Source of the DNA: Lutispora saccharofermentans
Lineage (GTDB): Bacteria > Bacillota > Clostridia > Lutisporales > Lutisporaceae
DNA: 64,000 nt
Assembly (NCBI RefSeq): GCF_024363565.1
Contig: NZ_JAJEKE010000010.1
Coordinates: 62,001-126,000 of the forward strand
Reading direction: 5' to 3'
Shown here piece by piece: positions 1 to 64,000 of the stretch. Both the position numbers and the translations under genes were made by a program. The notes below the pieces were generated by a model. The model searched no databases. It saw nothing but the letters and a program-made list of their open reading frames with translations, and was not told the origin of the DNA. Every line of letters starts with the position of its first letter. Position 1 is the first letter of the stretch.

Positions 1-51
1 TGTTCATCATGTTCATAATTTGACATTTCATTACCCCTAATCTCTGCTATC

Positions 52-1593
52 TCATAATTGTTTCAGCTTCATTTCCATTCGTCGCGCCACATCCCGCAAA
101 ATGTTGATCACATTCCCTCTGCTGCCTATACCACCCGTGCCCTGGGCCCACAGCCTGTCGAAATGCTCCTGAAACTCCCGTAGGAGCATGAGTTGGTCGG
201 AGTGGATCATCACCGGCTCCGGTCCGCTCCAGTGATTTATGGCAAGATGGTGATTCTGCTTGAGCTGCCAGCAGTTGTCCGAATGCAGCAGCGTGATGTC
301 GTCAAGGATCAATAGATGAAAATTGGGAAACTCCTCAAGATAGCGGATGTAGCCATTTAGTACATCGGCGCAGCCCTGCGCATCCAGATGCACAAAGCCT
401 TTTTTCATAAAATACAAACCCGGCATACGGCAAAAGCCGTCCCGCACGATCTGATTCAGCCGGGAGAGTGCGAGGATTTCGCGGAACAGGTCGCCGCCCC
501 GCAGCGTTTCATCCATGCCCGACTTAAAACGGATAAACTCCGCACTGCGCCACGCATATTCCGTTTCGTTGTGCCCATGCAGCCGCAGAACACGATTATA
601 CGCTTCCTGCGGCATATACATAGGATTGACATTGTCTTTTACCACATCCAGCGCGCCGGGAGTGCAAAATTCCTGATAGATGATCTCAAGAATATTGCGG
701 GAAAAATCGTCCCCGTAAATGTTCAGTACCGGCTGCGCATATCTGGCGGCCTGTTCAAAGCTTTTTTGAATCTCCGCAACAAATGACTGCTCACGCAGGA
801 TGGCAGCCACAGGCGTGGCGGCGCTGCCCGGCGTTTCCGTTACCAGCACGGCCAACCTTTCGGGAATGATCAGGTGCATTTGGTTGGTTACGGTTTGCGT
901 CATGCCGTGTACCACCGACAACTGAATATGCCCCGATATCAGGGCTGACATATAGGTATCAATGAGTGCTGACATCGCCTTTGTGTCGCCGGACACGCAG
1001 ACGACCATACGGATTTTCAAATCGCTTTCATCCATGCTCCGCAGAAGCAGTGCGGCGACATCCTCGTTAACCGTTGTGATGATCTGATCGCTGGAGAGAA
1101 AAATATCCGCCATAGTGCCGCGTGGCAGTGCCTTCAAAATGGGGGCAAGCTCCAGCGCGATTTGAAGGCAGCCGAGCTTTACGGCATTGTCGGCGGCCTC
1201 CATATGATTATATTGGGGCTGGGCTACGGGTGGTTCGCGGCCCGCGATGTCTCCCGGCAGCAACGCACCGAGATTTTTGCGCAGCTTCTCGCCATCGGAG
1301 GCCAGCCACATGATGAGGTTCTGCTTAAACCGGTACACGGTGGATATGTCGGTGGGCAGCCCCGCCGCCTGAAACTGCTCTTTCAGCCACTCCATATCCT
1401 TGACGCGTCTGCTGCGGGTGAGGATAAAGCCGGCAATGGCTTCCATCTGCGGGCTTGCCGCCTTTAGCTGCCGATGCCCCGAAAGATACCGGCTGACAAG
1501 TGACGGGTCAAGCTCCAGCGCTTTTGCCAGTGCAAGATTGGTAAGGCCGAAATGCTCAAGCACTGATTTTAAATTTTCATTCGGCGTTGCCAT
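52..1593 (-). CDS. HTH-domain protein of unknown function
   Basis: About 513 residues. The first ~60 residues read as a Cro/C1-type (XRE) helix-turn-helix: FGLTNLALAKAL followed by the recognition-helix-like DPSLVSRYLSGHR. The remaining ~450 residues form a mixed alpha/beta protein with no motif I recognise and no membrane segment or signal peptide. An in-frame GTG lies 18 bases further upstream, but the ATG at 1593 has GGGAG about 8 bases ahead, so I prefer it. It lies downstream of an SLH-type secreted protein on the same strand with a gap of about 130 bases. Its base composition is richer in G+C than the metabolic genes further right, so it may have been acquired. A role as a DNA-binding regulator is inferred only from the HTH; the large C-terminal part could be a ligand-sensing or effector domain. 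Confidence 0.6.
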   Translation of the reverse strand: MATPNENLKSVLEHFGLTNLALAKALELDPSLVSRYLSGHRQLKAASPQMEAIAGFILTRSRRVKDMEWLKEQFQAAGLPTDISTVYRFKQNLIMWLASDGEKLRKNLGALLPGDIAGREPPVAQPQYNHMEAADNAVKLGCLQIALELAPILKALPRGTMADIFLSSDQIITTVNEDVAALLLRSMDESDLKIRMVVCVSGDTKAMSALIDTYMSALISGHIQLSVVHGMTQTVTNQMHLIIPERLAVLVTETPGSAATPVAAILREQSFVAEIQKSFEQAARYAQPVLNIYGDDFSRNILEIIYQEFCTPGALDVVKDNVNPMYMPQEAYNRVLRLHGHNETEYAWRSAEFIRFKSGMDETLRGGDLFREILALSRLNQIVRDGFCRMPGLYFMKKGFVHLDAQGCADVLNGYIRYLEEFPNFHLLILDDITLLHSDNCWQLKQNHHLAINHWSGPEPVMIHSDQLMLLREFQEHFDRLWAQGTGGIGSRGNVINILRDVARRMEMKLKQL

Positions 1594-1724
1594 TGACAGC
1601 TCTCCCTTCACTTCAAATAATTTCTGCGGCGCTCACGATAATGGCGGCGATTTTATGCCTCTTTTTACTTCTCGCACGCTGTTCTTCCGGATGGCTATCC
1701 TCTGCTAACCGAGGCAAGCTGAAA

Positions 1725-3008
1725 CTATTCTTCTATAACCGTATGCCCGGAAAGTATGCCGTTATTGGTAAATGTTCCGTCCCCTCTTGTGCATATATAG
1801 GTGTTATTGATGACCACCGCGCCTTTGCTGTTGGTAAAGGCGTTGATGATAGCAATCTGGAATCCGTCTACGATGACGACGGCATTGTTAATAAACGGGC
1901 CTTCAATCACGAAGATCACTCCTCCGTGCGTATTGGCAGTTCCTGCTTTCAGGAAAACAGAGCCGTTATTGGTGAAGCTGCCGTCAAAAATGCGTATCGT
2001 TCCGCCCACAGGCCCATAGTCGTCCGTATCGGACAAAGAGGCGGATAACAAATTGACCGCTCCGTTGTTGATGAATTTGCCGCCATTTTGAACGGACATT
2101 ACAGAATAGTTGGCAAAGTCTGCATTGACGGAATCGGCACCCATAATGTTGATCGTTCCGTTATTGACAAGAGTCCCCTCGATATAAAAGTCGCTGCCTC
2201 GGCTGACCGTCACGGTAACGGCGGCCGGTATAGTGAGCTCGCCCGCGACAAACACAGGCTTTCCGACGGAATCTATGGTGATCGCCTTTACGGAGCTGTC
2301 GGACAATGCGGTTTTCAACATCTCAAATGAGGACACGGACACCACTGCAGGCGTTTCCTCACCGGCCAGCCCAATGGCCTGAGCGTAAGCATCCGACGTG
2401 AAGACATTCTCCCCAATCAGTTTTTTTGCCATCCTCTGATTGCCGCCCTTTATATCCGCTTCCAAGGCAGCCCATGAAATAAGCGCCACATCCCTGCGCA
2501 GGAAATTTGCCGTATTCACATCATCAGGAAGGATACCAACCGCTTTGGCAAGCGTATCCGGCTCGTCCCACGCAAAATCGCCTGTTGTGTCGCTATAACC
2601 TAGTGCACGCAGCATGAAGGTCAGATACATATCCGAATCCGCATTGCCTGTGCCAAGCTCCGTAGCGGATACGCCTTTGGTCAGCCCTTTCTCATAGGCA
2701 TATCCGATGTACTTGTCCGCCCACGCTGGGACATCTGTAAACGGATGTGCTCCGCCGACATTCAGCGCCTCTGCGTCTTTCCCCAACGCGCGAATCAGCA
2801 TAATGAGCGCCTCCACGCGGGTAGGTGCCCTGTCCAGGTCAAAATTAACCTCCGTTTCGGAAACGCCCTTGAATAGTCCAAGCTGTTTTAGTGCCGTTGC
2901 CTTAGTATCCGCTGTGGTCGAGGCCGCTGCGGACGCCGGAATGATCATTGCAAAGATAAGCGTAAACGCTAGTATGAGAGATAAGATGCTCTTTACTGAT
3001 TTCTCCAT
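1725..3008 (-). CDS. Secreted S-layer-homology-type protein with C-terminal beta-repeat region
   Basis: 427 residues. A Sec signal peptide (about residues 1-28, ending in PASAAAS) is followed by two or three SLH-like segments: ALKQLGLFKGV, then FTDVPAWADKYIGYAYEKGL, then a more diverged block to about residue 200. SLH modules usually bind secondary cell-wall polymer and hold proteins on the cell surface. The C-terminal half (about 225-427) is a run of short strands with recurrent NNG turns (FINNGAVN, FTNNGSVF, FTNNGIL), as in right-handed beta-helix surface proteins. The ATG has a good GGGGA site. No catalytic motif is visible; a structural or adhesive role is inferred. Confidence 0.7.
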   Translation of the reverse strand: MEKSVKSILSLILAFTLIFAMIIPASAAASTTADTKATALKQLGLFKGVSETEVNFDLDRAPTRVEALIMLIRALGKDAEALNVGGAHPFTDVPAWADKYIGYAYEKGLTKGVSATELGTGNADSDMYLTFMLRALGYSDTTGDFAWDEPDTLAKAVGILPDDVNTANFLRRDVALISWAALEADIKGGNQRMAKKLIGENVFTSDAYAQAIGLAGEETPAVVSVSSFEMLKTALSDSSVKAITIDSVGKPVFVAGELTIPAAVTVTVSRGSDFYIEGTLVNNGTINIMGADSVNADFANYSVMSVQNGGKFINNGAVNLLSASLSDTDDYGPVGGTIRIFDGSFTNNGSVFLKAGTANTHGGVIFVIEGPFINNAVVIVDGFQIAIINAFTNSKGAVVINNTYICTRGDGTFTNNGILSGHTVIEE

Positions 3009-3123
3009 TGTTCGATCCCCTTTCTAAAAATCATTGTCGAGTTGTCATTGACATCATCATTTTACAAAACCCAAAAAGAAAAAAGGTGAGCTGCCAGCCC
3101 ACATTTGGAATATCTTCATAAAA

Positions 3124-3234
3124 AAATACGCCTACACCGCCAGAACGAAAGCGCCCTGCTTCTTTTACCAGATCATTCATCAGGATACCGTGTGCTTTAA
3201 GTAAATCGTTAACTGAATGGTGAGTTATCTTATA
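3124..3234 (-). pseudogene. Fragment of a Fic/DOC-family gene
   Basis: Thirty-seven uninterrupted codons on the minus strand read like the region before the catalytic loop of Fic-family proteins (LLKAHGILM ... EAGRFRSGGVGVF). A stop codon lies immediately upstream in frame, and the similarity ends abruptly after GVGVF; the HPFxxGNGR catalytic motif is absent. This is therefore a decayed remnant of a Fic AMP-transferase-type gene and not a working one. Recognition rests on memory of the family's FRSxGVGVF signature. Confidence 0.55.
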
Positions 3235-3302
3235 TCATGCCCATCATCCAAGATGATGATACAAGATAAATAGCAGGCATTGCGCAGAGCAAACCCCAGG
3301 TA

Positions 3303-3393
3303 GCCGATAAAGTTGCAATTGCATTAAGGTGAATAAACAGAGGTTATGATATATCCTTGATACTTAACTTTATCGGCCTAGCTGCATTCACCT
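3303..3393. repeat. Interlocked inverted repeats (pseudoknot-capable)
   Basis: GCCGATAAAGTT at 3303-3314 pairs perfectly with 3366-3377. AGGTGAAT at 3327-3334, inside that loop, pairs with ATTCACCT at 3386-3393, outside it. The two pairings interlock and could form an H-type pseudoknot if transcribed. A CATCATC/GATGATG hairpin lies nearby at about 3241-3259. I recognise no riboswitch class on either strand. Confidence 0.4.
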
Positions 3394-3409
3394 ATTATGA
3401 ATACATAAA

Positions 3410-3460
3410 AAGGGAGCTGCTACACAGCTAACTATTTGTTAGTTGTGCAACAGCCCCCTC
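3410..3460. terminator. Strong hairpin, probable intrinsic terminator
   Basis: A long stem pairs GGGAGCTG...CTAACT with AGTTG...CAGCCCCC around an ATTTG loop. On the minus strand it is followed by TTTTTATG; on the plus strand by a weaker CTCCTTTTG. It could end transcription in either direction between the tRNA-Ser gene and the palindromic region. Confidence 0.5.
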
Positions 3461-3531
3461 CTTTTGAAAGCTATTCGATATTGTTTCATAATTCTCGATA
3501 GCATAATTTTCTTTTTTTTTATTATTTTAAA

Positions 3532-3658
3532 TTGAACGAGACTTCATTCAGAGGGGGATTCAACCCCTACTGAATGTTAGTCGAGTCCATACTGGACTTA
3601 GCCGCTCTTGGCACCCGCCGCCTATAGAGGCGGGGGTCTTAGAGCGGGTTAGTTCAGT
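3532..3658. repeat. Multi-stem structured repeat, copy 1
   Basis: About 127 bases bounded by TGAAC and GTTCA, which can close on each other. Inside are three hairpins: CATTCAG/CTGAATG with an AGGGG/CCCCT top, AGTCCA/TGGACT, and CCGCTCT/AGAGCGG with a CCCGCC/GGCGGG top. A second, inverted copy lies at 18300-18402 with different but still paired stem sequences. The ends resemble the tail region of IS200/IS605 tnpB elements as I remember them, but no tnpB is present. Confidence 0.6.
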
Positions 3659-3750
3659 GATAAAGAAGCATCAGTAGCCATTGATAACGTCGTTTCTCTC
3701 AAAAATGAAAAATGTCACAATAATGTCACAATTACAGGCACGGAAAATTA

Positions 3751-3785
3751 AAAAAAGTTGCAAGATATAAAACCTTACAACCCTT
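3751..3785 (-). terminator. Terminator of tRNA-Ser(GGA)
   Basis: On the minus strand, just after the CCA end of the tRNA, GTTGTAAG and CTTGCAAC form a stem followed by seven T residues: a standard intrinsic terminator. Confidence 0.7.
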
Positions 3786-3793
3786 GATTCTAA

Positions 3794-3885
3794 TGGCGGA
3801 GAGAGAGAGATTCGAACTCTCGGTAGGGTATTAGCCTACACACGATTTCCAGTCGTGCGCCTTAGACCAGCTCAGCCATCTCTCC
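3794..3885 (-). tRNA. tRNA-Ser (anticodon GGA)
   Basis: The minus strand folds as a class II tRNA: acceptor stem GGAGAGA/TCTCTCC, anticodon loop CTGGAAA between CACGA and TCGTG, a long variable arm typical of serine tRNAs, T-loop GTTCGAATC, discriminator G and a genomically encoded CCA. Anticodon GGA reads UCC and UCU serine codons. Confidence 0.97.
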
Positions 3886-3947
3886 GTTTGCTGCTCGCAC
3901 TATGTTATTATACTAAAAAAAAATCTAATTGGCAACATGAAAATTTA

Positions 3948-4793
3948 TCAAAGGGGCAAATACATCTCATATTGCTCTATTTTTTCTTTCTCAAAGCCCA
4001 TTTTTTTATAAAATCCGTAGAGAGCATAATTGTTGGGAAAGCTTGCACCAAGCTTTGTCAAATTCAATCTTTCGGCTGCATTGCTTAAAAGGCTTGTGGC
4101 AATTCCTTTTCCCCTGTGTTTTCTGTCCACCCAGATCATGTTTACCCTGCCGAATTCATTTATGCTCAGTACTCCGATCAGTTTATCCCCATCAAATGCT
4201 CCGTAGTTATGCTGCCCTTCTGATCTCTCAATATAAGGGAAATCATTTTGCCAGTTGATATGGACATCGCCCATAAGCTCTCTTGATTCTTCCAACTCAT
4301 TAAAATCGATGGGTCTTATATCATACTTTTTATCCAAATCTTTCAAGATGCTTAAATCCGACAATTGGAAGTACGTAAGATCATAAACTTTTTCATAGCC
4401 GTGCTTTTTATAAAAATTCATGGCCCTGTCATTTCCTACGATGGTTTCCAGCATCATCTGGCTGCAGCCTTCGCTGATAGCTCTTTCCTTATGGAGATAA
4501 AAAAGTTCATCTGCAATTCCTTTTCCTCTATAATCGGGGATTATGCAAAGAGCTCCGCATCTCATAGTTTTTATCCCCTGATAATCTTTTATTCCTCCGA
4601 AAACCAAACCGACAGGACCGTTTTCTTCCACTGCGATAAAAGAATTTTTCAGTTCATTGCCCTCGCAGCCAAAAAATCTTTTTCTAAAGGCTTCCAAAGG
4701 TAAGTGCAGCTTTACGATATAGTCTGAGAAGCCCTCATTGAAGCATTTGTACACCAGCTCGAAGTCTACATCATTGCAGTTTTTATAAGCCAT
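3948..4793 (-). CDS. GNAT-family N-acetyltransferase with two GNAT domains
   Basis: About 281 residues in two tandem GNAT folds. The first (about 1-150) carries the acetyl-CoA-binding motif A as IIPDYRGKGIADEL and the downstream NDRAMNFYKKHGY segment. The second (about 155-281) repeats this with VDRKHRGKGIATSL and NYALYGFYKKMGF. Both pyrophosphate-binding loops (R/Q-x-x-G-x-G/A) look intact. The substrate cannot be deduced. The ATG at 4793 sits about 7 bases after GGGGGGA and is preferred over the TTG six bases upstream. It is transcribed towards tRNA-Ser(GGA) and appears monocistronic. Confidence 0.85.
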   Translation of the reverse strand: MAYKNCNDVDFELVYKCFNEGFSDYIVKLHLPLEAFRKRFFGCEGNELKNSFIAVEENGPVGLVFGGIKDYQGIKTMRCGALCIIPDYRGKGIADELFYLHKERAISEGCSQMMLETIVGNDRAMNFYKKHGYEKVYDLTYFQLSDLSILKDLDKKYDIRPIDFNELEESRELMGDVHINWQNDFPYIERSEGQHNYGAFDGDKLIGVLSINEFGRVNMIWVDRKHRGKGIATSLLSNAAERLNLTKLGASFPNNYALYGFYKKMGFEKEKIEQYEMYLPL

Positions 4794-4879
4794 ATGCAAT
4801 CCCCCCTAATATTATAAAAGTATTTCTGCGCTATAATTCCATCTGAGCTTTAGAAAACAGCATCCTCCACTATTCTGAA

Positions 4880-4950
4880 GAAGCTTGAATGAGATCCTTC
4901 GGGCAAAGCCTTCAGGATGACAATTAAGCAAGGCTTGAATAGCAATGAAG
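4880..4950. repeat. Intergenic GATCCTTC...GGATGACA repeat, copy 1
   Basis: Contains GAGATCCTTCGGGCAAAG and CCTTCAGGATGACAA, a small palindrome. A near-identical core lies at about 14866-14925. Similar palindromic repeats are scattered through many bacterial genomes. The flanking AGCAATGAAGCCTCG piece also has a partial match near 22105 (complementary strand). Confidence 0.6.
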
Positions 4951-5061
4951 CCTCGTTTTATTGTAATGATTATATCATAATTTTGGACCATCAAAAACAA
5001 AAATATTGAAAAAGCAGGCAATTCTGCCTGCTTCTAACACTTAATGAAATCTCGGTCAATT

Positions 5062-6336
5062 TTAGTCTGAGCTTTCGGTCAATTTTACTTGGATGCTTTT
5101 ATACCTGTTAAGCTCGCCATAGGCTTCCACCTTTAGAACATCTCCTACCTTACGGCTTTTAATGATTTCAATCAGTTGTTCTATAGTATCAACTTTTTTG
5201 TCGTCTATCTTTGTTATTATGTCACCTATCCTGAGCCCTGCCTTTTCAGCTCCGCTTCCCTGTACAACGCCTCTGACCAGTATTCCCTGCGGCACATTGT
5301 ACTGCTTGGCAGTCTGAGCATCTACCGTTGAGCCCTGGATTCCCAGATAAGGCCTTGCAACTTTCTTGTTTTCTATAAGCTGCTGTATTATCGGCTTCGC
5401 TTCATTTATTGGTATTGCAAATCCCATGCCCTCAACCTTGCTCTCTATAAGCTTCAGCGTGTTTATGCCTACAACCTTGCCCTCAGAATTTACCAGGGCA
5501 CCGCCGCTGTTGCCGGGGTTTATGGCTGCATCTGTCTGGATAAGGGTCATGTTCTTGTCGCCTACGAATATCTTCCTGTCCAAGCCGCTTATTATTCCTG
5601 CTGTGACAGAGCCTGCATAATCCGTTCCCATAGGGCTGCCTATAGCTACTGCAAGCTCTCCGACTTCAAGGGTCGATGAATCTCCAAATTCCGCATAGGG
5701 CAGGTTCTTTTCTTCAACCTTTATAACGGCCAGATCCGTCTGAGCATCCTTGCCCACTACTTTTGCCGGCAGCTCCTTGCCATCTTTCAGAACAACTATT
5801 ATATCGTCGGAGCCGTCCACCACGTGGTTATTAGTAACAATATGGCCCTGGGCGTCGATTATTATGCCGGAGCCAGTGCCCTCGCTCTGATAGCTGTCGC
5901 CGAAAAAGTCCCTTACATTCTTTTTTATCTTGATAGCTACTATGGAAGGGGATACTTTTTTAGCTATGGGCACCACCGGCGAAACAGTTTTATCGATGAC
6001 GTAGTTATATTTGGCGCCTTCACTTGCATATACGATATTTTTACCGCTCATGTCATCCAATATGTTGTCTGCGATAAAGCCGAAAGCAGAACCAAAGGCT
6101 AAGCCTATCGCAAGAGCCAGAGCTATTGCCGCCTTGCCCCACTTCTTTGGCTTCTTTTCGATGACCTCTCTGTAAAACACGGGTTTTACTTCATTTTCAT
6201 CTGGCTGAACTTCATATTCAATGATCTCTTCAGCTTCATTTGCAGCTTCATCCGTCTCTTCTGTCATATCTGCCGCCTCTGTATTTTCAATAGGCACATC
6301 CTCGTTTATGTCTTTTCTGATGTCCTCATAATCCAT
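5062..6336 (-). CDS. htrA: HtrA/DegP-type membrane-anchored serine protease
   Basis: 424 residues. An acidic cytoplasmic N-terminus (about 1-60) is followed by one transmembrane helix (about 67-90, AAIALALAIGLAFGSAFGFI) and an extracytoplasmic trypsin-like domain. The catalytic triad is visible as His in VTNNHVV, Asp in TDLAVIKV and Ser in NPGNSGGALV. A single PDZ domain (about 325-415, YLGIQG...GSGAEKAGLRIGDIIT) completes the protein. Such proteases degrade or refold damaged exported proteins. It lies 73 bases downstream of a histidine kinase on the same strand, so the upstream two-component pair probably controls it as an envelope-stress response. Start codon has AGGAGGGA. Confidence 0.93.
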   Translation of the reverse strand: MDYEDIRKDINEDVPIENTEAADMTEETDEAANEAEEIIEYEVQPDENEVKPVFYREVIEKKPKKWGKAAIALALAIGLAFGSAFGFIADNILDDMSGKNIVYASEGAKYNYVIDKTVSPVVPIAKKVSPSIVAIKIKKNVRDFFGDSYQSEGTGSGIIIDAQGHIVTNNHVVDGSDDIIVVLKDGKELPAKVVGKDAQTDLAVIKVEEKNLPYAEFGDSSTLEVGELAVAIGSPMGTDYAGSVTAGIISGLDRKIFVGDKNMTLIQTDAAINPGNSGGALVNSEGKVVGINTLKLIESKVEGMGFAIPINEAKPIIQQLIENKKVARPYLGIQGSTVDAQTAKQYNVPQGILVRGVVQGSGAEKAGLRIGDIITKIDDKKVDTIEQLIEIIKSRKVGDVLKVEAYGELNRYKSIQVKLTESSD

Positions 6337-6409
6337 ACCAATCCCTCCTTGGTCTGTTATATCTCTATTTTAAAATACATTTTTGAATAGATTATGAATG
6401 AAATGTAAA

Positions 6410-7822
6410 TTATTTGCCTTTTCCCACGGTAAAAGAAAGTCTTACATAATCATGGTCGCTGTCCGCCCAGATTTCCTCATTTTGAAGGATTATCATCTCT
6501 TTTACTATCGCAAGTCCCAGGCCAAAGCCGGACTTATACACTCCCCTGGTAGAGTCGCCCTTATGAAATCTCTCCCACATGGTTTTCAGTTCATTTTTGT
6601 TTATGCTTACACCTGTGTTGGTTATCTCCACTATTACTTTATTCTTTTCCTCCCGGGTTTTAAGGCTTATGCTGCCCTTTTCCCCGGTGAATTTTACTGC
6701 ATTGTCCAGGAGATTGGTTATGACTCTTTCCATCATTGCCTTATCCGCATTTACAATGGTGGTATCATCATAAAAATTCAGAAGCACGTCCAGGTTTTTC
6801 ATGGTTATATTTTTTTCAAAATTGATGAGCTTTCTGCGTATCAATTCATTGAGCTCGAAATTCGTCTTGTTGGCCTCCACCCGGCCTTGCTGAATATTGT
6901 TGAGCTCCAACAGTCCGTTGGTCATCTTTATGAGCCTCTGGCATTCGTCCATGACTATCCCCAGATAATGCTGCTGCATATCGGACGGTATGGTTCCATC
7001 CATTATGCCTCCCACAAAGCCCCTTATGGAGGTCATGGGAGATCTGAGATCGTGAGAAATATTGGCTATGAAGTTCCGCCTGTTTTCCTCTATCTTCTCC
7101 AGGGACTCCGCCATATCATTAAAGCTTTCGGCCAGCTCCTCTATCTCGTCTCCGGTCTTTATCTCCAATCTTTTTTGAAATTCTCCGCCTGATATGACCC
7201 TGGCGGCCTTGCTTATTTCCCCTAAAGGCACCGAAATACGCTTTATCTGGAAATACAAAATGCCGTAGGCCAAAAGCCCGGAAAAGACAATAGCCAGGAC
7301 AGTCATATTGTATACATCCCTGAAGGTCTTCTGAATGCCGGGCATGGCTGCATGTATAAATACTCCGCCCTCAAATTCACTTTCATAAAATATGGGATAT
7401 CCCACGGTCAGCACCGGTTCTTTGAATTTGCTCCCAAAGTTGCCGGTCTCGATTATGTTTCTGCCTCTGTAGAGCACGCCAAGCCGGGTGCCGTCCACTT
7501 TTTGACCCAGGTATTGCTCTTCATTGGTGCCTGATACGCCGAATATGGTCCCTTCTTTGTCTATTATCCAAATCCTGGCATCAAGGAATTTATCCAAGAC
7601 TTTTAAATCTTCATTAAGGGTTTGTCTGTCCAGCCTCCCTGCATATATGCCTATGGCAATATCCTGGGTTATTTTCTGTCCGTATTCCAGAAGCAGGTCC
7701 TTTTTACTGTCTATGAAGTACTGGGAAAAAAGCTTCATAAGCACCAAAGCCAAAATACCGAAGCCCAGTATGATCGTGACGCCATAGGTTATAAAAAGCT
7801 TTTTGAAAATCCCCTTTTTCAT
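6410..7822 (-). CDS. Sensor histidine kinase (HAMP, HisKA, HATPase)
   Basis: 470 residues. Two transmembrane helices (about 8-30 and 172-192) bracket an extracellular sensor of about 140 residues. A HAMP linker (about 193-245) follows, then a HisKA dimerisation/phosphoacceptor domain with His in FIANISHDLRSPMTS (about 256) and a HATPase_c domain (N box NLLDNAVKF, G boxes with GFGLGLAIVKE). It overlaps the upstream response regulator by four bases (ATGA), which implies translational coupling and a cognate pair. The input signal is unknown; the adjacent htrA suggests cell-envelope stress. Confidence 0.93.
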   Translation of the reverse strand: MKKGIFKKLFITYGVTIILGFGILALVLMKLFSQYFIDSKKDLLLEYGQKITQDIAIGIYAGRLDRQTLNEDLKVLDKFLDARIWIIDKEGTIFGVSGTNEEQYLGQKVDGTRLGVLYRGRNIIETGNFGSKFKEPVLTVGYPIFYESEFEGGVFIHAAMPGIQKTFRDVYNMTVLAIVFSGLLAYGILYFQIKRISVPLGEISKAARVISGGEFQKRLEIKTGDEIEELAESFNDMAESLEKIEENRRNFIANISHDLRSPMTSIRGFVGGIMDGTIPSDMQQHYLGIVMDECQRLIKMTNGLLELNNIQQGRVEANKTNFELNELIRRKLINFEKNITMKNLDVLLNFYDDTTIVNADKAMMERVITNLLDNAVKFTGEKGSISLKTREEKNKVIVEITNTGVSINKNELKTMWERFHKGDSTRGVYKSGFGLGLAIVKEMIILQNEEIWADSDHDYVRLSFTVGKGK

Positions 7823-8505
7823 CTCTGCACCTCAAACTTATAGCCTACGCCCCACACGGTTTTGATTTCCCACCTTCCCATTTCGTCATGCAGCTTTTCT
7901 CTGAGCCTTTTGATATGAACGTCTACGGTCCTTGAATCCCCTATATAATCATAATCCCATACCTTCTCCAAAAGCTGCTCCCGGGTAAATACCTGGTTCG
8001 GCCTGGAGGCCAGGAAATACAAAAGCTCCAGTTCCTTGGGAGGCATTTCTATGCGCTTGCCTTTGAATGTTACCGTATAGTCGTTTTTATCTATGCTTAT
8101 GCCCGGAAATACCAGCTTCTCTTCCTTTATCATGTCGCTGTTCTGAGTCCTCCTCAGCACTGCCTTGACTCGTGCCAAAAGCTCCTTGGGCTCGAAGGGC
8201 TTTACTATATAATCATCTGCTCCAAGCTCCAGCCCCAGCACCTTGTCTATGACTTCACCCCTTGCAGTGAGCATTATGATCGGTATATTTCCCGCTTTTC
8301 TGATATGCTTGCAAACTTCATAGCCGTCCATCTGGGGTATCATGATATCTAAAATGACCAGATCCGGCGTCCATTCATAAAAAATGCTCATAGCTTTTTT
8401 ACCGTCATAGGCGATCCTGACCTCATACATTTCCTTTTCAAGATAAAGCCTTATAAGCTCCGCAATGTTTTGATCGTCATCTACCACAAGTACCCTATAT
8501 TTCAT
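7819..8505 (-). CDS. OmpR/PhoB-type response regulator
   Basis: 228 residues. Receiver domain (about 1-120) with the acidic pair DDD near residue 10, phosphoacceptor Asp in DLVILDIMIP (about 53) and the conserved Lys in DYIVKPFEP (about 103). A winged-helix DNA-binding domain (about 130-226) ends with YIGDSRTVDVHIKRLREKL and VWGVGYKF, as usual for this family. First gene of the regulator, kinase, htrA operon; the kinase start overlaps its stop. The start has AAGGTGA about 7 bases upstream. Confidence 0.95.
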   Translation of the reverse strand: MKYRVLVVDDDQNIAELIRLYLEKEMYEVRIAYDGKKAMSIFYEWTPDLVILDIMIPQMDGYEVCKHIRKAGNIPIIMLTARGEVIDKVLGLELGADDYIVKPFEPKELLARVKAVLRRTQNSDMIKEEKLVFPGISIDKNDYTVTFKGKRIEMPPKELELLYFLASRPNQVFTREQLLEKVWDYDYIGDSRTVDVHIKRLREKLHDEMGRWEIKTVWGVGYKFEVQR

Positions 8506-8751
8506 TTATCTTCACCTTCTTTTCGGCCCATAATCTTATTTGAATAATACAGCAAATGGCTTAAAGAATCAATGCAGCTGCAGCGATAAAAAAATAAAGC
8601 TGCAAAAAGAACGAAAAATCTGGCTTGCCTACATCGCCTTATATAAATCTATATTGACCAAAATCGACTATTATCATGTTTGTTTTATTGCTTTTCAGGA
8701 AATTATAATGTTTAAGTGAACTTCCATCCGATATAGAATTGAGGTTAAACC

Positions 8752-9423
8752 ATGGGAAAAATTTATACTGAAACAGATCGTGATGTCCCGAGATATGCCT
8801 GCACAGATTGCAGTGCTTGCGGGAGCCTCATCGGCAAAAGCCTTTGCAAGGTAAAAAGCAGGGGCTGCTGCTGGTACTTTCCTAAATTTTCTCTTGTTGA
8901 CATTCAGAGGATGACAAAAGCGCCGGAAGGCTTAAAGGTTTTGAACAGGATCATAGATAATCCCAACACCAAAATTTATAACTACTATATGCAGGCCAGA
9001 GGATTCTTTGATGAAGCTGAGTATGAGAAGTATATGGAAGGCGAAACGCTTGCGGAGACGGATTATATAGAAGATCACACCATATTTTTCAGAGCATGTC
9101 CTTTCGTCAAAGCAGGCCAGGGATGTACTTTGCCCCCCAGATACAGGACCTTTGTATGCAACTTTTTCATATGCAGGGAAATTACAGAGGCAGCCAAATC
9201 ATATGAGCTTTTTCAAAATTATGAGGAAGAAAGGCTTAAGTATTCCCGATGGCTGGATTGGGAAAATGAAGGCCTGAAGCATGTCCTTTCCGAAAGGAGC
9301 CTGACCTTGCACGGAAATTTAGCAGAAGCTATACAGGTCCTGCAAGAGCTTGAAATGTCCCAATACGAATTTCCGTATCTTGAGCCCATAATCTTAGACG
9401 ATTCCTGGTATAGAGGGGCATAA
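8752..9423 (+). CDS. Cysteine-rich protein, possible metal or Fe-S binding
   Basis: 223 residues, no signal peptide or membrane helix. Two cysteine groups are conspicuous: CTDCSACGSLIGKSLC followed by GCCW in the first 40 residues, and ACPF, GCTLP, FVCNF and FICRE at about 115-140. This spacing recalls the YkgJ/zinc-iron-chelating family, where the cysteines bind a metal or an Fe-S cluster; that assignment is an inference. It is divergent from the two-component operon and convergent with the ABC importer. ATG with a GAGG site. No enzymatic motif is visible. Confidence 0.6.
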   Translation: MGKIYTETDRDVPRYACTDCSACGSLIGKSLCKVKSRGCCWYFPKFSLVDIQRMTKAPEGLKVLNRIIDNPNTKIYNYYMQARGFFDEAEYEKYMEGETLAETDYIEDHTIFFRACPFVKAGQGCTLPPRYRTFVCNFFICREITEAAKSYELFQNYEEERLKYSRWLDWENEGLKHVLSERSLTLHGNLAEAIQVLQELEMSQYEFPYLEPIILDDSWYRGA

Positions 9424-9450
9424 TTGCCCCCTGCATATCATTGATTTCGA

Positions 9451-10407
9451 TTAACTGTTAAAACAAATTTGCCTTTGAAATGCTATGCCCACCTTATCCC
9501 CTGCTTGAAAATCTTCATTTGCGCCGTTGGGGATGTCTGCTTGGAGAACCTGGTCCTCCGCTTTTATCATATATATGGTATAAGAGCCCATGTAGTGCTT
9601 TTGTATTACTTCTCCCCGCATAGCTCCTTCATCACAGGTTATTTTTACATGCTCAGGCCGCACGCCTATCAAGGCTTCCCCCATTTTTATCATATTGATC
9701 CGCCCTATAAAATCCGCTACAAAATGATTTACGGGATTTTCATAAATTCCTTTTGGGCTCCCTATTTGCTCTATGCGCCCTTCATTCATCACCACAACCT
9801 TGTCGGACATACTCATCGCTTCCTCCTGGTCATGAGTTACAAAGATCATGGTTATGCCCAGCTTTTGCTGCACGGCCTTGATTTCCTCCCTCACCCGCAT
9901 CCTGAGCTTTGCATCCAGGTTGCTTAAGGGTTCATCTAAAAGCAGCAGCTTTGGGTCCAATACCAAGGCGCGGGCCAATGCCACTCTTTGCTGCTGCCCG
10001 CCGCTCAAAAGCCCGATGTTTTTGTTTTCCATTCCCGATAATCCTACAAGCTTTATCATGTTCAGCGCCTTTTCCATTCTCTCCTGCTTGCTTTGATTTT
10101 TTTTGAAGCGCAGCCCGTAATATATGTTTCCCATGACTGTCATATGGGGAAAAAGAGCATAATTTTGAAAAACGGTGCAAAGGGGCCTCCTTTCAGGAGA
10201 CATGCCGGTTATATCCTCACCATCCAGTGTTATGCTGCCCCTGTCAGGTTTTACGAAGCCTCCTATCATCCTCAGGGTCGTAGTCTTTCCGCAGCCGCTG
10301 GGACCTAAGATGGATACTAGCCTTCCGGCCTCTATATCCAAATCTATTCCGTCAACGGCCGGAACATCATCAAAGCGCTTGGCCAAACCTTTTATCTGAA
10401 GAAACAT
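9451..10407 (-). CDS. ABC importer ATPase, Fe3+/polyamine type
   Basis: 318 residues. Walker A is GPSGCGKTTT (about 35), the Q-loop follows in TVFQNYALFPHMT, the signature is LSGGQQQRVALARAL, Walker B is LLLDEPLSNLD and the switch His is in TVTHDQEE-like FVTHDQEEAM. The C-terminal ~80 residues form a short TOBE-like domain (GVRPEHVKI), typical of FbpC/PotA/CysA ATPases. It energises the permease encoded immediately upstream, whose 3' end overlaps its start by 38 bases. The start has GGGGG 9 bases ahead. Confidence 0.92.
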   Translation of the reverse strand: MFLQIKGLAKRFDDVPAVDGIDLDIEAGRLVSILGPSGCGKTTTLRMIGGFVKPDRGSITLDGEDITGMSPERRPLCTVFQNYALFPHMTVMGNIYYGLRFKKNQSKQERMEKALNMIKLVGLSGMENKNIGLLSGGQQQRVALARALVLDPKLLLLDEPLSNLDAKLRMRVREEIKAVQQKLGITMIFVTHDQEEAMSMSDKVVVMNEGRIEQIGSPKGIYENPVNHFVADFIGRINMIKMGEALIGVRPEHVKITCDEGAMRGEVIQKHYMGSYTIYMIKAEDQVLQADIPNGANEDFQAGDKVGIAFQRQICFNS

Positions 10408-12097
10408 TGCTCATTACCCCCTTTACCGACTTTTCTTTAAGCACGAATCTCGAAAACAATATATTTATTATCAATGTTGAATATATTATCATATTTGCTA
10501 TTACCGCTCCCACTCCATAGTCGCCGTTTCTCAGGGTGTCAAACATTTCCACCGTAGCCAGCTTTGCCGACGGAGATATTATAAAGATTATCGCCCCAAC
10601 TGTAGTCATGGTAGCAGTAAATGTATTTATAAAGCTCACGGCAAAAGCCGGTCTGAGCAAAGGGAATACTATATCCTTCAGCGCAAGCAGCTTTGGCGCT
10701 CCTAAGTCCCTGGCTCCGTTCTCCAGATCCGGATTGATGCCCACAAGCACCGAAGAAGCTGCTTTGCTTGCTGTCGGCAGTTGCCTGAAAATACAATTCA
10801 ACAGCACTATCATGCCTGTACCCGTCAGCTTGAGAGGATAATTCCTGAAAGCCAATATATATCCTATTCCGAAAAAAGTGCCCGGTATTATATAAGGCAG
10901 GGATGCGGCAAAATCTAAAAGCTTGCTCCCCCAAATCCGCCTCTTTACAGTATAATAGGCAAAGAGATTTCCCAGCAGTCCTGCTGTAATGCCTGCAACA
11001 AAGGAATACCATAAGCTTCTGAAGAAGCTACGGAGCTTTCCGTACCTCATGGCTTTAACATACTCCAGGGTGAACACTATGCTCCCTCCCCGGTAATACG
11101 AGACGGCAGACAGAAGTATGGAGCCGTATTGCGCAAGCATGGCCCCGATATAAAGCCAGCATATGAGCTTCAGCGCAAAGCCGATGGGTCCGTCAAGCCT
11201 CAATGAAGCTTCTCTGAGCTGTGACTTGGTATTGCTGCCTCCATGAAGCTTCAGGCTTTTTATGCTGTGATTATAATAGGCAAAGGCCAGCAATGCGGGC
11301 AGCAGCAGCAGTACGCTCATGGCCGAAGCAGCAGGCAGATTGGAGCTGCTTATGACTTCGAGATAAGCCTGGGTAGCCAGAACATTAAACTTTCCTCCGA
11401 TTATTATGGGTGTGCCGAAGTCGGACAAGCACCGGATAAAGGTTAGAAAGCCTGCGGCGATTATTCCAGGCCGGGCAGCAGGCAATACCACATTTTTTAC
11501 CGTATGCCAATGCCCTGCCCCCAGATCCGAGGAAGCATCAATAAGGCTTCCGTCCATGGATTTGAGGGTTCCCAATATTATCAAGGCGGCTATTGATATG
11601 CTTCCCAGGGCTTGCATCAAAACAACCCCGTGCCAGCCATAGGGATTGATGGTAAGGCCCAGCAGCTTATGGGTGATGAGCCCCCTCCTGCCGAATAGGG
11701 TTATATAAGCCAAAGATGCGACAAAAGGCGGGGATATCATGGTCAGCATGAGCATTGAAGGCATTATTTTTTTTAATAATCCCCGGGAGAAAGTACCGTA
11801 AACAGCGATGCAGACAGCAAAAATCAAGGTCAGGGCCGTTGCAAGCCCTGCTGAAAAAACGCTGTTTAACAGGAGCTTGCCTCCCCTGCTGAAAGCATAC
11901 TGGAAATTCTTTAAATCCGGATTCCCTTTATGCATAAAGCTCTCTTTCAGAACAGCCGCCACAGGGCCAAGTATAAAAATAAGCACCGATAAGACAACTC
12001 CAATAATTAGTATTGTCTCAATTAAATCATAAATAAGGGTATCCTTTTTTAAGAATACCCTCTTATTGTTTTTAAGATTATTTAGCAAGCTTCTCAT
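10370..12097 (-). CDS. Two-domain ABC permease, Fe3+ (FbpB) type
   Basis: 575 residues with about twelve predicted transmembrane helices arranged as two tandem permease units, the arrangement known from FbpB/SfuB-type ferric iron importers. Each half carries an EAA-like loop that contacts the ATPase: SSDLGAGHWHTVKNVVLPAARPGI (shown here only as the region near residues 192-215) and NGARDLGAPKLLALKDIVFP (about 464-483). It overlaps the substrate-binding-protein gene by 20 bases upstream and the ATPase gene by 38 bases downstream, so the three are certainly one operon. Substrate is inferred to be ferric iron, but 2-aminoethylphosphonate, thiamine or polyamine importers share this architecture. 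Confidence 0.88.
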   Translation of the reverse strand: MRSLLNNLKNNKRVFLKKDTLIYDLIETILIIGVVLSVLIFILGPVAAVLKESFMHKGNPDLKNFQYAFSRGGKLLLNSVFSAGLATALTLIFAVCIAVYGTFSRGLLKKIMPSMLMLTMISPPFVASLAYITLFGRRGLITHKLLGLTINPYGWHGVVLMQALGSISIAALIILGTLKSMDGSLIDASSDLGAGHWHTVKNVVLPAARPGIIAAGFLTFIRCLSDFGTPIIIGGKFNVLATQAYLEVISSSNLPAASAMSVLLLLPALLAFAYYNHSIKSLKLHGGSNTKSQLREASLRLDGPIGFALKLICWLYIGAMLAQYGSILLSAVSYYRGGSIVFTLEYVKAMRYGKLRSFFRSLWYSFVAGITAGLLGNLFAYYTVKRRIWGSKLLDFAASLPYIIPGTFFGIGYILAFRNYPLKLTGTGMIVLLNCIFRQLPTASKAASSVLVGINPDLENGARDLGAPKLLALKDIVFPLLRPAFAVSFINTFTATMTTVGAIIFIISPSAKLATVEMFDTLRNGDYGVGAVIANMIIYSTLIINILFSRFVLKEKSVKGVMSNVSSDKRFGQAL

Positions 12098-13121
12098 TCC
12101 ATATCTTCAAGATCTCATCTCTTTGCTGGCCAAAGAGTTCAAAATCTACTTTTAAGAATTTATCCATCGGCACATCTTTCATCATATCGTGATCAGCAAC
12201 TTCAGGCCTCATCATAACTCTGGGGTCTGCATCCCTGATGATCTCCTGCCCCTTGACAGACAGTGCCCAATCTACAAAAGCCTTTGCTGCATCAACATTA
12301 TCCGCATTTTTGAATATTGCCATTGTAGCAGGAACCCACGGAATCCCATCCTCGGGATAATAGGTTTTCACCGGGAACTGATCCTCCATAGCTATGAATT
12401 CGCCGGACATAGGGATTATCCCTATTGCAGCCTCTCCCGCGGCGACCTTCTTGGGAGGTTCCCCGCCTCTCTTGGCAAAGAAGGGCACGTTTTTACCCAA
12501 TGCCTCAAAATATTTCCATCCCTCTTCTTCGCCCATATCCTGAAGCATGCCGTTCACCATAGCATAGTTGGTTCCGGATATGCCCGGGTCTGCCATGAGG
12601 ATTTCATCCTTATACTTGGGGTCTAAAAGATCCGCCCATGTCTTGGGGGCTTCCAGCCCTTTTTCCTTCAGCACATCATTATTGACCATAAAGCCTACCA
12701 GCACATAGGATATGCCGTTCCAGTATCCGTCCTTGTCCTTGCAGTTGTCGGGTATGCTCTTTGCTTCAGGCGAAAAATGCTGCTCCAGCAGCCCCTTATC
12801 CTTTGCAGCTATAAAGCTGTCAACGCCGCCGCCGAACCAAAGATCAGCCATAGGCTTCCCGCCTTCTGCTTCGACCCTTGCCAAAACCTCACCGGAGGAC
12901 ATGTCAAGGAATTCCACCTTAACACCTGTTGCCTTTGTAAACTCCTCAAATATTATTTCTTTTCCGCCATAGGCAGCGACCACCTTTAAAACAGTGCCTT
13001 CCAGGCTTTTTTTCTCCGGCTCGCCGTTATTATTTGCAGCTTCTCCGCTCTTGTTGGCACAAGCCGTCAAAGACAATGCCATGACCAAAATAAGCATCCA
13101 TGCTAAGATCTTTCTCTTCAT
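12078..13121 (-). CDS. ABC importer substrate-binding lipoprotein, FbpA-like
   Basis: 347 residues. A lipoprotein signal peptide ends in the lipobox LTAC (Cys about 21), so the protein is anchored outside the membrane. The mature part reads as a type II periplasmic-binding fold of the iron/thiamine group: LKVVAAYGGKEIIFEEF, DLWFGGGVDSF, WADLLDPKYKDEI and a C-terminal AFVDWALSVKGQEII segment. It is the first gene of the importer operon and overlaps the permease start. It supplies substrate to the two-domain permease. Ferric iron is the most likely ligand from family resemblance, with other small anions or vitamins possible. Confidence 0.88.
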   Translation of the reverse strand: MKRKILAWMLILVMALSLTACANKSGEAANNNGEPEKKSLEGTVLKVVAAYGGKEIIFEEFTKATGVKVEFLDMSSGEVLARVEAEGGKPMADLWFGGGVDSFIAAKDKGLLEQHFSPEAKSIPDNCKDKDGYWNGISYVLVGFMVNNDVLKEKGLEAPKTWADLLDPKYKDEILMADPGISGTNYAMVNGMLQDMGEEEGWKYFEALGKNVPFFAKRGGEPPKKVAAGEAAIGIIPMSGEFIAMEDQFPVKTYYPEDGIPWVPATMAIFKNADNVDAAKAFVDWALSVKGQEIIRDADPRVMMRPEVADHDMMKDVPMDKFLKVDFELFGQQRDEILKIWNEKLAK

Positions 13122-13263
13122 TTCTCTTCCTCCATTTTTATGCAGCTAATAAGTTACTTGCCATCTCTATTATAGGTATAGCATCATCCTAATCCAAATA
13201 GATAAAATCGATTAAAGCCCGGGAGGATATTTATTATTTCTATGGCTATCCCATGCCTTCGTC

Positions 13264-13310
13264 AAAAAATAAAAGCTGGCTAAATCCTTATTAAAAATTT
13301 AGCCAGCTTA
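13264..13310 (-). terminator. Intrinsic terminator ending the 13.3-13.6 kb RNA
   Basis: A 13-bp perfect stem (AAGCTGGCTAAAT at 13273-13285 with its complement at 13297-13309) is followed on the minus strand by TTTTATTTTTTG. The T-run occurs only on this side, so the transcript runs on the minus strand. Confidence 0.8.
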
Positions 13311-13560
13311 TGAAACAGACTCTAATTCAACACAGATACCTGAATCAACCAAACTTAGTTTACCTCGTTACCTTTCTAACCAAACAACTTTCTAACTAAC
13401 CTTACAAACCCTAAACCAATTTACACTATTATCCAACTTGCTATAACCAGAATATACTTACCTAACTGACCAATAGATTGACCTATCACTAGAAATCTGA
13501 TAAATTTACATGTTGGTTGAATTAGAGTCTGCAGGAAAGATGTATCGCATCTTCCTTGTT
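13265..13560 (-). ncRNA. Candidate structured noncoding RNA, class not identified
   Basis: The minus strand holds a region without a convincing ORF that is bounded by a perfect 16-bp inverted repeat, CAGACTCTAATTCAAC at 13316-13331 and its complement at 13516-13531. The ~184 bases between are strikingly poor in C on the transcribed strand and rich in GGTTAG/AGTTAG-like words. A small 5' hairpin (AGGAAGATG/CATCTTTCCT, about 13533-13557) precedes the closing stem and a strong intrinsic terminator follows it within 10 bases. A TATACT -10-like box lies just upstream on the minus strand. The length (about 230 bases plus terminator) and closed architecture would suit 6S RNA or the raiA-type RNAs of Firmicutes, but I cannot confirm either. 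Confidence 0.6.
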
Positions 13561-13815
13561 TATAGTATATCACATAATCAATAAAAATAATACATTAATT
13601 TTCAGAAAATTAATTTTTTTCTCTTCAAGAGTCAATTGACTTTTTGAAGACTCTTAAAAGTTTAGAACAATATAGTATATATAACTTAGTTCTACGCTTA
13701 TGGTATAATATGGTATAATATATTTAGTAATAAGCAAAAGTGGTGTGCTATAAATCCAGTAATATTAATATGCTTGGATATACATACCGCTATTATTATA
13801 CGAGGAGTGAAAAAA

Positions 13816-13983
13816 GTGAAAAAGTATAAGGATATTTTTTTAAGTGTTACATTCTATTTAATTATAATTTTCTTATATCACATTATATCTGGTGACAGAA
13901 ATGTTAATTATATTGTAATAATTTTAACATTAATAGCATTTACATTGCCTCCAATTCTAAAAAGAAAACAGCAGCCTAAATAA
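13816..13983 (+). CDS. Small membrane protein
   Basis: About 55 residues from a GTG at 13816, which has GAGGAG 8 bases upstream; an earlier in-frame TTG at 13774 has no such site. The protein is two hydrophobic helices (about IFLSVTFYLIIIFLYHII and YIVIILTLIAFTLPPIL) with a basic tail KRKQQPK. Two TATAAT-like boxes lie at about 13700-13722. No family is recognised. It sits alone between the structured RNA and queT. Confidence 0.5.
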   Translation: MKKYKDIFLSVTFYLIIIFLYHIISGDRNVNYIVIILTLIAFTLPPILKRKQQPK

Positions 13984-14144
13984 AAAAAGTTATGCTTGCA
14001 TTGAAAAAGTAATTTCCACACCCACACAAGCGAAAGGTGGAAGTTAGTTTTGCAAAGAAAAGGTATATAATAAACAGGATAAAGGAAGTAATCAATACTT
14101 GAAAACATAGTATTATCAATGGTATTATTGAAGAGTCCAAAGAT

Positions 14145-14186
14145 CAGTCAGTTCGAAACCATCCTGACTTAAAACAAAACTAGGGA
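14145..14186 (+). promoter_or_regulatory. preQ1-I riboswitch controlling translation of queT
   Basis: A short stem GTCAG/CTGAC (14147-14151 with 14164-14168) encloses the loop TTCGAAACCATC and is followed by an A-rich tail ending in AACTAGGG, the classic preQ1-I H-type pseudoknot. The 3' pseudoknot strand overlaps the ribosome binding site (AGGGAGG), so ligand binding should hide the site and lower translation. The downstream gene is a queuosine-precursor transporter, the usual target. Confidence 0.88.
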
Positions 14187-14196
14187 GGTATAAAAA

Positions 14197-14679
14197 ATGA
14201 AAAAAACAGTTTTTCTGATGCAGGCATCGCTTATAGCCGCTATCTATGCAGCAATAACCATAGCACTGGCGCCAATAAGCTACGGCCAGATCCAGGTCAG
14301 GGTTGCCGAAGCCCTTACAATCCTTCCGGCATTTACACCGGCTGCCATACCCGGATTATTTGTAGGCTGCATAGTGGCTAACCTATACGGCGGAGGCGGA
14401 ATAATAGATGTAGTATTCGGAAGTCTTGCCACTCTCATGGCAGCGTATCTGTCCTACAAAATGCCGAAGAAATGGCTCGTTCCCCTGCCGCCTGTCGTTG
14501 TAAACGGAATAATAGTAGGCTATATACTCAATTATCTGTATGGCTTGCCTTTGCTGATCACAATGGGCTGGGTGGCTGTGGGTCAGATGATAGCTTGCTA
14601 TGGTTTTGGATATCCTCTTATGAAGGTGTTGGAGAAATATGAAGATAGAATATTCAAAAGTGATGGCAGTCATGTATAA
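14197..14679 (+). CDS. queT: Queuosine-precursor ECF transporter substrate component QueT
   Basis: 160 residues with about five transmembrane helices. The sequence MKKTVFLMQASLIAAIYAAI, the QIQVRVAEALTILPAFTP stretch and the glycine-rich NLYGGGGIIDVVFGS loop are typical of the QueT family. QueT is the substrate-capturing S-component of an energy-coupling-factor importer for queuosine precursors such as preQ1; the shared ATPase/T-component module is not encoded here. The preQ1-I riboswitch directly upstream supports the assignment strongly. No partner genes follow. Confidence 0.92.
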   Translation: MKKTVFLMQASLIAAIYAAITIALAPISYGQIQVRVAEALTILPAFTPAAIPGLFVGCIVANLYGGGGIIDVVFGSLATLMAAYLSYKMPKKWLVPLPPVVVNGIIVGYILNYLYGLPLLITMGWVAVGQMIACYGFGYPLMKVLEKYEDRIFKSDGSHV

Positions 14680-14865
14680 CATGGCTGCTATTTTACTGTA
14701 GCGGAATATATAAAAGTTTCGAGCTACGAGTTGCGTGTTGCGGGAGCTAGGGTATTCCTTGCGGGTCATGGGAGACGGGGAACACGGATTAGCACTGAAA
14801 TTCCACGGATTAACACGGTTTTCTACTTTTCTAATCTCATATCTAAGCAGGAATTTTGTGAAGAA

Positions 14866-14930
14866 CCTTGAATAAGATCCTTCAGGCAAAGCCTTCAGGA
14901 TGACAATGGAACTTGACTTCCATAGCAATA
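14866..14930. repeat. Intergenic GATCCTTC...GGATGACA repeat, copy 2
   Basis: GATCCTTCAGGCAAAG and CCTTCAGGATGACAA repeat the core found at 4880-4950, including the CTTGAAT left flank and a CCATAGCAATAAT right flank. The rest of the 14680-15014 gap contains CACGGATTA-type direct repeats (about 14782-14817) and no plausible gene. Confidence 0.6.
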
Positions 14931-15014
14931 ATAAAAAGACTTTCAGTGATTCCCGTATTCTCTAAGACCTCAACGGCCTACCCTAATACCAGAGGCCAGA
15001 GGCTATTCCTAATC

Positions 15015-17387
15015 CTATTTCCCAAATATGCTCTGGGCAACCTTCACCGATTCCCTGGCATCCTTCACATAGAAGTCGGCTCCTATCATCTCTGCATAGC
15101 TCTCATTCAGCACTGCGCCTCCCACCATTATCCTGCAGTGAGGACAGCTGCTCCTCAAGGCTTTTATGGTATCCTCCATATTTTGCACAGTTGTAGTCAT
15201 CAATGCGCTCAGGCCCACCAAAGGAGCATCTTCCTCCGCTGTCTTTTCCACAACCTTTTCTATAGGGACATCCTTTCCCAGATCATAAACCCGGAAGCCG
15301 TAGTTTTCCAATAATATTTTTACAATATTCTTCCCTATATCATGGATATCGCCCTTCACCGTAGCGATCACTATCTTTCCCTTTTCTATCTGAGAATCAC
15401 TGCCCGAACCTGCATTCATGTTATCCTTTAGAATTTCAAAGGCTCTCTTGACCGTCTCCGCCGATTGTATAAGCTGGGGCAGGAATATTTCTCCTTTTTC
15501 ATATCTCTGTCCTACAATATCCAAGGCAGGAATAAGGTAATTGTCCACAATCTCCAAACCGCTTGACTCCTTGAGAAGCTCCTTCACAAGGGAAGCAGCT
15601 TCATCCTTTATCCCATCTATAATGACCTTCTTCAGATCTCTGCTGCTCATGGCCCCACTATCGGCGGGCTTCTGTTCTGCGGCAGAATATGCTTTTATAT
15701 ATGCTTTGCTGTCCTTATCCGCATTGGACAGCACATTAAAGGCCTTTATGGTGCTTATCATATCCTCTTCCATAGGGTTCAGGATGGGTGCATCCAGCCC
15801 TGCCGCAAGGGCCATTGCCAGAAACGTCCTGTTTAAAAGCCCTCTCGCCGGCAGGCCGAAGGATACATTGCTGACCCCAAGGGCAGTCTTAACCCCTAAG
15901 TTCTCCTTGACCAGCCTTACAGCCTTTATGGTCTCCTGCACCTCTCTTTGCTGGGCCGAAGCCGTGAGCACAAGGCAGTCCACTATTATGTCTTCCTTCT
16001 CTATGCCGTATTCAGCGGCTTTTTTGATCATGCGCTCTGCAGTTTGAAGCCTCTCCTCCGCAGTCTTGGGTATGCCCTTTTCATCCAGCGTCAGAGCTAC
16101 TACCAGGCATCCGTATTTCTTGGCGATGGGCAGAAGCTCTGCCATGCTCTTTTCCTCGCCATTTATGGAATTGATTATAGGCCTGCCGCTGCAGATCCTT
16201 GCTCCGGCTTCGACCACCTCCGGCCTCACGCTATCTATCTGAAGAGGAAGGCTCACAATGCCCTGTATCTCCTTGATAGCCCTGACCATCAGCGCCTTCT
16301 CATCTATTTGGGGCAAGCCCACGTTTACATCCAGCATATGGGCTCCGTTATCCTTCTGGTTTACCGCTTCCCTCAATATGTAATCCATATCGCCTTTTAT
16401 CAGGGCCTCCTTCAGCCTTTTCTTGCCTGTAGGGTTTATGCGCTCCCCTATGATTTTTACCTCTTCTCCCAGGACCACCGTGGAGGTGGCAGAGCTGGCC
16501 GCAGTGATCCTTTTCACTTCGGTATCGACAGGCTTCAGCCCTTCCAGAGCCTTCTTCAAGGCTCTTATATGCTCAGGCGTGGTGCCGCAGCATCCTCCCA
16601 ATATCCTTACCCCTTGCTCGGCCATACTGCGCCCATATCTTCCGAAATCCTCGGGACTTATATCATAGACGGTTTTGTTTCCTTCCATCTTCGGCAAGCC
16701 TGCATTGGGCTGGATTATCACGGGCAATCTTGAATACCTCAGCACCTCAGCGATGAGAGGGAGCATCTCTTCAGGCCCTAAAGAACAGTTAAGCCCAAGG
16801 GCATCCAGGTTCAGGTTCTGTAATATATTTACCATAGTCAAAGGATCGGTGCCTGTCAGGGTCCTTCCGTCAGCTTGAAAGGTCATGGTGCAGATCACCG
16901 GAAGGCTGGAATTTTCTTTGGCCGCCAGTATAGCCGCTTTAGCTTCGTATATATCGGACATGGTCTCAATGAGGATCAGGTCCGCTCCGGCGTATGTACC
17001 GGCGGTTATTTGCTCCCTGAAGGCTTCATAGGCGGCCTCAAAGCTCAGATTGCCATAGGGCTCCATTAGCTGGCCCAGAGGGCCGATATCCAGAGCCACC
17101 AGCTTATCTCCTGCGGCAGTCCTTGCTATCTCCACGCCTCTTCTTATCACCATATCCAAAGAAAAATCCATATCCTTCAGCTTGTATCTGTTGGCCCCGA
17201 AGGTATTGGTGGTGACCACATCCGCTCCCGCATCTATATAGGCCCTATGTATGTGCTCTATGACCTCCGGCCTTTGGATATTGTAGCTCTCAGATAATTC
17301 TCCGGCTTTCATTCCGGCAGCCTGGAGCATGGTTCCCATCCCTCCGTCAAACAAGAGAAATCCGTCAAAATTTACAGCCTTAGTCAT
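15015..17387 (-). CDS. metH: Cobalamin-dependent methionine synthase lacking the activation domain
   Basis: About 790 residues. It transfers methyl from methyltetrahydrofolate to homocysteine through cobalamin. An N-terminal homocysteine methyltransferase domain (about 1-300) has the zinc-binding cysteines in GLNCSLG and GGCCGTTPEH. A pterin-binding domain (about 305-570) begins IIGERINPTGKK. The cobalamin cap and Rossmann domains (about 580-790) carry the cobalt-ligand motif GDIHDIGKNIV. The ~330-residue SAM-binding reactivation domain of E. coli-type MetH is absent; a free-standing equivalent is the next gene upstream. The ATG at 17387 follows GGGG with good spacing and is preferred over an in-frame TTG 33 bases upstream. 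Last gene of the methionine cluster. Confidence 0.93.
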   Translation of the reverse strand: MTKAVNFDGFLLFDGGMGTMLQAAGMKAGELSESYNIQRPEVIEHIHRAYIDAGADVVTTNTFGANRYKLKDMDFSLDMVIRRGVEIARTAAGDKLVALDIGPLGQLMEPYGNLSFEAAYEAFREQITAGTYAGADLILIETMSDIYEAKAAILAAKENSSLPVICTMTFQADGRTLTGTDPLTMVNILQNLNLDALGLNCSLGPEEMLPLIAEVLRYSRLPVIIQPNAGLPKMEGNKTVYDISPEDFGRYGRSMAEQGVRILGGCCGTTPEHIRALKKALEGLKPVDTEVKRITAASSATSTVVLGEEVKIIGERINPTGKKRLKEALIKGDMDYILREAVNQKDNGAHMLDVNVGLPQIDEKALMVRAIKEIQGIVSLPLQIDSVRPEVVEAGARICSGRPIINSINGEEKSMAELLPIAKKYGCLVVALTLDEKGIPKTAEERLQTAERMIKKAAEYGIEKEDIIVDCLVLTASAQQREVQETIKAVRLVKENLGVKTALGVSNVSFGLPARGLLNRTFLAMALAAGLDAPILNPMEEDMISTIKAFNVLSNADKDSKAYIKAYSAAEQKPADSGAMSSRDLKKVIIDGIKDEAASLVKELLKESSGLEIVDNYLIPALDIVGQRYEKGEIFLPQLIQSAETVKRAFEILKDNMNAGSGSDSQIEKGKIVIATVKGDIHDIGKNIVKILLENYGFRVYDLGKDVPIEKVVEKTAEEDAPLVGLSALMTTTVQNMEDTIKALRSSCPHCRIMVGGAVLNESYAEMIGADFYVKDARESVKVAQSIFGK

Positions 17388-17426
17388 CAATATCCCCACA
17401 CTTTCTATGTTGTTATTCAAAATTTT

Positions 17427-17600
17427 ATGTTGTATTGATTGGTAACGATTGCGGTGTTTCAGAAACTAAGATTTTGTAAGCTTGCATAGGGTTGCGTCAA
17501 AACTCGCTTTGGCTCAAACAGTTGACGCAACATTTCCTATACTGCGCTAACAAACTCTAAGCCCCTTCACAATGCAAACTTATATCAATCAATACAACAT
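17427..17600. repeat. Long nested palindromic element, copy 1
   Basis: Core 17466-17561 is an imperfect palindrome: CTAAGATTTTGTAAGC pairs with GCTAACAAACTCTAAG and TTGCGTCAA with TTGACGCAA. It is enclosed by outer perfect arms ATGTTGTATTGATTG (17427-17441) and CAATCAATACAACAT (17586-17600). The same core occurs in inverted orientation at 18514-18690 with unrelated outer arms. It fills the gap between the MetH-activation gene and metH. Confidence 0.7.
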
Positions 17601-17620
17601 TATTTCGGTACAATTAATAT

Positions 17621-18280
17621 TTAACTGTGAATAGTAGCCTTTCTATATATACAATTTCTGTCCTTGCACCTGCTGCATTTATTTCCCTCGGAGGTGCTCT
17701 CCTGCCTCTGCCATCCTATAAATGCAGTTACCGACTTTCGCGGCAGCATAATACTGCTTTCATTAACGGTAAGCCCTATCCTCGGATATGCCTTCAGAAG
17801 CTCGATTATTCCCTTCTGAAGGGTTATGGGCAGATCTCCATAGCCCGGGCTGTATCTTGAAGTACAGCAGTATCCTTCCTTTAGAGCCTCTATCCTTATT
17901 TCTTCCTGTACCTCATCGCAAAGAGCCTCAATGGCTGCAGAAGCGCATGCATCCATCACTATGCCTTTGGTAAGGTCTGTCTTTGAATAGTATGCGATCC
18001 TCCTATCCGCTTCAAGCCCCAATGTGGCTGCCATCAGCGCACATTTATCCGAATTCCGGAGATGCATGGTCAAATCCCTGCTCTGAAAGATCAAGTTTGT
18101 ATCCTTCAAAGCGATCCTATCCCCGTCTCTTTCAATATCATAAACATTATAAACAAAGCTTTTCCTCAAAGCTCCGCTCATCTCTGCAATGCATTCCGTC
18201 AAAAGCTTTTCAAGCTTCTCATCCATATATTGATGCTTATGGCCCAAGTACCTTAAAACTTCCATCCTGTCTATATGCAT
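17621..18280 (-). CDS. Stand-alone methionine synthase reactivation-domain protein
   Basis: 219 residues matching the vitamin-B12-dependent methionine synthase activation-domain family: the signature RYSPGYGDLPITLQ (about 145-158), preceded by MDACASAAIEALCDEV. In full-length MetH this domain binds SAM and supports reductive methylation of inactive cob(II)alamin; here it is a separate protein that should act on the shortened MetH encoded downstream. The C-terminus adds a cysteine cluster CSRCKDRNC that could bind a metal. ATG with GGAGGG. A palindromic element separates it from metH (about 230 bases) and two repeats (about 440 bases) separate it from metF. Confidence 0.87.
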   Translation of the reverse strand: MHIDRMEVLRYLGHKHQYMDEKLEKLLTECIAEMSGALRKSFVYNVYDIERDGDRIALKDTNLIFQSRDLTMHLRNSDKCALMAATLGLEADRRIAYYSKTDLTKGIVMDACASAAIEALCDEVQEEIRIEALKEGYCCTSRYSPGYGDLPITLQKGIIELLKAYPRIGLTVNESSIMLPRKSVTAFIGWQRQESTSEGNKCSRCKDRNCIYRKATIHS

Positions 18281-18299
18281 AAAAAATCCCTCCGCTTTA

Positions 18300-18402
18300 G
18301 CACTGAACTAACCCGCCCTAAATCCCCTGCGTGTCAAAGGGCGGTTAAGTACAGCATGGACTCGGCTAACATTTTGCTTCGCAAAATGAAGTCTCGTTCA
18401 AA
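18300..18402. repeat. Multi-stem structured repeat, copy 2 (inverted)
   Basis: Read on the minus strand this matches the element at 3532-3658: the same ends (TGAACGAGACTTC and GGGTTAGTTCAGTG) and the same hairpin order, but with stem CATTTTGC/GCAAAATG replacing CATTCAG/CTGAATG and CCGCCCT/AGGGCGG replacing CCGCTCT/AGAGCGG. The middle AGTCCA hairpin is imperfect here (TGTACT). Confidence 0.6.
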
Positions 18403-18490
18403 ATATAATACACTTTAATACATATAAAATGCAAGATAGCCTTTGGCGCTGTTTTGCCCCGAAACAATTTTATGCTGAGTTAATCTGTTA

Positions 18491-18716
18491 TTCTAGCTGA
18501 TAAAAGAGTATTTTGTGAAGAGGCTTAGAGTTTGTTAGCGAAGTATAGGAAAAGCTGCGTCAACTGTTTGAGCCTATATGCTGTTAAATCGGAAAACCTC
18601 ATAAACTTGCTTTAATTTTAACAGTAATGATAAAAGCTACATGCGAGTTTTGACGCAGCCCTATACAAGCTTACAAAATCTTAGCCTTGAAACTTTATAC
18701 TTGTTATCAGCTAGAA
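18491..18716. repeat. Long nested palindromic element, copy 2
   Basis: Outer arms TTCTAGCTGATAA (18491-18503) and TTATCAGCTAGAA (18704-18716) enclose the core shared with 17466-17572 (in reverse orientation). The central loop carries an extra segment of about 70 bases (about 18574-18643) that itself has an 8-bp inverted repeat CTGTTAAA/TTTAACAG. It ends 12 bases from the metF stop codon. Confidence 0.7.
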
Positions 18717-18728
18717 CAACGAGTTAAA

Positions 18729-19622
18729 TTAAGCATACTTGATGTTATTGCCCAGATAGCTCCTTATATTTGATATCTGGCCAATAATCTTTCTTGCCAC
18801 TTCAGGCTTGTTCATCGTATATAAATGTATCCCGTCCACACCCGAAGAAAGCAAGTCTATGATCTGTTCCGCTGCATAGGCGATGCCTGCCTCCTTCAGG
18901 GCTTCCGGGTTGTTTTCATATTTATCGAGTATGCGTTTGAACTTTGCGGGTATGCTGGCGCCGCAAAGGCTTGTTATTCTCTCTATCTGTTTCTTGTTTA
19001 TTACAGGCATGATGCCTGCGGATACAGGTATGTTGACATCTATCAAATCCAGCTTTTCTTTAAAATCATAGAAAAAATTATTATCCAAAAATAGCTGGGT
19101 TATGAGGAAGTCTGCTCCGGATTCGACCTTGGCCTTCAAGCTGCGCAAATCCGAGAGGCTATCCCTGGCTTCTACATGGACTTCGGGATAGCAGGCAGCA
19201 CCTATGGAGAATCCTCCGAAATTCCTTATATGCGCTATAAGATCCTTTGCATACCCGTACTCGGCCTCTTCTAAAATGCAAGTGCCATCCTGGGGTCTGT
19301 CTCCCCTCAGTGCGAGCACATTTTCTATATTGGAGCTGCGGAGCCTTGCTAAAATATCCTCTACTTCTTTTTTCGTAGAGCTTATACAGGTCAGATGAGC
19401 AAGGGCTTCAATGCCATACTTGTTTTTTATGATATCTGCGATCTGCACCGTATGGGATTTGCTGCTGCCTCCTGCTCCATAGGTGACGCTGATAAAATCG
19501 GGCTTCAGATCGGATAAGGCATCGATGGTGTCAAAGACTGTATCTATAGATGTCTCGGGCTTTGGAGGAAATATCTCCAGGGATATTACCGGGCTTTTAT
19601 TGAACAATTCTTTTATCTTCAT
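18729..19622 (-). CDS. metF: Methylenetetrahydrofolate reductase
   Basis: About 297 residues from the ATG at 19622, which follows AAGGAGAA; an in-frame TTG 18 bases upstream lacks a site. Motifs of the family are clear: VISLEIFPPKPE at the start with the catalytic Glu, FISVTYGAGGSS, ALAHLTC, NVLALRGDRPQDG and DFLITQLFLDN. It reduces methylene-THF to methyl-THF, the methyl donor for MetH. The length suits the bacterial FAD-containing enzyme without a regulatory domain. Fourth gene of the SAM-riboswitch-led cluster, 14 bases after the UPF0280 gene. Confidence 0.95.
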   Translation of the reverse strand: MKIKELFNKSPVISLEIFPPKPETSIDTVFDTIDALSDLKPDFISVTYGAGGSSKSHTVQIADIIKNKYGIEALAHLTCISSTKKEVEDILARLRSSNIENVLALRGDRPQDGTCILEEAEYGYAKDLIAHIRNFGGFSIGAACYPEVHVEARDSLSDLRSLKAKVESGADFLITQLFLDNNFFYDFKEKLDLIDVNIPVSAGIMPVINKKQIERITSLCGASIPAKFKRILDKYENNPEALKEAGIAYAAEQIIDLLSSGVDGIHLYTMNKPEVARKIIGQISNIRSYLGNNIKYA

Positions 19623-19636
19623 TTTCACTTCTCCTT

Positions 19637-20359
19637 TCAAGGTTTGATCAGATTTATATTGCCGAAGGCACCCATCTTATCTCCCACTATTATGAGGACG
19701 CCTTCCACTCCGGGAATAGACATGGCTGTTTCTATCCCCTTTTCTATATCATTTTGGTCTTTCACCGCATTGCCCGCAGCAGTGGCGGCAGCATCTGCCA
19801 GCACTGCATCCCTTGCAAGTATCACTGCCGCATCGGCTTTGCCGAAGCTTAGGGAATGGCCTACAGTGCCGCTGGAGGTGCAGATGCCCAATTCTTCATC
19901 ACTGCCGGGTATTAGGAGGGCGATCTTGTTTGAAAACGGGAAACTTCCTGCATATATGGAAATCCTTCTGTCTATCTTAGTCTTAAGAAATATATCTCCG
20001 CCATTTTCAATGATCATCTCCTCTGTATGCTTCAGCAGCGAAAGCCCTACATATTTGGATACGGCTCCGGCCACTGCCGCCATAGGGCCCACCTTTGCGG
20101 ACTTTGCCGCACGGCACATTTGCTTTACTATTTCAGGACTGTTTTTTTGAGGTTTAACAGGCTCGAGGCTAGTAAGAAAATGAGGATTTTTACGAATATA
20201 TTCATGAAGCTGGCTCCTGCATTTTATTAAAGCCCTCCTGGCTTCTTCCTCCAGATCATCCTTAGCAAAAATCTGGAGATCCGACTCGCCTTCGGTTACA
20301 TTAAAACAGAGCAAATCCTTGGATTTCATTATTTCTCTGTAGAACCGCTCTTCATACAT
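19637..20359 (-). CDS. UPF0280 family protein (ApbE-related)
   Basis: 240 residues. The segment MCRAAKSAKVGPMAAVAGAVS, followed by IENGGDIFL and a GTVGHSLSFGKADAAVI stretch, marks the UPF0280 family, a relative of the ApbE flavin transferases. Genes of this family commonly accompany DUF39 homocysteine-biosynthesis genes, and here it lies between the ferredoxin gene (ends overlap by eight bases) and metF. Its biochemical role is not settled; a contribution to maturation or electron transfer in sulfide-dependent homocysteine formation is an inference from context. Confidence 0.85.
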   Translation of the reverse strand: MYEERFYREIMKSKDLLCFNVTEGESDLQIFAKDDLEEEARRALIKCRSQLHEYIRKNPHFLTSLEPVKPQKNSPEIVKQMCRAAKSAKVGPMAAVAGAVSKYVGLSLLKHTEEMIIENGGDIFLKTKIDRRISIYAGSFPFSNKIALLIPGSDEELGICTSSGTVGHSLSFGKADAAVILARDAVLADAAATAAGNAVKDQNDIEKGIETAMSIPGVEGVLIIVGDKMGAFGNINLIKP

Positions 20360-20561
20360 AGAGCCACCTTATCGCCATGTCTACCGTGATGGCTCTCAAG
20401 GGGCAAGCCTTGATACAGCTTTCACAGCCTTTGCAGCAGTCCTTATCAAAGGACAGGGTGCAGTCCTTGCCTTCCAACCGGAGCGAATCGGAACCGCATG
20501 CTGCCGTGCAGGCACCGCAATGTACACATTTCTCTTTGTCTATATAAATCTTATTCATCAT
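20352..20561 (-). CDS. Two-cluster 4Fe-4S ferredoxin of the homocysteine pathway
   Basis: 69 residues with two classic 4Fe-4S motifs, CVHCGACTAAC (preceded by IDKEKC) and CCKGCESCIKACP. It starts 9 bases after the DUF39 gene, with GGAGGGA ahead of tandem ATGs. In methanogens the DUF39 protein works with a ferredoxin-domain partner to make homocysteine from aspartate semialdehyde and sulfide; the same role is inferred here. The archaeal partner carries an extra NIL domain that this short protein lacks. Confidence 0.9.
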   Translation of the reverse strand: MMNKIYIDKEKCVHCGACTAACGSDSLRLEGKDCTLSFDKDCCKGCESCIKACPLRAITVDMAIRWLYV

Positions 20562-20570
20562 ATCCCTCCA

Positions 20571-21731
20571 TCAACAGGTTTCTTTCAACGAATTCAGAGC
20601 TGAAACTTTTGGGAAAGCTTCTATGGGCTCCTGAAGGGTAAAGCCTTCCTCCGCCACCCATCGCTTGAGCTCCAGAGCAATCTTTCTCGCCTTATAAAGG
20701 CTGGAAAGAGGCGAGGTTTTTATCAGCTTGCCATCAAGGTCCAATTCTCCGCTTCTCAATTCTCCGTAGCTGCATTTGCCGAGAACGGGCTTATTGAGAC
20801 GGGGTACGCTGTAGTCTACAATATTTGTATATATATCCTTGTTTTGTACCGACAGGTTGAGGAGCAGATTCTCATCCAGAACGGGTATAGGTATTCCTAT
20901 GCCCACGAAGAGGGATGTGCCGTATTTTTCAAAAACGGCAGGCTTAATATATTCTGTGCTCATCTTCTTCAAATCACCTGTGACTGCAAGGGTGCAAGCC
21001 GGTGATAGGGGTATGCCGTTTTCCCCCCTGGGTTTTTCGGTGACAAATTGCGTGCCCTGCCAGGAAACATATCCGGCGGCGCCCGCCAAGAATATTTTTG
21101 TCCCTATGCCTATGGTCCTCAGATAAGGGTCATTCAATAGAGGGCTCAATTCTCCGGAGGTGGAATAATTTATATTCTCCATATGGGGCTTCAGCACTCC
21201 CATATATGTATGAAGGAGCCTGTCGGAAGTATTTATTGCCGCAGAATAGTTCTGATAGCAATTCCTTGGATTATATAGGTAAGCTTCATTTATCGAATCC
21301 TTGGTAATGTAGGTATCTATCTCCTTCCTGGGATAGCAGTCCGTCCCCTGGGAATAGGCCTTAAGATGCACAGGCTTCCCATCTATCAGATCGCATATGA
21401 CATGGGCTCCTCCGTATTCGATGCCCAGATCCTGTGAAGGCTCAGTGGCTCCTATGTATGAATCTACTGCGGCAAGGCCGCCGTAAGCATTGACATTGTT
21501 GAGCAAAATTTTGGCCATCCTTATGGGCGGATCTGAATGGCCGAAATTTATGAAGGCGCCGGAAGAACACATGGGCCCAAAGGTTCCGGTGGTTACCACA
21601 TCCACATATTCGGCCGCACCTCGTATTCCTTTCTCTTCCGCTATGTCTATGACCTCTTCTGCCGTAACTACAACTGCCGTACCTTTCCTGATCTTTTCAT
21701 TGATTTCTTCATAGCTTTTTTTAATGGACAT
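20571..21731 (-). CDS. DUF39 homocysteine biosynthesis protein (aspartate-semialdehyde sulfurtransferase type)
   Basis: 386 residues. Recognised by the N-terminal KSYEEINEKIRKGTAVVVTAEE and the cysteine-containing TTGTFGPMCSSGAFINFGH segment, with a second conserved stretch around LAGAAGYVSWQGTQF. DUF39 proteins were shown genetically in methanogens to form homocysteine from aspartate semialdehyde and sulfide without O-acyl-homoserine. The usual C-terminal CBS domains of the archaeal form are absent. First gene of a SAM-riboswitch-controlled operon with ferredoxin, UPF0280 and metF, so control by SAM fits a methionine-supply role. Confidence 0.9.
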   Translation of the reverse strand: MSIKKSYEEINEKIRKGTAVVVTAEEVIDIAEEKGIRGAAEYVDVVTTGTFGPMCSSGAFINFGHSDPPIRMAKILLNNVNAYGGLAAVDSYIGATEPSQDLGIEYGGAHVICDLIDGKPVHLKAYSQGTDCYPRKEIDTYITKDSINEAYLYNPRNCYQNYSAAINTSDRLLHTYMGVLKPHMENINYSTSGELSPLLNDPYLRTIGIGTKIFLAGAAGYVSWQGTQFVTEKPRGENGIPLSPACTLAVTGDLKKMSTEYIKPAVFEKYGTSLFVGIGIPIPVLDENLLLNLSVQNKDIYTNIVDYSVPRLNKPVLGKCSYGELRSGELDLDGKLIKTSPLSSLYKARKIALELKRWVAEEGFTLQEPIEAFPKVSALNSLKETC

Positions 21732-21780
21732 TATGATTCTCCTCCTCTAATTTTTTATCGGAGACAAGGCGGAGCAAATT

Positions 21781-21811
21781 AAAAAGACTGCTTTCGGATA
21801 AGAAAGCAGCC
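21781..21811 (-). terminator. Expression-platform terminator of the SAM riboswitch
   Basis: On the minus strand GCTGCTTTC pairs with GAAAGCAGTC around CTTATCC and is followed by TTTTTAA. The loop word CTTATC is complementary to GATAAG in the 3' P1 strand of the aptamer, offering an antiterminator pairing when SAM is absent. Confidence 0.8.
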
Positions 21812-21858
21812 GGCTGCAGGCTAATAAAGTATCATATACTTTAATGCTATACGCTACC

Positions 21859-21970
21859 CTTATCTCTCAGAATTTAAACAAAATCCTGCAGGAATTGACA
21901 CCGCTGCATTCGAATGAGAATGCCGGTTGTCGGGCTTCATTGGGCCAGTCCCTCCACCTCTCTGGATAAG
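21859..21970 (-). promoter_or_regulatory. SAM-I (S-box) riboswitch aptamer
   Basis: Minus-strand leader with the S-box signatures in order: CTTATCCAGAGAGGTGGAGG, GAAGCCCGACAACC, GGTGTCAATTCCTGC and the closing AGAGATAAG. P1 pairs CTTATC (near 21965-21970) with GATAAG (21859-21864). A TATAAT -10 box lies at 21981-21986. With the terminator at 21781-21811 it should stop transcription of the homocysteine/methionine operon when SAM is plentiful. Confidence 0.95.
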
Positions 21971-22187
21971 ATCTTATTCAATTATAACAAATGTTTAAAA
22001 GAAATTTTAAGCCAAATAAGAGCATTTGTCAAGTAAAATCTGCAAAATGGTTTGTTTACATTATAAAGATTTGTATGTATACTTTTATTGTATGGTTTGA
22101 ACGAAGCTTCATTGCTATGAATTGCTTTTGTTTAACGTTGTGCGGGCACCGCATGTTAATAGTGATAAATTTTAGAGGTGATCATTC

Positions 22188-23192
22188 TTGAAAATAGGAA
22201 AAGTGCCTCCTGAGATATTGAAGAGTTCTGTTTATCCATATCTTGGGAGTATGAGAAAAGAAGTGCTGGTTCACTCCGGCTTTGGTGAGGATTGCAGCAT
22301 CATCGACTTTGGTGAAAATGTGGCTGTGGCTTCCACCGATCCCATAACCGGTGCCAATAAAAACAGCGGATATCTTTCGGTCTTCATTTCCTGCAACGAT
22401 ATCGCCGCCTGCGGAGCAAACCCTCTCGGTATACTGGTGACATTGCTTCTGCCCGCCGGTGCCGACGAGCTCATGCTGAAGGATCTGATGGAGGGCATAC
22501 ACGATGCTTCCCGCCAGATAGGGATAGAGATATTGGGAGGGCACAGCGAGATCACCGATGCGGTTATCAAGCCGGTGGTCTCTGTGACTGCCCTGGGAAT
22601 AGCAAAAAAGAACGAATATGTGACCTCTTCGGGAGCCAGGCCCGGCGATGATGTGATTGTGACCAAGGCTCTTGGCCTCGAAGGGACATCAATACTGGCA
22701 TCGGACTATGAGGATATATTGAAAGCGGAGCTGTCACCTGAACTGCTGCACAGAGCCCAAAGCTTTATCAAAAAAATAGGAGCCGTTGAGGATGGGCTTG
22801 CCGCTGCCAAAGCAGGAGCCTCAGCTATGCATGACATAACCGAAGGCGGCTTGCTTGGGGCTGTTTATGAGATAGCCGAAGCTTCCGGTACAGGGGTAAG
22901 GATAATAAAGGAGAAGCTCCCCATATTGCCTGAAACCAGAGCTATCTGCGACTTTTTCCGGATCGATCCCCTTGGGCTTATTTCCAGCGGTTCCATGCTC
23001 ATATGCGCCCCAAAGGGCGACGAAGTGGTGAAGGCCCTGGCAGCCCGCGGCATTGATGCCTCCATAATAGGAAAGATTACGGAAAAGGATAAGCTCCTGG
23101 TCTCGGGGGATGATTGCATAGCCATCACACCGCCTGAGAGAGACGAGCTTTATGTTGCCGCAGAAAGAGCCGAAAAGATTTTTCTTCCTTGA
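22188..23192 (+). CDS. AIR-synthase-related (HypE/PurM-fold) protein
   Basis: 334 residues. The PurM fold is visible from the N-terminal GEDCSIIDFG, the STDPITG motif and the ISCNDIAACGANPLGILVTL stretch, and from the C-terminal half starting MHDITEGGLLGAVYEIAE. HypE, SelD, ThiL and PurM share this ATP-binding fold; no hydrogenase-maturation, selenium or purine genes are nearby, so the substrate is unknown. The HypE-type C-terminal Cys tail is absent (it ends in EKIFLP). The start is TTG with GAGGTGATC 6 bases ahead. It is divergent from the SAM-riboswitch operon. Confidence 0.8.
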   Translation: MKIGKVPPEILKSSVYPYLGSMRKEVLVHSGFGEDCSIIDFGENVAVASTDPITGANKNSGYLSVFISCNDIAACGANPLGILVTLLLPAGADELMLKDLMEGIHDASRQIGIEILGGHSEITDAVIKPVVSVTALGIAKKNEYVTSSGARPGDDVIVTKALGLEGTSILASDYEDILKAELSPELLHRAQSFIKKIGAVEDGLAAAKAGASAMHDITEGGLLGAVYEIAEASGTGVRIIKEKLPILPETRAICDFFRIDPLGLISSGSMLICAPKGDEVVKALAARGIDASIIGKITEKDKLLVSGDDCIAITPPERDELYVAAERAEKIFLP

Positions 23193-23231
23193 CTATATTA
23201 TACTTGTGTAATATAATATTTGTATAATATA
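23189..23231 (+). promoter_or_regulatory. Promoter and probable autoregulatory operator of the PadR gene
   Basis: TTGACT (23189-23194), a 17-base spacer and TATAAT (23212-23217) form a near-consensus promoter. An inverted repeat TATATTATAC (23194-23203) and GTATAATATA (23222-23231) brackets the -10 box, a layout expected for a PadR-type operator. The -35 box overlaps the stop codon of the preceding gene. Confidence 0.7.
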
Positions 23232-23248
23232 AATTTGGAGGTGCCGCT

Positions 23249-23800
23249 ATGTCTTTGAAGCACGGACTTTTAGGCCTTCTGAGCTATGGCCGGATGACGG
23301 GATATGAGCTTGATAAGACGTTTAAGGATTCTCTCAACTTTTTCTGGCAGGCGCAGACAAGCCAGATCTATCGTGAACTCAACGCTATGGAAAAGCTTGG
23401 ATGGCTCACATCGGAAATCGTGTTCCAAACGGATAAGCCAAACAAGAGACAATATTCCATTACCGATATGGGGAAAGCGGAGCTGTACAAATGGCTGGAT
23501 GAAAGCAGCCTGGACAGCGAGTTTCAAATCCGCAGCGCATTTTTAATGAAGCTTTTTTTCTCCGGCGAGAGAAATGTTGATGAAAATATCATAATGCTTG
23601 AAAACTATAAAAAAAGATGTATGGAGGCCATGGAGGCTTTGGAAGGAACCGACGGCAATATAGAAGATTACCGCTCCTGCGCCAGTTCAAATCAACAAGC
23701 TCTTTACTGGGGGCTTACGGCTGCCTTCGGCAAATCTTATTTCAAAATGTGCCTTGATTGGGCAGACAGCGCAATCAAGCTGCTGGAGGGCTCACTATGA
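23249..23800 (+). CDS. PadR-family transcriptional regulator
   Basis: 183 residues. The N-terminal winged helix (SLKHGLLGLLSYGRMTGYEL ... SQIYRELNAMEKLGWL ... NKRQYSITDMGKAEL) is diagnostic of PadR. The C-terminal ~90 residues are helical and fit the Vir_act_alpha_C dimerisation region, so this is the longer PadR class. The stop codon overlaps the start of the next gene (ATGA), so the two proteins are translationally coupled, and the regulator most likely represses this two-gene operon in response to an unknown ligand. Confidence 0.92.
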   Translation: MSLKHGLLGLLSYGRMTGYELDKTFKDSLNFFWQAQTSQIYRELNAMEKLGWLTSEIVFQTDKPNKRQYSITDMGKAELYKWLDESSLDSEFQIRSAFLMKLFFSGERNVDENIIMLENYKKRCMEAMEALEGTDGNIEDYRSCASSNQQALYWGLTAAFGKSYFKMCLDWADSAIKLLEGSL

Positions 23801-25398
23801 ATATATTGGTGCTCAACGGCAGCCCCAGGGGTGACGAGAGCAATACTCTTAAATTAGCAAATGCATTCTTGGAGGGATTGAGTGAGGGCAGCAGTCACCG
23901 CATTGATATCATATCCATCTGCCAATCCAACATTGAGCATTGCCGCGGATGTTTTGCATGCTGGACTAAAACGCCCGGCCGCTGCATCATAAAGGATGAC
24001 ATGGCAGAGCTTACGGAAAAGTATATAAACGCCGATGTCATCCTATGGAGCTTCCCCCTTTATTATCTGGGCATGCCTTCCAAGATCAAAGCCTTCCTGG
24101 ATCGCTTGCTGCCTACCAACCTGCCTTTTATGGCTGTATATGAGGACGGGACCAGCGGGCACCCTCCGCGATACGACCTGTCACATCAACGCCATGTATT
24201 GATCTCAACCTGCGGCTTTTATTCCACAAAAAATAATTATGATGCTCTGCTCCGGCAGTTTGAAATAATGTTCGGAAAAAGGCTGGCCAAGATCATCTGC
24301 CCTGAGGGGGAGCTGTTGCGGGTGCCGCAGCTTTCAGCAAGGACCGGCGATTATTTATCTTATGTCAAAAAAGCAGGAGAGGAATTTGCCCTGTACGGCA
24401 GTTTTTCAGAGGATACGCAAAGCAAGCTGGAGGAGCTTTTATACCCTCCGGAGGTTTTTGTCGAGATGGCCGACGCCAGCTGGGATATAAAAGGATCTGC
24501 TCAGGGCGACGAGCCACGGGACCCTTCCTACAACTTCATGCGGCAGATGGCCGCCATTTACAACCCCCAAAGCTATGTGAAGGATATAATTCTGGAAATG
24601 TTTTTTACCGACCTCGATAAGACCTATCAATTGTTATTGGGCAAAGAAAAATGTACTGTCAAGACCGATGCTTTTATACCATATACCACAAGGATTGAAA
24701 TATCCTTTGAAATTTGGCGGCAAATCTCGGAGGGAAAGCTCAACGGCGCCGAAGCCATGATGAAAAAGCAGTACAGGGTTTTGGGCGACTTTGACACCAT
24801 GCTGAAGATGGATGAATATTTCGGCGGAAAAAAGCCTGCTTTGGAGGATCATAGTGAACTGGGGAAAACCAATATGAGCATCCTGCTGTATCAATGGATC
24901 GCCTTGTGGGTATTGCTTCCCATCGATGCTGTCTGGGGCGGCGCAGCAGGAATCTTGTCTTGCGCTCTGATTCCCATGCTTGGCTATAGATACAGATTGA
25001 CGGTTTACGATAGGATCAGCGGCATTTTGGTATCCATGCTCAGTTTGACGGCGCTGCTTTCCGTCGATAAAGCCCTCATCATTTGCCTGTCCTATCTGCT
25101 GTTTGGAATGCTGTGGCTTTTATCCTGCGCAGTAAAAATACCATTGTCCGCCCATTATTCAAGCGGCGATTACGGCGGTGACGGAGCATTGAGCAACCCA
25201 TTGTTCATCAAAACAAACAGGATACTGACCATGGCATGGGGAGTATTATACCTGCTGATTGCAGCCTTCTCATACTTTCTTATGAGCAGCCCCCTGTCCG
25301 CCTACACCGGTTTGATCAATTCCGCAGCACCTGCATTGATGGGCGCCTTTACGATATGGTTTGCCAAGTGGTACCCTGCAAAGGTGGCAAAGGGATAA
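23797..25398 (+). CDS. Flavodoxin-fold oxidoreductase fused to a middle domain and a membrane domain
   Basis: About 533 residues from the ATG at 23797. Residues 1-200 are an NADPH-dependent FMN reductase/flavodoxin fold (MNILVLNGSPRGDESNT, CRGCFACWTKTPG, DVILWSFPLYYLGMPSKIKA). Residues about 265-360 look like an SCP2-type lipid-binding domain (KTYQLLLGKEKCTVKTDAFI ... ISEGKLNGAEAMMKKQYRV). The last ~170 residues contain four to six hydrophobic helices. A soluble flavoprotein, a sterol-carrier-like domain and a membrane anchor in one chain suggests reduction of a membrane-associated or hydrophobic substrate; this is an inference. It is coupled to the PadR regulator. A longer ORF start overlaps padR but lacks a ribosome site. 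Confidence 0.75.
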   Translation: MNILVLNGSPRGDESNTLKLANAFLEGLSEGSSHRIDIISICQSNIEHCRGCFACWTKTPGRCIIKDDMAELTEKYINADVILWSFPLYYLGMPSKIKAFLDRLLPTNLPFMAVYEDGTSGHPPRYDLSHQRHVLISTCGFYSTKNNYDALLRQFEIMFGKRLAKIICPEGELLRVPQLSARTGDYLSYVKKAGEEFALYGSFSEDTQSKLEELLYPPEVFVEMADASWDIKGSAQGDEPRDPSYNFMRQMAAIYNPQSYVKDIILEMFFTDLDKTYQLLLGKEKCTVKTDAFIPYTTRIEISFEIWRQISEGKLNGAEAMMKKQYRVLGDFDTMLKMDEYFGGKKPALEDHSELGKTNMSILLYQWIALWVLLPIDAVWGGAAGILSCALIPMLGYRYRLTVYDRISGILVSMLSLTALLSVDKALIICLSYLLFGMLWLLSCAVKIPLSAHYSSGDYGGDGALSNPLFIKTNRILTMAWGVLYLLIAAFSYFLMSSPLSAYTGLINSAAPALMGAFTIWFAKWYPAKVAKG

Positions 25399-25411
25399 AA
25401 AGCAGCTATAT

Positions 25412-25443
25412 AAAAGAGGCAGTCGCGATGGCTGCCTCTTTTT
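25412..25443 (+). terminator. Terminator after the PadR/flavoprotein operon
   Basis: AAGAGGCAG pairs with CTGCCTCTT around a short loop and is followed by TTTTT on the plus strand; AAAA on the left may let it also act on the minus strand. Confidence 0.75.
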
Positions 25444-25486
25444 CAGCACAAGCCTGATACCATTTTTATAGAACTTTACAGGCTCA

Positions 25487-25954
25487 TTATTTTATTGATT
25501 TAAGCTTCGTTAGATCTCTCCAGTTGCTGGCGGTGATGAGTTCAACATTTGATATGGTTTCTTTGATGTCTCCAATATCATTAGAAATTTTATCAAGTTT
25601 GTCATTTGTCACTTCTCTGCTATCGTAAAGACCGCAGATTTTATCTGATATTTCACTTTCAATCTTATTCTCGATTTTGATAATCTCTTTTCTGTTCTCC
25701 CGAATTTCTGTCTCAAGTTCTGTCCTGACACCCTGAATTTCTGCTTTGAGCTCTGTCCTGACACCCTGAATCTCTTCTTTGAGTTCTGTCCTAACACCTT
25801 GAATCTCTTCTTTGAGCTCTGTCCTGACACCTTGAATCTCTTCTTTGAGCTCTGTCCTGACACCTTGAATCTCTGCTTTGAGCTCTGTCCTGGTATTATC
25901 TATTGCTTTTGTAAGATCGATTAGCATTTCCAGTATTTTTTCCTCATTGCCCAC
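25487..25954 (-). CDS. Coiled-coil protein with perfect 11-residue repeats
   Basis: 155 residues, no signal peptide. Residues about 23-88 are six tandem copies of an 11-residue unit TELKEEIQGVR (the last degenerate). An 11-residue (hendecad) period favours a long, slightly right-handed coiled coil. The flanking segments are also helical and charged. The start is GTG with GGGAGG upstream. No function is recognised; similar short coiled-coil ORFs are often annotated only as hypothetical proteins. It lies downstream of the giant surface genes but is separated from them by a hairpin and about 140 bases. Confidence 0.65.
   Translation of the reverse strand: MGNEEKILEMLIDLTKAIDNTRTELKAEIQGVRTELKEEIQGVRTELKEEIQGVRTELKEEIQGVRTELKAEIQGVRTELETEIRENRKEIIKIENKIESEISDKICGLYDSREVTNDKLDKISNDIGDIKETISNVELITASNWRDLTKLKSIK
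25691..25888 (-). repeat. 33-bp tandem repeat array inside the coiled-coil gene
   Basis: Six in-frame 33-bp units; five are almost identical at DNA level (units containing TTGAATCTCTTCTTTGAGCT on the plus strand). Near-identity including synonymous positions implies recent expansion or homogenisation, and copy number may vary between strains. Confidence 0.85.
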
Positions 25955-26042
25955 CGCTATTTCCCTCCCGAATATTGAACAAAATAACTTAGCTTTCTAT
26001 ATAAATTATACATATAATTCTTTGTTTAGTAAATGAAGAATT

Positions 26043-26078
26043 GTGAAAAGCGGACAGTTCTTCATTGCCCGCTTTCAC
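26043..26078 (-). terminator. Hairpin after the giant surface-protein operon
   Basis: GTGAAAAGCGG pairs with CCGCTTTCAC just after the stop codon of the 2178-residue gene. On the minus strand the stem is followed by TTTTCAC, a weak T-run, so termination efficiency is uncertain. Confidence 0.5.
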
Positions 26079-26096
26079 TATCCAGCTTTATAAAGC

Positions 26097-29000
26097 TTAC
26101 TTTTCCATATATCTTGTCATAAACCGGTAAAGTATGGCGGCAATCTCTGCCCTGCCGGCTTTGGCTTTAGACGCCAGCTCCTTATCGCTCCTGCCGGTGA
26201 TCAGGCCCCGGTCATTAGCCCATTTCATGGCCGCCAAAGCCCAGCCGCTTATATCCTCTGCGTCGATATAGCCGCTTAGATCAGCTCCTGCCGTCACGTC
26301 ATAGCCTTTGTACTGGCTGTAGCGATAAAGCATGACTGCCATCTGCTCCCGGGTAATGTTGTCATCGGGGCCGAAAAGCCCTCCGCCGTAGCCTGATACA
26401 ATGTTGTTTTCACTGGCCCAGAGCACCGCATCCTTATACCAGCCATCCTGCAGGTCGGCGAAGAAAGTCTTGCCCTGAGGCTTCGGAGATCCGTCCATAC
26501 GCCAAAGCACTGTTGCCAGCATACTCCTCGTCATAGGCATGGCCGGTGAGAATGTGCTCTCCGTTGTGCCGTTGAACAATCCCTCTGAGCATACATACTC
26601 CACATAGGAGTAGAACCAATCGGATTCCTTGATGTCCGCAAAAGGATTTTCCCATTTTGCTTCCGGTGTCAACGGTGAGGGGGTTTTGTCTTCTTTTGCT
26701 GCTTTGCCGGCATCTGCACTGCCTTTGCTGCCTCCGCCGTCATCCTTATCATCGCCGCCTGATGTATCCTTGGGGCTTACGGTAAAGCTGACGTTAAAGG
26801 ATGCGGTGATGCCGCTGCTCCCGGAAACCGTGACAGTTGCCTCATAGGTTCCTGCCGGGAGATTATCCTTCGGCTTGATGGAGAACCTTCCGGTGCCGCC
26901 CTTGTCAATATTGCTTATGGGAGTCCCGGCTAAGGCAAAGCTGCTGCCGTTCCTGCCGGAAAGCGACACAGCAAGCTCTCCCGTAGATTGGCTGCCGATG
27001 TTGGCTACGATTACTTCCCTGTAGGCTGTACTGCCGTATCCTTCCTTGCGTCCTGCAAAGGTGTAAGTGCCGCTCTCGCTGAGGCTGACGCCATAGGCAG
27101 ACTCAGCTACAGCTATCACTACGCCGTCCTGCAGCATCCTGCCGCCGCCCAGATCGTATTGGGCCCTCAGCAAAGTCTGCCCCTCCGCTTTAGCTGTGAC
27201 AAGGTTCCCCTCCAGGGATGCGGAGCTGCCGCCGAACACCTCCAGTCTTGAAGCCGGACTGTCGGTTATGTCTATCGTGGTTCCGCCCTTTATGAAGCCC
27301 ATAAGGCGAAGTTCCGCCCTTTCCGCCTCGTTCAGGCTGATCTGACCATTGGCTGCGGGGGAAGCCTCCTTATAAATCGCGATGCTGTTGATATCCGCCA
27401 GCTTCGCATTTGTAAGCTCCACCAGCTTTGTTTCCGCATTGCCTGCAGCATCTGCGGCGGTGATCTCAAGAGCAGCCTTCGATGAATTTGCCGCGGAGCC
27501 CAGAGGAAGGGTACAGCTTAAGAGCCCATCCTTAAATATGTTGTCTTTCTCAATAGGAATAACTGCTTCTCCGTTTAGCTTAAAGGTATATACGGCGTCA
27601 TGATCCGCCGTTCCTCGCACCAAGATGGTATTTCCGCTGAAGGTATTGCCGCTTAGAGGAGCCTCCAGCATGAATGAGGGCGGGGTGGTATCAATATTGA
27701 CTATTTGCTGCACAATGGCATGGTCTCCATCCCCATCCACGGCATGGAATTCCAGGCTATGCTCGCCGTCAGGCAAGCTGAGGGGCTGGGCCATCCTTGT
27801 TGCCGGGGTATCAAATTTATACCACTTGCCATCCTCTATATCGCCGTTTATATATAATTCTCCTGTAATGGCAACGTCTGAGGTAATCAAAGCATTGCCC
27901 GCTGCCCGGTCATAGGCTATAGTCAGCTTTGGCGGGGTTGCTCCTTTTAATGCCACAGCCTCCGAATTGACATATGAGCTGCAATGGTATATTTCATCGC
28001 CGTCAATATCCGGATCCGGGTCTTCAATGTTCCCTGCTCTCGCCTTTATACTGTACCTCTTTCTGGGAGTATATCCCACCGTCACGGATTGTCCTGTAGG
28101 CTTTCCTTCACCATCCATTACCGGCACATCATAACGACCTCCGATGAGGATATCATCGTCTTTGTCAAAATACAGCCCGGCGTCAACCAGCGTGCCGTCT
28201 TCGTAAACATCGATAAAGTATCCTTTGAGCTTAGCATCGCCCGGATCAGCGGGTGTGATATCCGCTTTCAGCTTGTCATTGCCGGCATTGCTCAGAACCA
28301 CCGATATAGGTGCTCCGGGTGCCTTGCTGTTTGTGACGTTAACGCTGCCTGCCTCATACTTTTCAAAGCATTTTTCTTCATCGCTCAAGGTCAAGGTCAC
28401 ATAATATTTCCCGCCGGCCATCTCCGATGGGATGTTTAACACCGCTTCCCCTTTATCTCCCGTATATTTTGCAAAGATATCAACAGTATTGAGGATAACG
28501 CCGTCCTGACCCTCTATGTCGGATATGGACACGATTATCTTTGCCGTATCGCTGATATTTTCTCCCGTCCAATTGACGGTGAGACTATTTCCTGATAAGG
28601 ATGATCCGCAAGTTTTGAGCTCGCTTATGGGGTCCACATAAATAGCACCCACGTCATAGGCTTTGTTATCATTAAACTCTATCAAGAAATTTTTGTTTAT
28701 TGTAAGGTCAGTATGGGGGATTACTATATACGCCACGCCTCCCGCAATATTTACATTTGCGGTTTTCAGGGCATTTTCCTTTTCCGTATCCGTTGCCCCT
28801 GCTCCGGGAGCCGTGTAGTATTTCAAAGGATATAAGCTGCCGTTTTGTTTCACCGTCATATGCTCCTGCAGATAATCTCCGGTCAGCTCCTCACCGTCGG
28901 CGCGGCTCACCGTCAAAATATAATCGTCCGCATCGCCGAACTGCACCAGATGGCTGGTCCGCTGCTCATTGGCATATATCTGAGTCGGAGTGGCTGCGAG

Positions 29001-32000
29001 AGCCCTCATCCTTCCGGCAGGCTGCATAGCCTGAGCCGCCATATCCGCGAAATCTGCCGCAACCTTGCTCCCCGCAACGAAGGACAGATTGCTGCCCACT
29101 GATACAAATTGGCTTTCTCCCGTCTCCGGGTCCGCCCCCACTTCCCGGGGTGCGGTCATGGCCTTATATAAGGCAAAGCTGCGCCGCTCTCCCGCATCGG
29201 CAAACATGATGGGTTGCCCGCTTGGAGCCAAGCCCATGGATTCGCCGCCGCCCACATTGCCGGCGGTAAACTCCACATCGCCGCCCCAGTAGTAGACAAA
29301 GCCAACCTTTACTATTTCAAGGAGAATAATAGTTCCCCATACCTTTTCCGTGCCTCCCCCCAGCTCCGCCGATGCTATCTGCATTCCGCCGACTACCGGG
29401 ATAATCTTGGGCAAAGTCAGGGATACCCGGAGGACAAATTCAAAGAAGGCTTTTGTATCGCCTCCGGCTCCTGCCGTTATCTGCATGGAGCCTTTAAGTA
29501 TCTGCATATAGGTGACCCCTGCCCTCAGATTGAGGCTGAAATTGGGATACCAGCCTATGGCTGCCAGGCCTCCGTCGATGAATTTGGCATCCTTCAGCTT
29601 TTTCAGGCTCAGATCATCAAAGCTTATTGAAATAGAGCGCAAGGACAATTCAAGATCCGCGCTGCCTGATAAAATCTTTGTCACGTCAAATTCCACATGG
29701 AGCAAAAGTGTCAAAGGCGGTATGCCGTCCTTGCCGTATATGGTGTCATAGAGCTTATCAAAGCCCCCTCCCCCGCCGGTTATCCAGAGCACTCCCGCGC
29801 CGTCCACATTAAAGCCCGGCTCAAAGCCGCCAATGGTGAAGTATAATTTATCCGGGATGGGGGCCCCTGACGGATTGGACTTTATCACCAGTGAAAGCTG
29901 CATTTCCATAGTCGCTGTCTTGACCTTGCCGTCAAAGCCTACCTGGTATCCGCCGATGGTGTTGATCCCCAAATCCGCTTCGATCTTGTTGGGCAAAAAG
30001 CTGACGAGCTGAGGCAGGCTGACGTGAGCGTCCATATTGATGCCTATATAGCCCGGGGATTTGCCGCCGTACAATATATCGTGAATGGCAGCTCCGGCCT
30101 CAACTCTGCTGGGCTTTGAGTTTTTCGGAGGCGCATCCACTTCTTTTGTCTGTGCCGTTATATCCCCGGTCTCATCATCAAAGTTTAATCCAAAGCCGAA
30201 GCCGTCGGGATCATCATCTTCATCCACCACTGTTTCCCTGGTCCAGCTATCCCCGCCTTTTTTATTTTGACGGGCTTTTGCCGCTCCCCCGGGTGTGAGA
30301 AAGCCCAGGTCCAGGCCCCCTCCGAAGGATATGATATCGTAGGTGCTGCCGTCTGAGTTTTGGATCTTGCCCAGCACACCGTATTTGAGGTCGATTAAAA
30401 AGCCTCCTATGGTCCGCAAAGTGTCAAAGGCATTATCCCATTTAAGCTCGATATAGTCCTGCCCCAGGGCTATACTATCACCGCTTTTTATCTCACCCCG
30501 TGCATTGTATAAGGGGACAATGTATTCTGTGCCTGCCTTTAATCTAAATGCTGCCGTACCATCGCGCACAGTGGTATTGGCACCTATGGTGGTGATCTTG
30601 CCGTCCATTAAAACTTCTGCGGTGCCATCGTTTTTTTGCTCTATGGTGAGATCGCTGCCGTAGTAATTCAACATATGGTTGATATTGATGTTTTTATTTT
30701 TGCCCAGCATGCGATAGAAATTCTTGTTTTCCCTATCCTGAAGGATATCCCCTCTGAAGGACAGCAGCAGATCATCGGCGTTTACACCCGCCGCTGAAAA
30801 TGCTGATTCGTTTTTATAGGGTACTACTTTATATTTATTGCCCTCATCCCTTTGGACTGTCACTACTCCGTATTGATCATTGCGGTATTTTGGGTCGCCG
30901 GACATATGGACAAACATGGCGGATGAAGTGAAATCCGTCGGCACACCCTGGAGTGCCGTTTCACCCGTATCCGTTTTCCAAAGGAAATGCAGCTCATAAG
31001 GCCCCGGCTCCATATAGCCGCTTATCTGCATCGTAACGCTTTTTGGCCTGTCGCCTTGTTCATAGGTCAGATTGCCGATGGGGACCTCATGGGTTTTTCC
31101 GTTTTCGCCCCTGAGCTCGATCTTGTTTAAAAGATCGCTCCTGAAGAAGCTCATGCCCTGACCTGTCACGGTGAGGTAGCGGGTATCATCGTTGTACAGT
31201 ATCTTAGGGCCTATTTCCGCCAAGGTTATGGCGGGGAGGTCAGGATCTGTACCCGGCAATACTATAAAATTCTCCGTGGTGCCCAGGCAGTATTCCTCCG
31301 CATAGGAGCCAAGCTCATTGACATCTTCGTCCATATCGAATACCTTTGTCACGAAGCTGCCCAGCTGAGCGTTTTTATCCGGTGTAAATTTGAAATCAAA
31401 GTAGGTGGTGCGGTTCTGCCCCGGCTCAAAGCTGATCACATCCGTATATACCGGATCTGAATTATCGTATTCGACCCAGTTCCCCAGATCCGTCTGCCGC
31501 TGGGTTTCAAACCCAAGGGCATATACCACTACCGCCAGATTATCGTACATCTTCTTTGAATCCGAAGGATTTGTGATGGTGGTGTTGATGCGGACGATGT
31601 TTTCCCCCACATCCTTTTCCGATCCCTTATATGCCGTATTGCTGTCGTCGGTGAACTCCAGCTTTGACGGTGCGGTGGTGTTTATGAGAATTTTGTTATC
31701 CTTATTTTTTAAATTAGCGGTTACCCCGTAATAGGTGGAGAAGGATTTCTCCCCTCCCCCTGCCACCGGCCCCAGATCATAGTAGAGGGCGGCGGCACTG
31801 TCGGCGGTTTTGGTGCCGTTGATGCCGTTGGTGAAGTTCAATGATAAATCAGGCGCATAGTCAAACTTCGTCGCAGCAATATTGGCCCAATGGGCGAAGG
31901 TCATCTTATAGGGCTTTTGATCCTCAAATACGCTGTTCACCCCAAAGCCCACTATAGCCGATGCAAAAGGATTATCCCTGACAAAGTAATCCGCAGGCAT

Positions 32001-32633
32001 CCTGATGGTGGGATCGGCGATGCTGTCCCAGGTGCGCTCAAATTCGAAGTATTCATAGCCCTGCCCCAGGTTCTGCTTTGGCAATTCATAGTAGCCATAA
32101 TCCTTGTCTCCCAGCTGGGTGTCGATCAAGACTCTGCTTTTCACATTGGCAGAACCGGTTCCTTTGTTTTTCACTGTATAGCTTATCATGGCTGTACCCA
32201 GCTGCTCTGAGATCTCGCTGTTCACCAGCGTGATCTTCTGCTCTATCTCTACATCCTTCACGCTCCAGGTGCTGGCCACCCAGGCCCCCATGGGGTCAAC
32301 AGCCGTTGTCACGGCTGTTGTGGATTGGCCCAGGAATCCGTAATCATTTCCGAATATATAATCCTTATCTCCGATCCTAAAGGAGGTGAAGGAGGTATCC
32401 ATATTGGCTCCCCGATGGGTCAAAGCCATATCATCATCGCTCTTTTTTAATATATCTCCGTCTTTGGTGGCTATGACATAGCCTCCGTTATCCCGGCTGA
32501 CTGTCACTTTGATATATTGATTGGCGATTTCCACCGTCTTGGGCTCTGTCCACGCCGCCCAAACCGGCTCCATGGGGACAAAGGTGAGCATGAGGGTGAC
32601 TATAAGAAAAACTGATATTATACGTTTCATCAT
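26097..32633 (-). CDS. Giant SLH-anchored surface protein (2178 residues)
   Basis: A Sec signal peptide (about 1-27, ending in PVWAAW) precedes a beta-rich ectodomain. About 30-330 is a beta-sandwich-like region; about 750-1200 is a distinctive glycine-rich domain of amphipathic strands (GGGGGFDKLYDTIYG ... KVGFVYYWGGDVEF) that resembles the N-terminus of the SLH protein at 60.3-64.0 kb; about 1350-1900 contains Ig/fibronectin-like modules including AVDGDGDHAIVQQIVNIDTTPP. The C-terminal ~190 residues hold three SLH domains (FADIKESDWFYSYVEYVCSE, FFADLQDGWYKDAVLWASEN, DAEDISGWALAAMKWANDRG). It starts 18 bases after the 2802-residue gene, so the two are co-transcribed. Probably an adhesin or structural S-layer-associated protein. 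Confidence 0.85.
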   Translation of the reverse strand: MMKRIISVFLIVTLMLTFVPMEPVWAAWTEPKTVEIANQYIKVTVSRDNGGYVIATKDGDILKKSDDDMALTHRGANMDTSFTSFRIGDKDYIFGNDYGFLGQSTTAVTTAVDPMGAWVASTWSVKDVEIEQKITLVNSEISEQLGTAMISYTVKNKGTGSANVKSRVLIDTQLGDKDYGYYELPKQNLGQGYEYFEFERTWDSIADPTIRMPADYFVRDNPFASAIVGFGVNSVFEDQKPYKMTFAHWANIAATKFDYAPDLSLNFTNGINGTKTADSAAALYYDLGPVAGGGEKSFSTYYGVTANLKNKDNKILINTTAPSKLEFTDDSNTAYKGSEKDVGENIVRINTTITNPSDSKKMYDNLAVVVYALGFETQRQTDLGNWVEYDNSDPVYTDVISFEPGQNRTTYFDFKFTPDKNAQLGSFVTKVFDMDEDVNELGSYAEEYCLGTTENFIVLPGTDPDLPAITLAEIGPKILYNDDTRYLTVTGQGMSFFRSDLLNKIELRGENGKTHEVPIGNLTYEQGDRPKSVTMQISGYMEPGPYELHFLWKTDTGETALQGVPTDFTSSAMFVHMSGDPKYRNDQYGVVTVQRDEGNKYKVVPYKNESAFSAAGVNADDLLLSFRGDILQDRENKNFYRMLGKNKNININHMLNYYGSDLTIEQKNDGTAEVLMDGKITTIGANTTVRDGTAAFRLKAGTEYIVPLYNARGEIKSGDSIALGQDYIELKWDNAFDTLRTIGGFLIDLKYGVLGKIQNSDGSTYDIISFGGGLDLGFLTPGGAAKARQNKKGGDSWTRETVVDEDDDPDGFGFGLNFDDETGDITAQTKEVDAPPKNSKPSRVEAGAAIHDILYGGKSPGYIGINMDAHVSLPQLVSFLPNKIEADLGINTIGGYQVGFDGKVKTATMEMQLSLVIKSNPSGAPIPDKLYFTIGGFEPGFNVDGAGVLWITGGGGGFDKLYDTIYGKDGIPPLTLLLHVEFDVTKILSGSADLELSLRSISISFDDLSLKKLKDAKFIDGGLAAIGWYPNFSLNLRAGVTYMQILKGSMQITAGAGGDTKAFFEFVLRVSLTLPKIIPVVGGMQIASAELGGGTEKVWGTIILLEIVKVGFVYYWGGDVEFTAGNVGGGESMGLAPSGQPIMFADAGERRSFALYKAMTAPREVGADPETGESQFVSVGSNLSFVAGSKVAADFADMAAQAMQPAGRMRALAATPTQIYANEQRTSHLVQFGDADDYILTVSRADGEELTGDYLQEHMTVKQNGSLYPLKYYTAPGAGATDTEKENALKTANVNIAGGVAYIVIPHTDLTINKNFLIEFNDNKAYDVGAIYVDPISELKTCGSSLSGNSLTVNWTGENISDTAKIIVSISDIEGQDGVILNTVDIFAKYTGDKGEAVLNIPSEMAGGKYYVTLTLSDEEKCFEKYEAGSVNVTNSKAPGAPISVVLSNAGNDKLKADITPADPGDAKLKGYFIDVYEDGTLVDAGLYFDKDDDILIGGRYDVPVMDGEGKPTGQSVTVGYTPRKRYSIKARAGNIEDPDPDIDGDEIYHCSSYVNSEAVALKGATPPKLTIAYDRAAGNALITSDVAITGELYINGDIEDGKWYKFDTPATRMAQPLSLPDGEHSLEFHAVDGDGDHAIVQQIVNIDTTPPSFMLEAPLSGNTFSGNTILVRGTADHDAVYTFKLNGEAVIPIEKDNIFKDGLLSCTLPLGSAANSSKAALEITAADAAGNAETKLVELTNAKLADINSIAIYKEASPAANGQISLNEAERAELRLMGFIKGGTTIDITDSPASRLEVFGGSSASLEGNLVTAKAEGQTLLRAQYDLGGGRMLQDGVVIAVAESAYGVSLSESGTYTFAGRKEGYGSTAYREVIVANIGSQSTGELAVSLSGRNGSSFALAGTPISNIDKGGTGRFSIKPKDNLPAGTYEATVTVSGSSGITASFNVSFTVSPKDTSGGDDKDDGGGSKGSADAGKAAKEDKTPSPLTPEAKWENPFADIKESDWFYSYVEYVCSEGLFNGTTESTFSPAMPMTRSMLATVLWRMDGSPKPQGKTFFADLQDGWYKDAVLWASENNIVSGYGGGLFGPDDNITREQMAVMLYRYSQYKGYDVTAGADLSGYIDAEDISGWALAAMKWANDRGLITGRSDKELASKAKAGRAEIAAILYRFMTRYMEK

Positions 32634-32651
32634 AACTATTCCCCTCCCTTC

Positions 32652-35600
32652 TTAGTACACATAGACATATACAAGGTACATGCCCCGCTCCGCGCTCTGT
32701 GCCAGTATGGTGTAATTTCCCTTAATGCTTGCATCAAAGCCCTCGGAGCCGTCAAAGGGCGTGGCGTACTTCATCTGAGCAGCGGTCTTGTAGCCCTGGG
32801 CATAGTAGAGGTTGACTTTTTCCCCGCCGAAGCTTTGGTGAGCTGTTGAAACGGTAATCCTACCCGGAGTTGTGATGAAAACGTCATTGGCCTCCAGGGA
32901 CTGGCCGTTTATCTCAAAGATTCTGAGCTCGCCGCTCAGCACGTTCACCGTACGCATCTTTATACTTTCATTGCCCAATCTATCGGCAGCGGTGATCTTG
33001 ACCGCATAGCTGCCCGGATTTGCCAGGTCAACATCTGACATATCCGCCTTCAGCGTCACGCCTCCGTTTGCCCCCGACTGGGCATCCGCTGCCGTCACAC
33101 CTTGCAGAGCCGCATTTTTGACGGCTTCCCCGCCGGCATTTTTCTCAACGGCCACTGCTTTGGTGCTTGCCATCACAATGGTGGGAGGGGTCTTGTCGAT
33201 TATGGTCACATTGGCATAGACGGTGTTTTCATGCCCCCATTTGTCTTTGGCTGTGATGGCATAGACGCCGTTTTCCATAGCCGTCAGGTGATGGGTATAG
33301 TTCCTGGTGTCTACTGTGACATCTTCTTTTGTGACCGTCATTTGAGCGCCTCCCTGCTTTGATGCCGTGACGGTCAGCCCGTCGGCGGCATCATCTGACA
33401 CATTGAGGAGGATCCGCACATCACGGTTCGTATAGTAAAAAGCATTGTCCTTCTCGTCTTTGCCCCCTGCTTCTTTGCCTTCTCCCGCGAATTCCAGGCT
33501 TAGCTTTATATGGGGTGCCAGCTCATCGATCTGTTCGATCAGCGGATACTGGCTCAGCACATTGCCTGCTTTGTCGGCAAAGGTGAGGATATACTGGCCG
33601 TTTTTTCCAAACTCTACAGAATGTTCATCTTTGTATCCCTCGGCAGAGCTGCTTAAAAGCATGACATTTTCATCAAACTTATAGGCCATGGTCACTTTGT
33701 TGTTATCAACTGACTGCAGGGGATAACCTGCTTTCAGTTTCGGAGGGATTTTATCTATTATGGTTATGGGCCCGTCCTCGGGACGCCATAGGACTGTTTC
33801 ATTTCCCCTTATATCATAGACCGAAATTTTTGCCTGGCAATTTTGCTTAAACTCTATGGTCACCGTATTTCCGGATACAAGGGCGGTGACATAATCCTCA
33901 GCAGGTGATAGCACGTTTTTATCCGTACTGTTGTCGTAAGCAGTTGCTTCAGCCTTTGAAAGCTGCTCATTAAAGGAGAAGAACACCTTTATGGAGTTAT
34001 TGGTGGGGGTGCTGAGTATTTTAGCCAGGTCGGCAATCCAGCTATCTGCTTTGCTGTAGGCTTCGATAACCCCTGACCAGCCTTCCGCTCCCAGCTCGGG
34101 CGCCTTATTATCTATGGTGGCAACAGCAATGGCTACAGTACCGATATTTCCCGCCTTATCCTTTAAGATAAAATATCCGCTGCCGTTGGCGTCAAATTCT
34201 ACATAATGGCCGGTCGAGTCCTTTTTCAACTCCAGCGCTATACCATCGCCCTTTTGCCCTGTCACATTGACACCATCCTCAGCCAGGTCTGAGCATAAAG
34301 GCACCAGGTAGGCCTTAATATTGCCGCCGCTTTCCGCATAGTTTATCGTCCCTATGGGCGAGGTCTTGTCAATGGTGCCCCCGGGCAGAGCTATGGGTAT
34401 TTCTATATTATTAGCAGGCCCCGTAAGCTTTATCGTGACTTTTTGCTCCGTTTCCTTTTCCAGGGTAAAGAGCATGCTCTTTTGAGCTGTAAAGGCTGTA
34501 ACCCCCTGGGGTGCCGTACCCACAAGGCTCATCAATGCAGGCACCGTCTCGCCGCTGGAATTAAGCGCCTCGGCTTTTACCGCCACATCGCTGTTTATCG
34601 CTCCCAGATTAATGGCCTCACCGCCGGAGGTATATATTCCCAGAATATTGGCTCCATCCTTGCCGGAGCCTGTGAAGGTCAGGCGGTATCCTTTTATCTC
34701 CGCATCCGACCGGTCGCTGAAATCTATGGCACTGACGTCTATGGCATAGCTGCCGATGTTTCCCGCCTCATCTCGGAATCTAAAGGTATAGGCCTTGCTT
34801 TCCGAGCTCTTGTCAAAGGTGATGCTTATGGGTGCGCTGTTGCCGGCTTCATCAATCACCGTCACATTTTTCTTGCTGAAGCCTGTGATCTCATAGGTTA
34901 TTGAATAGACGGCGGTTTCATCGGTTTCTTCATCTACGGAGCTGTTTATTACAGTATTGACATAGGCCTCCGGCACAGTTTTATCGATACAGCTTATGGG
35001 GAGGGTGAAGGTCTTTTCCTGGCCTAAGTTATTGTTTTTTAATGTATAATTCACAGAGCCGTTTTCTGTTACAGCGGTCTGCCATTGGTTTACACCGTTA
35101 ATCGTTAATCCGGATGTGCCGCTTGTATCTATCTTTACCGTTATGTCTTTATTGGTGACGCCTTTATTTACAGTGGCGCTGGTATCCAGCTCCTCATCAC
35201 CGGCATAAAGCTTTACGCTGTGGCTGAAGCCGGGGCCGAATATATCGGCATAGACATATTCCACATAGGTGCCGCCGAAGAGATCCACATAGCCCAAAGG
35301 CATGGCCCCGTCGCTGTAAATAGGCAGGTTCTCATGCTCCAAAGCAAAACCCGTGTTATACATATCGATCTTCACCGGCGCGCTGAAGCCGAGGCTCTCT
35401 CCATAGCTGTAAACAGGGTAATTATTCACATTTTCAGCTATCCCCGTTGTGGTATTGATGATTTTTGGCACTACTCCCGTCAGCCCGGCGCCGAAATCAT
35501 GACTGCTCTCGGCCTCGTTGCCGGCTATATCCGTGAAAATAATAGACGCTGCTTTCAGGGCTTTGTTTCCGCCATATTTAATATGCACAGTCAAGTCAAT

Positions 35601-38600
35601 TTCACCGGTATCCGGATTGAAGCTGCCTCCTAATTGACCGGGAATATTTCCTATTGCAAACATAGGGGGTTCAAGCTCTACTTCTTGCTCATCATAGTTA
35701 TCTCCCGTCAAAAATTCCGTATATTCCTTGTCGAATCTTATATAGGCCGCTGTGGCAGTGTTATCGGCTTTGGCGGTCAAAGTGAATTTGCCTTGGGCAG
35801 CATCAGCTGTCCAAACCGGTTCGGTGACGAATTTTGGAGGATCTAGGTCTATATTTGCAACCTCATACAGCATTCCCCATTCCATCGAAGGGGCGCCGGC
35901 TTTACCGTTGACAATCAAATCCCTCGCAGCATTCCCTGCCGAGTCCATCGCTACGATATGGATATAACCGTTGCGGATAAAGGTATATACGCCGTCATTG
36001 TCAGGCTTTACCCTTACATATTGATGCTCTCCGTCATCATTAAAGTCCTTTCCCTCATCATAGTAATCGTCCCCATCGGGCTCTGTGGTATTGAAGGTTT
36101 CTCCCGGGTCAACCTTGCGCCATGCGTTCACTTCAAATTCAATTTCTCCCACAGGGGTATCTACTATATAAGTGGTAATGTCTCCTGCCGTCACCGGATG
36201 GATGTCATAGAGGCCGTCCACTTTGATACTTACCTCCCTGACGGGCATCTCTGTCTCCGATACGCTAAGCTCCACCACCGGCGGTGTATCGTCCCTTCTC
36301 AGGTCAACAACGTAAATGGGCGATTCAACTCCCCGGATATCATCGTAGAACTGATAGTATATGAGGCTGCTGTCGAATTCATTTTGGGTCACACCGGCGT
36401 CTCCATATATAGGCTTTACAAAATCCGATTCAAGTCTGATGCTTTCTTCATCAATGGTGAATTCGTCATTTGGTGCATCGCTTTTAAATCTCACTCGGTT
36501 CCCCATTACCTCCAATTTATCCCCGGTACCCCATCTCACTGCAGGCCGGGAGCCAAGCTTCGTATCCTCGTTGTCCCTTGCTGCCAAAATTAATGGCATA
36601 TAAGGGCTTGGGGTATGAGGCAGCGCTCCGTTTATATCTAAGCCTGAATCATAGAATTCAAAATCCAGCCAGGGCTTATCCGTGCCGCCGTAAGTAACAA
36701 GTGCAGGTGAAGACGTCACATCAGTGAAATCAATGCCATTCACATCCACTTGAAAAACCGCTTCTGTCGTCGTCGGCATATCATCCCCGCCCCTGGAGCG
36801 GAAATAATTATCAGAATCATATTCATAAGCTACAGCCTCCAACCGGGCGCTTGGCACGGTATTGTCAAAGATGAACCTGCTTATGAGCTCATCATCGGGT
36901 GACTCTATATCCTCGCCATAATCATAGACGGCATAGAAGCTATATCGTACATACCATACTTCCAGTTCGGGATTTCCATCTTCATCTTCTCCAACATGGT
37001 GAATCTCATAGGGTACCGCGTCCACAAGGGCCGGGTCCAGCTTTATTGTGAATCTGTAAGCCTTGCTGCCATAGGTGAAGTCCTGCTGGCTGCCTATGGT
37101 ATTATTGATGTAGCCATCGGCAAACAATTGTGCCTTTGTGAGATCAGCTTTATTTATAGCCCAACTTTGTACCGTTACCGGCAGCTTCGATGTTTCGATG
37201 TATAAGCCATCATCATCAAATACAAGCTTTGTCGGCTTGCCGTCTTCCATTTCTTCTTTGTATCTAGCTCTGTAAAGCTCTTTCCGAAGCTCAAGCTTTA
37301 TGCCATCATCGGGCAGCCTTTCAAGGCCTGTGGCCGGATCTGCACCTAAGTAGAACTCTGCTTCGCCAAAGTCATGGAATGCGGTAGTATTTATCATAAG
37401 CTGATTTTGCTGTATCCTATCGCCTCCGCTCCAGCTATAGAACTTATCCATTGGCCAATATAAGCCTTCGTTTACTTCAATCCAACCTTCATCGCTTTGC
37501 CTTTCATGGTCTATGCGATTTCCGCTGCTGTCATTGGTGGAGAATCTCATCTGCCGCACTGCCATCTCCGGCTCATTATAAAAGGTGTCAAATTCTATGG
37601 AGGCAAAACGGAGATTGCCGGGTGTGGCACCAATTTCCGTTTCATCGCTGGGATCTTCCACGCATATCAGAAGCACCAATGGACGATTGCTCTCTTTAGC
37701 AGGTTTCGTCTGGAGCATAAGCTCATAAGTGCTTTCCTCATTTCTGAGCATCCATTTCTGATCTTCATATTCAGGCTTATCGTCTTCGCATCTTATGACC
37801 TGGGTATTATCATAATCAAGCTTGATATCCAGATCAGTTATGTTTGTATAAGGTTCCCCAGCTGTCAATCCTGCATATACGGCTTCTGCAACGGTGATTT
37901 GGCCCTTGCCGTCAAAGCCGCCGGCGTATACGGCGCCTGCCACAGTGCCTTCAGCCTGGCTGTCAGGGCTGCCCGGCATCAAGCTATTTAAGGAGAAGCC
38001 TGCAAAACCACCGGTATGCTGGTTTTCCACCTCTCGCTCAAACTTTATATTATCATCCTCCGGATCCCATCCGTTAAACCGAGAACCGAAAATACCCCAT
38101 CCCTTACCAGCCACATATGCCGCCGTATCGCCATAATCTATGTCATCCGTAATTTCTTCTGTGCCATATTTATATATATAATCAGTGGGCTTTTCAAGCC
38201 ACATATACCAGTAGCGCTTCACATTTTTCAATGTTATATTTGCCTCCGGCACTTCACCTGCTCCAAGCCTGCCGGTGCTAATATCTCCTATAATTATCTC
38301 CGCATAGGTCCTGTCAAAGGCAAAATCCATGGATACAGGATTGCTCTCGTTGCCCTCACTGTCCTCTGCCTTGACCCACAAGGTCTTGTAATGTATCGTA
38401 TTGCCCTCGGGCAGAGCAGTACCTGTATAGGAAATTGTGTACATATTTTCTGAACCGCTTCCGGTATACGTACCCGGCTCGCCTTTGCGGTTAGTGCCGT
38501 CTGCTTCAAAGGTGTCCTGCCATTCATAGGTATAAGTCACCGAGCTCATATCGTTTATGTCTACTTTGGCGGCTTCTCCATCTTTGGTCAATGCCACCAC

Positions 38601-41060
38601 CGGCGGCAGCCTGTCAAAGCCGCTCCAGGAACCGCCCTCCGGAGGCAGCTTCCCTGATCCTTCGGAGCTGTTGCGGGCCTCGTCGGTAACGGTGACCGCC
38701 GCGGTGACGCTGCTGACCTCCGATTCATGAGGCAGCTTTATAAATGCATAGGCGTTTCTATTCGTGCCGCTCCCCATTATAGGCCCGCTTACGCCGATAC
38801 GGGCGGAGCCTTCCGGAGCCTTGACCCAATTAGCTTCAGTATAAGTACCGTTTGACGAGGGCTGATACTCTATCTGACCATTGACATTCCCCTCCACTTT
38901 GATATCAAAGGCTGCGCCGCATCCCCAAAGATTTTGGTCGGAGATATCCGCCTTGACCTTGATGATGCCGTTTTCTTCATCGCTGACACTGACATCTATA
39001 ACCGGGGGTATAAAGTCCAGCTTATATTGTTTATCCATGGCTTTTTTATACTTACTCAGCTTGCCCGCCGCCGCTGCCGGCAGATTAGTAGGCTCTAAGA
39101 CGCCGCCTTTATCCTCATAATTCATAAGCCTATAGCCGGCCGTATCCTTTGCGCCAGCCGGAGAGGTTACCTTGGTTACCTTTATGGTATCCCCGTCTAT
39201 GGTATAGCCCGGATAGAGCTGTATATTATAGGTGATGCTGTTTGCTTCATATTTGACGCTGCCGGGCCCCCATATACTCTTATTTATTTTGGCGTTCACC
39301 GCCGCTACGGGTTTATACGAGCTGGCCGGCGAGGTCCAATATTGCTCTGGCGAGGAATCTTTCCAAGCGCCGCCGTCAAACACTTTTTTGACCAACCGAT
39401 CGGTTGTCGGATTGGTGGGGGCAATGGTCACATATTGCCCTGACGAATCTTTAATATTCAGGGTTATCGACGGCAATTTCTCGTAATTTGTCCCGTTATT
39501 GAAATAATTATTGACCCTGTCAATTCCGAAAACTTCATAGGCGAAGTTCTTGTTCAGTTCTAAAGTAACAGACAATAACTCTCCCGGTTCTACAAACTCA
39601 TTGCCCGGTGCTTTATCCTTATTCACCCTGATATTCTCTATGGCAAAGGGGCGAAGATCTACAAAGGGTGAGCTGCTGATAGCACATTCCACCTTGCCTG
39701 CAGGCTGCTGGCCATTGCTGTTGGCTGCAAATTTGTTGCCGGCGATGTCCGTAATATTCCCCCATAGATTTTCATTTTCATTACTGCTGACAACAACTTT
39801 GGTGAATTTATAGAAATACCCTCTCTCTTGGGTAACAGGAGAAGTATCGTTATAGGGGTCAGGGAGCCTATATTCAAAAGTCATAACTGGTGTAGAATCG
39901 GATTTTTTGGGAGTAAAGCTCAAGAAAGGTGCCTCGGCCATCATGCCGCTGGTGCCGTCTATGCCCTGTGTTTGCACTTTTAGGCTGAGGGCTGCTGTCT
40001 GCGCATTGGTGAGACCCTTAAACATTACCGGCTCATCCCAGATCACCTGAAAATATACAGTGCGGTCACTGAGGCTGTTTATATTGTTAAGCGTGATAGC
40101 CCCTCCCGGCAACTCATTCTTGCCTTCTTTATCGGAAGTGACTTTTATGCTTTTGATCCTGGGGCCTGCAATATCCCGCCCCACCAGAATGGCCTCAGTA
40201 AGCTTGGCGCTGATCTTTTCGTCATGCCCCGAATCTCCGGAATAATATAATGTTGTTAACTTATTCGCCGGGAACCAGGCTTTGTCGACTCCAAAGTCAG
40301 GCACATTATTTGTACGGTTAAAAGATTCAAACTCCTGCTTTTTGTACTGATTGCCAAAAATCTTCAAAGTAGAAGTATCGTAGCTGTCGCAGAATATACA
40401 GCTGTGATTGTATCCGTCCAGCTCAAAAGCCAGAAAATATTGAATATCTCCTTTAACCAGCATATTTCCTATATTGCCCGTCTTTTCGTGATTCATATTG
40501 GCTATGGCATAATCATATTTGTTTGCCCCGTATCCTATCCATGCATCGGAATCCTGCCAGGATAGACCTTCAAAGTTATATGTTGCGTAAAAGGATCCAT
40601 CCCGGTATCCAACCCGGCAGTTACCGGGGAAAATCTTTGTGTCAGGTTTATTTTGTATTATCGGGCTGGTATAATATGTGGTTTTACCGTTTTTCGTCAC
40701 CCGGATGTCATTGCGGCAGCCGAATTCGTTCAGCAGATATTGATTGCGGATAAGCCAGCTTTTTGTTTTGGCTTTATCCTTGTAAATGCTCTCACCCACT
40801 TTGTTCCAGTCGCTGTTTTGGCCATCGAAAAGCTTAAATGATAGAAAATTGGCGTAGCTCGTTCCCCCCTTTACCACATAACTGGGGTGGGCTACCGTGG
40901 TGTACAGATAATTCACGGGGGTATATACTGCCTGGTGCCCATAGGCATTAGCGCCAATATTAGCCGCATATACAGGCAAAGCCATGCCGAGTAAGCTGTC
41001 CAGCATCAGGCATACCACCAGCAATAATGATAAAATTTTTCTCTTAGGCTTGTGTCGCAT
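32652..41060 (-). CDS. Giant secreted multi-domain protein (2802 residues)
   Basis: A signal peptide (about 1-33, ending in PVYAAN) is followed by nearly 2800 residues of repeated beta domains. A recurrent motif, D-x-x-GN-x followed by a short strand and IDKTPP or a close variant, appears many times in the C-terminal third (KAGNVLSQYPLIEQIDELAP, TIIDKTPPTIVMA and others), as in bacterial Ig-like surface repeats. No SLH domain, LPXTG motif or terminal membrane helix is present, so it cannot be anchored in the usual ways and may be held by its co-encoded SLH partner. An 81-residue DUF2442 gene lies 79 bases upstream on the same strand. No catalytic motif was recognised. AAGGAGG site. Confidence 0.82.
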   Translation of the reverse strand: MRHKPKRKILSLLLVVCLMLDSLLGMALPVYAANIGANAYGHQAVYTPVNYLYTTVAHPSYVVKGGTSYANFLSFKLFDGQNSDWNKVGESIYKDKAKTKSWLIRNQYLLNEFGCRNDIRVTKNGKTTYYTSPIIQNKPDTKIFPGNCRVGYRDGSFYATYNFEGLSWQDSDAWIGYGANKYDYAIANMNHEKTGNIGNMLVKGDIQYFLAFELDGYNHSCIFCDSYDTSTLKIFGNQYKKQEFESFNRTNNVPDFGVDKAWFPANKLTTLYYSGDSGHDEKISAKLTEAILVGRDIAGPRIKSIKVTSDKEGKNELPGGAITLNNINSLSDRTVYFQVIWDEPVMFKGLTNAQTAALSLKVQTQGIDGTSGMMAEAPFLSFTPKKSDSTPVMTFEYRLPDPYNDTSPVTQERGYFYKFTKVVVSSNENENLWGNITDIAGNKFAANSNGQQPAGKVECAISSSPFVDLRPFAIENIRVNKDKAPGNEFVEPGELLSVTLELNKNFAYEVFGIDRVNNYFNNGTNYEKLPSITLNIKDSSGQYVTIAPTNPTTDRLVKKVFDGGAWKDSSPEQYWTSPASSYKPVAAVNAKINKSIWGPGSVKYEANSITYNIQLYPGYTIDGDTIKVTKVTSPAGAKDTAGYRLMNYEDKGGVLEPTNLPAAAAGKLSKYKKAMDKQYKLDFIPPVIDVSVSDEENGIIKVKADISDQNLWGCGAAFDIKVEGNVNGQIEYQPSSNGTYTEANWVKAPEGSARIGVSGPIMGSGTNRNAYAFIKLPHESEVSSVTAAVTVTDEARNSSEGSGKLPPEGGSWSGFDRLPPVVALTKDGEAAKVDINDMSSVTYTYEWQDTFEADGTNRKGEPGTYTGSGSENMYTISYTGTALPEGNTIHYKTLWVKAEDSEGNESNPVSMDFAFDRTYAEIIIGDISTGRLGAGEVPEANITLKNVKRYWYMWLEKPTDYIYKYGTEEITDDIDYGDTAAYVAGKGWGIFGSRFNGWDPEDDNIKFEREVENQHTGGFAGFSLNSLMPGSPDSQAEGTVAGAVYAGGFDGKGQITVAEAVYAGLTAGEPYTNITDLDIKLDYDNTQVIRCEDDKPEYEDQKWMLRNEESTYELMLQTKPAKESNRPLVLLICVEDPSDETEIGATPGNLRFASIEFDTFYNEPEMAVRQMRFSTNDSSGNRIDHERQSDEGWIEVNEGLYWPMDKFYSWSGGDRIQQNQLMINTTAFHDFGEAEFYLGADPATGLERLPDDGIKLELRKELYRARYKEEMEDGKPTKLVFDDDGLYIETSKLPVTVQSWAINKADLTKAQLFADGYINNTIGSQQDFTYGSKAYRFTIKLDPALVDAVPYEIHHVGEDEDGNPELEVWYVRYSFYAVYDYGEDIESPDDELISRFIFDNTVPSARLEAVAYEYDSDNYFRSRGGDDMPTTTEAVFQVDVNGIDFTDVTSSPALVTYGGTDKPWLDFEFYDSGLDINGALPHTPSPYMPLILAARDNEDTKLGSRPAVRWGTGDKLEVMGNRVRFKSDAPNDEFTIDEESIRLESDFVKPIYGDAGVTQNEFDSSLIYYQFYDDIRGVESPIYVVDLRRDDTPPVVELSVSETEMPVREVSIKVDGLYDIHPVTAGDITTYIVDTPVGEIEFEVNAWRKVDPGETFNTTEPDGDDYYDEGKDFNDDGEHQYVRVKPDNDGVYTFIRNGYIHIVAMDSAGNAARDLIVNGKAGAPSMEWGMLYEVANIDLDPPKFVTEPVWTADAAQGKFTLTAKADNTATAAYIRFDKEYTEFLTGDNYDEQEVELEPPMFAIGNIPGQLGGSFNPDTGEIDLTVHIKYGGNKALKAASIIFTDIAGNEAESSHDFGAGLTGVVPKIINTTTGIAENVNNYPVYSYGESLGFSAPVKIDMYNTGFALEHENLPIYSDGAMPLGYVDLFGGTYVEYVYADIFGPGFSHSVKLYAGDEELDTSATVNKGVTNKDITVKIDTSGTSGLTINGVNQWQTAVTENGSVNYTLKNNNLGQEKTFTLPISCIDKTVPEAYVNTVINSSVDEETDETAVYSITYEITGFSKKNVTVIDEAGNSAPISITFDKSSESKAYTFRFRDEAGNIGSYAIDVSAIDFSDRSDAEIKGYRLTFTGSGKDGANILGIYTSGGEAINLGAINSDVAVKAEALNSSGETVPALMSLVGTAPQGVTAFTAQKSMLFTLEKETEQKVTIKLTGPANNIEIPIALPGGTIDKTSPIGTINYAESGGNIKAYLVPLCSDLAEDGVNVTGQKGDGIALELKKDSTGHYVEFDANGSGYFILKDKAGNIGTVAIAVATIDNKAPELGAEGWSGVIEAYSKADSWIADLAKILSTPTNNSIKVFFSFNEQLSKAEATAYDNSTDKNVLSPAEDYVTALVSGNTVTIEFKQNCQAKISVYDIRGNETVLWRPEDGPITIIDKIPPKLKAGYPLQSVDNNKVTMAYKFDENVMLLSSSAEGYKDEHSVEFGKNGQYILTFADKAGNVLSQYPLIEQIDELAPHIKLSLEFAGEGKEAGGKDEKDNAFYYTNRDVRILLNVSDDAADGLTVTASKQGGAQMTVTKEDVTVDTRNYTHHLTAMENGVYAITAKDKWGHENTVYANVTIIDKTPPTIVMASTKAVAVEKNAGGEAVKNAALQGVTAADAQSGANGGVTLKADMSDVDLANPGSYAVKITAADRLGNESIKMRTVNVLSGELRIFEINGQSLEANDVFITTPGRITVSTAHQSFGGEKVNLYYAQGYKTAAQMKYATPFDGSEGFDASIKGNYTILAQSAERGMYLVYVYVY

Positions 41061-41139
41061 TATATATTACCTCCTTTACACATTTTTTTTGCAAGGACCT
41101 CTTCCGTATTTGTCTGATTTTAAATACTCCCCCTCATCT

Positions 41140-41385
41140 TTAATTGCTTTCCTGCCAGTTCAGCAGGGCCATGATTTCATCCAGCTCCAGCCGGGGTCCA
41201 TCCCGCCAGAAGATGCTCCGGCCATCGGTATTCGGGCGGGGCAGCACCTCCAGATTCCGCAGGATTTCGTAGGAATTATCCTTTTCCATCAGCTGCCGTG
41301 TGTCAAACAGTATCAGATGCCCGTTACTCAGCTCAATGTCAAAAGTCTGGCCGTCAACAATGTCCACGCGGATGATTTGAAGCAT
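41140..41385 (-). CDS. DUF2442 family protein, copy 1
   Basis: About 81 residues starting MLQIIRVDIVDGQTFDIELS, with HLILFDTRQL, a FWRDGPRLELDEIM segment and an acidic end: the pattern of DUF2442, small proteins of unknown function sometimes found beside DUF4160 toxin-like genes. No DUF4160 gene is present. The ATG at 41385 follows AAAGAGGTGA and matches the start of the paralogue at 46706. It is the first ORF after a leader with a terminator-like hairpin and precedes the 2802-residue surface gene; a regulatory role for that gene is inference. Confidence 0.8.
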   Translation of the reverse strand: MLQIIRVDIVDGQTFDIELSNGHLILFDTRQLMEKDNSYEILRNLEVLPRPNTDGRSIFWRDGPRLELDEIMALLNWQESN

Positions 41386-41452
41386 AGACGTCACCTCTTT
41401 CTTGCTATATAAAATTCCAAACTTTCATCTATGAGGAAAGGATAACAAAAAA

Positions 41453-41507
41453 AGCCCGCCCTTTGTGTGCTGTTAAGAAATCTTAACAGCAGGGGCGAAC
41501 TTTTTTT
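41453..41507. terminator. Hairpin with T-runs on both sides between divergent genes, copy 1
   Basis: A perfect inner stem TGCTGTTAAGA/TCTTAACAGCA is extended by GCCCGCC/GGGCGAAC-like pairing, with TTTTTTT next to it on the minus strand and TTTTTTT on the plus strand. It lies in the minus-strand leader of the DUF2442 gene, downstream of a possible promoter (TTGAAT complement 41552-41557, TATTTT complement 41528-41533, 18-base spacer), which suggests transcription attenuation. Confidence 0.6.
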
Positions 41508-41569
41508 ACAGCGTTTCATTTTCGCATAAAATATGGTAAACTGTTCTTATAATTCAAGGTGGTGATGGA

Positions 41570-42256
41570 ATGAAAAAAGCGAAGCTTCTTATGGTGGAGG
41601 ATGAAGCCGACGTACTGGAAATCAACCGGGAATACTTTGAGGGCAAGGGCTATGAGGTGGTCTGCACAGCCACTCTTGAGCAGGCACGGTTCCAGCTGGA
41701 GGAGCACAGCCCCGACCTGATCCTCCTGGATGTGATGATGCCCGACGGCTCCGGCTTCGGGTTCTGCTCCGAGCTGCGGCAAAAAACAAACGCTCCCGTC
41801 ATATTCCTGACCTGCAGGGATGAAAACGAGAGCGTGGTAAAGGGCCTTTTGCAGGGAGGGGATGATTATGTCACCAAGCCCTATGACCTGAACGTGTTAA
41901 GCGCGCGGGTGGCGGCCCAGCTCAGGAGGGCCGGCGTCATGACCGCAGGAAGGATAGAGCTTTTTCCTCTTGCCATTGATTTTCTGTCCGGGGAAGCGAC
42001 CCTTGAAGGGAAGCACATCCCGCTAACTCAAAAGGAGCTGCAGCTTCTGGGCTGCTTCGCCCTCTTTGCGGGACGGCGGCTCAGCTACGGTGAAATCTAC
42101 CGCCGTGCATGGGGCGGAAGCTCCCCCGGCGCAGCCAGGACCATAGCGGTGCATGTGGCCAACCTGCGCAAAAAGCTGGGGGCGGACGGCGGAGGATGGT
42201 TCGAGCTTACCAACTCGGGGAAAGAAGAGTATATATTCAGCAAGGTGCGGTATTAA
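41570..42256 (+). CDS. OmpR-family response regulator (intact copy)
   Basis: 228 residues. Receiver domain with MVEDEADV acidic residues, phosphoacceptor Asp in DLILLDVMMPDGSG (about 53) and Lys in DDYVTKPYDL (about 103); winged-helix domain from about 130 with LTQKELQLLGCF, SPGAARTIAVHVANLRKKLG and the terminal YIFSKVRY. No kinase gene is adjacent; the kinase at 46964-48967 is the likely partner because a decayed duplicate of this regulator lies right beside it. It is divergent from the DUF2442/2802-residue operon and convergent with the LRR/SLH gene, so these surface genes are plausible targets. RBS AAGGTGGTGA. Confidence 0.92.
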   Translation: MKKAKLLMVEDEADVLEINREYFEGKGYEVVCTATLEQARFQLEEHSPDLILLDVMMPDGSGFGFCSELRQKTNAPVIFLTCRDENESVVKGLLQGGDDYVTKPYDLNVLSARVAAQLRRAGVMTAGRIELFPLAIDFLSGEATLEGKHIPLTQKELQLLGCFALFAGRRLSYGEIYRRAWGGSSPGAARTIAVHVANLRKKLGADGGGWFELTNSGKEEYIFSKVRY

Positions 42257-42270
42257 AGAAAAATAATTTA

Positions 42271-42297
42271 GGGGCGGTTTTCACACCGCCCCATTTT
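42271..42297. terminator. Bidirectional terminator between convergent genes
   Basis: GGGGCGGT (42271-42278) pairs with ACCGCCCC (42285-42292), followed by ATTTTGTT on the plus strand and TAAATTATTTTTC on the minus strand. It separates the response regulator from the convergent LRR/SLH gene. Confidence 0.75.
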
Positions 42298-42311
42298 GTT
42301 GTACTTATTCT

Positions 42312-45300
42312 TTATTTCGATAACAGGCTGTACATTATCCTTGCCATTTCCGCCCTTGTGGCTGCCGCCGCCGGGGACAGCTTTCCTCCGGAGCCTGCCA
42401 GTATGTCTGCTTTGGCAAAGTGGCTCATGGCTGTGCTTGCCCAGGAGGCTACTTCCCCGCTGTCGCTGTATGCGGTCAGTGTTTTGCCTGAGGCCGCTTC
42501 CGGCAGCCTGTTCATTGCCTCCAGGGAGTTATAGAGCATGGTGTATAGCTCCTGGTTGGTTATCTTCCTTTCGGGAGCAAAGCTGTTCGCTCCAACGCCT
42601 TCTGAAATCCCAAGCCTCTTTGCCGCCGCAAGGTAGCCTGTGTACCAGGTATTGCCCGCGTCTGCAAAATTTTCGGAAATATCCCTGTCGGGAGCTATGT
42701 TGCAGGCTCTCATCAGCATCACAAGGAATTCTCCCCTGGTCAGACCCTCTCCGGGGCTGAAATTGCCGTTTCCTGTGCCGCCGGTGATGCCCCTTGCCGC
42801 TATGAAGGTCACCGCCTCAGCGTAAGGGGAAGCTTGCTCCACATCCCTGAAGCTTATTTTATTGTAGCCTACCGCGTAGGTTGAGAAGTGGTCTGTCTCA
42901 AATATTACCCTTCCTGTTGCCGGATCGTACCAGCAGCCGGCAACCGCCTCCGCTTCTCCCTTTGCGTCGATGTAGTATATGACTATGGCGTTTATATCCT
43001 CGCCCGGCTTTGGAGTGTAGGGCACCGATACGGTGGCTGTCCCCCTGAACTGTGTGATCTCCTTGTCTCCGCTCTTTACGCTGAAGTCTAATACCGGGCG
43101 GTCCCCTATCTTCTGCCTGTCGGCCTCTGAAAGTGATGAGGCGTCCGCTCTTGCTACCGTTATCTTCACTTCTCCCGCCGCCCGCTCCGATATGGCTGAA
43201 AGGGCTTCGGCGTCAAAGGTGATCTCTGCCGCCGGTGTATTTATTGTCAGGGCTTCCACCTTTCCCCGGGCCAGTTCCCTGATTGAAGCCTGGGGTATTG
43301 TCGTTTCCACTGTTTTTGCATCCGCAGGGGCTTTCACCTTGATCTCCACCATTGCAGGCCGGCCTGATTTGGCCGCCGCTTCCGAAGCCTTCGCTATTGC
43401 ATTGCTTATTTGTGCCTGTGTCACCGCTGCCGATGCATTGCCGCTGCCGTCAACGGAAGCCGTGGCTGTGACTGTTCCGCCGCCGTCCGTTACCGCGGTT
43501 CCGGCAGCCGATGCAGTGCTTCCTCCTCTGCTTCTGTCATTGCCGGAACTTCCGCCGTCTTTGTCTCCGCCGCTGCTGTAGGTCGTTACCGTTACGGTGC
43601 AGGAAGCCGTGTAACCGCCGTCGGTGGTAGTGGCCGTAATGACCGCCGTGCCGTTGCCGGCCGCCGTCACCTTGCCGCTTGCATCCACGGCGGCAACCGC
43701 TGTGTTGCTGCTCCGCCATGTCACGGTTTTATCCGTAGCGTCGGCCGGTGCAACCGTTGCCGTAAGGGTAACGGTATTCGGGGTTGCGTTGCGGTACAGG
43801 GATGCGCTTGTTCGGTTCAGCGTAATTCCGGTTACGGGCCTAACGCCTGCCGGAATGTCCTCATAGGTCGCCGTTACCTCCACCGGGTTTGCGGGCATGG
43901 TAAAGGTGGTGCTGGCCGCGTTTGCGTTGGCAAGGGTCACGCCGCCGCTGACAACCGTCCATTCCTTGAACCGCTGTCCGCTGGGTGCAGCGTTTGCCGT
44001 GATGGTGACCGTTGTGTCTGCCGCCGCTTCGGCCGGATCCGCCGTACCGCTGTTTACGGTGATAGGATAAACGGTTACTCCCGGCGCATACGTCAGCGTA
44101 GCCGCGGCCGCATGGTCTGTGGTGACATTCACCGTGCCGGTATAGGTCTTGCCGTCCGCCGTCAGGGTAACGATCCTGCTTCCGGCCGGAAGCAGGAAGC
44201 AGAGACTGCCGTCATCACTGGTATAATCACTGGAAACACCGTAGCCGGATGCGGGAGAGCTGATTGACGTAACCTGCGCAGGCTCACTCACACCGGAAAG
44301 GGTCAGCAGGGCGCGGTAGACGGGGGTGCCGCCTATGGTGATGCTGCCGCCGGTGATGTTAAGGTCTGCACGATGACCGACCAGCGGATTGCCGGTCAGC
44401 GTGAGGGTTCCGCCGCTCATATTCAACTTCCTGACGTTCCACATAGCGAGGGCGCCGCCTGTGCCGTTGCCGTTGGCTGTTACCGTACCGGTTGTGGAAA
44501 TAGTGATATCTCCCCACTCAACCCAAATACCGCTGGCGTCGGCTCCTGTTGCGTCAGCCGTCACATCCGCGCTGCCGCTGACGGTTACGCCCTTCATTCC
44601 GTATATCACCACCGCCGCAGGACTTGTACCCGACCCCGCGCATGTGGCGTTCACATCCGCGCTGCCGCCGATGGTCAACGCTCCAGAATAAACATCTATG
44701 GCGCAATATGCGCTGTCACTGCCGGCGGAGTTAAGCGTCAGCGTACCGCCGCTACCGGTGATGTTGAGGCTGCCGCGGCAAAAAATCGAGCTGGCGGCGC
44801 TGCTGCTAATGGAAACATCCCCGGTGTATATAAGGTTGATGGCATCTGTGTATTGGCAGTCGATGGCTATGGGTTCACCGGTATAGCTGCTGTTCAGCGT
44901 CAGGGTGGCAGACGCAGCATCCCACGTCCAGCCTGTGCCGGACTGATTGGACGCAAGGTTTTTCTCGGTTTCGCCGCCGATGTCCATGGTGCCGGTGGCG
45001 GAGAGAAGCGCTGCCTGCACCTTATCCGCGTAGTCCGGAAGCGCCGCTTTATATGCATCCACGCTGCCGGCCGGGACATATATTGCAGTCAAGTCTGTAT
45101 TGCTAAAGGTACTGTCGTCATCTGAAATAGAGCTTGGCGGATCAACGCCGAGAAAGCTTATTTCTTCAAGCCCGCTGGCCCAATAAAATGCTGCATCTCC
45201 TATTGTATTTACCGAGGCAGGGATGGTCACAGCCTCAATATCTCCGCAGGCATAAAATGCACCCTCGCCTATGGTTACTACCGAAGCCGGTACCGAAAAG

Positions 45301-46439
45301 GAAGTGTCCGTTTTGCCGGGAAGATATCTTATAAGCAAGGTTTTCGCTTTATCGTACAAGACATTGTCTTCCGCCGAGAAATACCCGTTGTCCGGGGCCA
45401 CCGTAATAGTCGCTAGTTTAGGAATGACGTAAAATGCCTGGTCGCCGATGGTATTTACCGAGGCAGGTATATTTATGCTTTCAAGAGAGTCACAGTATCC
45501 AAATGCACTTGCGCCTATGCTTTCCAGGGAATCGGGAAGGGTCAGGCTTATAAGGCTTATGCAATAGCCAAAAGCTCCATCACCGATTGTCTCAAGGGAA
45601 CTGTTAGCCTCAAAAATAACGCTTTCAAGAGAATAACAATTAGAGAAAGCCTTCTCCCCTATGACCTTCACCGAGCTGCCGATAGTGACGCTTTCAAGAT
45701 TTTCACAATATGCAAAGGAGCTCTCCCCGATGGTTTCAACGGAACCGCCGATTGTGATGCTTTCAAGGTTGTCACAGCGTGCAAAGGCATATGCGCCGAT
45801 AGTCTTCACCAAAGCGGGGATCGAAAAGGAAGTGTCCGCTTTCCCCGGGGGATATATAACCAGTGTCTCCCCGCTCTTGTCATATAAAACGCCGCCCTCA
45901 GCCGAGAAATTCGGGTTGTCCGAAGCCGCGGTAAATGCCGTCAGGCTGCCGCACTGGTTAAAGGCATCATTTCCTATAGCCTCCACCGAAGCGGGGATAG
46001 TGACGCTTTCAAGCTTTCCACAATATGCAAAGGCGCTCTCCCCGATGGTCCTCACCGAGCTGCCCAGGGAAAGGCTTGCAAGCTCTTCACAGTCCGCAAA
46101 CGCCTCATCGCCTATGTCTTCCACCGAGTCAGGTATGGTAAGGTTTACAAAATCGCAATACTCAAAGGCCCCGTCGCCAATCTCCGTTACGGTATATGTT
46201 ATGCCGCCATTATATACCGCATCCGTCACGGTGAAGCTGCCTGAGGGCTTACTGCCTTCATAGCCGGTCAGCGCCACCGTGCCCGTTTTCGCGTCGCCGT
46301 CCTCCGTCAGTACCTTATATTCAAGGCCGTTGTCGGTAAAGGTGCCGTCCACTGCCGCCGCGACCTGCACAGGCAGCATTGTCATCAGCATGCACAGTGC
46401 CAGAAGCAGGCTGCCGATACGTTTGCATTTCAGTTTCAT
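42312..46439 (-). CDS. BspA-type leucine-rich-repeat, Ig-like, SLH surface protein (1375 residues)
   Basis: Signal peptide (about 1-28, VQVAAAV). Residues about 60-440 are LRR_5/BspA-like repeats of about 23 residues with the pattern ESVTIPASVxxIGxxAFxxC, known in surface adhesins. About 470-760 is a beta-helix-like stretch (LNITGSGGTLTLNSAG, GGSADVNATCAG). About 850-950 holds a Big_2 Ig-like domain (VTGITLNRTSASLYRN ... TVTWRSSNTAVAAVD). A low-complexity linker (GGDKDGGSSGNDRSRGGST) leads to a further beta region and three SLH domains in the last ~190 residues. Strikingly G+C-rich compared with the genes around 50-58 kb. A DUF2442 gene lies 15 bases upstream, mirroring the arrangement at 41 kb. 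Confidence 0.88.
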   Translation of the reverse strand: MKLKCKRIGSLLLALCMLMTMLPVQVAAAVDGTFTDNGLEYKVLTEDGDAKTGTVALTGYEGSKPSGSFTVTDAVYNGGITYTVTEIGDGAFEYCDFVNLTIPDSVEDIGDEAFADCEELASLSLGSSVRTIGESAFAYCGKLESVTIPASVEAIGNDAFNQCGSLTAFTAASDNPNFSAEGGVLYDKSGETLVIYPPGKADTSFSIPALVKTIGAYAFARCDNLESITIGGSVETIGESSFAYCENLESVTIGSSVKVIGEKAFSNCYSLESVIFEANSSLETIGDGAFGYCISLISLTLPDSLESIGASAFGYCDSLESINIPASVNTIGDQAFYVIPKLATITVAPDNGYFSAEDNVLYDKAKTLLIRYLPGKTDTSFSVPASVVTIGEGAFYACGDIEAVTIPASVNTIGDAAFYWASGLEEISFLGVDPPSSISDDDSTFSNTDLTAIYVPAGSVDAYKAALPDYADKVQAALLSATGTMDIGGETEKNLASNQSGTGWTWDAASATLTLNSSYTGEPIAIDCQYTDAINLIYTGDVSISSSAASSIFCRGSLNITGSGGTLTLNSAGSDSAYCAIDVYSGALTIGGSADVNATCAGSGTSPAAVVIYGMKGVTVSGSADVTADATGADASGIWVEWGDITISTTGTVTANGNGTGGALAMWNVRKLNMSGGTLTLTGNPLVGHRADLNITGGSITIGGTPVYRALLTLSGVSEPAQVTSISSPASGYGVSSDYTSDDGSLCFLLPAGSRIVTLTADGKTYTGTVNVTTDHAAAATLTYAPGVTVYPITVNSGTADPAEAAADTTVTITANAAPSGQRFKEWTVVSGGVTLANANAASTTFTMPANPVEVTATYEDIPAGVRPVTGITLNRTSASLYRNATPNTVTLTATVAPADATDKTVTWRSSNTAVAAVDASGKVTAAGNGTAVITATTTDGGYTASCTVTVTTYSSGGDKDGGSSGNDRSRGGSTASAAGTAVTDGGGTVTATASVDGSGNASAAVTQAQISNAIAKASEAAAKSGRPAMVEIKVKAPADAKTVETTIPQASIRELARGKVEALTINTPAAEITFDAEALSAISERAAGEVKITVARADASSLSEADRQKIGDRPVLDFSVKSGDKEITQFRGTATVSVPYTPKPGEDINAIVIYYIDAKGEAEAVAGCWYDPATGRVIFETDHFSTYAVGYNKISFRDVEQASPYAEAVTFIAARGITGGTGNGNFSPGEGLTRGEFLVMLMRACNIAPDRDISENFADAGNTWYTGYLAAAKRLGISEGVGANSFAPERKITNQELYTMLYNSLEAMNRLPEAASGKTLTAYSDSGEVASWASTAMSHFAKADILAGSGGKLSPAAAATRAEMARIMYSLLSK

Positions 46440-46454
46440 TTAATTATTACCTCC

Positions 46455-46706
46455 TCATTTTTCAAATGGTCCCTGCCGGTTCAGCAGGGTCATGATTTCT
46501 TCCAGCTCAAGCCGGGGGCCGTCGCGCCAGAAAACGCTCCGGCCGTCCGTTTCCGGCCGGGGGAGCACCTCCATATCCCGCAGGACCTCATAGGAGGGAT
46601 CTGTTTCCATCAGGCGCCGCGTGTCGAAGAGTATCAGGTGCCCGTTGCTCAGCTCAATATCCAGCGTCTGGCCGTCCACGATATCCGCCCGGGTGATTTG
46701 AAGCAT
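46455..46706 (-). CDS. DUF2442 family protein, copy 2
   Basis: 83 residues, highly similar to the protein at 41140-41385 (MLQITRADIVDGQTLDIELS, HLILFDTRRL, FWRDGPRLELEEIM). It starts after AAAGAGGTGA, lies 15 bases upstream of the LRR/SLH gene and is preceded by a leader that repeats the hairpin and possible promoter of copy 1. The paired arrangement shows that a DUF2442-plus-regulator segment was duplicated. Function unknown. Confidence 0.82.
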   Translation of the reverse strand: MLQITRADIVDGQTLDIELSNGHLILFDTRRLMETDPSYEVLRDMEVLPRPETDGRSVFWRDGPRLELEEIMTLLNRQGPFEK

Positions 46707-46751
46707 AGGCTTTCACCTCTTTCTTGCCGTATGCTTCAAGGGTAACAAAAA

Positions 46752-46806
46752 AAATCCGTCCTGTGCGGACTGTTAAGAATTCTTAACAGCATAGGGTGGA
46801 TTTTTT
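46752..46806. terminator. Hairpin with T-runs on both sides, copy 2
   Basis: Inner stem ACTGTTAAGAA/TTCTTAACAG with outer AATCCGTCCT/AGGGTGGATT pairing (some G-T pairs), bounded by T-runs on both strands. Several outer positions differ from copy 1, yet pairing is largely kept. It lies in the leader of the second DUF2442 gene. Confidence 0.6.
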
Positions 46807-46868
46807 GAGGCATTTCATTTTCTCCCAAAATATGGTAAACTGCTCTTATAATTCAAGGTGGTGATGGA

Positions 46869-46960
46869 ATGAAAAAAGCAAAGCTTTTGATGGCGGAGGA
46901 TGGTTTGAACTGGTAAACTCCGGAAGGTAAGAATACATATTCAGCAAGGTCCGCTATTGA
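46869..46960 (+). pseudogene. Deletion remnant of a duplicated response-regulator gene
   Basis: The first ~12 codons match the start of the intact regulator at 41570 (MKKAKLLM) with the same upstream region and ribosome site. The sequence then jumps, at GGAGGATG, to the last ~20 codons of the same gene in a shifted frame (WFELVNSG ... YIFSKVRY equivalent), where a TAA interrupts EYIF. In the intact gene GGAGGATG occurs at 41596-41603 and 42191-42198, exactly at these two positions, so a 595-bp deletion between short direct repeats explains it. Confidence 0.85.
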
Positions 46961-46963
46961 TTC

Positions 46964-48964
46964 CTATAAAACAGGCAGGGTAAAGAAAACAGAGGTTCCC
47001 CTGCCTTCCTCGCTCTCCAGCCATATACTTCCCCCGTGCTGCTCCACTATATTCCTGCAGATATAAAGCCCGAGTCCGGTGCCGGTATCCTGACCGCCGC
47101 CGGATTTTTGCCTGTGATAATACCTTTCAAAAATATACGGCAGCTGCTCTCGGTTGATTCCGGAACCGGTGTCGGTGACACAGATCAGGATATGAGCATC
47201 CTCCCGCTTTGCAGATATGGTGATCAGACCATTTGCGGTAAAACGCACCGCATTGGAAATCAAATTGACGATAACCTGTGATATCCTTGCGGAATCGGCA
47301 TTGACAGCAGGGAGTCCTCTTTCTATTTGGATTTCCAGCCTGTTGGCATTCTTGTTCAGCATGGGATAATGAGTTTCGACTGCTCCATGAATGATTTCAT
47401 CCACATAGCAGGGCTTCAGCTCCATAGACATACGCCCCTCCTCCATACGGGTCACATCAAGGATTTGCCCTACCATCAGGGAAAGCCTTTCCGCTTCGGA
47501 AGAAATAAGCTTCATCCTGTGGGCGACCTTCTCATTGTCCAGCTTCCCCGGACCCTGTGCGAGCTGTCTTATGGTCTGGGCGTAGCCGCTCATCACCGTC
47601 AGGGGAGTTTTCAGTTCATGGGAGATATTGCCTAAAAATTCGGTTTTCATCCGGTTCAGATCTTCCAAAGCCTCCTTCTCCGCCGCCAGCTTCCGCTCAG
47701 TTTCTTTTGCTTCCCCCAGCACCCGGCTGTTCATTAGGAACAAAGAAAAAGCCTGTGTCAGCGCAAAAACAACCATGGCGTTTTCCGATATGGGCAGCTT
47801 CAAGCCGTCACCTAAAAACCCGCTATACAGCAAAATATCATATACGGCGGCAATATAAAAGACCCCGATGCCGTATATGGCGACAGATTGTTCCTTTGTC
47901 GGGCGCCGCATATTCCAAAACAACCGGATAATTCCCGGAACGATGCACAGCATCAGCAATAACTGATAATATTTCAGTACTGAAGTGTAGAAAATAGAAT
48001 CGCCAAACAGTAAGCAAACGCCGTAGACACAGGAGCCGATGATTGCCGTATACCGGACGCCCTGCAAGAACCTTCCGATTGCATACTGGCCAAGGTACAG
48101 CGAAAGGAATATGGTCAGCAGCACCATGCTCATGTATTCCAGCATAAAGGAAAGATTTCCGGGTATGGGGAAATATATCCATGCCTTGCTTCGCAGCAGC
48201 TCCCTCAGCGCCATGATAACGGAGGCCATGGCAAAATACAAATTGGCTCTCACGGGGGAAAGAAGCAGGTATAAGGCCGTCAGCATTGCCGCTGCACTCA
48301 GAAACACACCTACTGTCAGTATACCCTTCATTCTGTCGTAAAAAAACATATCGGGCACCGCTCCGGATTTGCTAAGGCTAAGCTGTGCGAGGGACGCGCC
48401 TCTTTTGGCATGGTAGAACTGTGCACTGTTGAGGATGATCTCCATTTTTCCATTTACAGCAGCCCCATAGCAGGTAATGTTGTTTTCCCATACCTCGGTT
48501 TCCTCCTTAGTGGTGCCTGGCCTGCCGGCCTGCCCGGCAAGTCTGCCGTTTACATAGACACGCATAGCGTGACGGCCGGAGAGGGAAAAGGTCAGCATAT
48601 ACACATCACTGTTGTCCGGGAGCCGGAGAATAAATTTTTGGGACAGGTAATCCGCCCGCAGTTCCTTGTATCGGTGGATGCTTTCGGGGACAGCGGTATC
48701 CGCATTTTTCGGCTCCAGATATGTATTGGGGTAATAAGCCGTGCCGGGTGTAAGAAGTGCAATGGTTCCCTCCAGGTCTCCAATGCCGGTCAGGTCATAG
48801 ACACCCTTTTGCTCAGCAACGGTGACGCAATTTAACCGGGGCCCGATCGTGCCCGTCAGCTTGACCAGCGCTGCCAGCACAGCCGCAGTGAGAAGTGCCG
48901 CCAGCAGAACAGGCAGCAGTTTATGCTTCTCGATTAAGTTTTTGATACACGGCACCCCCTTCAT
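46964..48964 (-). CDS. 7TM-DISM-type sensor histidine kinase
   Basis: About 666 residues. One N-terminal helix (about 15-37) is followed by an extracellular jelly-roll-like sensor (about 40-205, with FILRLPDNSDVYMLTFSLSG and RVYVNGRLAGQAG), then seven helices (about 215-425), a short coiled coil, HisKA with His in EFLGNISHELKTPLTV (about 455) and HATPase_c (NLISNAVRF, DTGSGI, GTGLGLYICRNI). This matches 7TM receptors with diverse intracellular signalling modules, which often sense carbohydrate-like ligands. The start is uncertain (tandem TTG-ATG, no clear ribosome site). The adjacent regulator is a remnant; the intact paralogue at 41570 is the probable partner. Confidence 0.88.
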   Translation of the reverse strand: MKGVPCIKNLIEKHKLLPVLLAALLTAAVLAALVKLTGTIGPRLNCVTVAEQKGVYDLTGIGDLEGTIALLTPGTAYYPNTYLEPKNADTAVPESIHRYKELRADYLSQKFILRLPDNSDVYMLTFSLSGRHAMRVYVNGRLAGQAGRPGTTKEETEVWENNITCYGAAVNGKMEIILNSAQFYHAKRGASLAQLSLSKSGAVPDMFFYDRMKGILTVGVFLSAAAMLTALYLLLSPVRANLYFAMASVIMALRELLRSKAWIYFPIPGNLSFMLEYMSMVLLTIFLSLYLGQYAIGRFLQGVRYTAIIGSCVYGVCLLFGDSIFYTSVLKYYQLLLMLCIVPGIIRLFWNMRRPTKEQSVAIYGIGVFYIAAVYDILLYSGFLGDGLKLPISENAMVVFALTQAFSLFLMNSRVLGEAKETERKLAAEKEALEDLNRMKTEFLGNISHELKTPLTVMSGYAQTIRQLAQGPGKLDNEKVAHRMKLISSEAERLSLMVGQILDVTRMEEGRMSMELKPCYVDEIIHGAVETHYPMLNKNANRLEIQIERGLPAVNADSARISQVIVNLISNAVRFTANGLITISAKREDAHILICVTDTGSGINREQLPYIFERYYHRQKSGGGQDTGTGLGLYICRNIVEQHGGSIWLESEEGRGTSVFFTLPVL

Positions 48965-49101
48965 CAATCCATAGTGTTAATGCCATGATTCATTTCCGGA
49001 TTGATCACCTTTTTATCCATTATAATGCTTCTGCAAGAAATTTTCGACCGCAAAAAAGAAAAGAAGAGGGGTTCGAATCCCCCTTACTCATTCTCTTATA
49101 C

Positions 49102-49133
49102 TAAAAAAATCACTCTTGTGAGTGATTCGTTTA
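49102..49133 (-). terminator. Terminator of tRNA-Ser(CGA)
   Basis: On the minus strand ATCACTC pairs with GAGTGAT around a four-base loop, followed by TTTTTTAG, a few bases after the tRNA 3' end. Confidence 0.8.
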
Positions 49134-49137
49134 TCAA

Positions 49138-49226
49138 TGGCGGAGAGGGCGGGATTCGAACCCGCGTGGGATTGCTCCCTAACTGATTTCGAGTCAGCCC
49201 CGTTATGACCACTTCGATACCTCTCC
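49138..49226 (-). tRNA. tRNA-Ser (anticodon CGA)
   Basis: Class II tRNA on the minus strand: acceptor GGAGAGG/CCTCTCC, anticodon loop CTCGAAA between CTGA and TCAG, a long variable arm (GTTAGGGAGCAATCCCAC), T-loop GTTCGAATC and encoded CCA. Reads the UCG serine codon. Confidence 0.97.
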
Positions 49227-49244
49227 ATATTTAATTATTTTCAG

Positions 49245-49694
49245 CTATCTCTTTTTTTTGAAAAATTCCTTCAAAATACTGCTGCATTCCTCCTGCAGTA
49301 TTCCTGTGTATACCTCACATTTGTGGTGAAACCAGTAATCCTCAAACACATTTATGACAGATCCGGCTGCGCCGGCTTTAGGGTCCATGGCGCCGATGTA
49401 AAGCTTCTCGATCCTGGATTGCAGTATGGCGCCGCTGCACATCAGACAGGGCTCCAGAGTCACATACATCTCACAGTCTATCAGCCGCCAACCGCCCAAA
49501 GCTTCACAGGCTTTTTTTATTGCCGTGATCTCCGAATGGGCCGTTGCATCCTTGGAGGATTCCCTGGTATTAAAGGCTTGAGAGATTATTATGCCATCTT
49601 TGACAATCACCGCACCCACGGGAACTTCATCGATGTCGGCTGCTCTTTTTGCCTCATCCAAAGCAATTTTCATGAAATTTTCATGCATATCCAT
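49245..49694 (-). CDS. tadA: tRNA-specific adenosine deaminase TadA
   Basis: 149 residues. Zinc-dependent deaminase motifs are present: the His and Glu of TAHSEITAI and the two cysteines of LEPCLMCSGAIL; the Arg-Ile-x-x-x-x-x-GA stretch (RIEKLYIGAMDPKAGA) is typical. TadA converts adenosine 34 of tRNA-Arg(ACG) to inosine, needed to read CGN codons. Length is standard. It lies immediately upstream of tRNA-Ser(CGA) on the same strand, an arrangement often seen in Firmicutes. Confidence 0.94.
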   Translation of the reverse strand: MDMHENFMKIALDEAKRAADIDEVPVGAVIVKDGIIISQAFNTRESSKDATAHSEITAIKKACEALGGWRLIDCEMYVTLEPCLMCSGAILQSRIEKLYIGAMDPKAGAAGSVINVFEDYWFHHKCEVYTGILQEECSSILKEFFKKKR

Positions 49695-49813
49695 ATATGT
49701 GAAAATCCCTCACATTCTTTTGCGGGCACTATAATATTATATATAAAATATGCCTATTTAGCAATAGTAATTAATCTCATGTCATTTGTCGTCCATCGCT
49801 TTATCTTGAAGAG

Positions 49814-50701
49814 CTAAAAATTGGGCGTTCCGAAGCCATCCATAAAAGGCTTTGGGTCCGTAGATTGCCTTCCAATGGAAAAAGTCCAGTGCAAATGTGG
49901 TCCCGTAGAATATCCCGTAGAGCCGACATTGCCTACGATATCGCCTTTCTCAACGCGGTCTCCTATCTCAACGCCGATGCTGTCCAGATGGCAGTAGGAA
50001 GTATATATATTCAGCCCATGATCTAAAATCACAGTGTTGCCTGATGAATTCAGCTCCATGGCAAGCACTACCTTTCCGTCATTGGAAGCCATCACAGGCG
50101 TGCCCTTTTTGGCTTTGAAATCCAATCCGGAGTGAACGCTGCTCCTGACGCCGTTTACATAGCGCATTGCCCCGAATTCGGTATTTATTTCGGCATCTAC
50201 GGGAGCAATAAACCTGCCTTTATAAAGAGGCAGATTCTCCGGATCAGCCTTGGCCTTGGCAATTTGTTCCGTATCAAAATTCAAATTATCCTGGCTCTTC
50301 TTTTCCTGAGTTTCTTTTGAAACCTTTATGTAATCCTTTTTAAAAGAGTTTTCCTTCACCGTTATCTTATTCTTCACATCTCTTAAGACCTTGTCTCCGC
50401 GGGATATCAGGATGTCGTATCCATACTCTCCGGGCTCTGCAGTACAGCCTACGGCTATGATGGCAAGCTTTCCGTTTTTATATGGAAAATACTTTTCCGA
50501 TCTGGCCTTCAGGTCTGATGTAACCTTTACCGTATCATCAGCTTTGATCCCGGATATATAGATCATGAAGGTTTCACCCTGAAGCACTGTTTTATTGAAA
50601 TAAGCTATATAAATAATGCTGTCTCCATAAGCTGTGGCGCCAGGCATTATCAGCATCGAAAATATGATTGTCAGAGCAATCAATCTTTTCATTATTTTCA
50701 T
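49814..50701 (-). CDS. M23-family (LytM-type) metallopeptidase, secreted
   Basis: About 295 residues from the ATG at 50701, which has GGAGGG 9 bases upstream; the reading frame extends 45 codons further, but that part looks noncoding. Signal peptide about 1-25 (LIALTIIFSMLIMPGATAYG). A beta domain (about 30-130) precedes the peptidase domain, which shows the zinc ligands in HSGLDFKAKKGTP (H and D) and GPHLHW. M23 enzymes cut peptidoglycan cross-bridges. It is divergent from a small 68-residue gene. Confidence 0.88.
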   Translation of the reverse strand: MKIMKRLIALTIIFSMLIMPGATAYGDSIIYIAYFNKTVLQGETFMIYISGIKADDTVKVTSDLKARSEKYFPYKNGKLAIIAVGCTAEPGEYGYDILISRGDKVLRDVKNKITVKENSFKKDYIKVSKETQEKKSQDNLNFDTEQIAKAKADPENLPLYKGRFIAPVDAEINTEFGAMRYVNGVRSSVHSGLDFKAKKGTPVMASNDGKVVLAMELNSSGNTVILDHGLNIYTSYCHLDSIGVEIGDRVEKGDIVGNVGSTGYSTGPHLHWTFSIGRQSTDPKPFMDGFGTPNF

Positions 50702-50811
50702 CCTAAGCCCTCCATATATTATTCTCCAATTTCTATTATATACGAAAGATAAAAGGAAATTCCAAGGTTTTGTAGAATTAATGATGAAAAGGTGTAAAGA
50801 AGGTATGATAT

Positions 50812-51018
50812 ATGGAATTACGCGGCGGAGAAACAATAATATTCAACCTTGGCGATATAAAGGCAAAATGGCGGCTTTCTAAAATTGACGGCAAATTGGT
50901 GAAGATATTTGATGAAAACGGCACATATAAGCAGATGCCCTATGATAATTTTATGGAGCTTTTAGAAAAAGGCTTCGCTGAAATTTATAAAGATACTGAA
51001 ATCGAAGATATGGGCTAG
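50812..51018 (+). CDS. Small conserved-looking protein of unknown function
   Basis: 68 residues, soluble, mixed strands and one helix (MPYDNFMELLEKGFAEIYK). ATG with AAGAAGG about 7 bases ahead, and followed by an intrinsic terminator, which supports it as a real gene. No family recognised. Confidence 0.55.
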   Translation: MELRGGETIIFNLGDIKAKWRLSKIDGKLVKIFDENGTYKQMPYDNFMELLEKGFAEIYKDTEIEDMG

Positions 51019-51049
51019 GCAGCGCCTTATGGCCTGTCTAGCTGCTTTT
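51014..51049 (+). terminator. Terminator of the 68-residue gene
   Basis: GCTAGGCAG pairs with CTGTCTAGC (one G-T pair), followed by TGCTTTTG on the plus strand. It overlaps the 3' end of the convergent threonine-synthase-like gene. Confidence 0.6.
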
Positions 51050-52144
51050 GATACCAGCCCCGCATAAAGGAAATACCACTTTGGCAGTTTTAAGCTCAGG
51101 GTATTTCTTTATATAATCCAAATAGCCCGCATAATTGGCGGCAGAAGTTATTTCCACATATATGCCCTGGCAGGCCAATGACCTTCTGGCTTCGGTTATG
51201 CTCTCTTCTGACACTCCGATGATATCTCCTCCGCTTTCGCGTATCACCTTCAATATCTGAGCGCCTCTGGCAGGAGCTGCTATAGCGATCCCTTCTGCCA
51301 ATGTCCCCAGGTTCTTACAGGGCTCCACTTTATCCATTCCTCCGACGAAAGCCTTGAAAATTGGCGCACAGTTTTCTGCTTGCACAGCTAAAATCCTGGG
51401 CATTTTATCGATGGCTCCCCAGGAAAGCATCTCCTTAAAAGCGATGTACGCCCCCACAAGCAGAGTACCATTTCCTACAGGTATGATAAAAGCATCAGGC
51501 ATAAGTCTGCCCAGCTGCTCAAAGGCCTCATAAAAATAAGTCTTGGTTCCTTCCCAGAACAAAGGATTATAAATATGGCTGGCATAAAATAGCCCTGTGC
51601 TCTCTGCCATATCTATAGCAGCCTTTGCAGTATCCTCTCTGGTCCCGGGCACTTTATGGATCGCTGCTCCATGAGCTTCTATCTGCTTTATCTTTTTATC
51701 CGAGGTTGCCGCAGGCACAAACACATCGCACTTCATACCCGCTCTGGCGCTGTAGGCGGCAATCGCCGTCCCTGCATTGCCGCTGCTGTCCGCAATAACT
51801 CTGCCTGCCCCAAGCTTTTTAGCCATGGATATCAGAACGACAGCCCCTCTGTCCTTGAAGGATAAAGTGGGCATGTAGTAATCCGCTTTTGCATATAAGT
51901 TCCCCTCAATCCGAATCAAAGGAGTATCTCCTTCACCCAAAGTAATGCCTCTCCAACAATCATATTTTTCAAAGGGCAGCGCATCAATATATTTCCACAA
52001 CGAGTGATCCCTTGCTGCTGCAGTGGATTTGAAATCTATGGGCTTCTTTTCATACTCAAGGTTTAGCAACCCTCCGCAGCTGCATTTCCAAGCATTGCTT
52101 TCTAATGGAAACTTGCTGCCGCATTCTATACAGATATAGTTCAT
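51038..52144 (-). CDS. thrC: Threonine-synthase-like PLP enzyme
   Basis: 368 residues. An N-terminal zinc-ribbon-like segment (CIECGSKF ... WKCSCGGLL) precedes a fold-type II PLP domain with the cofactor lysine in LSFKDRGAVVLI (about 100), the SSGNAGTA phosphate/substrate loop and PVGNGTLLVG. Threonine synthases of this short class turn O-phosphohomoserine into threonine, but related cystathionine-type and diaminopropionate lyases are similar. It is not with other threonine genes; the neighbours point to amino-acid or peptide use. Start has TAGGAG. Confidence 0.75.
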   Translation of the reverse strand: MNYICIECGSKFPLESNAWKCSCGGLLNLEYEKKPIDFKSTAAARDHSLWKYIDALPFEKYDCWRGITLGEGDTPLIRIEGNLYAKADYYMPTLSFKDRGAVVLISMAKKLGAGRVIADSSGNAGTAIAAYSARAGMKCDVFVPAATSDKKIKQIEAHGAAIHKVPGTREDTAKAAIDMAESTGLFYASHIYNPLFWEGTKTYFYEAFEQLGRLMPDAFIIPVGNGTLLVGAYIAFKEMLSWGAIDKMPRILAVQAENCAPIFKAFVGGMDKVEPCKNLGTLAEGIAIAAPARGAQILKVIRESGGDIIGVSEESITEARRSLACQGIYVEITSAANYAGYLDYIKKYPELKTAKVVFPLCGAGIKSS

Positions 52145-52264
52145 AAATTCTACTCCTATCTTGTAACTTTATCTATCCTCATTCCTTACAAACTATAGCA
52201 TCCTTTTTATCTGCACCTGCTGCCTTGAGCACAGCATCTATATTCATGCATGAATTCTGAAAAA

Positions 52265-53566
52265 TCAATAAAATTTTATTTCATAAATATTGTATGGTCT
52301 GCCTGTATTATTCTTCTTGCCTTCACCAACTATTTTTGCATATCCTCCGTCAACTAGCTGATTCAAAATTCTCCTAGAACTTCTTACACTTATACCCAAA
52401 TAATTCGAAAATTCTTCTGCATTGAAGGTGTTCTTATTTTTTGAATTTATTATTGATTTTATTTTTGAAATATAAGCACTGCTTAAGTTTGTATTTGTTG
52501 ATATCTCTTTGATTTTTTCATCAAATGATGTCAAATGGTAGCTTCCATATTCGCTGTAATCACTGCATAACGGTCCTGTTATCAATCCATTTTCGCTAAC
52601 CATATATAAGCAATTATCCCTGTTCTTTTCAGAATAGCTTAAGCCTATTCTTGCATTTACCTCTGCTTCATAAATTGTACTACCAAAACCTATGCCTGAA
52701 TTGATATTTACTTTATTCTTTTTACACTCTACTACCAATTCTTTTATAGAAGATCCATATACTTCATCGTTTATTGCCCCTCTGGTAGTAAAAATTAAAT
52801 ATTCATTTCTGCCGAAAAGAAACATTGAACCAATAACTATTTTAGTATAATTTATTATATGTTTTTCAATAGTGTTTCTTAGTTCAAGAAAAGAATATTC
52901 AGATGACATGTTTGCATAATCATGATTTATTTTTATTATCTGGACTGCAATTTGAGCAGACTTTGCCTTTGCAATATTAGCATCATATATAATTTTATTT
53001 AGATATTCCTTGATCAAAGAAACCGTTGGGAAAAGCCTTATTACAGGCATCCCTAGGTTTTTTAATTTAATGTATGTTGAATTCAAACATGTACATGCTA
53101 CATTTACTTCTTCCTTTTTCCAAAGCTCATAATGGAATTTTGTCACCTCGTCATAGTCAATATCTTCATGACAATCATTTATGTAAAATCTCTCACTGGC
53201 TAAGCTCAATTCCTCGGCTATTTCCATAACATCTTTCTTCTCTATTGTATCAAAGCTGACGCGTTCATAGTCAATCCCTTTTCCCTTCATCTCCCAGAAT
53301 GCTTTGTATAGGGTAGCCCCTGTAAATGGTATAAAGTAATAGGGTTTTTTTACCAAGTTCATTTTTCTGGCTAAATTATAAGGAACTTGACCAGAAAATA
53401 ATATTATATCAACAATAGCTTCGGACTCTTCTAATATTTTGAAAATTTCATCCTTATGTGAATAGGGGTAAATATAGATATCTGCCTTGCTTTTAAACTC
53501 ATCTGATGCAGCTTTTACTTTATTTACAGTGTCACATGCACCAATTACACCTATCTTTATTTTCAT
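52265..53566 (-). CDS. Transcriptional regulator of the acyl-amino-acid cluster (unclassified)
   Basis: 433 residues. The first ~190 residues form a Rossmann-like sensor (IKIGVIGACDTVNKV ... IILFSGQVPYNLA) reminiscent of PrpR-type N-domains. About 215-320 may be a degenerate nucleotide-cyclase-like domain (GIGFGSTIYEAEVNARIGL), as in CdaR-type regulators. The last ~80 residues are a winged helix (EFSNYLGISVRSSRRILNQL ... GRPYNIYEI). It has its own promoter and lies downstream of the transporter/hydrolase genes on the same strand, so it probably controls them in response to an imported amino acid or derivative. Confidence 0.6.
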   Translation of the reverse strand: MKIKIGVIGACDTVNKVKAASDEFKSKADIYIYPYSHKDEIFKILEESEAIVDIILFSGQVPYNLARKMNLVKKPYYFIPFTGATLYKAFWEMKGKGIDYERVSFDTIEKKDVMEIAEELSLASERFYINDCHEDIDYDEVTKFHYELWKKEEVNVACTCLNSTYIKLKNLGMPVIRLFPTVSLIKEYLNKIIYDANIAKAKSAQIAVQIIKINHDYANMSSEYSFLELRNTIEKHIINYTKIVIGSMFLFGRNEYLIFTTRGAINDEVYGSSIKELVVECKKNKVNINSGIGFGSTIYEAEVNARIGLSYSEKNRDNCLYMVSENGLITGPLCSDYSEYGSYHLTSFDEKIKEISTNTNLSSAYISKIKSIINSKNKNTFNAEEFSNYLGISVRSSRRILNQLVDGGYAKIVGEGKKNNTGRPYNIYEIKFY

Positions 53567-53607
53567 AAAATAAAACTCCTTTATTTCATGGTTATATAAT
53601 TATCTAT

Positions 53608-53636
53608 ATTCTACTTGTAATACTTGTAAAATTCAA
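53608..53636 (-). promoter_or_regulatory. Promoter of the 433-residue regulator
   Basis: On the minus strand TTGAAT (complement of 53631-53636) and TAGAAT (complement of 53608-53613) are separated by 17 bases containing the direct repeat ACAAGTATTACAAGTA. Confidence 0.6.
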
Positions 53637-53676
53637 TTATATAATAAAATAAAGGTTTAGGCATAAGTAAACTGTA

Positions 53677-54864
53677 TTAATTATTATCCAGATAATTGAT
53701 TATTGCAGCCGACAAAACATTTATACCTGTTTTCAAAATACTTTCATCAAAATTAAACTTAGGATTATGAAGCGGATAAATGTAATCCAACTCATAGTTT
53801 TTACTGCCAAGCCATATCATCGCTCCCGGGACTTCCTTTAAATAATTGGCAAAATCCTCAGCAGCTAATGCAGCCTTTTCTAAGATTACAACATCCTGAT
53901 TGTCTAAAGATTCCCTGGCGCTGTGTTCGATTATTTCTATAATTTTGCTGTCATTGTTTAAAATTGGGTATCCTTCTTCATAGTCTACCTTACCTTCGGC
54001 TCCCATTATTTTGCATATGCCGTCAACAACATCAGAGATCTTTCTTTTAATTAATCTTCTAGAATCCAGACATAGAGTTCTTACTGTTCCTTCTATAACT
54101 GCATAGTCTGATATTATATTATATCTTACCCCACTTTTTAATGTGCCGACAGAAACAATGGAAGGATCAAGAGGATTCAAAATCCTGCTCAACGATGACT
54201 GCAGAGTTGTTATAATCTTGCATGCTGTAAATAGAGTATCCACCGCTTCATTGGGTGCTGAAGCATGTCCATTTTTGCCAAATACCTCAATTTTGAAATA
54301 ATCCGAGGAAGCCATAAGCTGCCCTTTTTTGATGCCTATTTTACCTTGGTCTAAATCAGGCCAGATGTGAACGCCTAAAATAGCATCCACATCTGGGTTT
54401 TTAAGAACATCAGATTCGATCATGGCTTTAGCTCCCCCGTTTGGAGCATTTTCTTCTGCAGGTTGAAATATAAACTTGACATTTCCTTTAAGTCTGTTCT
54501 TCATTTCGGAAAGGACATGAGCTATACCCAGAACAATTGAAATATGTCCGTCATGTCCGCAAGCATGCATTATATTCTTCACGCCGGAAGAATACGATGC
54601 TTCATTCCTTTCTTGAATGGGCAAGGCGTCCATATCGGCCCTTACAGCAATTGTTTTTCCTTTGCTATCACCTTTGAGTTCGGCTACAACCCCATATCCT
54701 CCAATATTTTTCTTTATATCTAATGGAAGCTTTTCTAAAATCCTTGCTATTGTTTCTGATGTATTTTTCTCATTATTGCTTAGTTCAGGATATTTATGAA
54801 AGTGTCTCCTCCATTCTGTTACTTCCGGAAAAATACTATCAACTTTATTCTTCAGTATGTCCAA
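53677..54864 (-). CDS. M20-family amidohydrolase
   Basis: 395 residues. Metal-binding motifs of the M20D group are visible: ADMDALPI, MHACGHDGHIS, the catalytic Glu pair in FQPAEEN, and a C-terminal LAAEDFANYLKEVPGAMIWLG. Such enzymes remove acyl groups from N-acyl-L-amino acids or split small peptides. The start is TTG after GGGGGAGG. It follows the D-aminoacylase gene by 17 bases and is part of the YfcC/deacylase/M20 operon. Confidence 0.92.
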   Translation of the reverse strand: MDILKNKVDSIFPEVTEWRRHFHKYPELSNNEKNTSETIARILEKLPLDIKKNIGGYGVVAELKGDSKGKTIAVRADMDALPIQERNEASYSSGVKNIMHACGHDGHISIVLGIAHVLSEMKNRLKGNVKFIFQPAEENAPNGGAKAMIESDVLKNPDVDAILGVHIWPDLDQGKIGIKKGQLMASSDYFKIEVFGKNGHASAPNEAVDTLFTACKIITTLQSSLSRILNPLDPSIVSVGTLKSGVRYNIISDYAVIEGTVRTLCLDSRRLIKRKISDVVDGICKIMGAEGKVDYEEGYPILNNDSKIIEIIEHSARESLDNQDVVILEKAALAAEDFANYLKEVPGAMIWLGSKNYELDYIYPLHNPKFNFDESILKTGINVLSAAIINYLDNN

Positions 54865-54881
54865 AGGATTTCCTCCCCCTG

Positions 54882-56255
54882 CTACATTTTCAGCTCTTTA
54901 TTACTAATAAATCTACCAAGATTACCTTTTACAATAATGTTATCTTTTACAGCAATTTCTCCGTTAACAATTACATATTTGATACCATTCGGGGGAAGTG
55001 CGGGGGCATTAAATGTAGCTTTGTCCATAATCGTTTCAGAATCAAATATAACAATATCTGCATCAAAGCCTACTTCAATTTTCCCTTTAGCAGGCAGCCC
55101 CAGTCTTTCCGCCGGCATCAGAGTCATTTTTCTTATAGCCTCTGCGAGAGAAAGCTTTTTTATTTCCCTTACATATTTGCCCAATACCTTAGGAAATGTT
55201 CCTGCTCCCCTGGGATGTCCCTGCTCATTCCTATACATTCCATCGCTTGCCACCATAACAAAAGGCGCTTGCAAAGCCTCTATAACTTCCTCTTCATTCA
55301 TCACATATGCTATTGCCATCATGTTAGGATATTCCTTTCTAACTCTGTTAAAAAGGCTCTCATCGCATCTAACTCCTCTGAAGGGTTCTTCCGTCAGCAT
55401 AATATTTTCATAGCTTTTATTCCATAACTCAAAGCATCCTTCATCAAAAACTGCTGATCCAATATACGTCCCAAATGCATCGTATGGATAGCAATCAGCT
55501 GATACATCAATACCTTCATCTATGGCTTTTTGAACTATTTCAAGAGATTCACCCATCATGCCAAAAGCAGTACAACTTCCAATATGAGATATTTGCATAG
55601 GTATTGATGTATGTTTTGAAATACTTATAAGCTCTTTGATGGAGTCAATGCCATACTTTGCATCCTTTCTGTAGTGAGCTGCCAAAAGCATATCCTTTTT
55701 ACCGATTAAATCCAGCAAATCAGTTACTTCTTCAAAATCTGCGCCTGGAGAATATTCAAGTCCAAAAGAAACGCCAATAGCCCCCTCAGATAATGAAATA
55801 CTTGCTGCTTTTGCCATAGCTTCAATTTGATTTTTGCTGGATTTTTTATAAGGATCATCGTTGCCGACTAAAGCCCTAAGATATCTATGGCCTATGTAGC
55901 TGAGGTAATTCACAGGTGAGCCCTTTGCATTTATATAATCCGAGAGCTCCTTTATGCTTTGCCTGTTGCTCCCGCAGTTACCCCCTACCACTGTGGTTAC
56001 ACCTTCTAAAATCATCTTGCTTGTAGTAAAGTAGTTATTAGTCTTTTTCACATCTTCTATTTCTTCTTCATGAATATGAATGTCTATAAAACCAGGAGAT
56101 ATAATATTTAAACCGGCATCAATCTCTACTTTGCCTTTTTCGGGGCAGCTTCCTATGCTTTTTATCTTCCCATCTTTTATTCCAATATCACCAATTATCT
56201 CTTTATTGGTCTTTAAATCAATAATTGTTCCATTGACAATTTTTAAATCATACAT
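54882..56255 (-). CDS. N-acyl-D-amino-acid deacylase family amidohydrolase
   Basis: About 457 residues from the ATG at 56255 (GAGG about 8 bases ahead). An amidohydrolase fold with N-terminal beta segment MYDLKIVNGTIIDL, the metal-ligand region GFIDIHIHEEE, the VGGNCGSNR cysteine loop, LAAHYRKD and ISHIGSCTAFG, and the late VMVASDGMYRNEQGHPRGAG with the catalytic Asp. Together with the late LTLMPAERLGLPAKGKIEVG stretch this points to D-aminoacylase/dihydroorotase-like proteins. It would release free D-amino acids from N-acyl forms, complementing the M20 hydrolase for L-forms. Confidence 0.85.
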   Translation of the reverse strand: MYDLKIVNGTIIDLKTNKEIIGDIGIKDGKIKSIGSCPEKGKVEIDAGLNIISPGFIDIHIHEEEIEDVKKTNNYFTTSKMILEGVTTVVGGNCGSNRQSIKELSDYINAKGSPVNYLSYIGHRYLRALVGNDDPYKKSSKNQIEAMAKAASISLSEGAIGVSFGLEYSPGADFEEVTDLLDLIGKKDMLLAAHYRKDAKYGIDSIKELISISKHTSIPMQISHIGSCTAFGMMGESLEIVQKAIDEGIDVSADCYPYDAFGTYIGSAVFDEGCFELWNKSYENIMLTEEPFRGVRCDESLFNRVRKEYPNMMAIAYVMNEEEVIEALQAPFVMVASDGMYRNEQGHPRGAGTFPKVLGKYVREIKKLSLAEAIRKMTLMPAERLGLPAKGKIEVGFDADIVIFDSETIMDKATFNAPALPPNGIKYVIVNGEIAVKDNIIVKGNLGRFISNKELKM

Positions 56256-56294
56256 ATTACACACCTCACAAGCAAACTTGGATATCTCTGTTTT

Positions 56295-57710
56295 TTAGAA
56301 AGGTCCATAAGAAATAACATTTGCTATCAATACAAATATAGCTCCTATGCCCATCCATATCAGCATCAGTTTTCCAATATATTTAACCCATTTTTCATAA
56401 GGAATTTTCGCTAAGGAAAGAGAAGCCATTAAAGTAGAAGCGGTTGGTATAATGCTGTTTGTAAATCCATCACCAAACTGGAAACATAATACTGCAGTTT
56501 GTCTTGTTATACCAAGTATATCTGATAGCGGCACCATAATAGGCATTGTAGCTGCAGCTTGCCCGCTTCCTGAAGGAATAAAGAAGTTTATGATAATCTG
56601 TACAATATACATTCCCAAAACAGATATTGATTTAGGAAATGAATTAATTATAGAAGCTAAAGCATAAATAATTGAATCTAATATTTTGCCATCTTGAGCT
56701 ACAATTAATATACCTCTTGCAATTCCTACAACTAAAGCTCCGAATACGATAGATCTTGCTCCATTTACAAATTCTTGTGCCATTACATTTGGTCCCATTC
56801 TTCCTATAAATCCGCTAATAACACCCATAGCTAAAAATACAGCAGCTATTTCATTTATGTACCATTCATATTTATAAACGCCAAACACTATAATTGCAAA
56901 GCCAATCAACAATGTTAAAAAAACAAGATAATGCGAACCTTTTAATTTAAAATCACTGTTAAGATCTACTGTATTACTGTCCTTTTCCATCTTTTCAATA
57001 TCTGCTACTATGCTTAACTCCGGATTTACTCTAATTTTTTTTGCATACTTCATTACATATACAATCGAGACTATTAACAATACTATCCAAACAATAAACC
57101 TAAGCCCTATGCCTGAAAACAAAGGCAACTCTGCTATTCCCTGAGCTGTTCCCACAGTAAAGGGGTTCATCATCGCAGAATTAAATCCACAAGCTCCTCC
57201 AATAGTTACCAATGACATTCCCACTATGGCGTCATAACCGAGCATTCTAGACAGAGCAATAGCGACCGGAATAAATACCATATTCTCTTCACCGAATCCC
57301 ATAAATGCTCCTGTTAAGGAGAATAAGAACATAAATATTGGAATCAATAGCTGTTCATTACCTTTAAGGACCTTTGAAACCTTCAATATGCCAGCTTCAA
57401 TTGCTCCAGTTGAAGTAATTATTTGAAATGCTCCTGCTACAATAAAAATGAAAAATGTTATTTTTGCAGCATCATTCATTCCTTTTGGTATAGCTTTGAA
57501 TAATCCGAAAGCATTAACGGGATTACTCTCAACATTTTGAAATCCAGAGGGATCTACAATGGTTCTGCCTGTTGCTTCATCCTTGACCCTCGCATATTCT
57601 CCTGCAGGAATGATATAGGTCAGCAAAGCCATACAAATTATGATACAAAATAAAATTACATAAGTATGTGGCATTTTCATAACCTTGTTTTCTTTTGCAT
57701 TAAAATTCAT
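56295..57710 (-). CDS. YfcC-family membrane transporter
   Basis: 471 residues with about 12-13 transmembrane helices. The N-terminal LTYIIPAGEYARVKDEATGR and the conserved IIINFFIPSGSGQAAATMPIM stretch characterise the YfcC/ArcD-like branch of the DcuC/ion-transporter superfamily. These proteins import or exchange amino acids, dipeptides or dicarboxylates. As first gene of an operon with two deacylases, it likely imports N-acyl amino acids or small peptides; the exact substrate is inferred. Start has AAAGGAGG. Confidence 0.88.
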   Translation of the reverse strand: MNFNAKENKVMKMPHTYVILFCIIICMALLTYIIPAGEYARVKDEATGRTIVDPSGFQNVESNPVNAFGLFKAIPKGMNDAAKITFFIFIVAGAFQIITSTGAIEAGILKVSKVLKGNEQLLIPIFMFLFSLTGAFMGFGEENMVFIPVAIALSRMLGYDAIVGMSLVTIGGACGFNSAMMNPFTVGTAQGIAELPLFSGIGLRFIVWIVLLIVSIVYVMKYAKKIRVNPELSIVADIEKMEKDSNTVDLNSDFKLKGSHYLVFLTLLIGFAIIVFGVYKYEWYINEIAAVFLAMGVISGFIGRMGPNVMAQEFVNGARSIVFGALVVGIARGILIVAQDGKILDSIIYALASIINSFPKSISVLGMYIVQIIINFFIPSGSGQAAATMPIMVPLSDILGITRQTAVLCFQFGDGFTNSIIPTASTLMASLSLAKIPYEKWVKYIGKLMLIWMGIGAIFVLIANVISYGPF

Positions 57711-57745
57711 AATACTACCTCCTTTAATTATTTGGGTCTTATTTC

Positions 57746-57755
57746 GGTCATGACC
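57746..57755. promoter_or_regulatory. Perfect palindrome in the yfcC promoter region
   Basis: GGTCATGACC lies about 36 bases before the yfcC start, just downstream of a possible minus-strand promoter (TTGAAA -35). It is a plausible operator for the regulator of the cluster; no second copy was seen near the regulator's own promoter. Confidence 0.35.
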
Positions 57756-57863
57756 ATAACTGTTAATTCGACATTCTTTTTCAATTTCCTTCTATGTTTT
57801 ATAATTTTCTAAAAATTTTGTATATGCATTTATAATCCAGTAATAAAATGACAGCCAAAAAAT

Positions 57864-57900
57864 AAAAAGTTGTAGAATTCCTATTCTACAACTTTTTATT
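57864..57900 (-). terminator. Terminator of the MATE gene
   Basis: AAAAAGTTGTAGAAT pairs with ATTCTACAACTTTTT, 14 bases after the MATE stop codon. The symmetric A/T flanks allow function in both directions; it isolates the MATE gene from the yfcC operon. Confidence 0.85.
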
Positions 57901-57913
57901 TCACACAATTCAT

Positions 57914-59314
57914 TTATCTTATCTTCACATGCTTCCATTTGCCCGTTCTAAATCTCGCATAAACAAATACCCATCTTATAATCTGGTCAATAAATACGGC
58001 CATCCAGGCTCCTATCAAACCATAACCCATAATATTTACAAATATATGTGTTAAGACGACCCTTATCAGCAGCACACCTGTAAATGTGGACACCAAAGGC
58101 CAGAATGTATCCCCTGCACCCCTTAAAGCCCCGGCCAATATGAATTGGGATGACTGGAAGGGCTGTACCAGCGCTATGACCTTGAGCGCGGCAGAGGTAT
58201 TCCGGATGATTACCGGATCAGGAGAATATAAGCTGACGAGCTGAGGGCCAAAGAAGAAGAATATCACTGCCATAAAAGTTGAGATCATCGAGCCTATTCT
58301 CCGTGTTTTTTTGGCGTATTCTTCTGCCTTTTCAGGCTCCTTAGCGCCCAAGGTCCTGCCTGTCAAAGATGAAGCTGCTATGCCGAAGGCCTGGCCTGGC
58401 TGGAAGGAAAGCCCCAATATGTTCAATGCTATTTGGTGAGCCGCATAGATAACGGTTCCCAAACCGGCAACTATTCTGGCAAACAAAAGTATGCCTGTTC
58501 TTAATGCTAATTGCTCCAGGGTTGCAGGCACACCGATCTTGATCAGGTTGTATATGATATTCCCGTCAAATTTAAAGGGGTGTCTGAGGCTGATTTTAAT
58601 AATGCTTTTGCCTTTAACTATGTAAGCAAGCAAAAGCACACTGGCTATTGCATTAGACATGGCGGTGGATATGCCGGCTCCAGTCACTCCAAGCTTCGGG
58701 AATCCCAGCAAGCCGTATATGAGCACAGCATTGCCGATGACATTTAAAAAGTTGACCTTCAGGTTTACTCTCATGGGCGTCTTTGTTTCCCCTATCCCTC
58801 TCAATGCCGCTGATATTGACATATTTAAGGACTGGAAAAGGAAGCCTACCATAACAATCCTGAAGTAGCCTCTTCCGGCCTGCAAAGCGTCTGCCTGAGC
58901 GCCTATAAAAGTCATTATGGAATCTGTAAAAACCAACCCCAATATAGATAAGGGAATGGTCAGCATCAGCATGCTCAATAATACAACATGCTTCAATACC
59001 GTTTCTATTTTTTCATTTTCATTGGCCCCATAGTACCTTGCGATCATAGCTGTTCCGCCCACATTCAGTGCCTGGACGAGAGACAAGCCTATAAATAAGG
59101 GCTGGTTGGTTATGCCTACAGCGGCTACGGAAGCGGCTGCCAATGCATTGTCGCTTATCCTTCCCAGCATCATCATGTCTATCATTCCGAATAAAGAGCC
59201 TAAAAGAAGCTCTACCAGGACCGGCCATGCAATCTTGACAACCTCTGCCCTGGCAGGATCCTTTATATCCGTAAATATTTTCTGTCCGTTATTTTCATCT
59301 TTTCTGTAATTCAT
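57914..59314 (-). CDS. MATE-family efflux transporter
   Basis: 466 residues with twelve predicted membrane helices in two similar halves. The N-terminal IAWPVLVELLLGSLFGMIDMMMLG and the internal repeat GVPATLEQLALRTGILLFARI fit the MATE/NorM family, which exports cationic drugs or metabolites using Na+ or H+. The MRVNLKVNFLNVIGNAVLIYG region is typical of the N-terminal half. It seems monocistronic, with its own terminator. The exported compound cannot be deduced. Confidence 0.93.
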   Translation of the reverse strand: MNYRKDENNGQKIFTDIKDPARAEVVKIAWPVLVELLLGSLFGMIDMMMLGRISDNALAAASVAAVGITNQPLFIGLSLVQALNVGGTAMIARYYGANENEKIETVLKHVVLLSMLMLTIPLSILGLVFTDSIMTFIGAQADALQAGRGYFRIVMVGFLFQSLNMSISAALRGIGETKTPMRVNLKVNFLNVIGNAVLIYGLLGFPKLGVTGAGISTAMSNAIASVLLLAYIVKGKSIIKISLRHPFKFDGNIIYNLIKIGVPATLEQLALRTGILLFARIVAGLGTVIYAAHQIALNILGLSFQPGQAFGIAASSLTGRTLGAKEPEKAEEYAKKTRRIGSMISTFMAVIFFFFGPQLVSLYSPDPVIIRNTSAALKVIALVQPFQSSQFILAGALRGAGDTFWPLVSTFTGVLLIRVVLTHIFVNIMGYGLIGAWMAVFIDQIIRWVFVYARFRTGKWKHVKIR

Positions 59315-59375
59315 TATTGCTATCCTTTTCTATATATTGATATTCTCACACCAATTATTATACCATAAGGTCAAG

Positions 59376-59408
59376 CAAAAAAATACCAAGCCGCATGGCC
59401 TGGTATCT
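59376..59408 (-). terminator. Terminator of the Fpg-like gene
   Basis: On the minus strand ATACCAGGCC pairs with GGCTTGGTAT around ATGC, followed by TTTTTTGC, directly after the Fpg-like stop codon. Confidence 0.8.
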
Positions 59409-59422
59409 TTATGGGTATCGCT

Positions 59423-60244
59423 TTAAAGCTGCTGACAGCCTTTACAATAATATATACTGCCTCCCAGATAGGCTTCTTTTTTTACAAAGGAACCGCAGGC
59501 AGGGCAGGGCATATCAACCGTATTTTTGCTCAATACAGTCTTATATCCGCCAGGATGCCCGAACAGATCCTTCTCCGTGTCTCTGCCGCCTTTAATCGTC
59601 ATCTGTTTCAGCACACGCTTTATTGCATCATACATATCATCGATTTCTCCGGTTGTAAGGCTGGACATCTTGCGCTTGGGATGAATTTTTGCCGTCCAGA
59701 GGATATCCTGCAAGACCCCGTTGCCAAGCCCGGGAATACGCTGGTCCGTGGCTAAAAACGCTTTAGCCGACAGCTTGGCCGTTTTCTCATCAAAAAGACT
59801 GTTAAAAAATGCTCTGTCAAAGCTATCGGATAAAGGCGACGGGGATATCTTTAACGGATAGTAGTCAGAAACGCTTTCCTGGTCTCCGTCCCTGAAGCAG
59901 AATAGGCATCCCCACATCTGTATAGTGGCGCTCACAGCCGTATCATCTTCAAATTCAAGCAGCAGCTGATGTTTTTGAGGCAGCTTGTCACCTTCGGCAT
60001 GGTAGCGCAATGGTGTGCTGATATGCAATATCATGTCGTCAGCCTTTATTTCTACATGTTCTCCAATGGATGTTGCACCTAGAATCGTCTTACCCGCAAG
60101 CAAGTCATGGTAACCGGCAGGATCACCTGTATACCAGGCAAAGGCGTGAGGTGTATGATTGGCGGTTGCCTTCCTTATCTTCTTTCCGGTCAACGTATCA
60201 TTTATTTGATTCGCCAGCACAACAGCTTCCGGCAGCTCGACCAT
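59423..60244 (-). CDS. Fpg/Nei-family DNA-glycosylase-like protein without Pro2
   Basis: About 273 residues from the second ATG, which is better spaced from GGAGGAG than the first. The Fpg/Nei architecture is clear: N-terminal VELPEAVVLANQIND, a helix-two-turn-helix with FLATDQRIPGLGNGVLQDILW (about 165-185) and a C-terminal zinc finger CPACG...CKGC. Typical Fpg starts MPELPE, where Pro2 is the catalytic nucleophile; here position 2 is Val while Glu3 is kept. The protein may bind damaged or abnormal bases without the usual lyase chemistry, or use another residue. It lies just downstream of an SLH protein gene but is probably independent. Confidence 0.82.
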   Translation of the reverse strand: MVELPEAVVLANQINDTLTGKKIRKATANHTPHAFAWYTGDPAGYHDLLAGKTILGATSIGEHVEIKADDMILHISTPLRYHAEGDKLPQKHQLLLEFEDDTAVSATIQMWGCLFCFRDGDQESVSDYYPLKISPSPLSDSFDRAFFNSLFDEKTAKLSAKAFLATDQRIPGLGNGVLQDILWTAKIHPKRKMSSLTTGEIDDMYDAIKRVLKQMTIKGGRDTEKDLFGHPGGYKTVLSKNTVDMPCPACGSFVKKEAYLGGSIYYCKGCQQL

Positions 60245-60328
60245 TTTATCCATCTCCTCCGTTTTTATTGAATATTATCATACAAAATATGACAACTGTG
60301 TGTCAAGTATACGGCAAAGAAAAAGGAT

Positions 60329-63300
60329 TTATTTTTTCAAATAATTATCAAACAGGGCTGCCGCTTCGGCTCGAATAAGCACTTGTTCCGGCCTGAAGGT
60401 GTCGTCAGAATAGCCCTGCATAAGCTTCTCCTCCGTCAGTTGATCAATATATCCCGCTGCCCAGTCCGGTATTTTGTTCTTATCGGAAAATGCTGCTTTT
60501 ATATTTTTATCAGCTGCTGCAAAGCCTGATGCCCTAGATATCATGGCCGCTGCTTCAGCCCTTGTTATGGTGTCATTGGGCTTCATATATACTGCCTTGC
60601 CTATACCCTTTCCATTCATCCATTCCCTTTTATTGCAGTATTTCATATATGTCCTTGCCCATGGCAGTATTTCCCCATCATCTGCGAATTGAGACAGATC
60701 TGTGTCACCATTATCCGGCACATAACCCGCGCTCAGAGAGAGCATTTTAGCAAACTCTGCCCTTGTAACCGGCCTTTCCGGCTCATACATGTATTCGCCG
60801 GCTGCTGATTTTATGCCGTTGACGATACCTTTGTCCATGAGCCTGTACACTGCATCTCTCGCCCAGTGGCCTTCTATATCTGTCATAAGAGCTATTCCGC
60901 TGTTTTCCATAACTGCATACTTGCTGAAATGCGAAATCCTTATCGTAACAGAGCCGTTAGCTTCATCACCGGCTCCCCCAATCAACTCCCAAGCACTGTT
61001 TTTCTCATCATATTCATATATGCCTATGTGTTTTAAACCCTTGGCTTTGTTTTTATTGAAATAAATCGTCATCTCAACAGGTGAATTGGATTTATATCCT
61101 TCCGGTGCTTTGATATCAAATATATTGCTGAGGAAATCCTTATCGCTCTGGTCCCTGTATTCCAGCAGATCCTTTATTTCATGGACTTCTATGTATCCGT
61201 TTTTAAATAGCTCGTCACCGGTAAATTTGAGCTTCAGAAGTCCCGGTATTATTATTTCCTCATTTGCCCTAAAATCCAGCTTTCTTCTTACCAGGCTTCC
61301 TGTTTCGGCACTGTTTCTGATAATGCCCGTATTATCAGGAATATCTGTAGGAATGCCTTTATCCTCATCCTCGTCGTCCTTACCGCTTGTTTTCTGCAAT
61401 ATCCTGACGATTGCAGCATCTTCGTAAGCCCTATCGGCTGAAACTATATATTCAGCGTTCACCGCAATTTCGCCATATTTCCTTGCTGTCAATAAACCGT
61501 CTTTTGTTATAGATGCCGACCCTTCAGTATCATATATCTGCCAATCTACTTTATCCGGCTCCAATAATATTTGCCTGTTATCTTCAGTCATCCCATAGAG
61601 TCTCATCTGTATCCTTTCTCCAATCTTCATCTGTATATCTTCCGGCATTATCTTTACTTTCACTATATCGCTGATACCTGAGTTGAGGACTTCCGCAGAA
61701 TACTCTGTACGGTTCCCTGCCAGGTCCATAGAGGTTATGGTGATGGTCTCCCTTTGCAAATCAGAAAGCATATATTCCTCGTTAAAGCTGCCATCTTCCT
61801 CCACAGTCATCCGGGCTCCATTCACATAGAGCTTGCTGCCTGCCGTTGTCTTTCCGGATACCAATATGCTCCCGCTTTGTATGGCATCATTGCTGTTTGG
61901 GCTCTGCACCATCAGTTCCGGGGCTCTATCATCATAATAAAAATCATATGCCTTTATGGCCTTATCCCCGTTTTCCCCTACTGCCTCGATCTCTATCATA
62001 TTGCTGCCCCTCACAAGGTTCAGCTGCAAGCTGTAATTTTTGTTCTCTGCTTCATCGATCTTTTCTCCATTGATGTAGAATACTGCTTTTGCCGTTTCAT
62101 CTGACCGATATCTGCAATCTATATATTCGGCATTTGTATATCGTATCTCATTGTCATTCTCATCTTTTTCTATATTTATATTGCCGTATTCGGAAGTAAA
62201 ATCAATTGTAAATTCAGGAGGCTGGGGCTTCGGCAGATATATTTCTTCCGAATAGGAGGGCTTGCTGATATGCTCTTCCTCCAAACCCGCTGCAAGTGTT
62301 TTGTCGACTGCATAGAGACCATATTTATATGTTCTGCCGGTAAGCCAGCCGTATTCTTTGCCTTCACCATCAAACAATGTCCCGCCGAATATTGTTTCTG
62401 TCTTGTCTCCGTCTATGCTTACCATGGCTTCTACGGTTTTATCAATTTTTCCCTCATCATCCACTGCATATATGCGATACTCATCCGCTCCTATTGCTTC
62501 GTCCCATTGTGCCTTCATCATGCCGTTTCCTATGGTTTTTACTGTGAAATCCGAAGGGATCTCCGGTGCCAGAGCATCTATTATCTCAAATTTTCCCGAA
62601 TACATTTCATCAAAGCCGGTGCCGTTCCTTTTTACCTCGCCGCGGACTTTATAGCTTCCTGTTGTTATCCCTGACGGAATCGGGCATTCATATGATCCTG
62701 AAGCGCCATCCAAATTTTCCCCAATTTCTATTGAGCTTGAAATTCCGTCCTCCCTTACAAGGTATAGGGCCACCTCGCTCTCCTCAGTTTTGTTAAGCTC
62801 CCAATCCACTTTGATCCTGCCTTCCTCCTGCTTTGCAGAAAGTGATTGGAAAACAGCCGGTTCCTTGGCATTATACAAGGTCATTTTTACAGCTTTATCT
62901 GATTCTATTGTCCATTCACCGGGTTTTGGTGAAACAATAGTCACGAACAGCCGCTTTTCTTCCATTCCGGAATCAGACACATCTGCGGGTATGATATGGT
63001 TCCTATAGTTTACTTCCTCAACAAGCTCATATATGCTTCCATCCGGATCTGTCACTGTTATCTCCGGTTTTGCAGAGGAATCATACTTCATCTCGATTAT
63101 GGCAGATTCAACGCTCTCATCTATTTTGGCCTTATATGTGTAAGCAGAAGCCCCCAGAGCAAGAGCACCGCCTATGCTGCCTCCATAGCAGACATTGTAG
63201 GAATATGGGATATCTCTGAGCTTTTCTATATTGGTGCCATAGCTTATAGTTACATCTTCTCCCCTGGCATCTTTAGTTTTGACTGTATATATGCTCTTTT

Positions 63301-64000
63301 TATCCGGAGAGCCAAGGGATGCCACGTCAAAACTTACTGATCCGCCCCATTTATAGCAAATACCAACCCCAACGCCCATGAACTTGACATTGCCTTCTAT
63401 TTCTCTGTCGGATAATCCTGCGCCGAAGCTGCTAATGGTCTTTCCCCCTATAAACCAGACACGATCCGGCACCTTGACTTTCCCGCTGATCGAGCCTTTT
63501 ATCTCATGGCTGCTTATGCCGAAATAGGCGTCGGCTATCAGTATATCGAGTATATTAAGGTCTGCGCTTATATAACCACCGCTGAAATCAAAGTGCCCCG
63601 CGATATCTCCAACGTCTATGAAATAAATATACCCGTCTCCTTCAAGATCGATACCGGAACAGCTCAAGACTGCTTCAATATCCCTAAGCCCCACCAATGT
63701 ATATCCCTTTATTCTCGCATGGTAGGTCAGCAAGTCCACAATATCCGCCCTTACTGCGATGCTGGAGCCCGTAGGCAAAATACCATAACGCAGCGAATCC
63801 ATCATGGACTTCAGCCCGTAAATTCCTCCCCCAATACTCTCAAAAGCCAGCCCTGTGCTTCCTATGGGCTTGGGTATTGCACCATATTTATTCTCAAACT
63901 CGAAATAGTCGGGATACAGATTCTTATCAAAAGCCATTTCGGCATTTATATCCAGCAGCTTCAGCTTGGGATTTTCTGCCTTGGTCTTGAAGCCATAGGC
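60329..64000 (-). CDS. SLH-anchored surface protein, 5' end outside the window
   Basis: At least 1223 residues; the frame stays open to the window edge, so the true start and signal peptide are not visible. The N-terminal ~210 visible residues are amphipathic beta strands with glycine-rich turns (GGGIYGLKSMMDSLRYG ... GVGICYKWGGSVSF), resembling the 750-1200 region of the 2178-residue protein. Two fibronectin III-like modules (about 360-560), Ig-like domains with YDDRAPELMV and a Big_2-like segment (VKVKIMPEDIQMKIGERIQM) follow. Three SLH domains end the protein (DIEGHWARDAVYRLMDKG; FADDGEILPWARTYMKYCN; FSDKNKIPDWAAGYIDQL). Probable cell-wall-attached adhesin or structural protein. Confidence 0.85.
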   Translation of the reverse strand, partial: AYGFKTKAENPKLKLLDINAEMAFDKNLYPDYFEFENKYGAIPKPIGSTGLAFESIGGGIYGLKSMMDSLRYGILPTGSSIAVRADIVDLLTYHARIKGYTLVGLRDIEAVLSCSGIDLEGDGYIYFIDVGDIAGHFDFSGGYISADLNILDILIADAYFGISSHEIKGSISGKVKVPDRVWFIGGKTISSFGAGLSDREIEGNVKFMGVGVGICYKWGGSVSFDVASLGSPDKKSIYTVKTKDARGEDVTISYGTNIEKLRDIPYSYNVCYGGSIGGALALGASAYTYKAKIDESVESAIIEMKYDSSAKPEITVTDPDGSIYELVEEVNYRNHIIPADVSDSGMEEKRLFVTIVSPKPGEWTIESDKAVKMTLYNAKEPAVFQSLSAKQEEGRIKVDWELNKTEESEVALYLVREDGISSSIEIGENLDGASGSYECPIPSGITTGSYKVRGEVKRNGTGFDEMYSGKFEIIDALAPEIPSDFTVKTIGNGMMKAQWDEAIGADEYRIYAVDDEGKIDKTVEAMVSIDGDKTETIFGGTLFDGEGKEYGWLTGRTYKYGLYAVDKTLAAGLEEEHISKPSYSEEIYLPKPQPPEFTIDFTSEYGNINIEKDENDNEIRYTNAEYIDCRYRSDETAKAVFYINGEKIDEAENKNYSLQLNLVRGSNMIEIEAVGENGDKAIKAYDFYYDDRAPELMVQSPNSNDAIQSGSILVSGKTTAGSKLYVNGARMTVEEDGSFNEEYMLSDLQRETITITSMDLAGNRTEYSAEVLNSGISDIVKVKIMPEDIQMKIGERIQMRLYGMTEDNRQILLEPDKVDWQIYDTEGSASITKDGLLTARKYGEIAVNAEYIVSADRAYEDAAIVRILQKTSGKDDEDEDKGIPTDIPDNTGIIRNSAETGSLVRRKLDFRANEEIIIPGLLKLKFTGDELFKNGYIEVHEIKDLLEYRDQSDKDFLSNIFDIKAPEGYKSNSPVEMTIYFNKNKAKGLKHIGIYEYDEKNSAWELIGGAGDEANGSVTIRISHFSKYAVMENSGIALMTDIEGHWARDAVYRLMDKGIVNGIKSAAGEYMYEPERPVTRAEFAKMLSLSAGYVPDNGDTDLSQFADDGEILPWARTYMKYCNKREWMNGKGIGKAVYMKPNDTITRAEAAAMISRASGFAAADKNIKAAFSDKNKIPDWAAGYIDQLTEEKLMQGYSDDTFRPEQVLIRAEAAALFDNYLKK

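Follow-up and report, generated by a model that had tools for sequence, protein, structure and literature searches.

A putative CodY-controlled small RNA gene with a clamped, C-poor interior in Lutispora saccharofermentans and its relatives

The minus strand of the 64,000-nucleotide stretch of Lutispora saccharofermentans DNA analysed here (the window) almost certainly carries a real RNA gene, extending from about position 13557 to about 13265. On balance, we read this locus as a single-copy small RNA (sRNA) gene whose promoter would be controlled by CodY and whose product of about 290 nt would act in trans on genes of metabolism or adaptation. The gene is free-standing and comprises a promoter, a hairpin, a closing stem, an interior and a terminator (Table 1). 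The strongest support for a real gene is that the whole unit from promoter to terminator is kept in 11 species. It adds to the catalogue an RNA family not yet listed there, with a defined start, end and fold and a likely regulator.

The sequence-only reading which singled out this region had described a noncoding unit at 13265-13560, and all of the elements it listed are present, with the -10 box located just outside these coordinates. The perfect 16-bp closing stem, with its arms 184 nt apart, and the C-poor interior are exactly as described, and the 5' hairpin and the intrinsic terminator with its T-run were recovered by folding and are kept among the homologues. The predicted RNA start lies near 13557, the -35 of the promoter is weak, and nearly all homologues share a spacing of 5 nt from the promoter to the 5' hairpin. 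A longer inserted hairpin arm occurs in the homologues L016, L017 and L019, and the terminator is strong and complete throughout. The minimum free energy (MFE) of the whole RNA was -78.9 kcal/mol (z = -4.4), whereas 200 dinucleotide shuffles averaged -59.6 (sd 4.4) and none of them folded as well. The earlier description as a structured RNA thus applies to the frame of the molecule but not to its interior, the MFE of which was weaker than the mean of its own dinucleotide shuffles in 10 of 11 homologues (z +0.3 to +2.5), L011 being the sole exception.

Table 1. Elements of the RNA gene, listed from upstream to downstream (positions in the window)
Feature	Sequence	Position	Strand	Remarks
CodY box	AATTTTCTGAAAATT	13597-13611	-	Perfect (15/15), palindromic; about -54 to -40, just upstream of the -35 region
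-10 box	TATACT	13564-13569	-	TATAAT in most homologues
5' hairpin	GGAAGATG-loop-CATCTTTC	13535-13555	-	From folding; two compensatory pairs among homologues
Closing stem, 5' arm	CAGACTCTAATTCAAC	13516-13531	-	CTCTAATTCAAC invariant in 11/11
C-poor, largely unpaired interior		13332-13515	-	184 nt, 7.1% C
Conserved interior block	TTGGTTTAGGGTTTGT	13404-13419	-	AG[AG]GTTTG in 11/11
Purine-rich conserved block	AGAAAGGTAACGAGGTAA	13360-13377	-	Two Shine-Dalgarno-like tracts; GAGGT in 10/11
Conserved interior block	TTTGGTTGAT	13344-13353	-	Conserved among homologues
Closing stem, 3' arm	GTTGAATTAGAGTCTG	13316-13331	-	GTTGAATTAGAG invariant in 11/11
Intrinsic terminator		13264-13309	-	Hairpin 13273-13309, then T-run; predicted 3' end near 13265

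Cytosine accounts for 3.4-11.2% of the interior in all 11 homologues, compared with 13-20% in the flanking DNA, and the conserved blocks TTGGTTTAGRGTTTGT, AAAGGAATGAGGTAA and TTTGGTNGAT are found inside it. Since the interior is depleted of C and folds worse than its shuffles, yet contains conserved blocks, it looks like an open loop that carries conserved motifs in single-stranded form and is clamped by the stem. Such a design, with a clamp of invariant sequence closing off an open, C-depleted interior, is unusual and lends itself to direct testing. Two further helices are not claimed here: a weak candidate in the interior, which joins A1 columns 160-165 to 215-220 and is 92% paired, for the most part by G-U, and a 4-bp helix adjoining the clamp, which was seen by eye and depends on the alignment.

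Covariation in the closing stem had been proposed as a check together with a search for homologues. Homologues with conserved pairing were found, whereas the stem itself shows little covariation. None of the 11 sequences differs in its 12-bp core (CTCTAATTCAAC/GTTGAATTAGAG), which therefore reflects sequence constraint rather than covariation; it is this lack of variation that makes the stem perfect. At the outer end of the stem, one pair shows a compensatory exchange from A-U to G-C, which probably arose in a single event. In the terminator, 10 of 16 pairs are compensatory across homologues. Control structures slid by 1-3 columns had 28-52% of cells paired, compared with 98% for the true structures. 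Conservation of pairing supports the predicted frame, with the modest statistics that 11 related sequences allow.

The 11 species each carry one copy and represent four of the seven genera of Lutisporaceae that were searched. BLAST of relatives gave clear matches, full or partial, and a sequence profile detected the RNA in 11 of 22 Lutisporaceae genomes with E values below 1e-40. All eleven known members of the family are recovered by a search pattern that combines both arms of the stem with an interior motif; against genome contigs, this pattern returned nine named records, including Lutispora thermophila DSM 19022 and Lutispora metagenome-assembled genomes (MAGs). The RNA is missing entirely from the genera g2, g5 and g6, including G009, a genome rated 100% complete; some of the RNA-lacking genomes are incomplete MAGs. 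No diverged copy was seen beside metH in the genomes without the RNA. Among 391 genomes sampled evenly across the class, the profile found nothing credible outside Lutisporaceae, and the weak matches L052-L056 were rejected as homologues on inspection. Plasmids, phages and viral contigs gave no match, and on this ground, together with the single copy, a mobile element was rejected.

A CodY box upstream of the RNA promoter had been missed by the sequence-only reading. The box is identical to the 15-nt CodY consensus AATTTTCWGAAAATT (PMC5314169) and is the sole site with no mismatch in the 64-kb window as well as in the whole 4.3-Mb genome. When the upstream region in the window was shuffled, one mismatch or fewer was reached in 10 of 20,000 cases. 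In nine of the ten homologues with upstream sequence, the box is located 25-27 nt upstream of the -10 box (its position in L017 was read by eye). Eight homologues show 0-2 mismatches and L014 has four (11/15 match); in L015 the box is not recognisable and has been lost. Just two other sites in the genome have one mismatch to the consensus. One of them (57803-57817 of the window) lies about 90 nt upstream of a gene for a YfcC-type transporter and the other ahead of a spoVG-like gene, both genes being named from their translations.

Judged by alignment, the genome encodes a canonical CodY: the entire protein can be aligned with solved CodY structures, and its DNA-binding (wHTH) stretch is near-identical. 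A second, diverged CodY-like protein (L031, G000:C15:48500-49027) scored 88 bits, and similar weak second matches were seen in G002 and G012. No CodY gene was found in G008, an 86% complete MAG that bears the RNA. Direct control of the RNA gene by CodY is likely. Together with branched-chain amino acids and GTP, CodY would bind the box, and transcription would shift with nutrient supply. Because CodY acts mostly as a repressor (PMC5314169, PMC6256015), repression under rich conditions would be the likelier direction; activation, documented for hpf, where the box likewise precedes the -35 (PMC6256015), would be less likely. As the genome's only perfect CodY box appears to drive an RNA and no protein gene, the RNA is a candidate for a key nutrient-sensing output, and it probably ties nutrient status to gene control.

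Once transcribed, the RNA would have its ends joined by the clamp, which would protect it and display the unpaired G/U/A blocks named above for pairing with target RNAs. We give base-pairing from the open loop about an even chance of being the main mechanism. Near-complements of two interior blocks (16-nt patterns, up to two mismatches) showed no excess over reversed-pattern controls in the 11 genomes, except for a repeat element in the source genome alone. Two copies of this MITE/REP-like element, with inverted repeats around ACAAACTCTAAGCC, are present in the window (17460-17565 and 18480-18700). There are about 40 copies in the genome, with no enrichment in relatives, and the resemblance of the element's end GGCTTAGAGTTTGTTAGCGAAG to an interior block of the RNA is probably a coincidence.

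The main rival to pairing is a protein-binding decoy or scaffold, comparable to CsrB and 6S but with another partner. Here, the clamped G/U/A-rich loop would sequester an RNA-binding protein or, via its Shine-Dalgarno-like tracts, the 30S anti-Shine-Dalgarno region. That the complementarity searches yielded no mRNA target fits this idea, and so do the repeated GGTTAG/GGTTT motifs, the conserved GAGGT tract and an interior that remains open and low in C from species to species despite changes in its sequence. However, the repeats have no regular spacing, no known binding motif was identified, and the conserved blocks differ among themselves instead of repeating a single unit. We therefore consider such a decoy unlikely. 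Somewhat less likely still is the more far-reaching proposal of a new nutrient-controlled RNA regulation, restricted to Lutisporaceae and under direct CodY control, in which the large loop displayed by the invariant 12-bp clamp, unstructured and depleted of C, would serve to decoy an RNA-binding protein or the ribosome.

The reading as a noncoding sRNA also has to be weighed against a dual-function or peptide-coding transcript. In this case, GAGGT and a UUG 8-10 nt later would open a frame (LVD....VELESV*) that crosses the 3' arm of the stem and has a length of about 13-16 codons. GAGGT is indeed present in 10 of the 11 homologues, UUG is found at nearly fixed spacing in all of them, and the frame reaches the same stop region in most (seven listed, plus L015, where it is one codon below the length cut-off and was read by eye). 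On the other hand, the frame does not stay intact in L013, L014 (shift) or L019 (stop), amino acids change freely at variable codons, and the residues VELE, which the frames have in common, are accounted for by the invariant stem sequence. Across the homologues no open reading frame (ORF) is conserved, short frames breaking in several, and net length changes of the interior are mostly not multiples of three; the earlier statement that no convincing ORF fits is borne out. A peptide-coding role is accordingly very unlikely.

The neighbourhood of the gene varies. Upstream neighbours across the homologues include metH, a serine dehydratase gene, gatC and others, a nagB-like gene is also among the flanks, and the genes downstream vary both in type and in direction (gene names were assigned by reading translations). 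In the window, an iron-type ABC transporter operon (13121-9451) lies 152 nt downstream on the strand of the RNA, of which the RNA might be a cis-acting leader or attenuator. This is highly improbable, since the downstream gene is convergent in L032, L038 and L039 (223 aa, with its end 11-15 nt past the terminator region) and unrelated elsewhere, and since every homologue has a strong, complete terminator. Varied neighbours, a single copy and the lack of any mobile-element match point to an independent chromosomal gene, and its RNA very probably acts in trans rather than in cis. With its own predicted promoter and terminator and no tie to neighbouring genes, it has the layout of a trans-acting sRNA gene. 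Elsewhere in the window, a preQ1-I-like riboswitch aptamer (14142-14189, plus strand; 26 bits, below the Rfam gathering score of 39) is closely followed by a queT-like transporter gene (at 14197), and a SAM riboswitch is located at 21857-21972 on the minus strand (83.6 bits).

Finally, the RNA was compared with known classes. The sequence-only reading had noted a likeness to 6S and raiA and had proposed a comparison with both models. The likeness in size stands, but class identity does not, as neither model matches and both genes are found elsewhere. In searches of Rfam 15 with the window, the locus and five homologous loci, no family reached the gathering threshold for this RNA, and a permissive scan of the locus (E up to 10) gave no plausible family, including 6S (RF00013) and raiA (RF03072). 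These results support a stand-alone, unclassified RNA. Because confident genes for 6S (C1:255632-255807, 66.9 bits) and raiA (C12:143697-143903, 186 bits) sit elsewhere in the same genome, the RNA is neither of the two. A member of 6S, raiA or another Rfam family diverged beyond recognition, as the size and closing stem might superficially suggest, is scarcely credible given that the homologues are without a match as well. As far as these searches reach, the RNA family is confined to Lutisporaceae and absent from Rfam. The new class suggested earlier can be upheld as a new narrow family, limited to 11 species of one bacterial family.

6S RNA is alike in size class and in its closing stem, but its interior is a bulged duplex and not an open C-poor loop. 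raiA RNA is likewise a stand-alone Clostridia RNA of similar length, but its covariance model gives no match. The closest precedent in regulation is RsaD of Staphylococcus aureus, which the available excerpts of two reports describe as a CodY-repressed sRNA that targets alsS mRNA (PMC9266662; also PMC5826253). Homology in sequence is not indicated, as pattern and profile matched nothing outside Lutisporaceae, and those excerpts do not report for RsaD any counterpart of the invariant 12-bp clamp that encloses a large C-poor loop in the Lutisporaceae RNA. What the two have in common, as far as RsaD is described there, is a stand-alone gene for a trans-encoded sRNA whose promoter contains a CodY box.

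Follow-up and report, generated by a model that had tools for sequence, protein, structure and literature searches.

A structured dispersed repeat with co-varying arms in the methionine gene cluster of Lutispora saccharofermentans and its relatives in other genomes

Results

Two copies in the methionine gene cluster

The window analysed was a stretch of 64,000 nucleotides of the L. saccharofermentans genome (contig NZ_JAJEKE010000010.1, positions 62,001 to 126,000), in which metF (PF02219), copy 2 of the repeat, an activation-domain gene (PF02965), copy 1 and metH follow one another. Both copies lie between same-strand genes in gaps of the methionine cluster, where the original prediction had placed them, and a profile search of the window found these two copies only (Table 1). 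As had been noticed, copy 2 contains the core of copy 1 in inverted orientation, with positions 17511-17587 matching 18498-18574 (77 nt, 87% complementary) and positions 17466-17507 matching 18643-18684 (42 nt, 95%). The further hairpin predicted in the loop of copy 2 was recovered as a segment common to long-loop copies, occurring with both arm types. As DNA strands, both copies folded better than 200 of 200 shuffles. Within the 83% pairing of the outer arms of copy 2, the stretch TTCTAGCTGATAA is perfectly paired. A SAM riboswitch (RF00162, 83.6 bits) was found in the same gene neighbourhood, at window positions 21857-21972 on the minus strand.

Table 1. Positions of the two copies and their parts in the window.
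Feature	Position	Strand	Description and evidence
Copy 1	17427..17600	+	Short loop, type A arms; inverted repeats, fold z -5.4, profile match
Copy 1 outer left arm	17427..17444	+	Pairs with 17583-17600 (18 nt, 94%); fits the family arm
Copy 1 outer right arm	17583..17600	+	Partner of 17427-17444
Copy 1 conserved core, 98 nt	17466..17563	+	Aligned with own and other Clostridia copies; covariation in 31 rows
Copy 1 tip motif AAACTCGC-TTTG-GCTCAAACAG	17500..17521	+	Read from the sequence; motif with paired flanks in several phyla
Copy 2	18480..18727	-	Long loop, type B arms; inverted repeats, fold z -8.6, related copies, minus-strand profile match
Copy 2 outer arm, GTTATTCTAGCTGATA type	18480..18503	-	Pairs with 18704-18727 (24 nt, 83%); found by arm-pattern search
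Copy 2 outer arm, GTTGTTCTAGCTGATA type	18704..18727	-	Partner of 18480-18503; arm-pattern search
Copy 2 extra hairpin-bearing loop segment, ~69 nt	18574..18642	-	Read from the sequence; lies between the tip-motif halves

A family of copies with co-varying arms

DNA searches with the two copies gave at least 56 and at least 64 matching pieces (best 40 of 113 and best 40 of 124 candidates), which merged into at least 63 stretches in 54 fetched loci of the same genome; these counts are lower bounds because only part of the candidates was scored. The outer-arm pattern GTTRTNNTRRCTGATA occurred 143 times in the genome, versus 2 occurrences for the reversed control. The arms of both window copies are versions of this pattern, and the outer palindromes that had been described as unrelated are thus of a single arm type; the differences between them fall at positions variable in the family. 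Full copies are about 150-290 nt long and share the core, differing by modules: arm type A or B, a short or long loop, a 45-nt insert and internal deletions. No ORF of at least 100 aa contains any of the 63 stretches. The two copies lodged in the methionine gene cluster are unexceptional members of this family.

The original prediction had left two alternatives, insertion of the element into the loops of existing hairpins or outer arms that are the element's own and vary while staying paired, and had proposed gathering the genomic copies and asking whether their arms pair. Three of the 63 stretches were without a readable core end and seven were one-armed, and the remaining 53 were used. Over eight positions, the variable arm letters matched between the two arms in 375 of 424 cases, compared with 270 ± 8.6 after shuffling (shuffle maximum 303; none of 10,000 shuffles reached 375). 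At the five positions that vary, the left arm is the reverse complement of the right far more often than chance would give. The result held within each arm type at the five positions, with 144 of 175 matching for type A (shuffled 90.5, maximum 111) and 81 of 90 for type B (shuffled 71.1, maximum 79). Since the arm letters co-vary in the 53 copies, the arms are part of the element and keep their pairing as their letters change, which settles the question in favour of the second alternative; arms in other genera, paired with different letters, support it as well (see below).

Other small repeats were seen in and around the copies. A second dispersed repeat, CACTGAACTAACCCGC ... AATGAAGTCTCGTTCAA, which has two hairpins and variable letters, lies in the window at 18301-18401 (plus strand) and about 3532-3659 (minus strand); its left end was matched 18 times in 16 of 84 loci of the genome, and some copies of the main element carry it within their arms. 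The 45-nt module (TGCCCCAGGGCACC...CAATTCACCTTG) was found at one fixed place in eight copies (L031, L032, L034, L038, L042, L055, L056 and L029) whose arms and loops differ, and 12 loci of the genome contain a similar GGAGCAATTCACCTTA repeat. The module and the GGAGCAATTCACCTTA repeat may reflect a third family of small repeats or an exchange of modules.

Core-less arm pairs and orthologous sites

A search for core-less copies returned 24 rows, of which 14 were mis-pairings inside full copies and ten were arm pairs without part or all of the core. The ten keep inner letters of the element and their break points differ; they look like internal deletions. The close relative G002 shares many sites with the L. 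saccharofermentans genome (G000), the matching stretches being about 87-98% identical. Fourteen orthologous sites were aligned, at least three of them poorly informative. Several showed internal deletions, and at one the inner block was inverted between unchanged flanks (L042:8208-8448 in G000 versus L129:958-1192 in G002). One G002 site (L130) was reduced to the outer palindrome, joined at GCTG, a 4-base microhomology, where L. saccharofermentans has the whole element (L023). Gene contexts at the copy 1 site were compared in eight relatives. In four of them the activation gene overlaps the S-methyl_trans (metH-type) gene, leaving no gap in which a palindrome could lie, and in the other four the ORF calls did not show the gene pair.

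We consider it very improbable that the core inserts into the loops of pre-existing hairpins. The reduced G002 site, with its outer palindrome only, speaks for such an insertion, as do other small repeats found inserted in arms of the element. However, the arms form one homologous family, the core-less pairs retain inner letters and break at varied points, the four gapless relatives offer no earlier palindrome at the copy 1 site, and the exact pattern of the clean L023/L130 junction was matched at that one place only among four genomes. This alternative of the original prediction is disfavoured by the core-less pairs, the G002 sites and the exact-pattern search.

Conservation in other Clostridia

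The core model R1 matched in 39 of 391 Clostridia genomes, representing 25 of 222 genera; in eight of the 39 matching genomes the best 10 candidates were scored. Thirty loci from 30 genomes were aligned in 32 rows, 31 of them distinct. R1 was built from three of these 30 genomes and the alignment was fitted to the R1 structure, in which 90.3% of 901 cells were paired and 87 were unpaired. Two-sided changes were present in 29 of 30 pairs, with 249 two-sided versus 6 one-sided cells, and the covariation score was 0.687, compared with 0.183 for shuffled and at most 0.155 for slid alignments. Outside the core, the arms in other genera have other letters and are still paired, and the internal loops are unsymmetrical and conserved across genera. 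The element is a structured, conserved dispersed repeat whose fold is kept while the stem letters are replaced pairwise, both in its own genome and in Clostridia.

Changes in orthologous arms, counted by eye between L. saccharofermentans and G002, were one-sided about seven times and two-sided once. As the orthologous arms are mostly changed on one side, the pairing was probably set at the moment of copying. We also weighed a repair process in which one arm templates correction of the other whenever the hairpin forms, with no selection for the fold. Such a process would yield two-sided changes with few intermediates, as in the L. saccharofermentans copies and the Clostridia alignment, and could account for the single two-sided change at an orthologous site (L042 versus L129). 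Full copying would, however, erase the unsymmetrical internal loops that are conserved across genera, and the mostly one-sided changes in orthologous arms also speak against it; we regard repair copying as improbable.

The tip motif in several phyla

The exact tip, AAACTCGC-N(2-5)-GCTCAAACAG, was found in at least 116 stretches over the genome collection, where chance would give an estimated ~30 at equal base frequencies. By record titles, the matches listed come from Bacteroidota groups, Burkholderiales, Methylotenera, Desulfobacterales, Campylobacterales, Nitrospirales, Leptotrichia, Clostridia and others. The flanks were examined in 113 of 126 occurrences with the required 75-nt flanks, or 109 after removal of repeats, a set that includes viral-contig loci and a few occurrences within coding sequence; L295, L300 and L301 are among the exact tip matches that are coding sequence. 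Among the matches listed, at least 7 of 10 flanking pairs formed in 98 of the 109 distinct occurrences, compared with 214 of 2180 for shuffled partners, so that the tip stems in several phyla are paired while their sequences are unrelated. With a looser tip pattern, the number of sites per genome ranged from 1 to 139 over 29 carrier genomes, and the reversed control gave 0 on both strands in 17 of the 29. In the remaining genomes the reversed control is not a clean null: because the tip is nearly mirror-symmetric, the reversed pattern matches many of these elements too when C precedes, for example in L184, L186 and L193.

DNA or RNA as the folded form

Wobble was rare, with 761 Watson-Crick, 6 G.T and 11 A.C pairs, whereas tRNA acceptor stems, a small control of 17 stems, had 11 G.T in 119 pairs. 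A.C exceeded G.T in three tallies over all pairs (20:4, 11:6 and 47:31), and A.C mismatches on one strand would be G.T on its complement. An excess of G.U on the AAACTCGC strand was rejected, because all pairs taken together showed the opposite; in the outer arms by themselves G.U is favoured, with 23 G.T versus 13 A.C in a tally of 51 copies from L. saccharofermentans. Mismatches other than wobble also occurred (40 in the tip-flank test, and the 87 unpaired cells of the Clostridia alignment). On the complement strand, the tip loops over the phyla fitted GNA in 67 of 81 and GNNA in 12 of 18 cases (four of these being GNRA), compared with an expectation of about 0.14; in Clostridia the counts were 9 of 12 for GNA and 8 of 10 for GNNA. 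In the L. saccharofermentans genome, 0 of 27 tip loops fitted GNA or GNNA. Excerpts of PMC4686876 describe loops of the GNA/GNNA class closed by G-C pairs as extraordinarily stable DNA minihairpins. In tandem gaps, the complement coincided with the sense strand of the genes in 34 of 48 cases.

A folded form acting as RNA would suit part of these data. Under this explanation the element would be of the BOX, Correia/NEMIS or ERIC kind, spread as a MITE, and a putative transcript hairpin would be processed, or would protect or split operon mRNA, for example through RNase III. Tandem gaps hold 50 of 60 placed copies (a similar share to that of the window gaps, 15 of 20), the complement is mostly in sense there, and both window copies have same-strand neighbours. 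Correia elements are reported, in excerpts of PMC10969869, with both RNase III cutting and inversion. Against this, wobble pairs are rarer than expected of an RNA helix, the 4-nt tips are mostly not GNRA, and the Rfam covariance-model search gave no match overlapping the elements. We consider an RNA-level element somewhat unlikely, yet a serious rival. Since the L. saccharofermentans loops do not fit and the sense-strand bias suits RNA too, a folded form acting as DNA rather than RNA is favoured only moderately.

Search for a mobilising enzyme

Y1 transposase (PF01797) was present in 20 of the 28 carrier genomes and absent from eight, several of them drafts, which included the copy-rich G010, G065 and G398; as a mobiliser it was rejected on account of these eight. 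Integron integrase (TIGR02249) scored over the cut-off in 0 of 28 carriers, and weaker matches were present in all 28 carriers and all 14 controls, as for any tyrosine recombinase. One such match in L. saccharofermentans is an IntI-like tyrosine recombinase of 389 aa (G000:C36:149023-149832, L345), with no element beside it; similar matches were found in G014, G011, G020, G336 and G149, and the L345 protein and its relatives are without profile positions of about 180-231. This recombinase type (365-395 aa, six carriers) was set aside, as the six surrounding stretches were without the element and the element-rich G010 and G065 had weaker matches only.

No full transposon was seen beside the fetched copies, among which the solo ends of the L. 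saccharofermentans genome were covered in part. No shared neighbour gene was found at loci of the other genomes, where the largest cluster of neighbouring ORFs took in 10 of 124 loci, with neither distance nor orientation constant. Carriage by phage was also rejected: few copies, in 8 stretches, were in viral contigs, and three of these were one coding sequence. At type B ends, a TTAANTT-like direct repeat was present in 110 of 136 cases versus 98.6 ± 2.4, in a sequence interval picked afterwards, and 10 of 200 permutations were as good over all intervals. No direct repeat was seen at type A ends.

Discussion

Copies of the element occupy intergenic positions, and some have had their middle part deleted; at one orthologous site, two genomes carry the inner block in opposite orientations. 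The explanation that we tentatively prefer, and hold to be about an even prospect at best, is a REP- or MITE-like dispersed repeat multiplied through a folded strand, probably as DNA. Each copy would be a non-autonomous dispersed repeat that forms a single long, imperfect hairpin, in which the internal loops and the tip are conserved. At multiplication, the folded strand reading CTGTTTGAGC...GCGAGTTT, probably single-stranded DNA, would be recognised, so that only well-paired copies would multiply, by an enzyme presumably acting in trans. After insertion, the arms would be expected to drift one side at a time.

More speculatively, the GTAG and CGTC REPs may be joined by a third widespread superfamily of dispersed hairpins, to which the element would belong and whose hallmark would be the tip CTGTTTGAGC-GNA-GCGAGTTT with stems free to change. 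Its members might multiply as folded single-stranded DNA and depend for their movement on a host enzyme that many phyla share, not on a transposase of their own. Should these readings be right, a single hairpin fold whose tip is fixed has spread over several phyla with no visible transposase, and the tip could serve as bait for the missing enzyme. The co-variation of the arms within one genome lets one ask whether selection sees folded DNA or folded RNA.

Integron attC sites have a fold conserved over sequence, with one strand favoured, and in this they resemble the element described here. Unlike them, the element is scattered singly and not in cassette arrays, and none of the 28 carriers has an integrase over the cut-off. 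REP elements (GTAG and CGTC superfamilies, associated with TnpA-REP/RAYT) are, in excerpts of PMC3733652 and PMC8266576, likewise dispersed intergenic hairpins found in several phyla, with varying stems and short tip loops; TnpA-REP processes them in vitro in folded, single-stranded form. As described there, however, REPs are 20-40 bp long and share a terminal tag, whereas the present element measures about 170-250 bp (full copies range over about 150-290 nt), has several conserved internal loops and shares its tip. No fixed GTAG or CGTC was seen by eye at the ends of the listed copies, and the Y1 transposase is absent from eight of the 28 carriers.

The MITE-like repeats Correia/NEMIS, BOX, RUP and ERIC, as portrayed in excerpts of PMC10969869, are alike in size, inverted repeats, intergenic site, modular variants, inversion of copies and number, with dozens of copies; a tip shared between phyla and arms co-varying within one genome set the present element apart from those descriptions. 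It is short, non-coding and has terminal inverted repeats, as MITEs do, whereas a parent insertion sequence was not found beside the fetched copies and target duplication is weakly supported. Among the papers listed by a literature search, with most subscription papers outside its scope, there was no description of the element, and no paper contained any of six tip variants of 15 or 16 letters. The element may overlap with families of the 2008 catalogue of stem-loop families in 40 bacterial genomes (PMC2267715), which in the excerpts at hand contains structured intergenic repeats, two Clostridium species included. In kind, the element is like REPs and MITEs: it lacks the REP and attC features that were tested and has part of the features of MITEs.
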